From Urechidicola sp. (GTDB lineage: Bacteria > Bacteroidota > Bacteroidia > Flavobacteriales > Flavobacteriaceae): 38,185 bases of DNA. The position numbers were made by a program, and so were the translations under genes. The notes under the pieces were generated by a model. The model did no database searches, was not told where the DNA came from, and saw nothing but the letters and a program-made list of their open reading frames with translations. The stretch covers positions 1 to 38,185 of the forward strand of contig JAQRMW010000018.1 of the NCBI GenBank assembly GCA_028599075.1. The letters run 5' to 3'. How positions within the stretch are numbered: position 1 is the stretch's first letter; the number at the start of each line of letters is the position of its first letter. Of the stretch, positions 1 through 38,185 are shown piece after piece.

Positions 1-147
1 ATAAAGTCAATTTTTTCATTATTGTTATTTAGATTGATTTAAAATAGTATTATTGTTGATGCAAAAATATTAGATTAAATGAATCTAGCAAAGTTTATTT
101 AGATTTATTTTAAATAAAGATATTAACCCTGTTTCTATTAAAGAATA

Positions 148-184
148 TGAAAAAAAAAGAGGGTTGAATAATAATCAAGCCTCT
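148..184 (-). terminator. Intrinsic terminator of the 5'-nucleotidase gene
   Basis: A 10-base arm at 158-167 pairs with 175-184 with one mismatch and a 7-base loop. On the minus strand the stem is followed by a run of T (the A run at 151-158). It lies 20 bases past the stop of the minus-strand 5'-nucleotidase gene. Bases 1-147 are very AT-rich and I see no gene in them. Confidence 0.75.
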
Positions 185-203
185 ATAAAATATAAACTAA
201 CTA

Positions 204-1709
204 TTAAAGTTCCTCAAGGTAATTGATAACAACCTTTCTTATATCACTTGCAGCATCTTCAGGTTTGTTATCATACACTTTTAACATGCCTTCACTATTA
301 GCTTTTAAAAATGGTATATCTAATCCTAGTAGTAAATAATCTGTTAGAACTACCGTATAGACTTTATCAGAAATTATTGGCTTGCCCCCTACTACCCATG
401 TTTTATTTTCACTATTGTAATCAATATTATGACGTTGAAGGTACGCACCAGTTCCTGCTTTAAGTCGGCCAAAATTCAATGTTTTTTCTAATAACAGCCC
501 TGTCATTTCAACTTTGTTAATTTCTCCACCAAAAGGCAAGACTCTAAAAATATCTACTCCAGTAATGTCTCCTAATAATTCATCATCGATACGAATTGAG
601 CCTCCATTTAAAAAAGCACAATCTACTTCGTCATCAAAATTTGTTGACATTGATGCAGCTATTAATTGTCCTAGATTTGTCTGAATACTTCTTGTTTCAG
701 TATCACGGCCATCTAGCGGAGACTTTGCATTAAAAACTACTTCATACGGATCATCTAATATCAGTTTTAGTTTTTTGTCTAATAAAACATTCCATCGTTG
801 TACTATTCTCTCTACTTTTTTTGATGGGGCAATAGACTCATTTAGTTTTACAAGCTCCGATTGAATCGTAGTTTTTTTAGTTGATTTATTAAAAGTAATT
901 TTATGAACATACGCTGTTCTTGCATTGGCATCAGCTTTTGAAATTACCACATCTCCAACTGGCACCATCATATTTGTGTGCTCGTGACCACCAAAAATAA
1001 TTGGAATATTAGGCATTGAGTTCGCTAGCATTTTATCTTGTGCAATAGTAACGTGTGTTAAGCCTAAAACTAGATCAACCTTAGACTGTAAAGCTTTATT
1101 AAGGTTGATTGGATCTTGGTATAAGTCACCATAATCTACATAATCATTTGGAGTTGAGTTGATAGTAGAGCTCAAAAAACCCACAGTAATTTCTGTACCA
1201 TCATCATCCTTAAAATTAAATGTTACTGTTTTTGGGATTGTTTTTTTCACACCCTCCTTTTCAACATAAAAAGGTTCTAACTTATCTCCACTCTTTAATT
1301 TAATGTTGGTTGCTATCCATTGAAATTCAGACTCATTCAATCTTTTCTGAAAATCTGAATATTTCAAATCAAATTCATGATTACCAAAAGCAACCAAGTC
1401 AAAACCCACAGCATTCATAACTTCAACCATTTGTTTTCCACTATATCGCTCACCTTTCTCATCTTTTATAGTCCCTAATAATGAAGGGTTTAAAAAATCT
1501 CCGCCATGTACTAGCAAAGTGTTTTTATTTTCCTTTTTTATTGAATCGTACAAAGTTGCTACACGTGCCAACCCACCAACTTTTCCACCACCAAGCGCGT
1601 CAATTTCGTAGATGTCATTTACATTAATTACTATAAACTCAAGTGTATCTTCGTTTTTAGAACATGAAAATAGAAAGAGAATTACAAACAATAGGGCAAG
1701 CTTTTTCAT
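204..1709 (-). CDS. Bifunctional metallophosphatase/5'-nucleotidase lipoprotein
   Basis: 501 residues. The N-terminus is a lipoprotein signal with lipobox LFSC (Cys16), so the protein is probably anchored in the envelope and dephosphorylates nucleotides or sugar phosphates in the periplasm or at the surface. The N-terminal calcineurin-like domain shows metal-binding motifs: D32 in NDIYE, GGD (D71), GNHEFD (N110, H111), H219 and GGHEH (H242, H244). The C-terminal half, from about residue 325, is a 5_nucleotid_C domain, including NLGQL and FLNGGSIR. The first motif, normally DxH in UshA-type enzymes, reads D-I-Y here, so the usual first histidine ligand is a tyrosine. Bacteroidota members with an ND[VI]YE motif exist from memory, so this is probably a subfamily trait rather than decay. 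The gene is monocistronic, with its own -7 box and terminator. Confidence 0.9.
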   Translation of the reverse strand: MKKLALLFVILFLFSCSKNEDTLEFIVINVNDIYEIDALGGGKVGGLARVATLYDSIKKENKNTLLVHGGDFLNPSLLGTIKDEKGERYSGKQMVEVMNAVGFDLVAFGNHEFDLKYSDFQKRLNESEFQWIATNIKLKSGDKLEPFYVEKEGVKKTIPKTVTFNFKDDDGTEITVGFLSSTINSTPNDYVDYGDLYQDPINLNKALQSKVDLVLGLTHVTIAQDKMLANSMPNIPIIFGGHEHTNMMVPVGDVVISKADANARTAYVHKITFNKSTKKTTIQSELVKLNESIAPSKKVERIVQRWNVLLDKKLKLILDDPYEVVFNAKSPLDGRDTETRSIQTNLGQLIAASMSTNFDDEVDCAFLNGGSIRIDDELLGDITGVDIFRVLPFGGEINKVEMTGLLLEKTLNFGRLKAGTGAYLQRHNIDYNSENKTWVVGGKPIISDKVYTVVLTDYLLLGLDIPFLKANSEGMLKVYDNKPEDAASDIRKVVINYLEEL

Positions 1710-1737
1710 TTGATTTTTTTTTAAATTTATTGATTCA

Positions 1738-1745
1738 CAAATATA
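1738..1745 (-). promoter_or_regulatory. -7 promoter box of the 5'-nucleotidase gene
   Basis: CAAATATA on the plus strand reads TATATTTG on the minus strand, which matches the Bacteroidota -7 consensus TAnnTTTG. It ends 28 bases before the start codon at 1709. No well-spaced TTTG -33 box is present. Confidence 0.55.
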
Positions 1746-1779
1746 TGTAATACATTCGCAAAAAATAAATTCAATTTTA

Positions 1780-2409
1780 ATGAAATGTAACTTTTTATTG
1801 CTTATTATTTTCTTGTTAAGTTTTAACTTTTCTACATATGCTCAAGAAGAAAACTCTAAACTTAAAATTGGATTTAATTATGGTTTTGGTGAAACGGATA
1901 AATTTCCTTTTGAAACAGATGACTATACCTATGATATTCAGTTTTATAAAATTCAACTAAATTATTTAATTTTTGAATGGCGAAAATTTGATTTTGAAAT
2001 AAATGTAGAACCAAGTTATTACCAAACCGAACACCAACTCTTAAACAAGTATTTTGTTACACCAGATGATCCTGATTATTTAGAAAAAAGAGAGGAGTAC
2101 ACGAAACTAAAAACCATGAATGAGTATGTACTTGGAATTGGTTTTTTGATAAGATATCCTATTGTAGATAAATTATCCGTTTCAGCTTTAGGAAGTATCG
2201 GCCCCATGTATATTGATACAGAAACAGAACGTATGGCAAAAGGATTTGCTTTCTCAGATGTGCTTTCTTTTGGGATTACCTACAAGGTTAATAAACTTGC
2301 TTTTGACTTGCGTTATGGAGTGCGTCATGTTTCAAATGCAGAGTTACAGCAGCCAAATAGTGGGTATAACACTACTAATTTAGAGTTTGGAGTGTTAATT
2401 GATTTATAA
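1780..2409 (+). CDS. PagL-like acyloxyacyl hydrolase (lipid A deacylase family), outer membrane
   Basis: 209 residues with a Sec signal ending near STYAQ (residue 22). The rest is rich in alternating, aromatic-ended strands, as in a small outer-membrane barrel. Near the C-terminus the sequence RHVSNAELQQPNSGYN contains the H-x-S-N pattern (H183, S185) that carries the catalytic His and Ser of PagL lipid A 3-O-deacylases. The PN-x-G-x-N and final GV-x-I motifs also fit that family. The inferred role is trimming an ester-linked acyl chain from lipid A or related lipids. It starts 70 bases from the divergent 5'-nucleotidase gene. The exact substrate is unknown. Confidence 0.72.
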   Translation: MKCNFLLLIIFLLSFNFSTYAQEENSKLKIGFNYGFGETDKFPFETDDYTYDIQFYKIQLNYLIFEWRKFDFEINVEPSYYQTEHQLLNKYFVTPDDPDYLEKREEYTKLKTMNEYVLGIGFLIRYPIVDKLSVSALGSIGPMYIDTETERMAKGFAFSDVLSFGITYKVNKLAFDLRYGVRHVSNAELQQPNSGYNTTNLEFGVLIDL

Positions 2410-2453
2410 AATATTTTAACAAAACATTATAAATGAAACCTAAAAGATTCTTT

Positions 2454-2461
2454 TATTTTTG
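2454..2461 (+). promoter_or_regulatory. -7 promoter box of the histidine phosphatase/M61 pair
   Basis: TATTTTTG matches TAnnTTTG and ends 17 bases before the TTG start at 2479. No clear TTTG -33 box is seen. Confidence 0.45.
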
Positions 2462-2478
2462 AACAAACTAAAATTCTA

Positions 2479-2997
2479 TTGAAAAAACTTTTACTCTTCT
2501 TTTTTATTAGCAGCTCATTTTTCTCGATTTATAGTCAGAATCATACAGAAAAAGCTTCAGAGGTTACAACTACGTATTATTTAATTAGACATTCTGAAAA
2601 AGATGCAAGTAATTCATCTGATAGAAATCCAAATTTATCTGAAATCGGAATGCAACGCGCTAATAGTTGGGTTACAATTTTAAAAGAGATAGAATTTGAC
2701 GCTATATATTCTACTAATTATAATAGAACATTACAAACAGCTAAACCAATTGCAGATAGTAATCAATTAGAAATAATCAAATACGACCTTTCAACTTTTA
2801 ATTTTGACGATTTCAAAGAATCAACAAAAGGAAAAACAGTACTTGTAGTTGGCCATAGTAATACAACAGCTTCTTTTGCAAATAGTTTTATTGATAAGAA
2901 TGAATATGCGCAAATTAAAGAATCAAATTATGCTAACCTTTATATTATTACAATAACTGGTGATACTGTTACACATTCACTATTAAAAATAAATTAA
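2479..2997 (+). CDS. Secreted histidine phosphatase (phosphoglycerate mutase-like)
   Basis: 172 residues, starting at TTG. That start is preferred because it begins a complete signal peptide (KKLLLFFFISSSFFSIYSQ) and follows a -7 box. The histidine phosphatase fold is shown by the LIRHSEK motif (R37, H38), the conserved arginine in YNRTLQTA (R83), and the second catalytic histidine in VVGHSNT (H126). The enzyme forms a phosphohistidine intermediate on H38. The size resembles the SixA/PGAM-like group, but the signal peptide places it outside the cytoplasm, so a phosphohistidine-protein substrate is unlikely; the substrate is unknown. The next gene begins at the base after its stop codon, so the two are probably co-transcribed. 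Confidence 0.85.
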   Translation: MKKLLLFFFISSSFFSIYSQNHTEKASEVTTTYYLIRHSEKDASNSSDRNPNLSEIGMQRANSWVTILKEIEFDAIYSTNYNRTLQTAKPIADSNQLEIIKYDLSTFNFDDFKESTKGKTVLVVGHSNTTASFANSFIDKNEYAQIKESNYANLYIITITGDTVTHSLLKIN

Positions 2998-4560
2998 ATG
3001 AAAATTATTAAAACCTCCATTACTCTAATTGTATTTACCTTCTTATTTATTTCTTGCGGAAATGCATCTAAAACAACACATCAAACAGAAAATGATACTG
3101 TTAAAAAAGAATCTGTTAAATTTAATATTGATTTAAATAATAGAACAGATGATACTTTTAAAGTGACTGTTACTGCTCCAAAATTATCAGCAGAAAACAA
3201 TATTTTTCAATTTGCTTCTTCTGCTCCAGGAACTTATCAAGTAATGGACTTGGGTCGTTTTGTAAAGTCATTTACTGCGATGGATAAAAAGGGAAATCTT
3301 ATTTCTACTACTCAAATAACGACCAATCAGTTTGAGATTTCATCACCAGAAAAAGTAAAAACAATTATTTATGAGATTTCAGAAACTTACGATACTCCAG
3401 TTACCGAACATCCAATATACCCTATGGCCGGAACATCTATTGAAGATGACCACGCTTTGATAAATGGGCAAGCTGTTTTTGGATATTTTAAAGGATTGCA
3501 GGATAGAGAAATCAATATTAATATTGAGTATCCTGAAACTTGGAAAGTAGGAACTGCTTTACGCCAAAATCCTGACGGTTATTATATTGCAAACAACTAT
3601 GATCATGTAGTAGATTCTCCTATCCTGTTAGGAAACTTGACCAAGGTAACAACCTTAGTTGATGGAACTAATATTGATATCTATACTTATTCTGCAAAAG
3701 GAATGATAAAATCTGAAGAAGTATTAGAAACAATAGAAGGCATGTTACATTCTGCAAGTAAATTCTTAAACGGATTGCCTATAGAACATTATACTTTTTT
3801 ATTATTTATGGAAACCAACCCTATTCAGCCAAAAGGAGCATGGGAGCATTCTTACAGCTCATTATATACATTTAACGAAAATAACTGGGATAAAATATCT
3901 AATAGTTTTAAAGATATGGCTGCACATGAGTTTTTTCATATTATAACACCTTTAAATATTCATAGCGAAATAATTGAAGAGTTTAACTTTATTACACCCA
4001 TAGCTTCGCAACATCTATGGCTGTATGAAGGAACAACCGAATGGGCATCGCATATGATGTTATTTAGATCAGGAGAAAAATCATTTGAAGATTATTTAAA
4101 AACACCCCGTCGTAAAGTGTATATCGCCACCAATTATTATAGTACAGATTATAGCCTATTAGAATTATCTAATAAATGTTTTACACCAGATGGTCAAAAG
4201 CAATATGGAAATATTTATATGAAAGGTGCATTGGTTGCAGGCTTATTAGATATTAGATTGTTAGAGCTCTCGAATGGAGAAAGAGGTTTGATTGATGTTG
4301 TAAACGAATTGTCTAAAATTTATGGTCCAAATAAAGCATTTGACGAAGCCACTTTCTTTAACTATTTTACAGAATTTACACATCCTGAAATTGCAGAATT
4401 TTTTGAATTGTATGTAAAAAATGCTACTCCATTGCCTTATAATGAATACTATCAAAAAATTGGAATTCAATATGACGCTGAAAAATATCGTTTTATTGTT
4501 GATGAAAATGCAACAAAAGAACAGTTAAAATTAAGAGAGCGTTGGATGGAGCGACTTTAA
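2998..4560 (+). CDS. M61-family metallopeptidase, lipoprotein
   Basis: 520 residues with lipobox FISC (Cys20). M61 (glycyl aminopeptidase-type) zinc peptidases have an N-terminal beta domain, then a thermolysin-like catalytic domain with HEXXH and a downstream Glu in a W-L-x-E-G motif. All are visible: HEFFH at 310-314 and WLYEGTTEW with E344 as the likely third zinc ligand. Many M61 proteins are about 600 residues long and end in a PDZ domain. This one ends about 175 residues after the zinc ligand and I see no PDZ domain. It is probably an envelope-anchored peptidase. It directly abuts the histidine phosphatase gene and is followed by a terminator. Confidence 0.87.
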   Translation: MKIIKTSITLIVFTFLFISCGNASKTTHQTENDTVKKESVKFNIDLNNRTDDTFKVTVTAPKLSAENNIFQFASSAPGTYQVMDLGRFVKSFTAMDKKGNLISTTQITTNQFEISSPEKVKTIIYEISETYDTPVTEHPIYPMAGTSIEDDHALINGQAVFGYFKGLQDREININIEYPETWKVGTALRQNPDGYYIANNYDHVVDSPILLGNLTKVTTLVDGTNIDIYTYSAKGMIKSEEVLETIEGMLHSASKFLNGLPIEHYTFLLFMETNPIQPKGAWEHSYSSLYTFNENNWDKISNSFKDMAAHEFFHIITPLNIHSEIIEEFNFITPIASQHLWLYEGTTEWASHMMLFRSGEKSFEDYLKTPRRKVYIATNYYSTDYSLLELSNKCFTPDGQKQYGNIYMKGALVAGLLDIRLLELSNGERGLIDVVNELSKIYGPNKAFDEATFFNYFTEFTHPEIAEFFELYVKNATPLPYNEYYQKIGIQYDAEKYRFIVDENATKEQLKLRERWMERL

Positions 4561-4581
4561 TTAAGAACCTATTAATAAATT

Positions 4582-4613
4582 AAGGGATTTGTTTAGAGCA
4601 AATCCCTTTTTTT
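4582..4613 (+). terminator. Intrinsic terminator after the M61 gene
   Basis: A perfect 10-base stem, AAGGGATTTG (4582-4591) with CAAATCCCTT (4599-4608), has a 7-base loop and continues into a T run. It ends the histidine phosphatase/M61 transcript before smpB. Confidence 0.88.
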
Positions 4614-4628
4614 ATTTTAACAAATAAC

Positions 4629-4636
4629 TACCTTTG
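4629..4636 (+). promoter_or_regulatory. -7 promoter box of smpB; probably near-leaderless
   Basis: TACCTTTG matches TAnnTTTG. Only 5 bases separate it from the smpB ATG at 4642, so transcription would begin at or next to the start codon. Confidence 0.55.
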
Positions 4637-4641
4637 TATTA

Positions 4642-5097
4642 ATGCAAAAGAAAATAAACATCCAAAATAAAAAAGCCCGCTTTGAATATGAAATTCTAGA
4701 CGAATATGTTGCAGGTATTCAACTTAGTGGTACAGAAATAAAAAGTATTAGGCAAAGCAAAGCAAGAATCACCGAAAGCTTTTGCGAGTTTAATGAGCAA
4801 GGAGAACTGTTTGTCATTAACATGTATATAGAAGAATATGCTTTTGGGAATTTTTACAATCACAAACCAAAAAGTGCTAGAAAGCTACTGCTTAATAAAA
4901 AAGAATTAAAAAAACTGCAGAAAGAAATTCAGAATGTTGGCCTTACCATTATTCCCCTTAAATTATTTCTGACTGATAAAGGTTGGGCAAAGTTAAAGAT
5001 TGCACTTTGTAAGGGTAAAAAATTATACGACAAGAGAGAGACAATGAAAGACCGCGATAATAAACGTGATTTGGCGCGTATAAAAAAAGACTTTTAA
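4642..5097 (+). CDS. smpB: SsrA-binding protein SmpB
   Basis: 151 residues, the normal length. SmpB binds tmRNA and brings it to stalled ribosomes for trans-translation. Family hallmarks are present in order: N-KKARF-EYE near the start, GIQLSGTEIKSIR (residues about 25-37), NHKPKSARKLLL, GLTIIPL, and the lysine-rich tail ending in RDLARIKKDF, which occupies the decoding centre. The start is fixed by homology to the family N-terminus and by the box just upstream. The next gene starts at the base after its stop, so smpB leads a short operon with the UbiA and maf genes. Confidence 0.97.
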   Translation: MQKKINIQNKKARFEYEILDEYVAGIQLSGTEIKSIRQSKARITESFCEFNEQGELFVINMYIEEYAFGNFYNHKPKSARKLLLNKKELKKLQKEIQNVGLTIIPLKLFLTDKGWAKLKIALCKGKKLYDKRETMKDRDNKRDLARIKKDF

Positions 5098-5994
5098 ATG
5101 AAGCTAGTACATTTGTTAAGATTAATGCGTTGGCAAAATTTATTGATGCTTATAATTATTCAACTTCTTTTCAAATTTGTACTCTTTAAAAATTACCAAA
5201 TTGCTACAAGCCTTACAACTTTTGAATTCACTTTATTAGTAATATCCATTGTTTTTATAGCTGCTGGTGGTAATGTAATTAATGATTTATTTGATATTGA
5301 AACTGATAAAATTAATAAGCCGACAAAAGTAATAGTTGGTGTCATTTTTAGTAAGTCCCAGGTAAAGTTTACCTATGCAATTTTAACTTTTACTGGAGTT
5401 GTTGTTGGAATATATTTTAGCTATAAACTAGAGAATCCACTAACATCATTCTATTTTGTAGTCATCTCAATATTACTATTCATTTACTCAGCATATTTTA
5501 AAAAGAAAGCGCTTATAGGAAATCTAATCGTTTCATTGTTAATTGGTTTCAGTATAATTTTACTTGGCATGTTTGATATACTCCCAAACAGTAACAATAC
5601 AAATAATTTGATTGCATTTAATATGATTTTAGTATATGCCTCTTTTGCGTTTAGCCTAAATCTGATTAGAGAAATTATCAAAGACATAGAAGATATAGAT
5701 GGAGATTACACTGTAGGAATGAAAACCCTTCCTATTATTTTTGGCAGAAAAAGAACTCAAAACTGTACTTTCTTTTTGAGTATATTATTCACTTTTATAT
5801 TGATTTTCACTATCACATTCTATCGGTATTTGAGTGATTTTCTTTTAGGCTATGGACTTCTTTTTATTATTGCTCCTCTACTCTATTTTTGTCATCAAAT
5901 ATATCATGCAGACACAAAACAAGACTTTAAAAAGTTAAGTTTTTTATTAAAGCTCATAATGATTTCTGGAATGCTTTCAATCTTTATAATTTAA
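5098..5994 (+). CDS. UbiA-family prenyltransferase (geranylgeranylglycerol-phosphate geranylgeranyltransferase-like)
   Basis: 298 residues, integral membrane, with roughly eight or nine hydrophobic segments. The two aspartate-rich motifs of UbiA enzymes are clear: NDLFDIETD (N62, D63, D66, D70) and, near residue 195, KDIEDIDGD. These bind the Mg-diphosphate of the prenyl donor. In Flavobacteriia this gene commonly sits beside maf and is annotated as a geranylgeranylglycerol-phosphate geranylgeranyltransferase. That substrate call is from family and neighbourhood, not from a diagnostic residue. It starts directly at the smpB stop and ends 4 bases before maf, so it is translationally close-packed. 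Confidence 0.85.
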   Translation: MKLVHLLRLMRWQNLLMLIIIQLLFKFVLFKNYQIATSLTTFEFTLLVISIVFIAAGGNVINDLFDIETDKINKPTKVIVGVIFSKSQVKFTYAILTFTGVVVGIYFSYKLENPLTSFYFVVISILLFIYSAYFKKKALIGNLIVSLLIGFSIILLGMFDILPNSNNTNNLIAFNMILVYASFAFSLNLIREIIKDIEDIDGDYTVGMKTLPIIFGRKRTQNCTFFLSILFTFILIFTITFYRYLSDFLLGYGLLFIIAPLLYFCHQIYHADTKQDFKKLSFLLKLIMISGMLSIFII

Positions 5995-5998
5995 TTCT

Positions 5999-6577
5999 AT
6001 GCTTAAAGAAAAATTAAAACAATACAATATCATTCTCGCTTCAGGTTCACCTCGAAGACAACAATTTTTAAAAGATTTAAATTTAGATTTTACAATTCAG
6101 TTAAAAGAAGATGAAGAAATTTATCCACCTCAATTAATAGGGTTAGAAATTACTGATTATTTGGCTGAGCTTAAATCGAGCGCTTTTACCGACTTAAATA
6201 AAAATGATATTCTTATTACCTCTGATACTATTGTTTGGATGAATAACAAAGCTATAGGCAAGCCAAAAGACAAAGATGAGGCATTTGCTATATTTAAAGA
6301 ATTATCAGGACAAAAGCATCAAGTGTTTACTTCAATTTGTTTAAAAACAACAGCTAATACTAAAATTATAAATGATACTACAGATGTTTATTTTAAAGCC
6401 TTGAGCGATGATGAAATCAATTATTATCTAGATAATTTTCAGCCATATGACAAAGCTGGAGGGTATGGAATTCAAGATTGGATTGGTCTCATCGGTGTCG
6501 AAAAAATTGAAGGCAGTTATTTTAATGTCATGGGATTACCTGTTCATAAATTATATGCAGAATTGTTAAAATTTTAA
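5999..6577 (+). CDS. maf: Maf-family nucleoside triphosphate pyrophosphatase
   Basis: 192 residues, the normal length. The N-terminal signature ASGSPRR (residues about 14-20) and the later SDTIVW and GKPKDKDEA motifs are those of Maf house-cleaning pyrophosphatases. These hydrolyse non-canonical or methylated dTTP/UTP-type nucleotides to monophosphates. The C-terminal DKAGGYGIQ motif is also typical. It is the third gene of the smpB-UbiA-maf run. The next gene, for transketolase, has its own promoter box in the 56-base gap. Confidence 0.94.
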   Translation: MLKEKLKQYNIILASGSPRRQQFLKDLNLDFTIQLKEDEEIYPPQLIGLEITDYLAELKSSAFTDLNKNDILITSDTIVWMNNKAIGKPKDKDEAFAIFKELSGQKHQVFTSICLKTTANTKIINDTTDVYFKALSDDEINYYLDNFQPYDKAGGYGIQDWIGLIGVEKIEGSYFNVMGLPVHKLYAELLKF

Positions 6578-6600
6578 GCGCTGAATTATATCAAAAAGAT

Positions 6601-6608
6601 TATTTTTG
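6601..6608 (+). promoter_or_regulatory. -7 promoter box of the transketolase gene
   Basis: TATTTTTG matches TAnnTTTG and ends 25 bases before the ATG at 6634. Confidence 0.5.
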
Positions 6609-6633
6609 CCAACACACAACCATATTCAATAAG

Positions 6634-7593
6634 ATGAAAAAATACACATTTACTGAGAAAAAAGATACCCGTTCGGGCTTTGGAGACGGACTTACAATTT
6701 TAGGTCGTACCAACCCTGATGTTGTTGCACTTTGTGCAGATTTAATTGGATCTTTAAAAATGCAAACCTTTATTGACGAAAACCCAAAGCGTTTTTTTCA
6801 AGTAGGCATAGCCGAAGCCAATATGATGGGTATTGCTGCAGGTTTAACTATTGGTGGTAAGATTCCGTTTACTGGGACTTTTGCAAATTTCTCAACTGGT
6901 AGAGTGTATGATCAAATTCGTCAATCTATTGCGTATTCTGATAAAAATGTAAAAATTTGTGCATCACATGCAGGATTAACTTTAGGTGAAGATGGCGCAA
7001 CTCATCAAATTTTAGAAGATATTGGTTTAATGAAAATGTTGCCTGGTATGGTCGTAATTAATCCTTGTGATTATAATCAAACAAAGGCAGCAACTATTGC
7101 TATAGCTAAACATGAAGGCCCTGTTTACTTGCGTTTTGGACGTCCAAAAGTACCTGTGTTTATGCCAGATTATAAAGAAGAAGAATTTGTAATTGGTAAA
7201 GCAATTCAGTTAACTGAAGGTACAGATGTAACCATCGTAGCTACAGGACATTTAGTTTGGGAAGCATTACAAGCATCAGAGCAATTAGAAGCAAAAGGTA
7301 TTAGTGCAGAAGTTATTAACATACACACAATAAAACCTTTGGATGAAGAAGCCATTTTAAAATCGGTTGCTAAAACAGGATGTATTGTAACTGCCGAAGA
7401 GCATAATGTTTTTGGTGGTTTAGGAGAAAGCGTTGCGAGAACTTTAGCAGCTAACAACCCAACTCCACAAGAGTTTGTTGCTGTAAATGATAGTTTTGGC
7501 GAATCGGCAACTCCAGCTCAGCTAATGGCAAAATACGGTTTGGATGCATCGGCAGTTGTAAAAGCTGTTGAAAAAGTAATTGCAAGAAAATAA
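6634..7593 (+). CDS. Transketolase, C-terminal (pyrimidine-binding plus C) subunit
   Basis: 319 residues, about half of a full transketolase. It covers the pyrimidine-binding domain, with GIAEANMMGIAAG (thiamine diphosphate-activating glutamate) and ASHAGLTLGEDGATHQ, and the C-terminal domain with TAEEHNVFGGLGESV. Flavobacteria often carry transketolase as two proteins; this is the second. The N-terminal, diphosphate-binding half is usually the adjacent upstream gene, but here the upstream gene is maf and no N-terminal half occurs anywhere in the window. The partner must be elsewhere. Together they interconvert pentose-phosphate pathway sugars. The related DXP synthase has the same domains but a different length and motifs, so I favour transketolase. 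Confidence 0.9.
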   Translation: MKKYTFTEKKDTRSGFGDGLTILGRTNPDVVALCADLIGSLKMQTFIDENPKRFFQVGIAEANMMGIAAGLTIGGKIPFTGTFANFSTGRVYDQIRQSIAYSDKNVKICASHAGLTLGEDGATHQILEDIGLMKMLPGMVVINPCDYNQTKAATIAIAKHEGPVYLRFGRPKVPVFMPDYKEEEFVIGKAIQLTEGTDVTIVATGHLVWEALQASEQLEAKGISAEVINIHTIKPLDEEAILKSVAKTGCIVTAEEHNVFGGLGESVARTLAANNPTPQEFVAVNDSFGESATPAQLMAKYGLDASAVVKAVEKVIARK

Positions 7594-7665
7594 GCAACAC
7601 TTTTTATCGTTCTTAAATAGAATCATATCGAGTCATTTTGATTTGGTATTTAAAACCCTATTTAT

Positions 7666-8253
7666 ATGAAAAAAAAAATTGTATTGGCTCTCCTACTTTT
7701 TGGAGCGCAACTAACTAGTAACGCCCAACTACTTGATTGGGGAATTAAAGGAGGATTAAACTACAATAGCAACGGAGATATTGTTGATGAAACTGGTGAT
7801 ATTATTGCAGACCCTGAAGCAAATGCAGGTTTTCACTTCGGATTTTTTACCAAAACAAAAGGAAGAGTTTATGTAAGACCAGAATTGGTTTATACACAAA
7901 CCAAAAGTAAATATAGTTATGAGGGGAATAGCTCAAAGTTAACTGTAAAAAAAATTGATGCACCGGTTCTTTTAGGATTAAAAATAATTGGACCATTACA
8001 CGCAGTTATTGGACCATCTTTTCAATATATTATAGATACAGATTTAGAAGATATAAAACTTGATGATGTAGAAAACAACTTTACTGTAGGTGGTACTGTT
8101 GGTCTTACAGCACAACTTGGTAAACTTGGAATTGATGCTAGGTATGAACGCGGGTTTAGTAGTAATGAAGCTGAATTCTTAGGCATTGATGATTCTGGAA
8201 GAGTTGATACAAGACCTAGTCAATTAATATTAAGTGCTTCTTTTAGATTTTAA
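7666..8253 (+). CDS. Outer-membrane beta-barrel protein (PorT/OMP_b-brl family)
   Basis: 195 residues. A signal peptide ends at SNAQ (about residue 20), followed by the W-G-I-K-GGLN start typical of the small porin-like barrels of Bacteroidota. The body has alternating strands such as YVRPELVYTQT and VIGPSFQYI, and it ends in an aromatic residue (SASFRF), the usual outer-membrane insertion signal. No specific transport function can be assigned. It is followed by a shared terminator. Confidence 0.8.
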   Translation: MKKKIVLALLLFGAQLTSNAQLLDWGIKGGLNYNSNGDIVDETGDIIADPEANAGFHFGFFTKTKGRVYVRPELVYTQTKSKYSYEGNSSKLTVKKIDAPVLLGLKIIGPLHAVIGPSFQYIIDTDLEDIKLDDVENNFTVGGTVGLTAQLGKLGIDARYERGFSSNEAEFLGIDDSGRVDTRPSQLILSASFRF

Positions 8254-8277
8254 TTTTTTACTAAAAATAAAACATAT

Positions 8278-8307
8278 AAAAAAAACCGCTCATTGAGCGG
8301 TTTTTTT
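8278..8307. terminator. Bidirectional terminator between convergent genes
   Basis: The stem AACCGCT/AGCGGTT, with a short CATTG loop, is flanked by an A run on the left and a T run on the right. It can therefore end both the barrel gene (plus) and the FKBP gene (minus), whose stops are 25 and 8 bases away. Confidence 0.9.
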
Positions 8308-8314
8308 ATATTAA

Positions 8315-9154
8315 TTAACTATCAGCATCTAAATAATCTGGAATCCCATCTCCATCAGTGTCATCATTAGTTGGATCACCATCACCATTGGCATCCTCGT
8401 CTTTAGTTAAGATACCATCATTATCATCATCACTATCTCTATAGTTGGGTAAAAAGTCTTCGTCTGTATCATCATTATTAAGATCACCATCACCATCAAT
8501 ATCTTCGTCGTTAGAGTTTATTGTATCCTCATCATGGTCAGCTGCTTTTGCATATTGCAAATCTAACATAAAAACAATTGGGTAACTCGGAGGAACTCCT
8601 TCATTACCAACAGGCCCATATGCTAAACCGGATGGGATAAATAAAAACCCTCCACCGTAATTATCAAACTCTATTGGCATATTTGGCTGTGAAATATTTT
8701 CGCCTCCAGTAAAATGAGGTAGTCCATAACTCCAACCCTTAATTAAAGTTGTTAGATTCCACCAAGGATTACCAATAGTAATAGACTCTCTTTTATCAAA
8801 AATTTCTCCGTCCAATAAATTCCCTCTATACGTTGTTAAAACATCATCAACTTCTGATGGTTGGTATCCAACACCTACTTCAGTCACCAAATAATATAAG
8901 TTATAGGTAACATCATTATCAACAACAACTTGGGTTTGTACATTCTCATAAAAAGGTGTCTCACCATTTTCAACTTCTTTAATAGAATCTAGAGTCGCAT
9001 TATAATAATGCGTTTGCATATACTCTATCAAATCCTCATCATCAATTAATGCTTGGGCAGCATAATCATAGGGTGTGAATGTGTCATCATCACAAGAAAA
9101 AATTGCAATCAATAAAAGACTAAATATTACGAGGCTTTTTATTTTTATTTTCAT
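8315..9154 (-). CDS. FKBP-type peptidyl-prolyl isomerase lipoprotein with acidic TSP3-like tail
   Basis: 279 residues. Lipobox AIFSC (Cys21) is followed by a long linker. An FKBP domain lies at about residues 90-205, seen in the [27 protein letters not shown] and FMLDLQ segments. The last 70 residues are almost all Asp, Glu, Asn and Gly in a thrombospondin type 3-like repeat ([26 protein letters not shown]), which should bind calcium. Such tails are common on surface proteins of Flavobacteriia. The inferred role is a proline-isomerising folding factor in the periplasm or outer membrane. Confidence 0.85.
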
Positions 9155-9192
9155 TATTTTATTTTATTTAAGTGCGCAAGATACAATTTTCA

Positions 9193-9200
9193 TATCTTTG
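9193..9200 (+). promoter_or_regulatory. -7 promoter box of the S4/PRTase pair
   Basis: TATCTTTG matches TAnnTTTG and ends 32 bases before the ATG at 9233. It lies between the divergent FKBP and S4 genes. Confidence 0.5.
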
Positions 9201-9232
9201 TTCAAGTCAATTGATTGATTTTAACTTTTTTT

Positions 9233-9598
9233 ATGAGAATTGATAAATATTTGTGGTGCATCCGCATTTTTAAGACTCGGAGTATCGCTACCGAAGCTTG
9301 TAAAAAAGGGCATATAAAAATAAATGGAGCTTCTATTAAACCATCAAAAGAAGTTTTTAATAATGAATTATTAGTCATTAGAAAAAATCAAATCAATTAT
9401 GAGATTGTAGTTTTAGATTTACCTAAAAGCCGTGTGGGTGCTAAGTTGGTAGATTTATACCGCAAAGATGTCACACCCAAAGAAGCCTTTGAAAGTCAAG
9501 ATTTATTAAAATTTTCTAAGGACTATTATCGCAAAAAAGGGAGTGGTAGACCAACAAAAAAAGATAGAAGAGATATTGATAATTACTCAGAAGAATAA
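9233..9598 (+). CDS. S4-domain RNA-binding protein, Hsp15-like
   Basis: 121 residues from the ATG at 9233. A TTG at 9215 would add six residues, but the family begins MRIDKYLW, so the ATG is chosen. The S4 RNA-binding domain fills residues 1-60, with RIDKYLWCIRIFKTRSIA and GHIKINGA. The basic tail ends in GSGRPTKKDRRD, which is typical of HslR/Hsp15. E. coli Hsp15 rescues 50S subunits carrying a nascent chain on tRNA; the same role is inferred here. It is followed after 3 bases by the phosphoribosyltransferase gene, so the two are probably co-transcribed. Confidence 0.88.
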   Translation: MRIDKYLWCIRIFKTRSIATEACKKGHIKINGASIKPSKEVFNNELLVIRKNQINYEIVVLDLPKSRVGAKLVDLYRKDVTPKEAFESQDLLKFSKDYYRKKGSGRPTKKDRRDIDNYSEE

Positions 9599-9601
9599 AC
9601 T

Positions 9602-10099
9602 ATGTCAAATTCAGTAATACTTACTAACGAGCAAATCAATCATAAAATTAAGCGTATTGCCTATCAAATTTTAGAGGTAAACTCCAAAGAAAAATCACTC
9701 ATTTTGGCAGGAATTACCACTAATGGATTTTTATTAGCAAACAAATTAAAGCTTGTTTTAAATGAAATTTCTGAAGTTGAAATTACTTTATGTGAAGTCA
9801 TCATTGATAAAAAAAATCCTCTAAAGGAAATCAAAACTTCCATTCCTTCTGATGCATATAAAAATAAATCACTTGTTTTGGTTGATGATGTATTAAGTTC
9901 TGGAACCACTTTAATGTATGGTATCAAACATTTTTTAGATGTTCCGCTAAAACAATTTAAGACTGCAGTGTTAGTAAATAGAAATCATAAAAAATATCCT
10001 GTAAAAGCAGATTTTAAAGGCATTTCATTATCAACTACTTCACAAGATAATATTACCGTTGAATTTAAAAAGAATTCAACAATTGCCTATTTAGACTAA
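9602..10099 (+). CDS. Phosphoribosyltransferase family protein (PyrR-like)
   Basis: 165 residues of type I phosphoribosyltransferase fold. The PRPP-binding loop LVLVDDVLSSGTTLMYG (residues 91-107) has the paired aspartates D95 and D96. The N-terminal ITTNG segment resembles the PyrR/hypoxanthine PRTase group. The base acceptor cannot be told from sequence; PyrR-type and purine PRTases are both possible. Its last 9 bases overlap the end of the convergent aroK gene. Confidence 0.85.
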   Translation: MSNSVILTNEQINHKIKRIAYQILEVNSKEKSLILAGITTNGFLLANKLKLVLNEISEVEITLCEVIIDKKNPLKEIKTSIPSDAYKNKSLVLVDDVLSSGTTLMYGIKHFLDVPLKQFKTAVLVNRNHKKYPVKADFKGISLSTTSQDNITVEFKKNSTIAYLD

Positions 10100-10603
10100 T
10101 GTCTTTTTTATTTTACTCACAATTTCTGCAATCGTAAAATCATCTGTTTGTATGCTGTTTTGCGACTGCAAATAAAATGGTAAACGCTCAAATAAATGCT
10201 TTCCAATAAACTCTGGTAATTTCTCATCACTGATTTTTGCAACTAACGGACGAGAAGCTTTTTCATTTTTTAATCTTTTGCACAAAGTATTTATTGACGC
10301 TTTTAAAAATATCGATTGTGTTAAGCTATTTATCATTTCCATATTTTTACCATAACATGGAGTTCCTCCTCCAACTGATAACACAAAACTGTTTTTTGAG
10401 TTTAGCAATTCTGATAAGTATTCCGCCTCTCTCAGCCTAAAGTAAATTTCTCCTTTTTCTTTAAAAATTGATGGAATAGACTTCTTTTCTTTCGCTTCGA
10501 TATACGCATCTAAATCAATAAAATCTAGAGACGTTTCTTTAGCTAACAATTTTCCAACTGCTGATTTTCCACTAGCCATATATCCAATTAAAACAACTTT
10601 CAT
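10091..10603 (-). CDS. aroK: Shikimate kinase
   Basis: 170 residues, the normal length. It phosphorylates shikimate with ATP in the pathway to chorismate and the aromatic amino acids. The Walker A loop GYMASGKSAVG (residues 7-17), the shikimate-binding DLDAYIE, the FR-LRE-E segment and the GGGTPC loop are all present, as is the lid arginine in ASRPL. Its 3' end overlaps the convergent phosphoribosyltransferase gene by 9 bases, with both stop codons interleaved and no terminator between them. The upstream sequence has a near-match -7 box (GATATTTG on the minus strand, 10624-10631). Confidence 0.94.
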   Translation of the reverse strand: MKVVLIGYMASGKSAVGKLLAKETSLDFIDLDAYIEAKEKKSIPSIFKEKGEIYFRLREAEYLSELLNSKNSFVLSVGGGTPCYGKNMEMINSLTQSIFLKASINTLCKRLKNEKASRPLVAKISDEKLPEFIGKHLFERLPFYLQSQNSIQTDDFTIAEIVSKIKKTLV

Positions 10604-10654
10604 TCTTCAAATTTTAGAAAAGACAAATATCGAATAAAAATTTATAAAATTTGG

Positions 10655-10685
10655 TTTGAGTTCTTAATAATTGATAGTATATTTG
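10655..10685 (+). promoter_or_regulatory. Canonical promoter of the tRNA pair
   Basis: TTTG at 10655-10658, a 19-base spacer, and TATATTTG at 10678-10685. This is the full Bacteroidota consensus and one of the two best promoters in the window. It lies 25 bases before the tRNA-Lys. Confidence 0.8.
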
Positions 10686-10710
10686 CACTCGCTAAAAGAG
10701 AAAAAGTGAC

Positions 10711-10783
10711 GACCTGGTAGCTCAGTTGGTAGAGCACCTCCCTTTTAAGGAGGTGGTCCTGGGTTCGAGCCCCAGCCAGGTCA
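10711..10783 (+). tRNA. tRNA-Lys (anticodon UUU)
   Basis: Cloverleaf: acceptor GACCTGG pairs with CCAGGTC, discriminator A at 10783. The D arm is GCTC...GAGC, the anticodon stem CCTCC/GGAGG has loop CTTTTAA (anticodon TTT at 10744-10746), and the T arm is CTGGG-TTCGAGC-CCCAG. The 3' CCA is not encoded. Confidence 0.97.
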
Positions 10784-10784
10784 C

Positions 10785-10815
10785 AAAAAAGTTGAGCTTA
10801 ACGCTTGACTTTTTT
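10785..10815 (+). terminator. Hairpin between the two tRNAs
   Basis: A 13-base-pair stem (10785-10797 with 10803-10815, two G-U pairs, 5-base loop) runs from an A run to a T run. It looks like an intrinsic terminator but sits only 7 bases before the tRNA-Leu, which has no promoter box of its own. It may attenuate transcription or guide processing. Confidence 0.55.
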
Positions 10816-10822
10816 AGTTTAA

Positions 10823-10906
10823 GCGCGTATGGCGGAATTGGTAGACGCGCAAGCTTGAGGGGTTTGTGTCCACTAGGACGTGCTGGTTCGACTCCAGTTA
10901 CGCGCA
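10823..10906 (+). tRNA. tRNA-Leu (anticodon GAG)
   Basis: A class II tRNA of 84 bases with a long variable arm. Acceptor GCGCGTA pairs with TACGCGC, discriminator A at 10906. The anticodon stem CAAGC/GTTTG has loop TTGAGGG (anticodon GAG at 10857-10859). The variable arm is TGTCCACTAGGACG and the T arm CTGG-TTCGACT-CCAG. The D-arm sequence GGCGGAATTGGTAGACGC is that of leucine tRNAs. The 3' CCA is not encoded. Confidence 0.96.
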
Positions 10907-10907
10907 C

Positions 10908-10940
10908 AAAAATCTATCATTTTTAATGGTAGATTTTTTT
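10908..10940 (+). terminator. Intrinsic terminator after the tRNA pair
   Basis: A 12-base-pair stem (10908-10919 with 10927-10938, one G-U pair) has a 7-base loop and ends in seven T. Confidence 0.85.
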
Positions 10941-10991
10941 CTTTTCACAAGACTTTAACGAATCCTATCAATATTATGATTATCATTGCAT

Positions 10992-11819
10992 ATGCTTAAA
11001 AAAACACTCCTTCAAATATTTTTATTTATCAGTATTTATAGTTTTTCTCAAGAAGAAATTCAAACTGATTCTGTACAAATAGATCCAACAAGAACTATAA
11101 GTTTAAAAGGTCAAATTGTAAATGGTTTTGACAAAAAACCATTGGCAGGTGCACACATTTTTAATATGAATTCTGTTAGAGGTAGTGTTACAAATAATGA
11201 TGGTACATTTAGTATTCCTACAAAAGTAAATGACACTATTTTCTTATCTTATATTGGTTTTCAATCTGTAAAGATTAAAATCACCAATGATTTAATGAAA
11301 GGGAATGAATTAGAAATTTCGTTGTATGAACAATCTGAAAGATTAGCTGAAGTAAATGTTAAATCTACCACACTTGTTGGGGTATTAGAAATTGATGCTA
11401 AGAATGTACCTACCGATAAATTTACGAGAATTCATATCAACGGACTTCCACAAACTTATGAAGTGGGTACACCGAGAAAGAAAACTTACTCATCGCCAGT
11501 TGATGCTGTCTTCCATCCTATTGATTTTGTTTACAATCTTTTTGGAAAAAATCCAAAACAACTTAAAAAGTTGAAAAAGATGAAAGATCAAAATGAAATT
11601 AGAGAAATGTTGAATGATAAAGTTGATAGAGAATTAATGCTAGAATACTTAGAATTAAGTAGAGCAGAATTTGATGAACTTTTAGACAACTGCAACTACT
11701 CAGATTATTTCATTCAAACAGCAAGTGACGTTCAGGTTCTAGAAGCCTTTTTAGAGTGCTACGAAAGTTATAATGCCGTTAAACAAGGAAGCACAAAAAA
11801 GAAAAATGAAAAGAATTAA
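10992..11819 (+). CDS. Secreted carboxypeptidase-regulatory-like domain protein
   Basis: 275 residues from the ATG at 10992. A TTG two codons upstream is possible but less likely. The signal peptide ends at YSFSQ. A CarboxypepD_reg-like beta-sandwich follows at about residues 37-115, with LKGQIVNGFDKKPLAGAHIFN, GSVTNNDGTF and LSYIGFQS, as at the N-terminus of TonB-dependent receptors. No receptor barrel follows. The C-terminal half is lysine- and acid-rich, with a helical KKLKKMKDQNEIREML stretch and two cysteines near the end. Function unknown. Its end overlaps the next gene's start by 14 bases. Confidence 0.75.
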   Translation: MLKKTLLQIFLFISIYSFSQEEIQTDSVQIDPTRTISLKGQIVNGFDKKPLAGAHIFNMNSVRGSVTNNDGTFSIPTKVNDTIFLSYIGFQSVKIKITNDLMKGNELEISLYEQSERLAEVNVKSTTLVGVLEIDAKNVPTDKFTRIHINGLPQTYEVGTPRKKTYSSPVDAVFHPIDFVYNLFGKNPKQLKKLKKMKDQNEIREMLNDKVDRELMLEYLELSRAEFDELLDNCNYSDYFIQTASDVQVLEAFLECYESYNAVKQGSTKKKNEKN

Positions 11820-12292
11820 TCGCTTATATTTCTTAACTTTTTTTATTGCATTTACTATCATTAGCAATTCTTATTCTCAAGAAATTGATCCAGAATTAAG
11901 TGATTTAATTACAGACACCAAAGCTAAAATGAAAGCATTGGGGTATAAATTCATTGAGCATGTTGAAGGTGAAACATCAACAGAAAATGTATTAGAATTT
12001 AATCAACAAAAATTTATTTATGGCTATTCATATATTGTTGTTTCGTTCTTTAAAAAATGTAGCAACTGTCATTTAACTGTCGAATTTTGGAATAAGCAAA
12101 CAGAAGCTACTGAATTATGTAGGTGTAAATACCATCTTTAACGATAGCTCATATAATATGAGTGAATGCAGAATTAATGAAAGGTACAACACATTTTTCT
12201 ACATTGACTATTCTGATAAAAGAGGATATATCTATACATTCGTAAATGATGACACACCTCATTATTTAAATTCTTTAATGTTTTATAAATAG
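11806..12292 (+). pseudogene. Secreted protein of unknown function, interrupted by a frameshift
   Basis: The chosen start is the ATG at 11806, which opens a signal peptide ending NSYSQ; an upstream ATG at 11773 lies inside the preceding gene. The first frame stops at 12141 after 111 residues, with an unlike tail (LCRCKYHL). The +1 frame is open from the same region to a TAG at 12290-12292. It reads as good protein: NYVGVNTIFNDSSYNM, then ERYNTFFYIDYSDKRGYIY and a final MFYK. One extra base near 12105-12125 would explain both halves and give a protein of about 160 residues. This could be true decay, a sequencing error, or recoding. I do not recognise the family. Confidence 0.7.
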
Positions 12293-12368
12293 GTTATAAC
12301 ATATGAGTTGCAGATTTATAACAATCACAAGTAGGCAACAATAATTCTGAAATAGAATGTTTATGCAT

Positions 12369-12420
12369 AAAAAAAGAGATTAAAACAATTATCGTTCTAA
12401 TCTCTCTCTTATTTTTTTTT
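12369..12420. terminator. Bidirectional terminator between convergent genes
   Basis: AGAGATTA (12375-12382) pairs with TAATCTCT (12398-12405) across a 15-base loop, with an A run before and a T run after. It serves the frameshifted gene (plus) and the lipoprotein gene (minus). Confidence 0.75.
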
Positions 12421-12431
12421 AAATAATTAAA

Positions 12432-13190
12432 TTAATAGTGATATCCCCATTTAACATAAACATTGATTCTGTTTTTATTATTACAAGGCAAACATAAAGT
12501 ATGGTCATCATTATAAGCAACACCTATATCTATAATAAAAGCTGTTATATCTATATCTAGAATAGCACTCTCAATAAGACGACAAGCAATTTTATCTCTT
12601 ATTTCATTTGCCTCTGAGGCAGTAATAGTAGCATCCTCAAAATAAGTATAAAATGGGCTTCCATATAAATCAAATTGCTCATCTTCAAATACGTATTGAT
12701 GGTAAAAATCATTAATTCTTGATTGATAATATGGATTTCCAGTAACAGGATTTATAGTTGTTGATGGTTGCAAAATTGGTAAAAGCCCATAATCTGGTAT
12801 TTCATCAACATTAAATAGACCAGTAATACTTTTAGTAAAAAAGTTAGATGAAAAATCACCATACAATTGCCCTGTATTAAAAGGGCTATTGTCTGGCTGA
12901 AGAGGAGACCAAAAATTAGGATCCTCTAATGTTTTTATAGTTGTAAAGTCATTTAAATTTTCAACACTCAAATCACAACTTCCAATTAAAACATTTAAAT
13001 TGCCTCCAACCATAGTAACTACTTCATCAATAAAAAAACTTCCCCTTAAGTTTTCTCTTTCATCAAGATCAACATATACAATGGGAAAAATTGATGAAGA
13101 AACTGCTTCTTCCAAAATAACAGGTTCGTCATTTAGCTGGCATGAGTAAATACCTAAAATCGCAATAAGTAATAAAATTTTGTTTTTCAT
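12432..13190 (-). CDS. Lipoprotein of unknown function
   Basis: 252 residues with lipobox GIYSC (Cys17). The mature part begins with a segment like a beta-sandwich (FPIVYVDLDERENLRGSFFID). It ends with a cysteine-rich C-terminus (C-L-P-C) and an alternating NRINVYVKWGYHY strand. I do not recognise a family. It is transcribed divergently from the TlpA-like gene; its promoter overlaps that gene's start codon, and its leader holds a long inverted repeat. Co-regulation with the TlpA/barrel pair is possible but unproven. Confidence 0.7.
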   Translation of the reverse strand: MKNKILLLIAILGIYSCQLNDEPVILEEAVSSSIFPIVYVDLDERENLRGSFFIDEVVTMVGGNLNVLIGSCDLSVENLNDFTTIKTLEDPNFWSPLQPDNSPFNTGQLYGDFSSNFFTKSITGLFNVDEIPDYGLLPILQPSTTINPVTGNPYYQSRINDFYHQYVFEDEQFDLYGSPFYTYFEDATITASEANEIRDKIACRLIESAILDIDITAFIIDIGVAYNDDHTLCLPCNNKNRINVYVKWGYHY

Positions 13191-13240
13191 AAAAATATTT
13201 TTAAAGTTATAAGTGGTGGGCTAAAAAATTGCTTTTTTAG

Positions 13241-13280
13241 TTTTCTCAAAAAAAATAGCCCTATTTGTGTTTTGAGAAAA
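13241..13280. repeat. 40-base inverted repeat in a divergent intergenic region
   Basis: TTTTCTCAAAA (13241-13251) is perfectly complementary to TTTTGAGAAAA (13270-13280). Inside it, AAATAG (13253-13258) pairs with CTATTT (13261-13266). The transcript would form a long two-part hairpin in the 5' leader of the lipoprotein gene; as DNA it could be an operator. Confidence 0.6.
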
Positions 13281-13289
13281 ATTTTATTT

Positions 13290-13318
13290 CAAATATAACA
13301 GTTATTGAACAATCACAA
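13290..13318 (-). promoter_or_regulatory. Promoter of the unknown lipoprotein gene
   Basis: On the minus strand, TTG (13316-13318), an 18-base spacer, and TATATTTG (13290-13297) match the Bacteroidota promoter. It would give a leader of about 95 bases that includes the inverted repeat. The -33 box lies inside the first codons of the divergent TlpA-like gene. Confidence 0.55.
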
Positions 13319-13802
13319 TCAAAAAATAAAATTTATTTTAAACCTATTTGCTCTTTTATTTGTATTTAGCCTTTCTTCTCAAAACATCCCAAATGCAGAA
13401 ATTAAAACATTAGATGGTGATACAACCAACTTACAAACAATAGCAACAAATAATGACCTTTTAATAGTATCATTATGGGCAACATGGTGTACTCCTTGCA
13501 AAAATGAGTTAGATGCCATAAATGACGAATATGATGATTGGGTTGAGGAAACTGGCGTTAAATTATTTGCTATTTCTGTTGATGATTCTAGAACAGTTAA
13601 GAATGTAAAACCTATGGTCAATGGCAAGGGATGGGAGTTTGAAATATTACTCGATACAAACGGCGATTTAAAAAAGGCTTTAGGAGCTCCTACTGTACCG
13701 GTAACATTAATTATTAAAAATGGTGAAATCGTATTCAGACATTCTGGATATAACCCTGGCGCCGAAGATGATTTATTTGAAGAATTAAAAAAATATATTT
13801 AA
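13305..13802 (+). CDS. TlpA/ResA-like thioredoxin, exported
   Basis: 165 residues. It starts at TTG; no ATG is available before the signal peptide (KIKFILNLFALLFVFSLSSQ). The thioredoxin fold shows WATWCTPC, with redox cysteines C62 and C65, and the cis-proline in GAPTVPVT. Such exported thioredoxins reduce disulfides in the periplasm, in cytochrome c maturation or in folding of envelope proteins. The neighbouring barrel gene starts 22 bases downstream, so the two are probably one operon, suggesting the thioredoxin serves that barrel or its cargo. Confidence 0.88.
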   Translation: MNNHNQKIKFILNLFALLFVFSLSSQNIPNAEIKTLDGDTTNLQTIATNNDLLIVSLWATWCTPCKNELDAINDEYDDWVEETGVKLFAISVDDSRTVKNVKPMVNGKGWEFEILLDTNGDLKKALGAPTVPVTLIIKNGEIVFRHSGYNPGAEDDLFEELKKYI

Positions 13803-13824
13803 CCTCTCTCCAACGAATCAATAA

Positions 13825-15576
13825 ATGAAAAAAATAAAATTCCTAATTTTCTTTATTATCCCTTTTTTTGGATTAAGTCAAGAAACAGAAAATCAATCTA
13901 TATTTAATCAATTTTTAAATAACCTTAGCGGTAGTGTTGAATCTAATGCCCAATGGTATGTTGATGATGATAAACTTGGTGATTTTTACGACCCAAATTT
14001 CCCACTATCTGATGAATATCTTAGAGCAAACACCTATCTGAGCTTAGATTATAATTTTTTAAAAAACTTTACAGTCGGTCTTCAAGTTGAAAGCTACGAA
14101 CCGTTACCTCTATTAAATTATTACCCAGGGTATAACGAAACAAATATTGCAACTTATTATGCAAATTATAAAAATGAAAAGCTCGATATAACTGCGGGTT
14201 ACTTCTATGAACAATTTGGAAGTGGCTTATTATTACGCGCATATGAAGAGCGACAACTTGGACTTAACAACGCTATAAGAGGTGGAAGAATTAAATTCAG
14301 TCCCACAGATTATTTAAATTTTATAGGCTTATATGGACAGCAACGCAACGGGTTTAAAGTTTCTAGTAGCAATATTTTTGGATTTGATGCAGATATTGAT
14401 ATTTCATCTGCACTAAACATAGAAGGCATTAGTAGTTTCAACTTCGGCATAAGCTATGTTGGCAAGCATGAGTCTTTTTCACCAGATACACCTTCTTTTA
14501 ATACTGCAAATTTTCCGGAAATGATTAATTCTTATTCCATCAGAGCAGATATAGATTTTGGCAAAATATATTCAAGTATCGAATATTCTCTCAAGGGAAA
14601 AGATGTCGCATATACACCCCCATCCTCAGGTGTTCCTACAATAATTGAAGGGAATTATTTTGAAGGTAATGCGTTGTTATTTAATATTGGATATACAAAA
14701 AAAGGAATTGGAGTTTCAGCCACTTTTAGAAGACTAGAAAATATGGCATTCTATTCTGAAAGAGAATACGGTATCCCTGGTTCAAATGAGTTTAATATGC
14801 TGAGTGTCAATTTCATTCCTGCTTTAACAAAACAACAAGATTACTCATTGTCAAATATTTATATATATCAAGCGCAGCCAACTCTACAATTACAAGACTT
14901 TGCAGGACAAGCGGGTGAAATTGGAGGTCAATTTGATTTATTTTATAAATTTAAAAAGAAAACAATTATTGGTGGAAAATATGGAACTAAACTATCTGCT
15001 AACTTCTCTTATTGGGCATTATTAGATGCTACTTTTGATGAGAACCAAGGAACATATGATGCCGAATTTTTAAAATTTGGAAGCCGCCTAAATCGTGATT
15101 TTAACTTTGAAATTCGTAAAAAATTTTCCAAAAAATGGAGTGGTATTTTCACCTATATCAATACTATAACAGACAAAGGCGTAACGCTAGGTGGTCCTCT
15201 TGGAGTTCAAGGTAATATCAAAGCCAATATCGCTATTGCCGAAGTAACACATAAATTTGGAAAAGGAAAATCTGTTCGTTTAGAAGGACAGCACTTATGG
15301 ACAAAACAAGATGATAAAAATTGGGCTGGCGCAACATTAGAATTTAATGCCTCTAACAGATTGTCATTTTATATAAACGATTCTTATAATTACGGAAACG
15401 ATGTTGAAAATGATCAAATACATTTTTATAATTTTGGTGGGAGTTACAGTAAAGGTGCAACTCGTATTGCTTTAAATTATGGCCGACAAAGAGGTGGTCT
15501 TTCATGTGTGGGTGGTGTTTGTAGATTTGTACCCGAAAGCACTGGCTTAACTGTTAATTTATCAACATCATTCTAA
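13825..15576 (+). CDS. Outer-membrane beta-barrel protein (DUF6029-like)
   Basis: 583 residues. The signal peptide ends at FFGLSQ (residue about 19). The rest is a long run of amphipathic strands rich in Tyr, Phe, Asn and Gly, ending in NLSTSF with a terminal aromatic, as expected for a large outer-membrane barrel. Length and pattern fit the DUF6029 family, which I recall beside TlpA-type thioredoxins in Bacteroidota; that family name is from memory. A Cys pair near the C-terminus (SCVGGVCRF) is unusual in a barrel and could be a substrate of the upstream thioredoxin. A terminator follows. Confidence 0.75.
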   Translation: MKKIKFLIFFIIPFFGLSQETENQSIFNQFLNNLSGSVESNAQWYVDDDKLGDFYDPNFPLSDEYLRANTYLSLDYNFLKNFTVGLQVESYEPLPLLNYYPGYNETNIATYYANYKNEKLDITAGYFYEQFGSGLLLRAYEERQLGLNNAIRGGRIKFSPTDYLNFIGLYGQQRNGFKVSSSNIFGFDADIDISSALNIEGISSFNFGISYVGKHESFSPDTPSFNTANFPEMINSYSIRADIDFGKIYSSIEYSLKGKDVAYTPPSSGVPTIIEGNYFEGNALLFNIGYTKKGIGVSATFRRLENMAFYSEREYGIPGSNEFNMLSVNFIPALTKQQDYSLSNIYIYQAQPTLQLQDFAGQAGEIGGQFDLFYKFKKKTIIGGKYGTKLSANFSYWALLDATFDENQGTYDAEFLKFGSRLNRDFNFEIRKKFSKKWSGIFTYINTITDKGVTLGGPLGVQGNIKANIAIAEVTHKFGKGKSVRLEGQHLWTKQDDKNWAGATLEFNASNRLSFYINDSYNYGNDVENDQIHFYNFGGSYSKGATRIALNYGRQRGGLSCVGGVCRFVPESTGLTVNLSTSF

Positions 15577-15601
15577 CTCTTTACTGTTTAAAATATTCAA
15601 T

Positions 15602-15631
15602 AAAAAAAGCCACTCAATGAGTGGCTTTTTT
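15602..15631. terminator. Bidirectional terminator
   Basis: GCCACTC (15609-15615) pairs with GAGTGGC (15619-15625), with A's before and T's after. It separates the barrel gene (plus) from the prohibitin gene (minus). Confidence 0.9.
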
Positions 15632-15649
15632 ATTTACTAATTTCTTGTA

Positions 15650-16477
15650 TTAGTTGTTTCCTAAAATTAAAGGTAAGCCATCTGACCCACCTACAACTAC
15701 TACTTTAGTGTTTGGTGACTCTGCTAATTTAAGCGTTGCTTCAATCCCTTTATCTTGTAAAATTTTATCAGTTAATGATGCACTTAAAATTCTATTTGCA
15801 TCTGCTTTACCTTGTGCTTCAATACGAACTTTTTCAGCTTCTTTAGCAGCAGTAACTAACCTAAACTCATATTCTAAAGATTCTTGCTCTTGCTTTAGTT
15901 TACGCTCAATCGCATCTTTAATAGTAGGTGGTAAAGTTACATCTCTTACCAAAACATCATTCAAAACAATATATTGATCTTCAACAATTTTTTTGGTTTC
16001 ATCAAAAATTTCTTGTTGTATAGCATCACGTTTTGAAGAATAAATCTGTTCTGGTGTATATCGACCAACAACAGACCTAGTTGCAGATCTAATAGCAGGT
16101 TTTAATACACGGTCTAAATAATTCGCTCCTTTTTCTTGATGCAGTTTTCCTAAATTAGCATTATCTGGCATATACCATGCTGTCGCCTCTAGTTGTATAT
16201 CTAAACCATTAGAAGATAAAACCTTCATTCTCTCCGTTAACTCTTGCTGACGTACTTCATAAACAAAAACCTTATTCCAAGGTGCTACGATATGAAAACC
16301 TTCTCCCATTGCTGGTTTATCTGTTACAACACCTCCTCCAAATGTTTTATATAAAACACCTGCTTGTCCAGAATCTATGGTTACTGCTGATTTGGTGATA
16401 ATTATTAATCCGACTACTACGATTGCTACTATGCCGACTAGTCCTTTTGGTAATTGTAATTGTTGTTGCTGTGCCAT
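15650..16477 (-). CDS. Prohibitin/SPFH (band 7) family membrane protein
   Basis: 275 residues. One N-terminal membrane segment (residues about 12-29) is followed by an SPFH domain, with VTIDSGQAGVLYKTFGG and GEGFHIVAPWNKV. A charged coiled-coil stretch (about 190-245) includes the EAEKVRIEAQGKADANR signature of prohibitins. Such proteins form ring-like scaffolds that organise membrane proteases or microdomains. It lies 12 bases after the VWA gene on the same strand, so it is in that operon. The specific client is unknown. Confidence 0.93.
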   Translation of the reverse strand: MAQQQQLQLPKGLVGIVAIVVVGLIIITKSAVTIDSGQAGVLYKTFGGGVVTDKPAMGEGFHIVAPWNKVFVYEVRQQELTERMKVLSSNGLDIQLEATAWYMPDNANLGKLHQEKGANYLDRVLKPAIRSATRSVVGRYTPEQIYSSKRDAIQQEIFDETKKIVEDQYIVLNDVLVRDVTLPPTIKDAIERKLKQEQESLEYEFRLVTAAKEAEKVRIEAQGKADANRILSASLTDKILQDKGIEATLKLAESPNTKVVVVGGSDGLPLILGNN

Positions 16478-16489
16478 TTTATTTTGTTT

Positions 16490-18514
16490 TTAAATGTGTC
16501 CGTTATATTTTCGAATAAACCATTCGAGGCTCAAAGATAGTATAATTAGCCCTAATAACCATTTCCAATCGATGATGGAATTTAATTTCTTTTCCGATTT
16601 TTGAATTGACACAAATCTTGGGTCTTCTATTAGTTCTGATTCTAAATTTGATACCTTATCAAGATAATAAAGTTTTCCGTCAGTCTTACTAGCAATAGCT
16701 TCTAAGCTTATTTTATTTGATGATAAAAATTGCTGCTCTACATCAAAATCTACCACCTTAAAAATTCCACGAGATGTTAGATTTTCGTTTTCTACAGTTA
16801 TTGTAAACGAATATTCTCCAGATTCTAATCCAGATACATCTACCAAATATCTATTTCTATTAAGTGAAAATGGAAGACGGTTTATTTCTTTAGTAAACTC
16901 ATTCTTTAACAATAACCATAAATTGGCATTGGTATCAAATACATAATTTTTATCTAAATAATTAGCAGATATATTGATAATTGAATTGCTGTAATAGATA
17001 GGGTCAAACTCAACACTAAGTCTATTCGCTTTTTTTGTGGATGCCAAATATTGCATCAACTTGCCAATAAAATTATCATAATCAATACTCGATTCATTTT
17101 CTTTTTTTGATGTCATTCGCCAACGCCAACTATTTTCTCCAAACAAAACGACTCCTCTTTGTTCTCCATATTCATAAGTAGATAAAAAAGGTTTCTCTGT
17201 AGATATATTTCCAATCTTTTGAGTTAACATATCCTCATGCGGAATATTAAAAGTAACCTCTCCAAAGTAATCTACCAATGGTGGATAATTTTCAAATCCT
17301 ATATCATCAGTTACAAAACCATCAAAACTCTGATTGTAAACTGCTCTGTAGTTTTCTGTTTGATTGATTAAATTTTTTGAAAAATTATCCTGTGCATCGT
17401 TTAAAAAATTCCAATCTGTCTGTGTACCAGTAATAATAAAATGATTTATTTTTTGATAATCCAATTCAACAAAAACGTCTCTAAATAGATTTGTTGGTTG
17501 ATATAAAATAACGGACTGATACTCTAATATATTAAAATCATCACCTATAACTATAATTATAGCTTTTCGTTGTTTATTAGCTTCTATAGCAGATTTCAAT
17601 ACCCCAACATCAGGATGCAAAAATGAGGTCAACAATAAAATAGTTGCCTGCTCATCAATTACCTCTATAACAAAATCTCTTTTATTATTTGTGCTATTTT
17701 TTTCATTTTGAATTGATGCTACTTGTGCAGAATAATAATGCACCCCAACTTTATCGGTAGGTAAATGAAAAGAAATATTTTGTGAGTTTTCGTCTTTATC
17801 AAAGTTTAAAGTTTTAGAAAATACCTTTTGATTCCCCTTATAAACTTCCAGTTTTGAATTCACATTATTCACTCCTGTATAATTCATAAAAACCTCGACA
17901 GGAAATTTATTTTCTAAATATGCATATCTGTTAACGTTTAACTGAGAAATTAAAATATCAGCATATTGTGTTGTATCTCCAACAACAATAGGATATACAG
18001 GTTTCGAAACATTTAAATACTCATAACTACTCCCAAGAGTTTGGTTACCATCTGTAATCAAAATAATTGGTGCAATTTTATTTTTATAAACTTCTTTAAA
18101 TTGTTTAAATGGTTTTGAAATATCCGTTTGAGAATTATCGAAATCCAACGAATCTAACAATTCAACATCATCAGCAAAAGAATAAAAATCAATATTAAAT
18201 TTTTCATTTAAAGATATATTCGATTTTAAATTAGAAACCAAATCTAAAACTTCAGCACTTTGATTTGTGTTTTTTATGGATGATGAATTATCAACTGCTA
18301 CTACCAAAGTTGGTTTCTCAACACTAATTATCTGTTGCTCAATCTTTGGGTTTATCAATAAAATGAAAACTGCTAGTAAACTAATAAAACGCAAAAAAGT
18401 CAGTAAATAACTGACTCTTTCTTTATTCTTTAAATTCTTATAGTAGAAAAATATTGCAATTGTCGAAGAAACAATTATTGCTAAAACCATGTATAAAATT
18501 GTTACAGTATTCAT
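16490..18514 (-). CDS. Membrane protein with von Willebrand factor A-like domain
   Basis: 674 residues. Two N-terminal membrane segments (about 5-25 and 36-55) are followed by a VWA-like domain with the metal-site motif D75-N-S-S-S79 (DxSxS) and IILITDGNQ. A long periplasmic region follows, and a final membrane helix (WLLGLIILSLSLEWFI) lies just before the C-terminus. This topology resembles the BatA/BatB-type or glutamine amidotransferase-like membrane proteins of Bacteroidota. No enzymatic motif is seen. Function unknown; it is probably co-transcribed with the prohibitin gene. Confidence 0.82.
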   Translation of the reverse strand: MNTVTILYMVLAIIVSSTIAIFFYYKNLKNKERVSYLLTFLRFISLLAVFILLINPKIEQQIISVEKPTLVVAVDNSSSIKNTNQSAEVLDLVSNLKSNISLNEKFNIDFYSFADDVELLDSLDFDNSQTDISKPFKQFKEVYKNKIAPIILITDGNQTLGSSYEYLNVSKPVYPIVVGDTTQYADILISQLNVNRYAYLENKFPVEVFMNYTGVNNVNSKLEVYKGNQKVFSKTLNFDKDENSQNISFHLPTDKVGVHYYSAQVASIQNEKNSTNNKRDFVIEVIDEQATILLLTSFLHPDVGVLKSAIEANKQRKAIIIVIGDDFNILEYQSVILYQPTNLFRDVFVELDYQKINHFIITGTQTDWNFLNDAQDNFSKNLINQTENYRAVYNQSFDGFVTDDIGFENYPPLVDYFGEVTFNIPHEDMLTQKIGNISTEKPFLSTYEYGEQRGVVLFGENSWRWRMTSKKENESSIDYDNFIGKLMQYLASTKKANRLSVEFDPIYYSNSIINISANYLDKNYVFDTNANLWLLLKNEFTKEINRLPFSLNRNRYLVDVSGLESGEYSFTITVENENLTSRGIFKVVDFDVEQQFLSSNKISLEAIASKTDGKLYYLDKVSNLESELIEDPRFVSIQKSEKKLNSIIDWKWLLGLIILSLSLEWFIRKYNGHI

Positions 18515-18531
18515 TCAATCAACAAATGTAT

Positions 18532-18558
18532 AGATTCTTCACTCCGTTCAGAATGACA
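18532..18558. repeat. Dispersed intergenic repeat, CATTCTGA...GAAGAATC type
   Basis: On the minus strand the unit reads CATTCTGAACGGAGTGAAGA followed by ATCT. It shares CATTCTGA and GAAGAATC with the unit at 20981-21005. It lies in the 79-base gap between fabG and the VWA gene. Sequences of this type are common between genes in Bacteroidota, from memory. Confidence 0.65.
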
Positions 18559-18593
18559 ATAATTATTTTTAATTATACATTATTAACTGTTCA

Positions 18594-19340
18594 TTAAGTT
18601 AACATTCCACCATCAACACTCAATGTCTGTCCGGTAATATAACTGCTCATATCTGAAGCTAAAAACACACAAGCATTGGCAATGTCTTCTGGAGTTCCTC
18701 CACGTTTTAACGGAATAGATTTTCTCCAACCATCAACAGTTGCTTCATCTAATTTAGCAGTCATTTCAGTTTCTATAAACCCTGGAGCAATCACATTACT
18801 ACGAATATTTCTAGAACCCAGCTCTAATGCAACTGATTTTGAAAACCCAATAATTCCTGATTTCGATGCTGCATAATTAGATTGACCTGCATTTCCTTTT
18901 AATCCAACAACAGAACTCATATTAATAATAGATCCTGCGCGTTGTTTCATCATCGGGCGAATCACAGCTTTGGTTAAATTAAAAACAGATTTTAAATTAA
19001 TTTCTATCACTTTATCAAAATCGTCTTCAGAAATACGCATCAATAAATTGTCTTTGGTAATACCTGCATTGTTTATCAGTACATCAATACTTCCAAATTC
19101 TTTGAGCACATCGTCAGCTAACTCTTGAGCCGCATCAAAATTTGCAGCGTTAGATTGATATCCTTTTGCATCGACTCCGTACCCTTTCAATTCAGCCTCT
19201 AAAGCATTGGCAGCATCAACAGATGAGCTGTAAGTAAAAGCCACATTGGCTCCTTGCTTTGCAAAGACTTGGGCAATCCCCTTACCTATTCCTCTTGTTG
19301 CTCCTGTAATTAATGCTGTTTTATTTTCTAATAATTTCAT
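18594..19340 (-). CDS. fabG: 3-oxoacyl-[acyl-carrier-protein] reductase FabG
   Basis: 248 residues, the normal length. It reduces 3-oxoacyl-ACP with NADPH in each round of type II fatty-acid synthesis. The short-chain dehydrogenase motifs are complete: cofactor loop GATRGIGKG (13-21), NNAG (90-93), catalytic S143, Y156 and K160 (YAASK). The C-terminal TGQTLSVDGGM fits FabG specifically. It has its own promoter box. The VWA and prohibitin genes follow on the same strand after a 79-base gap that holds a repeat. Confidence 0.96.
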   Translation of the reverse strand: MKLLENKTALITGATRGIGKGIAQVFAKQGANVAFTYSSSVDAANALEAELKGYGVDAKGYQSNAANFDAAQELADDVLKEFGSIDVLINNAGITKDNLLMRISEDDFDKVIEINLKSVFNLTKAVIRPMMKQRAGSIINMSSVVGLKGNAGQSNYAASKSGIIGFSKSVALELGSRNIRSNVIAPGFIETEMTAKLDEATVDGWRKSIPLKRGGTPEDIANACVFLASDMSSYITGQTLSVDGGMLT

Positions 19341-19365
19341 CTTGATATTTTGATTTTAACAAAAT

Positions 19366-19392
19366 CAAATATAGTAAAAGAAATGATGCCAA
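19366..19392 (-). promoter_or_regulatory. Promoter of fabG
   Basis: On the minus strand, TATATTTG (19366-19373) ends 25 bases before the ATG, with TTG (19390-19392) 16 bases upstream. The spacer is slightly short. Confidence 0.5.
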
Positions 19393-19447
19393 TAAAAGTC
19401 TTATTAAAAATTTAACTTCTCATTTATAACAAAATTTCTTTCTTTAC

Positions 19448-19479
19448 TTTGGTGACTTTGAGCTTTCACTTTATCTTTA
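19448..19479 (+). promoter_or_regulatory. Promoter of the DUF302 gene
   Basis: TTTG (19448-19451), a 20-base spacer, and TATCTTTA (19472-19479), one base off the -7 consensus, lie 28 bases before the ATG. Confidence 0.45.
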
Positions 19480-19507
19480 CACCTAACAATTATTAAATAT
19501 AAAAATC

Positions 19508-19900
19508 ATGTCATATTATTTTAAAACAACCTTAACCAATTCAACTTTTGATGAAGCTATAGACAAAACTGTTGCTGCTTTAAAAACAGAAGGGTTTGGA
19601 GTACTCACCGAAATAGATTTAAAAGCTACTTTTAAAAAGAAGTTGGATGCTGATTTTTACAACTATAAAATATTAGGTGCTTGTCATCCGCAATTTGCAT
19701 ATAATGCATTACATGCCGAAGATAAAATTGGTACGATGTTACCATGTAATTTTATTGTTCAAGAAAAAGAAACTGGAACTATAGAAATTTCTGGGGTTGA
19801 CCCAATGGCTTCAATGATGTCTGTTGGAAATGAATCTTTAGGTGAGATTGCCGGTGAGGTAAGAGAGAAGTTACAACGTATTGTTGCGAGTATTAAATAG
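19508..19900 (+). CDS. DUF302 family protein
   Basis: 130 residues, no signal peptide. The family pattern is seen in the N-terminal [34 protein letters not shown], the middle [16 protein letters not shown], and the [10 protein letters not shown] strand. DUF302 proteins are small alpha-beta proteins of unknown function, often near metal or sulfur redox genes; here the neighbours do not help. The two cysteines (in GACHP and LPCN) are conserved family positions and could bind a ligand. Its end overlaps the convergent pyrD by 8 bases. Confidence 0.9.
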
Positions 19901-20930
19901 ACCTTTTTAGAATTTCTTTATTAATCTTCTTAACCAAACTTGGGCCTTCATAAATAAATCCGGTAAAGATTTGTACCAAGTCTGCCCCTGCATTTATTTT
20001 ATCTAAGGCATCTGATGCAGAATGGATGCCTCCTACTCCAATAATTGGAAAAGCCTTGTTTGATTTTTCTGATAAATATTGAATCACTTTGATACTTCTG
20101 TCTGTAACAGGTTTTCCACTCAAGCCACCATTTCCAATTTTATCTAATGTAGAGTTCGAAGTTTTTAATCCTTCTCTGTTGGTAGAAGTGTTAGAGGCTA
20201 TGACTCCATCTATCTTAGTTTCGGCAATCAATTCTATAATTTCATCTAGCTGAATATCGTTTAAGTCTGGGGCTATTTTAAGTAGTATCGGCTTTTGAAA
20301 ACTGTAGTTCCTATTCTCGTTTTTAACAGCTCTAATCAACTCTAACAAATAATCTTTGTCTTGTAGTTTTGCCATTGACCCAACATTGGGGCAACTTACA
20401 TTCAACACAAAATAATCTACATACGAATGCAGTTCTCTAAAACATATAAGATAATCTCGGGTATATTCATTGGGCATCGATTTGGTGTTTTTACCAATAT
20501 TCCCCCCAATTAAAACTTGTCCATTATTTTTTTTGAGTTGAACAACTGCAGCTTCAACTCCCTCGTTATTAAACCCCATTCGGTTGATGATACCAGAATC
20601 ATCAACCAATCTAAATAATCGTTTCTTTGGATTTCCTACCTGCCCATTTGGAGTTACGGTTCCGATTTCTATAAATCCAAATCCGAAGTTTGAAAGTTCG
20701 TTATACAACACTGCATTTTTATCAAATCCTGCAGCTAAACCCACAGGGTTTTTAAAAGTCAAACCAAATAAATTCCGTTCTAAATTTGGATGCTCAACAG
20801 CATATATTTTCTTAACTATACTAGAAACAAACGGAATTTTAAAAACAAACTTTAATAATGAAAAAGTAAAGTGGTGTACCTTTTCAGGATCAAACAAAAA
20901 TAATAGTGGTCTTATAAAAACTTTATACAT
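19893..20930 (-). CDS. pyrD: Dihydroorotate dehydrogenase (quinone), class 2
   Basis: 345 residues. It oxidises dihydroorotate to orotate in pyrimidine synthesis and passes electrons to membrane quinones. The N-terminal extension of class 2 enzymes is present ([19 protein letters not shown]), followed by the FMN barrel with GLAAGFDKN, the GTVTP loop, NRMGFNN, the catalytic-serine segment NVSCPN, KIAPD, and GVGGI near the C-terminus. It lies downstream of pheT on the same strand after an 87-base gap holding repeats, so it may be read through from pheT. Its 3' end overlaps the DUF302 gene. Confidence 0.96.
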
Positions 20931-20940
20931 TTCTTTTTTT

Positions 20941-21005
20941 GTCTTTCCCGTGCAAACGGGAATCCATATTATATTCTTAAGATTCTTCGACAGGCTCAGA
21001 ATGGC
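20941..21005. repeat. Two dispersed repeat units between pheT and pyrD
   Basis: Unit 1 (20941-20965) is a hairpin: TTCCCGT, loop GCAA, ACGGGAA, with GGATTCCCGT...ACGGGAAAGAC on the minus strand. Unit 2 (20981-21005) reads CATTCTGAGCCTGTCGAAGA then ATC on the minus strand and is related to the unit at 18532-18558. Both types are common dispersed intergenic repeats, from memory. Confidence 0.7.
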
Positions 21006-21017
21006 ATTAATAAGATG

Positions 21018-23444
21018 CTATCTCAGCTCTGCTTGTAAATTCTTTTCTAGCGACTGCTGTATTTTTTGCATAGTTTTGTCAATCTGTTTATCGTTCAACG
21101 TTTTCTCTGTGTCTTGTAATACAAAACTCACAGCATACGATTTTTTACCTTTCGGTAATTTATCTCCTTGATATACATCAAACAAATCAACTTCTTTCAA
21201 TATCTTTTTTTCTGATTGAAAAGCAGTATTGTAAACATCAGCAAATTTTATATCATCATCTAGTAGCAATGCCAAATCTCTTTTTACTGAAGGATACTTT
21301 GGCATATCAATAACCTTGAACCCTTTTCTGCCAGTAACTTTTAAAACATTCTCCCAATTAAAATCGGCAAACAAAACTTCTTGTTTAATCCCAAATTCTT
21401 TTAAGATTGATTTTTTTACAGTCCCAAATTCTACCAGCTTAATTTTACCCAATCCAAAAGTGATTCCCTCAGAAAAAATATCATTTTTTGTAGGTGTCGT
21501 TTTTAACTTTGTAACTCCTAACCTATTTAAAGTCGTAGTAACTATCCCTTTTAAATAAAAGAAATCCGAAGTTTTCTTTTCTGTATTCCAATTATCTTTA
21601 TTACGCTTACCACTAACAAGAAGTGATAAATGTTTTTGCTCAGAATAACCACTTTCATACTTATGGTAGGTTTTACCAAACTCATAAAACTTTAAACTAT
21701 TATTTTTTCTGTTGATATTATAAGCAACCGATTCTAGCCCACTAAACAATAATGATTGACGCATAACTCCTAAATCACTACTCAACGGGTTTAGCATAGC
21801 TACATCATGATCAGCGTTTAAATTATCTGTCAATTCTAAATATGATCCTTTGGTCAAAGAATTTGCCATAGTCTCATTAAATCCTTGAGCTACCAATTGA
21901 TTTGCAACAATATTTTCAATCTTAACAGCGTCAAAATCATCAGAAGAAATTGAAGTATTTAGCTTATGAGAAAACTGAATATTATTATACCCATAAACGC
22001 GTAAAATTTCTTCAATAACATCAGTCTCTCGCTGTACATCTACACGGTATGAAGGAATTGTTAATCCCAAACCACCTTCAGTTTCGCTATTCAATTTAAT
22101 CTCTAGAGAAGCTAAAATATTTTTTATGGTGTCTTTCGGAATTTCATCACCAATGAGTCTATTTAATCTATCATAAGAAATAAATACTTGGAAATCTTCA
22201 ATTTTCTCTGGATAGAAATCCAACACATCCGAAGATTTTTTTCCACCAGCAATCTCAACAATTAACAAAGCAGCTCTCTTCAAAGCATACTCAACAAAGT
22301 TTGGATCTATTCCTCTTTCAAATCTAAAAGAAGCATCGGTATTCAATGCATGTCGTTTTGCTGATTTACGGATAGACACAGGATTAAAATAAGCCGACTC
22401 TAAAAAGATTCTCGTTGTATTTTCTGTAACGCCAGAATCGATTCCACCAAATACACCTGCTATACACATTGGGTTCGATTCTCCATCACAAATCATAATA
22501 TCATCTTGATGTAACTCTCTTTCGACCTCATCTAGTGTAGTAAACTTAGTGCCTTGTGGTAAGGTTTTAACCAAAATTTTATCTCCTTTAATTTTTGTTG
22601 CATCAAAGGCATGCAATGGCTGTCCTAATTCGTGCAACACATAATTTGTAATATCAACAATGTTATTTTTAGGAGTTAATCCTATTGACTTTAATCTGTT
22701 TTGCAACCATTCTGGAGAATCATCAACCGTAATACCAGAGATTGTAATACCAGAATATCTAGGTGCTAAATTTTTATCATCAACTTCAACATCAATTCTA
22801 AGGGAGCGGGTATCTACATGAAAATCACTCACCGAAGGAGAAATTAATTCTAACTGAACTCCTTGCTGAATCATACCTGCACGTAAATCACGAGCTACTC
22901 CATAATGACACATGGCATCTGCTCTATTTGGTGTCAAACCAATTTCAAAAACTTCATCAGATTCTATTTTAAAAACTTCAGCACAAGGTGTACCCACTTT
23001 TAAATCAGCATCAAGCACCATAATTCCATCATGGCTCTGACCAAGACCTAACTCATCTTCGGCGCAAATCATTCCAAAACTTTCTTCTCCTCTAATCTTT
23101 CCTTTTTTAATTTTAAAAGATTCGCCTTTATCATCATACAACAAAGTACCAATGGTTGCAACAGGTACTTTTTGTCCCGCGGCAACATTTGGTGCTCCAC
23201 AAACAATTTGTACCGGAGCATCTCCACCAATATTAACAGTTGTTACTTTTAAACGGTCTGCATTTGGGTGCTGATCGCAAGTTAAAACTTCTCCAACAAC
23301 AATTCCTTTTAAGCTCCCTTTGATAGACTCAACGATTTCAATTCCTTCAACCTCAAGGCCTAAATCGGTTAATAATTCACCAGTTTTTTCAGCTTCCCAA
23401 TCAACTTTCAAAAATTGTTTTAACCAATTGTATGATATTTTCAT
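21018..23444 (-). CDS. pheT: Phenylalanyl-tRNA synthetase beta subunit
   Basis: 808 residues, the normal length. It pairs with PheS to charge tRNA-Phe. In order: N-terminal MKISYNWLKQFL, a tRNA-binding OB domain (about 40-150, with VCGAPNVAAGQKVPVA), the B3/B4 editing domain (about 210-390), the B5 domain (about 410-480), a catalytic-like core, and the ferredoxin-fold anticodon domain (about 715-808, starting PKYPSVKRDLALLL). No frameshift or missing domain is seen. The pheS gene is not in the window. Confidence 0.98.
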   Translation of the reverse strand: MKISYNWLKQFLKVDWEAEKTGELLTDLGLEVEGIEIVESIKGSLKGIVVGEVLTCDQHPNADRLKVTTVNIGGDAPVQIVCGAPNVAAGQKVPVATIGTLLYDDKGESFKIKKGKIRGEESFGMICAEDELGLGQSHDGIMVLDADLKVGTPCAEVFKIESDEVFEIGLTPNRADAMCHYGVARDLRAGMIQQGVQLELISPSVSDFHVDTRSLRIDVEVDDKNLAPRYSGITISGITVDDSPEWLQNRLKSIGLTPKNNIVDITNYVLHELGQPLHAFDATKIKGDKILVKTLPQGTKFTTLDEVERELHQDDIMICDGESNPMCIAGVFGGIDSGVTENTTRIFLESAYFNPVSIRKSAKRHALNTDASFRFERGIDPNFVEYALKRAALLIVEIAGGKKSSDVLDFYPEKIEDFQVFISYDRLNRLIGDEIPKDTIKNILASLEIKLNSETEGGLGLTIPSYRVDVQRETDVIEEILRVYGYNNIQFSHKLNTSISSDDFDAVKIENIVANQLVAQGFNETMANSLTKGSYLELTDNLNADHDVAMLNPLSSDLGVMRQSLLFSGLESVAYNINRKNNSLKFYEFGKTYHKYESGYSEQKHLSLLVSGKRNKDNWNTEKKTSDFFYLKGIVTTTLNRLGVTKLKTTPTKNDIFSEGITFGLGKIKLVEFGTVKKSILKEFGIKQEVLFADFNWENVLKVTGRKGFKVIDMPKYPSVKRDLALLLDDDIKFADVYNTAFQSEKKILKEVDLFDVYQGDKLPKGKKSYAVSFVLQDTEKTLNDKQIDKTMQKIQQSLEKNLQAELR

Positions 23445-23478
23445 CTGTTACTTTTTAGTAGTATTCTTTTCCGATTTG

Positions 23479-23506
23479 CAAAGATACTTTAAATTGAAAG
23501 ATTCAA
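23479..23506 (-). promoter_or_regulatory. Promoter of pheT
   Basis: On the minus strand, TATCTTTG (23479-23486) ends 34 bases before the ATG, with a TTG at 23504-23506 (17-base spacer) and another at 23507-23509 (20-base spacer). Confidence 0.55.
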
Positions 23507-23656
23507 CAATTGATTGTTGATAAAATAGTTAGTAGTATATTTTATAAAGTGAGCTTAACTTATTATTAATATTTCCTAAAAAACATTTAGTAAAACATTT
23601 CATATTTTTTGAAAATCGTATATTTCGGTTTTTATTTTTTAAAATACAAACAAAAT

Positions 23657-25897
23657 ATGAGCAGCACCTACAACACCATTCCAGCAAAAGGATTAAAAGG
23701 CTTAAAAGAGAATTGGCGAAATGATGTTTCTGCTGCAATAAGTGTTTCATTAGTAGCACTTCCATTGGCATTGGGAATTGCTGTAGCATCAGAAGTTTCG
23801 CCTATGGCAGGAATACTTTCGGCTATTATTGGTGGGGTTGTTACCACATTTTTTCGTGGCGGACATTTAGCAATTAATGGTCCTGCTGCTGGTTTAATTG
23901 CTGTTATTCTTGGAGGCCTAGCTGTTTTAGATGGCAATATTAATTACGTTTTGGCTGCCATTGTTATATCTGGTGCTATACAAATTATTTTTGGTGTTTT
24001 AAAAATGGGGCGTTTTGCTAAACTGCTACCCTCTTCTGTACTACATGGTATTTTAGCAGCAATTGGGGTTATCATTTTTACAAAACAAATTCATTACGCT
24101 TTGGGGACAAAATCAGATGCCGATACTACAATCGGAACTTTGATAGATGTGTTTTACAAACTACCAGAAATTAATCCATTTGTATTTTTAATATCAATGA
24201 TTGGTATTTTGATATTGGTTTTTTATAAAAAAATCAATCAAAAATTTATTCGAATGATTCCTGCTCCGATGTGGGTTTTATTGTTAGCATTACCTGTTGT
24301 TTTTGGATTTGATTTTTTTAATTCTCATAGTATCTCCTTTTTAGGAAACAGCTACGGTGTCGGTCCAAATTTATTAATTGATATACCCAGCAATCCTCTA
24401 GATAGTATTATGCATCCAGATTTTGCTATGATTGGAACCTTGCCTTTTTGGATTACAGTAATGTCAATAACAATGATTGCTTCTGTAGAAACCCTTGCTA
24501 GTGCGAGAGCTGTTGACAAACTAGACCCTTATAGAAGAACTACCAATTTAAATAAAGATCTTATTGGTGTTGGTTTAAGCACAATGGTTTCAGGTGCTTT
24601 AGGTGGACTCCCAATTATCACCGTTATTGTTCGCAGTACTGTAAATGTGAATAGCAATGCCAAAACAAAATGGTCTAATTTTTATCATGGCATATTTTTG
24701 ATTCTCTTTGTGCTTTTATTAGCACCAGTTTTAAAGAGTATTCCCTTAGCTGCTTTAGCCGCAATATTATTACATACTGGCTATAAACTAGCATCACCCA
24801 AAGTTTTTAAAACAGCCTATAATCAAGGGGTAGAACAACTATTGTTTCTTACATCGACTCTGATAATTACACTTTTTACTGATTTATTATATGGAATTAT
24901 GGGTGGTATTTTAATAACATTAGTATTACATATGTTATTAGCTAAAGTAGGTTTTATGACCTTCTTTAAAATGATTTATAAATCTGGATCAAAAATTATT
25001 CATTTAGATAATGGTATCTATGAAGTCAAAATTAAAGGTGTTGCCAACTTCTTATACGCATTAGAGCTAGACAAATTACTAAAAGAAATTCCTATTGGGT
25101 CAACGGTACACATCGATTTATTTCAAACACGACTAGTAGATTTATCAATCATGGAAAATTTGATTGAATTTAAACGAATCCACGATAACAACGGTGGTAA
25201 TGTTTCACTAATGGGGCTAGAGCATCATGTGGCATCTACAAGTCATAATAGAGCATTAAAAATTGTTACGGGTAGAATAAAGAAACGTATTACACAGCGT
25301 CAAATAAGATTGCAAAAATTGGCCATTGCAAACGGTTGGTCTTTTCAGCGCGAAGTTGATTGGAACACATCGTATTTAAGAAATTTTCATTTCTTTGATT
25401 CGCGCCCCATTGAAATGAAAAGCAATTCGTTACAAGGCTTAGACAAAGATACTAATGCACATTGGGAAATAGCAGACATTGTATTTGATGAAGGTGCATT
25501 GCTAGCCCTTGAGGTTTATCAAACTACGGTTCAGATAATTAAATTACCAAACCGCATTCCAGAATTTATACTTGATAAAGAAGGACTGTTTGATAAAATG
25601 TTTGACCGTGTAAAAGTATTTGCCGGCACAAAAAAACGTGATATTGATTTTGTAAAGTATGCAGATTTTTCAAATAAATTTCAATTAAGTGGCGAAAACA
25701 AAGAAGAAATTAAAGCTTTTTTCAATGAAGAATTAATTCACTTTTTAGAGCAAAACGAAATTCATCATATAGAAAGTAATGGTGAGGCACTAATGATATT
25801 TAAATATTTACATATCGCTAAAACCGATGAAGTAAGCAACATGCTTACCTTTGCACATGATTTATTATCGCATATGAAGTTAAAAAGTGGTAATTAA
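23657..25897 (+). CDS. SulP-family inorganic anion transporter
   Basis: 746 residues from the ATG at 23657. A TTG 16 codons upstream would add a hydrophobic leader not seen in the family. About 10-12 membrane helices form the SulP transport domain (residues about 15-410), with ALPLALGIAVASEVSPMAG and the GGLPIITVIVRST signature. A STAS domain follows at about 440-540, with HIDLFQTRLVDLSIMENL. Another 150-200 residues follow the STAS domain (from HFFDSRPIE to the end), a soluble part I cannot assign. SulP proteins carry bicarbonate or sulfate; which one is not visible. Confidence 0.9.
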   Translation: MSSTYNTIPAKGLKGLKENWRNDVSAAISVSLVALPLALGIAVASEVSPMAGILSAIIGGVVTTFFRGGHLAINGPAAGLIAVILGGLAVLDGNINYVLAAIVISGAIQIIFGVLKMGRFAKLLPSSVLHGILAAIGVIIFTKQIHYALGTKSDADTTIGTLIDVFYKLPEINPFVFLISMIGILILVFYKKINQKFIRMIPAPMWVLLLALPVVFGFDFFNSHSISFLGNSYGVGPNLLIDIPSNPLDSIMHPDFAMIGTLPFWITVMSITMIASVETLASARAVDKLDPYRRTTNLNKDLIGVGLSTMVSGALGGLPIITVIVRSTVNVNSNAKTKWSNFYHGIFLILFVLLLAPVLKSIPLAALAAILLHTGYKLASPKVFKTAYNQGVEQLLFLTSTLIITLFTDLLYGIMGGILITLVLHMLLAKVGFMTFFKMIYKSGSKIIHLDNGIYEVKIKGVANFLYALELDKLLKEIPIGSTVHIDLFQTRLVDLSIMENLIEFKRIHDNNGGNVSLMGLEHHVASTSHNRALKIVTGRIKKRITQRQIRLQKLAIANGWSFQREVDWNTSYLRNFHFFDSRPIEMKSNSLQGLDKDTNAHWEIADIVFDEGALLALEVYQTTVQIIKLPNRIPEFILDKEGLFDKMFDRVKVFAGTKKRDIDFVKYADFSNKFQLSGENKEEIKAFFNEELIHFLEQNEIHHIESNGEALMIFKYLHIAKTDEVSNMLTFAHDLLSHMKLKSGN

Positions 25898-26069
25898 TCA
25901 TTTCAATATTAGCTCTTGACTTTATTATTAAAAAACACGAGATTCGCTTATCGTAGGATATAGCTAATTAAATAATTCATATCCGAAATATTGGCAACAA
26001 TAGTGGTATGACCTCGGTACTACAATTTTAAATTAAGAATGAACTATTAATAACTAATTTAACAACAAT

Positions 26070-26555
26070 ATGAAAAGACTTATTGTATTAATAATTGTAT
26101 GCTTTGGAAGTACTCATTTGTATTCTCAAGAGTTCAAGATAATTGAAGATGATAAAAAATGTGAAGATATTATAAACAATAGATATGTTGAGCCCGTTGA
26201 TTCATTTAAAAATGAGTTAAAAGTTACAATATCAATAAGCGAATTTAGTGTAGGTAAGGAAGAAATAAAAGTTGATAAAACTTGGACAGTAAGCATCACG
26301 GATGAAACTCCAATAATTAAGGTTACCAAGAATGGGGCGTTGCGAATAAGTACAGGAAAAGTGATTGATAATAGAATGAAATATTATATTTACAAAATTC
26401 ATCTATATAAGAAAGAAAATGGATGCTGGGAAGAAGGCTCCTCTACCATGGATTGGAACCGTTTAAAACTAGGAAAAATAATGCAAGATTATGGATTTGG
26501 TATTCCAGGAAGAAATAACCATATAGGTTTCAAGGGAGAAGTAATCATAGAGTAA
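26070..26555 (+). CDS. Secreted protein of unknown function
   Basis: 161 residues with a signal peptide ending HLYSQ (residue 20). The mature part has only two cysteines (in KKCEDI and NGCWEE), alternating beta-type segments and a C-terminal GFKGEVIIE strand. I recognise no family. It is isolated: 170 bases of AT-rich sequence without a clear promoter box lie upstream, and recG converges from downstream. Confidence 0.6.
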   Translation: MKRLIVLIIVCFGSTHLYSQEFKIIEDDKKCEDIINNRYVEPVDSFKNELKVTISISEFSVGKEEIKVDKTWTVSITDETPIIKVTKNGALRISTGKVIDNRMKYYIYKIHLYKKENGCWEEGSSTMDWNRLKLGKIMQDYGFGIPGRNNHIGFKGEVIIE

Positions 26556-26602
26556 CTGTTGTCATCAACGGTTAGGCAAACCTCATAAAAAATTAAGAAA
26601 CC

Positions 26603-29143
26603 CTAACTAATATTACTCCATATAGCAGCATTTTTTTGAATGCCTAAATAAGTCTTTTTAATATTACTATTCTTTGGCAAACTTAAAGAAGAATCTTCTT
26701 GTAAAGTTTCAAAAGCAATTGCTCTAGCTTTTGCTAAAATATTGCCATCTTTGGTAATGTCAGCTATTTTAAGATTCAACACACCACTTTGCTGCTTACC
26801 CATAATATTTCCAGGGCCTCGTAATTTTAAATCAACATCAGCAATTTCAAAACCATCGGTAGTCTCTACCATGGTTTCTAATCTAATTTTTGCATCGGCA
26901 GATAGTTTAAAACTCGTCATTAAAATACAATAGCTTTGGTCTGCCCCTCGTCCAACACGTCCACGTAATTGATGGAGTTGCGATAAACCGAATCGCTCAG
27001 CACTTTCAATGACCATGACACTTGCATTGGGTATATTCACTCCAACTTCTATCACGGTAGTTGCAACCATTATCTGAGTTTCGCCTTTTAAAAAGCGTTG
27101 CATTTCATACTCTTTGGCTTCGGGTTTCATTTTACCATGAACAATAGAAACTTGGAATTTTGGCATCGGAAACTCTCTAGTTATACTCTCATAACCATCC
27201 ATCAAATCTTTATAATCCATTTTAGCTGATTCTTGGATTAAAGGATAAACTACATATACCTGCCGTCCTTTTTCAATCTCATCACGCATAAATTTAAAAA
27301 CCGACAAACGGTTTTTATCATACCTATGCGCAGTAGATATTTGTTTTCTGCCAGGGGGTAATTCATCAATTACCGATATATCCAAATCACCATAAACGCT
27401 CATCGCCAATGTCCTCGGAATCGGAGTTGCAGTCATTACCAATACATGAGGTGGTAAAGCCCCTCCAACCTCCCCTTGGGGAAGGCTTTTTAAGGTGTCT
27501 TCAATCTTTTTTAGTACAGCATCAATATCTCCAATTACTTCTTGGTTTGTAAATCGGATAACAATAAATCCATAATCATTTAATATTTCTGTTCGCAAGG
27601 CATCAGCCTCTTTTTGTTCTTTTATGAAATGATATTCACCATCAATCTCTATAATTAATTGCCTAGACAATACCACAAAATCAACAATAAAATCTGATAT
27701 GATATGCTGTCGCCTAAATTTATATCCAAGTTTTTTTGTTTTAACATACTCCCAAAATATTTGCTCAGCTTGAGTAGTTTGTTTTTTTCGTTCTATTTGC
27801 AATTCTTTTAACAATGGATACAAAGAAGGTTTTGCAGTCATATATTTTTGACGTGTCAGCCCTCCCTTCCCTTTGAGAAGGCTTGGGGATGGGCCTCCTT
27901 TTGCCCACAACTTTGCCCTTTGCTCTACTCCAAATCTGTGTTGCTCATCAATAATAGCAATTCCTAAATTTTTAAATTTAACTTTATCTTCTATCAGCGC
28001 ATGAGTACCTATCAAAATATCTAAAGTCCCATCTTCTAAATCAGAATGGATTTCTCTTCGGGCTTTAGCTTTCACCGAGCCTGTCAATAATTGCACATTA
28101 ATATCCATGCCGTCTAACAACTCTTTGATAGAATTATAATGTTGGGTAGCCAATAATTCTGTCGGTGCCATAATCGCTGCTTGGTATCCATTATCCAATC
28201 CAATTAGCATTGCTAATAATGCCACGATTGTTTTGCCTGAGCCAACATCACCTTGCAATAATCGATTCATTTGAGCATTTGAACCTACATCTTTTCTGAT
28301 TTCTTTTAATACTCTTTTTTGAGCATTGGTCAATTCGAATGGTAATTTATTTTTGTAAAACTCATTAAAATAAGTTCCCACTTTTTTAAAAGGATGCCCT
28401 TTAATTTTTGATTTATGAATCATTTTTTTTCGGATGAGTTGTAGTTGAATAAAAAACAACTCCTCAAATTTTAAACGCGCTTGAGCTTTTGATAATAACT
28501 CATGGCTTTTAGGAAAATGAATATTAAACAGCGCATCATTCTTCGATATAAAACCCTGTGCATTCATAATATCTTCTGATAGAGTTTCGCCAAATTTGCC
28601 ATTCAACTCAGTAAATAAACTCATTATCATTTTTTGAACAACTCTGTTAGACACCCCTTTGTTTGTCAACAATTCGGTAGATGGGTAAACAGGTTGCATT
28701 GCGGTTCTCAGATTTTTTTTATATTCACTTACCAATTCCATTTCGGGATGCGGCATGCTAAAACTCCGATTAAAATAATTAGTTTTTCCAAAAATAACAT
28801 AAGGTACATTTACCTTAATAGATTCTTTTATCCACTTAGCACCCCTAAACCAAATTAACTCTATTGTACCAGTTTCATCAGCAAAAGTTGCCACTAACCT
28901 ACTTCCTCTTTTTTGCTGTACCGTTTTAATAGAAGTGACTTTCCCTACAATCTGAATTTCGGCAGAATTCTGTTCTAGCTGATTGATCTTAAAAAACTGC
29001 GTTCTATCAATATATCTATGTGGAAAAAAATTAATTAAATCTCCAAAAGTACGGATGCCCAATTCCTTTTTTAACAAATCGGCACGCGAAGGACCTACCC
29101 CTTTTAGGTAGCCGATAGAAGTGCTAGAATTGTATTGAGACAT
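26603..29143 (-). CDS. recG: ATP-dependent DNA helicase RecG with an in-frame DUF559 insertion
   Basis: 846 residues; about 700 is usual in this group. RecG reverses stalled replication forks and branch-migrates Holliday junctions. An N-terminal wedge/OB domain (about 1-270) is followed by helicase domain 1, with Walker A GDVGSGKT (K304) and motif II DEQH (399-402), then the insertion at about residues 416-563, then motif III TATPIPRT (571-578) and helicase domain 2 with QLRGRVGRG. Without the insertion the protein would be about 698 residues, and the sequence runs from RAKLWAK to PPHVLVMTATPIP as in ordinary RecG. All helicase motifs are intact on both sides and the frame is kept, so the protein may still work with a large loop between motifs II and III. 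Confidence 0.95.
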   Translation of the reverse strand: MSQYNSSTSIGYLKGVGPSRADLLKKELGIRTFGDLINFFPHRYIDRTQFFKINQLEQNSAEIQIVGKVTSIKTVQQKRGSRLVATFADETGTIELIWFRGAKWIKESIKVNVPYVIFGKTNYFNRSFSMPHPEMELVSEYKKNLRTAMQPVYPSTELLTNKGVSNRVVQKMIMSLFTELNGKFGETLSEDIMNAQGFISKNDALFNIHFPKSHELLSKAQARLKFEELFFIQLQLIRKKMIHKSKIKGHPFKKVGTYFNEFYKNKLPFELTNAQKRVLKEIRKDVGSNAQMNRLLQGDVGSGKTIVALLAMLIGLDNGYQAAIMAPTELLATQHYNSIKELLDGMDINVQLLTGSVKAKARREIHSDLEDGTLDILIGTHALIEDKVKFKNLGIAIIDEQHRFGVEQRAKLWAKGGPSPSLLKGKGGLTRQKYMTAKPSLYPLLKELQIERKKQTTQAEQIFWEYVKTKKLGYKFRRQHIISDFIVDFVVLSRQLIIEIDGEYHFIKEQKEADALRTEILNDYGFIVIRFTNQEVIGDIDAVLKKIEDTLKSLPQGEVGGALPPHVLVMTATPIPRTLAMSVYGDLDISVIDELPPGRKQISTAHRYDKNRLSVFKFMRDEIEKGRQVYVVYPLIQESAKMDYKDLMDGYESITREFPMPKFQVSIVHGKMKPEAKEYEMQRFLKGETQIMVATTVIEVGVNIPNASVMVIESAERFGLSQLHQLRGRVGRGADQSYCILMTSFKLSADAKIRLETMVETTDGFEIADVDLKLRGPGNIMGKQQSGVLNLKIADITKDGNILAKARAIAFETLQEDSSLSLPKNSNIKKTYLGIQKNAAIWSNIS
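27455..27898 (-). mobile_element. DUF559-encoding insertion within recG
   Basis: 444 bases (148 codons), boundaries inferred from the conserved RecG sequence. It encodes a DUF559 (Vsr/restriction-endonuclease-like) domain at about residues 450-550 of the fusion: QTTQAEQIFWEYV (E460), GYKFRRQH (Q479), IVDF (D488), IIEIDGEYH (E499, D501) and the C-terminal VIRFTNQEV. The likely metal-binding acidic residues are intact. Each end carries a related GC-rich repeat (27458-27488 and 27858-27884), both AGCC-CTCC...GAAGGCTT, each able to fold. No intein splice residues and no transposase are present. The GC content of the flanks is clearly above that of recG. Confidence 0.85.
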
Positions 29144-29191
29144 ACTTTTAATTTTACTAGGCTAAAATAACAAATACTCGGTATTCATTCG

Positions 29192-29199
29192 TACATTTG
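29192..29199 (+). promoter_or_regulatory. -7 promoter box of the rRNA methyltransferase gene
   Basis: TACATTTG matches TAnnTTTG and ends 21 bases before the ATG at 29221. No good -33 box is seen. Confidence 0.5.
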
Positions 29200-29220
29200 C
29201 AATCCAAATTTTTGAAGTAA

Positions 29221-30429
29221 ATGAGATTACATAGAAACTTGTGTTTTACGGTGATAGATTCATTAAATATGATTTTTAATGATGAAGAATATGCGGGTAA
29301 GGTTGTAGAAAAAGCATTGAAACGCGATAAGCGATGGGGTGCTCGTGATCGTAAATTTGTTGCAGAGACTATCTATGATATTGTTAGATGGAAACGTTTA
29401 TACAATGAAATTGCAGGAACTAAAGATCACTACACAAGAGATAATTTATGGAAACTCTTTGCTGTTTGGGCAACATTAAAAGGAATCGAATTACCAGATT
29501 GGAAATATTTTGAAGGAACACCGGTAAGACGCATCAAAGGTAAATTTGATGAAGCTCAAAATACACGTGCCATAAAAGAATCTATCCCAGATTGGATGGA
29601 TGAGTTGGGCAAAAAAGAATTGGGTGAAGCGGTTTGGTCTAGAGAGTTGACTGCATTAAACCAAAAAGCTGAAGTGATTCTAAGAGTCAATACCTTAAAG
29701 ATTGACATTGCTACCTTGCAAAAATTCTTACGTAAAGAAGAAGTTGAAACAGAAACTATTCGCGACAATCCTTCAGCATTAAGATTGGTAGAGCGCAAAA
29801 ATGTCTTTTTAACCGAAGCTTTTAAAAGAGGTTATTTTGAAGTACAAGATGCATCATCTCAATTAGTAGCTCCATATCTAAATGTAGAACCTGGTATGCG
29901 TGTAGTTGATACTTGCGCTGGTGCTGGTGGTAAAACATTGCACCTAGCCTCTATCATGCAAAATAAAGGGCAAATTATTGCTATGGATATTTATGCCGGT
30001 AAATTAGCACAATTAAAAAAGCGTGCAAAAAGAGCTGGAGTTCACAACATTGATATGCGTGTGATAGAAAATTCTAAAGCCATCAAAAAATTAAAAGACA
30101 AAGCTGATGCAGTTTTAATTGATGCGCCTTGTAGTGGAATTGGAGTGTTAAGAAGAAACCCTGATTCTAAATGGAAACTACAACCTGAGTTTGTTGAGAA
30201 CATTAAAAAGACACAAGCCGAAATTTTAGACAGTTATAGTAGAATGGTAAAAGTTGGTGGTAAGTTAGTGTACGCGACTTGCTCAATATTACCATCAGAA
30301 AATCAAGATCAAGTTAAAACATTTTTAGATTCGCATAAAGAGTTTAAGTTTGTTGAAGATAAAAAAGTACTCCCATCCAAATCTGGTTTCGACGGATTTT
30401 ATATGGCATTACTAGAACGAATTAATTAA
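29221..30429 (+). CDS. RsmB/NOP-family RNA (cytosine-5) methyltransferase
   Basis: 402 residues. An N-terminal helical region (about 1-130) precedes a SAM-dependent methyltransferase domain with DTCAGAGGKTLHLA (SAM loop) and the two catalytic cysteines of m5C enzymes: C304 in DAPCSG and C354 in ATCSILPSEN. They are 50 residues apart, as in E. coli RsmB, where the second is the nucleophile. The likely substrate is 16S rRNA, but other RsmB/NOP members methylate other rRNA or tRNA sites, so I give no symbol. The secreted endonuclease gene starts 17 bases downstream. Confidence 0.92.
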   Translation: MRLHRNLCFTVIDSLNMIFNDEEYAGKVVEKALKRDKRWGARDRKFVAETIYDIVRWKRLYNEIAGTKDHYTRDNLWKLFAVWATLKGIELPDWKYFEGTPVRRIKGKFDEAQNTRAIKESIPDWMDELGKKELGEAVWSRELTALNQKAEVILRVNTLKIDIATLQKFLRKEEVETETIRDNPSALRLVERKNVFLTEAFKRGYFEVQDASSQLVAPYLNVEPGMRVVDTCAGAGGKTLHLASIMQNKGQIIAMDIYAGKLAQLKKRAKRAGVHNIDMRVIENSKAIKKLKDKADAVLIDAPCSGIGVLRRNPDSKWKLQPEFVENIKKTQAEILDSYSRMVKVGGKLVYATCSILPSENQDQVKTFLDSHKEFKFVEDKKVLPSKSGFDGFYMALLERIN

Positions 30430-30446
30430 TCCCAATAAAAACAATT

Positions 30447-32276
30447 ATGAAAAAATTATTACTATTATCACTTATTATTACTTCTTTTAATGTAATTGCT
30501 CAGATACCTGCAGATTATTATGACACAGCAACAGGAAGTGGGTATACACTAAAAACTCAATTGAGAGATATTGTTACAGCAGGTCATTCTGCAAATACTT
30601 ATGACGATTTATATACAGGATATGTAAGTACACATTCAGATGATATAGCAGTTGCTGGTTATGAGAATGACGGCTCAATATTAGATATGTATTCTGAAAA
30701 CCCTGCTGGAAGTGACCCATATAATTACACACATTTTAATAACCAATGTGGAAATCAGAGTGCCGAAGGTGATTGCTATAACAGAGAGCATTTAGTGCCT
30801 CAATCATCTTTTAATAGTAATTTTCCGATGCAGTCAGATATTCATCATGTAGTTCCTTCTGATGTTAGGGTAAATAATTTTAGAGGTTCTTTAGCCTTTG
30901 GTAATGTAGCAACTGCAGATTGGACATCATTGAATGGATCTTTAAGAGGCTCTAGTGCTATGGCAGGATATAACGGAACTGTATTTGAACCAATAGATGA
31001 GTTTAAAGGAGATATTGCAAGAGCATTACTTTATTTTGCTGTGCGTTATGAAAATACGGTTGATGGATATACAAGCTTTGTAATGTTTAATGGAAGTAAT
31101 GACCAAGTATTTTTTGATTGGGCAATTACTGTTTTATTAGAATGGCATGCCGCTGACCCTGTATCTCAACACGAAATTAACAGAAATACAGCCGCTTATA
31201 ATTATCAAGGAAATGCCAATCCTTTTGTAGATCATCCAGAATATGCTGCAATGATTTGGAATCCAACTCCAGATACAGAAAACCCTACTGCTCCTACAAA
31301 TTTAGTAGCATCAAATCCTACAAGTTCTACTGTAGATTTAACTTGGACTGCATCAACAGATAATGTAGCAGTAACTAGTTATGATATTTATGTAGATAAT
31401 GTAAACACCTATAATACTTCAAATACATCTTATACTGCAATCGGTTTAGCAGCAGATACAAACTTCTGTTTTACTGTATATGCAAAAGATGGTGCTGGTA
31501 ATACTTCAACAGTTAGTAATGAAGATTGTGCAACTACCCTAGCAGGTGGTTCTAGCGGACCTGAATTGTTTTTCTCTGAATATGTAGAAGGAGGTAGTTT
31601 TAATAAAATTTTAGAGGTTGCTAATTTTACAGGTTCATCAGTAGATTTATCAACATATACGTTAAAGCGTGCAAACAATGGAGCTGCTGCTTGGGAAACA
31701 ACTTATTCCTTCCCAGTTAGTTCGTCTATTAATGATCAAGATGTATATGTAATTGCAAATGGTGCCAATGCAATTTGTACTGGTGAGGTTGATGATTTAA
31801 ATAATGACATTACTTCTTTCAATGGAAATGATGTTTTAGGATTATTTAAGAACGATGTATTAATTGACATTATTGGCGTTTTAGGTGATGGTGCAGATTT
31901 TGCACAAAACACAACACTTGTTAGAAAACCAACAATAAATGGACCTAACACTTCATTTGACATTGCTGAATGGGGCTCTTTTGCCCAAGATACTTGTACA
32001 GACATTGGTTCACATTCGGTAACTTTAGCCGTGAATGATTATACTCTTGAAAGCATTAGAATTTACCCGAACCCTGCTTCTGGAAATACATTGACTATTG
32101 AGGTTTTAGAGAATGTAACTATTTCAGTATTTGATATTCTAGGGAAACAAGTTTTAAATACACAAGTTTCTAGAACAAATAATCAAATTGACATTTCTGA
32201 TTTAAACAGCGGTATTTATATGATTCGTCTACAAACAGAAAACGGATCAGCAACTAAAAAGTTGATCAAAAAATAA
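30447..32276 (+). CDS. Secreted endonuclease I family nuclease with FN3, lamin-tail and T9SS sorting domains
   Basis: 609 residues. Signal peptide (ends VIAQ, residue 19), then an endonuclease I domain (about 25-275) with the catalytic REHLVPQS segment (H115) and the metal-binding DIHH (D131, H133, H134). A fibronectin type III domain (about 278-366, starting PTAPTNLVASNPTSSTVDLTW) and a lamin-tail domain (about 372-520, LFFSEYVEGGSFNKILEVAN) follow. The type IX secretion C-terminal domain (about 538-609) contains RIYPNPASG and SGIYMIRLQTENGSATKKLIKK-like end residues. The protein should be exported to the surface or medium and degrade DNA for nutrients. It ends at a terminator. Confidence 0.95.
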   Translation: MKKLLLLSLIITSFNVIAQIPADYYDTATGSGYTLKTQLRDIVTAGHSANTYDDLYTGYVSTHSDDIAVAGYENDGSILDMYSENPAGSDPYNYTHFNNQCGNQSAEGDCYNREHLVPQSSFNSNFPMQSDIHHVVPSDVRVNNFRGSLAFGNVATADWTSLNGSLRGSSAMAGYNGTVFEPIDEFKGDIARALLYFAVRYENTVDGYTSFVMFNGSNDQVFFDWAITVLLEWHAADPVSQHEINRNTAAYNYQGNANPFVDHPEYAAMIWNPTPDTENPTAPTNLVASNPTSSTVDLTWTASTDNVAVTSYDIYVDNVNTYNTSNTSYTAIGLAADTNFCFTVYAKDGAGNTSTVSNEDCATTLAGGSSGPELFFSEYVEGGSFNKILEVANFTGSSVDLSTYTLKRANNGAAAWETTYSFPVSSSINDQDVYVIANGANAICTGEVDDLNNDITSFNGNDVLGLFKNDVLIDIIGVLGDGADFAQNTTLVRKPTINGPNTSFDIAEWGSFAQDTCTDIGSHSVTLAVNDYTLESIRIYPNPASGNTLTIEVLENVTISVFDILGKQVLNTQVSRTNNQIDISDLNSGIYMIRLQTENGSATKKLIKK

Positions 32277-32289
32277 TTTTCAGTTGATC

Positions 32290-32339
32290 GTCAGTTCGAG
32301 TGGTTTTCTTGAAGAATGAAAGAAAATTGTATCGAGAAC
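32290..32339. repeat. Dispersed repeat element of TTCGAG...ATCGAGAAC type
   Basis: A 50-base unit starts GTCAGTTCGAGTG and ends GTATCGAGAAC. Inside, TTTTCTT (32304-32310) pairs with AAGAAAA (32320-32326). Units with these ends are common between genes in Flavobacteriia, from memory. It sits just after the endonuclease stop and before its terminator. Confidence 0.6.
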
Positions 32340-32352
32340 AAAATATTGAAAG

Positions 32353-32383
32353 AAGGCCTCGTTAATTCGGGGCTTTTCTTTTT
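32353..32383 (+). terminator. Intrinsic terminator after the secreted endonuclease gene
   Basis: AAGGCCTCG (32353-32361) pairs with CGGGGCTTTT (32368-32377) with wobble pairs and a 6-base loop, then a T-rich tail. The rest of the 267-base gap up to purL holds only the -7 box; I see no riboswitch. Confidence 0.75.
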
Positions 32384-32507
32384 AAAAACTCCTACCTCAT
32401 TTCTTCTTGTGACCATTGTAAAAACCTAACGTCCTTTGCAGTTAGTACTGTGTTCTTTTTTTATACAATATTATTAACATTTAGTGTGAAATTGCTAATG
32501 GAATATT

Positions 32508-32515
32508 TATTTTTG
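32508..32515 (+). promoter_or_regulatory. -7 promoter box of purL
   Basis: TATTTTTG matches TAnnTTTG and ends 28 bases before the purL ATG at 32544. No clear -33 box at the usual distance. Confidence 0.5.
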
Positions 32516-32543
32516 CAACTTGTAAAACCATACACACACAACT

Positions 32544-35500
32544 ATGATTCTTTTCTTCGGAAACCCATCTAAAAAAGTTTTTACAGTTCAGGTAACTTCA
32601 GAACTTTCAGCTGAAAACACTAAAAAGTTAAACTGGTTGTTCGGCAACCAACCCCAAATATCTCAGGCGTCTATTGACGCTTTTTTTATTGGCCCACGTG
32701 CCGCTATGATTACACCTTGGAGTACCAACGCTGTTGAGATTACACAGAATATGGCGATTGAAGGCATCATCAGAATTGAAGAGTTTTTTGCAACGACTGA
32801 AAAAAATACAGATTTCGATCCAATGATTTCTCAGAAATATTCTGGATTAAATCAAAATGTGTTTACCATTGATGTGCAACCAGAATCAATTTTAGACATT
32901 GATGATATTGCTGCATATAACAAGCAAGAAGGTTTGGCATTGAATGATGAAGAAATAGAATATCTAGAAAATCTGTCAAAAAAATTAGAAAGAAAATTAA
33001 CTGACTCAGAAGTTTTTGGATTTTCACAAGTAAACTCAGAACATTGTCGTCATAAAATATTCAACGGAACTTTTGTTGTAGATGGTGAAGAAAAGCCCTC
33101 TTCTTTATTCAAGATGATTAAAGAAACTTCGAAGCAACATCCTAACGGAATCGTATCTGCATACAAAGACAACGTCGCATTTGTAAAAGGACCAACAGTA
33201 GAACAGTTCGCTCCAAAAACTGGAGACAAACCAGATTATTATGAAAAGAAATCTTTTGATTCTGTAATCTCATTAAAAGCCGAAACACATAATTTTCCAA
33301 CTACGGTAGAACCCTTTAACGGAGCTGCAACAGGTTCTGGCGGTGAAATTAGAGATCGATTAGCTGGCGGTATGGGTTCATTGCCTTTGGCAGGAACAGC
33401 AGTTTATATGACTTCTTATTCTCGATTAAAAAAGAATCGCCCTTGGGAAAAAGCCATGAATGAACGTAAATGGTTATACCAAACTCCAATGGATATTTTA
33501 ATAAAAGCATCTAACGGAGCATCCGATTTTGGAAACAAATTTGGGCAACCATTAATCTCTGGTTCGGTGTTAACTTTTGAACATGACGAGCAAAGCGATG
33601 TGGCTTCGACTCCGCTCAGCCACCAAAGTAGAAAATTGGGTTATGATAAGGTTATCATGCAAGCAGGTGGAATTGGTTTTGGGAAAGCAGAACAGAGCAT
33701 TAAACAAGAACCACAAAAAGAGGATAAGATTGTTATTTTAGGTGGTGATAATTATAGAATTGGAATGGGTGGTGCTGCGGTATCATCAGCAGACACTGGC
33801 GAATTCAGTTCGGGTATCGAATTAAATGCGGTTCAGCGTTCTAATCCCGAAATGCAAAAGCGTGCAGCCAATGCCATTAGAGCAATGGTTGAATGCGATG
33901 TGAATCCGATTGTTTCAATTCACGATCACGGAGCTGGAGGACATTTAAATTGCTTGTCAGAATTGGTTGAAGAAACTGGTGGATTAATTGACTTAGATAA
34001 ATTACCTGTTGGCGACCCTACCCTATCTGCAAAAGAAATTATTGGTAACGAATCTCAAGAGCGTATGGGATTAGTTATTAATGATAAAAATATTGATTTA
34101 CTACATCGTGTTGCTGATCGCGAACGTTCGCCAATTTATACCGTTGGTGATGTTACTGACAATGACCGTTTTACTTTTGAATCAAAAACTACGGGAGAAA
34201 AACCAATGGATTTTGCTTTGGAAGATATGTTTGGCTCATCCCCAAAAACCATTATGGAAGATAAAACAATTATCAGAAATTATGATGAAATAGATTATTC
34301 ACAAGAAAATATTCACGATTATTTAGCGCAAGTTTTACAATTAGAAGCAGTTGCTTGTAAAGATTGGTTGACAAATAAAGTGGACCGTTGTGTTACAGGG
34401 AAAGTTGCCAAACAACAAACGTGCGGTCCTTTGCAATTACCGTTAAATAATGTTGGGGTAATGGCCTTGGATTATAACGGAAAAGAAGGAATTGCTACTT
34501 CGGTTGGTCATGCACCTATTAGTGCGTTGATTGATGAAAGAGCTGGCTCTAGAAATGCAATTGCAGAATCTTTAACCAATCTTATTTGGGCTCCGTTAGA
34601 AGAAAATTTAAAGTCTGTTTCGCTATCGGCCAACTGGATGTGGCCTTGCAAAAATGAAGGTGAAGATACGAGACTGTACAATGCTGTTGAGGCTGTCTCA
34701 CAATTTGCCATTGAATTAGGAATTAACATTCCGACAGGAAAGGATTCACTATCAATGAAACAAAAATACCCAAATGAAGAAGTGATCTCTCCGGGGACAG
34801 TAATTATTTCTGCGGCTGGTCATTGCAACGATATCTCAAATGTGATTGAGCCTGTTTTTCAAAAAGATGGTGGAAACATTTACTATATCAATTTATCAAA
34901 TGATACATATAAATTAGGCGGAAGTTCTTTTGCTCAAATCAAAAATAAGATTGGAACTGAAACTCCAACCATTAAAAATTCTGAAAAATTCAAAGTAGCC
35001 TTTAATGCAGTACAAGAGCAAATTAAAGCTAGAAACATTTTAGCAGGTCATGATATATCAGCTGGCGGAATATTAACTACTTTATTAGAATTGTGTTTTT
35101 CTGATACTAATTTAGGAGCTAGTATTGATTTATCTTCTCTAAGTGAAAAGGATTCTGTTAAATTATTATTTGCAGAAAACAGTGGAATTATCATTCAAAC
35201 AAAAGACAATGTAGCTTTTGAAAATGCTATGAAATCTGCTGAAGTTGAAGTGCATTATATTGGAGAAGTTGAAATAGGAGCACAATTAACAATTGATAAC
35301 GGAGAACGCAATTTATCTTTTGACATTCCAAAACACAGAGATATTTGGTATAAGACTTCTCACTTACTTGATCAAAAACAATCAGGTAATAAATTAGCAA
35401 CCGCGCGTTTTAATAATTTTAAAGAACAACCTTTAGAATTTACCTTTCCAAAAAGTTTTAGCGGTAAATTACCCGCAATTGATTCAAAACAGCAAAAAAT

Positions 35501-36242
35501 AAAAGCAGCCGTAATTCGCGAAAAGGGGTCCAACTCTGAAAGAGAAATGGCGTATGCGATGCAATTGGCTGGATTCGACGTAAAAGATGTACACATGACT
35601 GATTTAATATCTGGGCGTGAAACACTGGAAGATATTCAGTTTATTGTGGCTGTCGGTGGGTTCTCTAACTCAGATGTTTTAGGCTCTGCCAAAGGTTGGG
35701 CTGGAGCATTTTTATACAACGATAAAGCAAAATCTGCCTTAGACAATTTCTTTGCAAGAGAAGATACACTTTCATTAGGAGTTTGTAATGGTTGTCAATT
35801 ATTCATTGAATTAGGATTGATAAATAAGGACCACGAAGAGAAACCAAAGATGTTGCACAACGATTCTGGAAAGTTCGAATGTAATTTTACATCAGTAGAA
35901 ATTCAGGAAAACAATAGCGTCCTTTTAAATTCATTGGCAGGTTCAAAACTCGGAATTTGGGCAGCGCATGGTGAAGGGAAATTCTCTTTTCCTTATGAAG
36001 AAGATCAATATAATATTGTTGGTAAATATGGTTATGAAGAATATCCTGCAAATCCGAATGGATCAGATTTCAATACCGCAATGCTAACTTCTGATTGTGG
36101 AAGACATACCGTTATGATGCCGCATTTAGAGCGTTCAACATTCCCTTGGAATTGGGCACATTATCCAAAAGACAGAAAAGAAGATGCAGTAACACCTTGG
36201 GTAGAAGCTTTTGTAAATGCCTACAAATGGTTGCAGAAATAA
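32544..36242 (+). CDS. purL: Phosphoribosylformylglycinamidine synthase (large single-chain PurL)
   Basis: 1232 residues, the long form with synthetase and glutaminase in one chain. It makes FGAM from FGAR, glutamine and ATP in purine synthesis. The N-terminal PurS-like part, the linker, and the duplicated FGAM synthetase core (HNFPTTVEPFNGAATGSGGEIRD near residue 250; a second half from about 640) are followed by a class I glutaminase domain (about 985-1232) with the catalytic C1081 in GVCNGCQ. At residues 350-361 an extra segment, DVASTPLSHQ, looks like a translated dispersed repeat. The reading frame and core motifs are otherwise intact. Its promoter is immediately upstream. Confidence 0.97.
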   Translation: MILFFGNPSKKVFTVQVTSELSAENTKKLNWLFGNQPQISQASIDAFFIGPRAAMITPWSTNAVEITQNMAIEGIIRIEEFFATTEKNTDFDPMISQKYSGLNQNVFTIDVQPESILDIDDIAAYNKQEGLALNDEEIEYLENLSKKLERKLTDSEVFGFSQVNSEHCRHKIFNGTFVVDGEEKPSSLFKMIKETSKQHPNGIVSAYKDNVAFVKGPTVEQFAPKTGDKPDYYEKKSFDSVISLKAETHNFPTTVEPFNGAATGSGGEIRDRLAGGMGSLPLAGTAVYMTSYSRLKKNRPWEKAMNERKWLYQTPMDILIKASNGASDFGNKFGQPLISGSVLTFEHDEQSDVASTPLSHQSRKLGYDKVIMQAGGIGFGKAEQSIKQEPQKEDKIVILGGDNYRIGMGGAAVSSADTGEFSSGIELNAVQRSNPEMQKRAANAIRAMVECDVNPIVSIHDHGAGGHLNCLSELVEETGGLIDLDKLPVGDPTLSAKEIIGNESQERMGLVINDKNIDLLHRVADRERSPIYTVGDVTDNDRFTFESKTTGEKPMDFALEDMFGSSPKTIMEDKTIIRNYDEIDYSQENIHDYLAQVLQLEAVACKDWLTNKVDRCVTGKVAKQQTCGPLQLPLNNVGVMALDYNGKEGIATSVGHAPISALIDERAGSRNAIAESLTNLIWAPLEENLKSVSLSANWMWPCKNEGEDTRLYNAVEAVSQFAIELGINIPTGKDSLSMKQKYPNEEVISPGTVIISAAGHCNDISNVIEPVFQKDGGNIYYINLSNDTYKLGGSSFAQIKNKIGTETPTIKNSEKFKVAFNAVQEQIKARNILAGHDISAGGILTTLLELCFSDTNLGASIDLSSLSEKDSVKLLFAENSGIIIQTKDNVAFENAMKSAEVEVHYIGEVEIGAQLTIDNGERNLSFDIPKHRDIWYKTSHLLDQKQSGNKLATARFNNFKEQPLEFTFPKSFSGKLPAIDSKQQKIKAAVIREKGSNSEREMAYAMQLAGFDVKDVHMTDLISGRETLEDIQFIVAVGGFSNSDVLGSAKGWAGAFLYNDKAKSALDNFFAREDTLSLGVCNGCQLFIELGLINKDHEEKPKMLHNDSGKFECNFTSVEIQENNSVLLNSLAGSKLGIWAAHGEGKFSFPYEEDQYNIVGKYGYEEYPANPNGSDFNTAMLTSDCGRHTVMMPHLERSTFPWNWAHYPKDRKEDAVTPWVEAFVNAYKWLQK
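33600..33623. repeat. 24-base inverted-repeat unit apparently inserted in purL
   Basis: GTGGCT (33600-33605) and AGCCAC (33618-33623) are perfect inverted ends around TCGACTCCGCTC. The unit is exactly 8 codons (VASTPLSH) and is in frame. The core resembles the TTCGACTCCGCTCAG type repeat found between genes in Bacteroidota, from memory. Confidence 0.55.
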
Positions 36243-36246
36243 AGAC

Positions 36247-36285
36247 AAAAAAAATAGCTTGAGATTAAAACTTCAAGCTATTTTT
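36247..36285. terminator. Bidirectional terminator between purL and dps
   Basis: A perfect 13-base stem (36250-36262 with 36273-36285), with an A run on the left and a T run on the right, lies between the two convergent genes. Confidence 0.9.
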
Positions 36286-36299
36286 AAGACTAATAATGC

Positions 36300-36767
36300 T
36301 TATCTCAAATAAGAATTCAACATCCACAATGTTTTTTCTGTTTCGGTGATATAATCACTCATCAAACTTGCTGTACCTTCATCATCAGCCTCTCCAGCTA
36401 AAGCTAAAATTTCACGCTCCTTAAGTATCAATACAGAAAAGTTTTTTACAACAATCTCTACACCTGTTTTACCATTGGTTATTCCTTTTTCAGCTTCAAT
36501 TTCTGAAATTCCGATATAATCAGCAAATGTATGCAAAGGTTCTCCCTCTAGTGTTAAAATTCGCTCTGCTACTTCATCAATTTTAATTACTGCATCATCA
36601 TATAATTCTTCAAATTTCAAATGCAATTCAAAAAATTCTTTACCCTTTATATTCCAATGCAATCCTCTTAAATTTTGGTAAAACAATTGATAATCAGCTA
36701 ATAAATGATTTAATTTAGTAATGAGTAATCCCGCTTGTACCTTATCTATTCCTATTAAATTTTTCAT
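36300..36767 (-). CDS. dps: Dps-family DNA-binding/ferritin-like protein
   Basis: 155 residues, the normal length. Dps forms a 12-subunit shell that stores iron and protects DNA from peroxide. The ferroxidase residues sit at the family spacing: H37, H49, D64 and E68 (12, 15 and 4 apart), with LHWNIKG and DEVAERI motifs. No long basic N-terminal tail is present, so DNA binding may be weak. It has one of the two best promoters in the window and a shared terminator. Peroxide or stationary-phase control is expected from the family, but no operator is visible. Confidence 0.95.
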   Translation of the reverse strand: MKNLIGIDKVQAGLLITKLNHLLADYQLFYQNLRGLHWNIKGKEFFELHLKFEELYDDAVIKIDEVAERILTLEGEPLHTFADYIGISEIEAEKGITNGKTGVEIVVKNFSVLILKEREILALAGEADDEGTASLMSDYITETEKTLWMLNSYLR

Positions 36768-36793
36768 GATATTATGATTTAAATATTACTATG

Positions 36794-36824
36794 CAAATAT
36801 ACAATTTATTATAGTATCATCAAA
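36794..36824 (-). promoter_or_regulatory. Canonical promoter of dps
   Basis: On the minus strand, TTTG (36821-36824), a 19-base spacer, and TATATTTG (36794-36801) match the full consensus. It ends 26 bases before the ATG. Confidence 0.8.
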
Positions 36825-36952
36825 ATTGATTGTTTTTATATTGTGATAGTATTTATTTATTTTAAAATGATTTAGAATTAAAAAATAGTTTGGGATTCGT
36901 CTTCAAATATTTTGTATTTTGCATTGATAAATACTAAGCCAACTTACTTGTT

Positions 36953-38002
36953 TTGAAACATAAAGAAGCCCAAAATAGATTCCTTATTTTTTTGAAAGAT
37001 AAAAGAAAGAAAAGTATTTTTAAAATGCTTTGGGAAGCCTCCTATTTATGGATTAGCAAAAGAGAAATTCCATTTTATTATTTTAAATATCAGTATCGAA
37101 AATCGGTAACTAACTTCAAAGATTATCTAAGTACTAAAGAAGGTATACGAATTCAACAGGGTAATCTCTTACACAACGATGAACTTATCTCGATTATGGC
37201 AAACAAACTTAGCTTTTCTTTGTATTGTAAAAAAAATGGTCTTCCAAATGCCAAAATGGTTAGTTATAATCTAGATTCAAATTTCTTTTTTGAAAATGAA
37301 GTTATCAAAGTAAAAAATTCTGAAGCTCTTTTTTATTTTTTTAACCATCTCTTTGAGAAAACAGCACACCAAAGTGTTTTTATAAAGCCACTTGCTCAAT
37401 ATGGTGGTGCAGGTTGTTTTAAGATAAATAAGAATAATTTAAAAGAAGATATAAAACATTGCAGTGAGCATGTGATTGGCACTGGTTATATCCATGAAGA
37501 GGTCATTCAACAACACGAGGTTATCAATAAAATTCATGAAAACTGCATCAATTCTGTACGCCTATTAACATATATTGATAAAAACAAATCAGCTAGTATT
37601 ATTGTTGCTTATATGAGATTTGGCATTGGTAAAAGTGTTGTTGATAATGTGAGTTCTGGTGGATTTCAAGTGGGCATCAATATTGAAAATGGTACACTAC
37701 ATGAAAAAGGGTATCAAGATATGGAGTTTGGTGGCGCTGAGTTTTATAAACACCCAACAAGTGGGTTTGTCTTTAAAGATTTTAAGATTCCGCATTTTAA
37801 AGAAGTATTGGATTTAACCTATAAAACAAGTGATTTTTTACCCGACAGAATTATAGGTTGGGATATTGCCATAACTACTAATGGCCCTGTTTTAATTGAG
37901 GCCAATGAGTACCCCTCCATTTTTGCAGCAGATATTATTTATGGTGGATTAAGAAAACATCCGAAGATAAAAGAATTGCTATCAGAATTAAAGATTAATT
38001 AA
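36953..38002 (+). CDS. Sugar-transfer-associated ATP-grasp family protein
   Basis: 349 residues from a TTG start; no ATG is available before the conserved NRFLIFLKDKRKKS segment. The ATP-grasp fold is seen in the VFIKPLAQYGGAGCFKI lysine/glycine loop, NSVRLLTYIDK, and the C-terminal GWDIAITTNGPVLIEANEYP metal-binding block with its Glu and Asn. The order fits the sugar-transfer-associated ATP-grasp group (ATPgrasp_ST), often found in polysaccharide or glycan loci. Such enzymes ligate a carboxylate and an amine; the substrate is unknown. A near-consensus promoter (TTTG at 36889, TATTTTG at 36915) lies upstream. A truncated copy of the same N-terminus follows directly. Confidence 0.87.
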   Translation: MKHKEAQNRFLIFLKDKRKKSIFKMLWEASYLWISKREIPFYYFKYQYRKSVTNFKDYLSTKEGIRIQQGNLLHNDELISIMANKLSFSLYCKKNGLPNAKMVSYNLDSNFFFENEVIKVKNSEALFYFFNHLFEKTAHQSVFIKPLAQYGGAGCFKINKNNLKEDIKHCSEHVIGTGYIHEEVIQQHEVINKIHENCINSVRLLTYIDKNKSASIIVAYMRFGIGKSVVDNVSSGGFQVGINIENGTLHEKGYQDMEFGGAEFYKHPTSGFVFKDFKIPHFKEVLDLTYKTSDFLPDRIIGWDIAITTNGPVLIEANEYPSIFAADIIYGGLRKHPKIKELLSELKIN

Positions 38003-38005
38003 ATT

Positions 38006-38067
38006 ATGGCAGTAAAACAACAAAACAGACTACACATATTTTTAAAAGATAAAAACAAAAAAAGTAT
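38006..38067 (+). pseudogene. Truncated second copy of the ATP-grasp gene (N-terminus only)
   Basis: It starts at an ATG 3 bases after the ATP-grasp stop. KQQNRLHIFLKDKNKKS matches KEAQNRFLIFLKDKRKKS of the upstream gene, so this was a tandem paralog. The match stops after codon 20, where the presumed insertion sequence starts. The open frame runs on to a TAA at 38102-38104, but the last 12 codons have no similarity. Confidence 0.75.
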
Positions 38068-38185
38068 GGTTCAAGATAGTTTAGGGAAATTTATATCTTT
38101 GTAAATTATTGAGAAACAATGAAGAACAAGTATATTTTCCGTTCCCGAATTTCTGAGAAGAAATTTAGACAAATTTTAAAGCTCT
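38068..38185 (+). mobile_element. Left end of an IS1595-type insertion sequence, continues past the window
   Basis: The paralog match ends at about 38067, and the following GGTTCAAGATAG fits an insertion-sequence terminus starting with GG. A -7 box TATCTTTG (38094-38101) precedes the transposase start. The right end, the opposite terminal repeat and any target duplication lie outside the window. Confidence 0.55.
38119..38185 (+). CDS. Transposase N-terminus, IS1595-like (partial)
   Basis: The first 22 codons, from an ATG 17 bases after the -7 box, cut by the window end. MKNKYIFRSRISEKKFRQIL resembles the start of IS1595-family transposases of Bacteroidota, which continue with a helix-turn-helix of the LTATQIA type. 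The match is from memory and rests on a short segment. Confidence 0.55.
   Translation, partial: MKNKYIFRSRISEKKFRQILKL

Follow-up and report, generated by a model that had tools for sequence, protein, structure and literature searches.

What became of the second of two ATP-grasp genes at the 3′ end of this window, where its opening codons give way to an insertion sequence? The window spans one contig from end to end (G000:C90, 38,185 bases), which belongs to a draft genome of 3.36 Mb in 291 contigs (95% completeness). At its 3′ end, the second member of an old tandem pair of ATPgrasp_ST genes very probably meets an IS1595-like insertion sequence that has recently multiplied.

The second gene of an ATP-grasp pair breaks off after 20 codons

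The first ATP-grasp gene (36953–38002, forward strand) is intact and encodes 349 amino acids. Its translation matched the sugar-transfer associated ATP-grasp family (ATPgrasp_ST, PF14397) with an E-value of 1.4e-41 and 143 bits, above the curated cut-off of 31.4 bits, and an 81% identical orthologue is present in a congener (G002, the MAG Flavobacteriaceae bacterium BB35; locus JADGEL010000003.1). The likely start codon is TTG, and the LKHKEAQ start is also kept in BB35. The stop codon TAA at 38000–38002 is followed by ATT and then by an ATG at 38006, which, as the original prediction stated, opens a 20-codon ATP-grasp match. The frame from this ATG reads MAVKQQNRLHIFLKDKNKKS and then departs from homology. 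These 20 codons and two further bases (38006–38067, forward strand) were assigned to the 5′ remnant of a tandem second gene by homology to the second gene of BB35, to which the 20 codons are 85% identical. Compared as DNA, the 20 codons scored 85 with the BB35 gene and 44 with the first gene of the window, which indicates that the match is not due to chance. In BB35 the two ATPgrasp_ST genes are both intact and follow one another in tandem, and their neighbours on either side are the same as here, whereas the second is broken in the genome studied here.

An ATP-grasp remainder beyond the element had been predicted from about residue 21. Such a remainder exists, but it starts from about residue 164, where it opens a second contig, C290, directly after a right end of the same element. 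Positions 228–773 of C290 encode residues 166–347 (numbering of the first gene), with 93.5% identity to the second gene of BB35 and a match to PF14397 (E-value of 3.9e-38; 131.7 bits against the cut-off of 31.4). This C-terminal piece occurs once in its own genome. The middle of the gene, about 427 nt from codon 21 to about codon 163, had no copy in the assembled contigs other than the first gene. Because the gene resumes only at about codon 164, its N-terminal half would be lost, and it is presumably a pseudogene.

The interrupting sequence is the left end of a multicopy element

From position 38068 to the contig end at 38185 (forward strand), the window consists of the left end of an insertion sequence that runs off the contig. 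A 63-bp pattern from this left end was found at 50 sites of the genome, all without mismatch although three were allowed, and the reversed-pattern control gave no site. The corresponding 30-bp right-end pattern was found at 57 sites, 53 of them exact. These counts bear out the predicted interruption by an insertion sequence. Of 178 candidates from a search with the window, the 40 that were scored were, apart from the query, repeats of its final ~118 bp, located where contigs end. The element ends occupy the extremities of contigs or positions close to them; the interior, with the catalytic core, is unassembled. C90 itself stops within the insertion sequence because the element is repeated, and this break would reflect a short-read assembly unable to cross it.

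The two ends carry terminal inverted repeats that start with GG: GGTTCAAGATAG at 38068, the outer end of the left repeat, and GGTTCAAGATAA at the right end read inwards. The right ends finish with ...GTTATCTTGAACC, the inverted copy that the original prediction had called for. Within the left terminal repeat (38068–38101, forward strand), GGTTCAAGATA matches the right end, and the inner motif TATCTTTG (38094–38101) is repeated at the matching place of the right end, read inwards. This motif had been proposed as a -7 box; it is present where stated, but its recurrence in the right end suggests that it may belong to the terminal repeat rather than, or besides, being a putative promoter element. 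An open reading frame starting at 38119 reads MKNKYIFRSRISEKKFRQILKL and stays open to the contig end (38119–38185, forward strand), corresponding to the first 22 codons of a putative, presumably active, transposase. The 42 C-terminal residues come solely from other contigs, on which the right end of the element reads as a transposase C-terminus with its stop codon inside the terminal repeat.

On C290, a second repeat of 118 bases (positions 1–118), found at 17 genomic places, abuts the final ~105 bp of the IS1595-like copy, a junction of an element within or against another. A plasmid search with this second repeat gave no match, and no name was assigned to it. The copy on C290 is thus itself interrupted, ~105 bp before it ends, so that the locus involves more than one element alone. 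On C97 (positions 1–120), another IS1595-like right end is preceded by a different sequence, so that this is a second truncated or interrupted copy. At the start of C205, the flank of the right end, AAGATAACTTAA, equals bases 6–17 of the element's right terminal repeat read inwards, possibly from an insertion near an older end or by chance.

The element resembles the IS1595 family

The original prediction called the transposase IS1595-like, and the short C-terminus is where the resemblance was found. The 42-residue C-terminal peptide scored 69 and 73 against the transposases of ISEc75, annotated as IS1595-like, and of G148, and was identical to each at 15 of 33 aligned residues; none of 500 shuffles was as good in either comparison. 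For the 22 N-terminal residues, 14 and 114 of 500 shuffles, respectively, were as good. Searches of both terminal peptides against Pfam and NCBIfam (hmmscan) gave no transposase family, and the DDE transposase core PF12762 had no match in the own genome, where the interior of the element is unassembled. Members of the IS1595 family have terminal inverted repeats that begin with GG, as seen here also in ISEc75, and produce a target duplication of 8 bp. The element shares with this family, and with its ISEc75-like subgroup, the GG-starting inverted repeats, a stop codon near or inside the right end and the 8-bp target duplication described below, whereas the terminal repeats of ISEc75, GGGGCTGTCCTAGATAA, differ from its GGTTCAAGATA. 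As the N-terminus is equivocal and hmmscan gave no transposase family, we call the element IS1595-like, for its resemblance in the short transposase C-terminus, rather than a proven member.

No close relative was found among 397 genomes searched (own included), the one match in another genome having an E-value of 5e-4, and no intact copy of the element was found in relatives. With the left-end DNA as query, 12 of 299 genomes (the own and 11 relatives) had matches, and those in the relatives were all short and weak. Copies of PF12762, present in 4 of 14 genomes of the genus, gave no convincing match to the terminal peptides. Literature searches on IS1595 in Flavobacteriaceae, its target preference, ISXO2 and element expansion in draft genomes listed nothing of relevance to the element.

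Elsewhere the element duplicates 8 bp of AT-rich target

The way in which the element inserts was deduced from the flanks of all its ends. Exact agreement over 8 bp between left and right flanks was observed for 42 pairs among the 50 × 57 combinations, while shifted controls gave 0, 1 and 0. Twenty-two of these pairs are one-to-one, neither end having another exact partner, and in none of them does the duplication reach a ninth base. The targets are mostly 90–100% A/T over the 10 bases beside each end (lowest position 0.84; background 0.684). Once the flanks are joined, 11 of the 22 one-to-one pairs have the site within an open reading frame of 100 codons or more, so that genes are often hit, although this test is crude and some of the frames start or end near the site. 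Orphans make up 43 of the ends (16 left, 27 right).

On contig C6 of BB35, 21 of the 107 ends could be mapped, and 18 of these form nine neighbouring left/right pairs. Target agreement is 8/8 in five pairs, 7/8 in three, and 6/8 in the C90/C290 pair. The three pairs at 7/8 (near 152685, 302500 and 477280–478314) have their mismatch at position 1 twice and at position 8 once, although the element ends are identical across copies. The pair near 477–478 kb shows, despite its 7/8 agreement, a large length difference from BB35, and length differences between the species are therefore not peculiar to the C90/C290 locus.

The flanks at the second gene weakly favour one insertion and a deletion

The target duplication that had been predicted is thus a property of the element elsewhere, and at the second gene it is inexact or lacking. 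Beside the left end, in the position of a target duplication, C90 carries AAAAGTAT (38060–38067, forward strand), an 8-bp sequence found at none of the 57 right ends; the flank on C290 is ATAGGTAT, in agreement at six of eight positions, and about 427 nt of BB35 sequence lie between the two ends. We consider it fairly probable that a single element was involved. The element, of which the genome has at least 50 copies, would have entered the AT-rich stretch at codon 21 of the second gene, and the resumption of the gene at about codon 164 on C290, past a right end of the same element, would be explained by a deletion of roughly 427 nt, either before the insertion or outward from the right end.

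The same junctions might instead have arisen by two separate insertions, one at codon 21 and one at codon 164; codons 21 to 163 would then still exist on a short contig missing from the assembly. We regard this as a possible but less favoured history. Both element ends at the second gene are in the same orientation, and both are orphans with different 8-bp flanks, as this history would have it. A fragment of ~0.7 kb between two elements would probably be missing from the assembly, the smallest contig among those seen being 3,007 bases. Against it, the flank at codon 164 suits the element poorly as a target: its fit to the AT-rich preference is the second lowest of the 57 right ends, and its position 5 is a G, whereas all other right ends have A or T there. 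The eight other neighbouring pairs on C6 of BB35 all agree at 7/8 or 8/8, and no further case of a short fragment between two insertions was observed on that contig. Moreover, only 2 of the 50 left ends reach 6/8 agreement with the C290 flank. The poor target and the 6/8 agreement with the C90 flank together weakly favour a deletion over a second insertion; the preference is weak since 48 of 432 pairs of orphan ends reach 6/8, which is not rare, and since short contigs are apparently missing. Two poor-target orphan flanks were sought in BB35; one was absent, and the other mapped to C6 with no right-end partner there.

Synteny with BB35 and the age of the duplication

The adjacency of C90 and C290 rests on synteny with BB35, and no read or contig joins the two. 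The genome being a draft of 291 contigs at 95% completeness, C290 might come from another strain or place, through misassembly or binning, and C90 continue elsewhere. We consider such an artefact improbable, because C90, ahead of the pair, and C290, behind it, both keep the gene order of BB35 and the C-terminal piece has a single occurrence in the genome.

Relatives of the first gene were present in 11 of 60 genomes searched (own included). The tandem pair of BB35 is 81% and 57% identical to the first gene, and the paralogues are about 57–58% identical to each other. In a tree of nine rows, the first gene groups with the first gene of BB35, and the C290 piece with the second, each with 100% bootstrap support. 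The grouping of each paralogue with its own orthologue indicates that the tandem duplication predates the split from BB35, and only the insertion would be specific to the lineage. The single genes of G009 and G011 pair together, and the nine-row tree does not settle how the groups branch, so that the duplication cannot be dated further.

The original prediction of a tandem duplication followed by insertion thus holds for the pair and for the insertion, but the duplication is shared with BB35 rather than recent and local. A recent local duplication followed by a simple insertion, beyond which the gene would continue from codon 21, agrees with the tandem arrangement and the N-terminal match three bases past the stop, but it is ruled out by the tree as to the duplication and, given the divergence of the paralogues, the missing codons 21 to 163, the remainder beginning at residue ~164 and the lack of any right end that begins with AAAAGTAT, is of negligible probability as a whole.

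A burst of one insertion sequence in a draft genome

The element ends and their 8-bp duplications make a usable set for joining the contigs of this draft genome. It is doubtful that the element routinely deletes DNA beside its right end, some of the 43 orphan ends marking such deletions; if this were true, the element would be a rapid agent of gene erosion rather than a simple insertional mutagen. The breakage of the second ATP-grasp gene is ordinary gene decay in a genome that carries a burst of one insertion sequence, whose more than 50 near-identical copies in 3.36 Mb fragment the assembly and break at least one gene.
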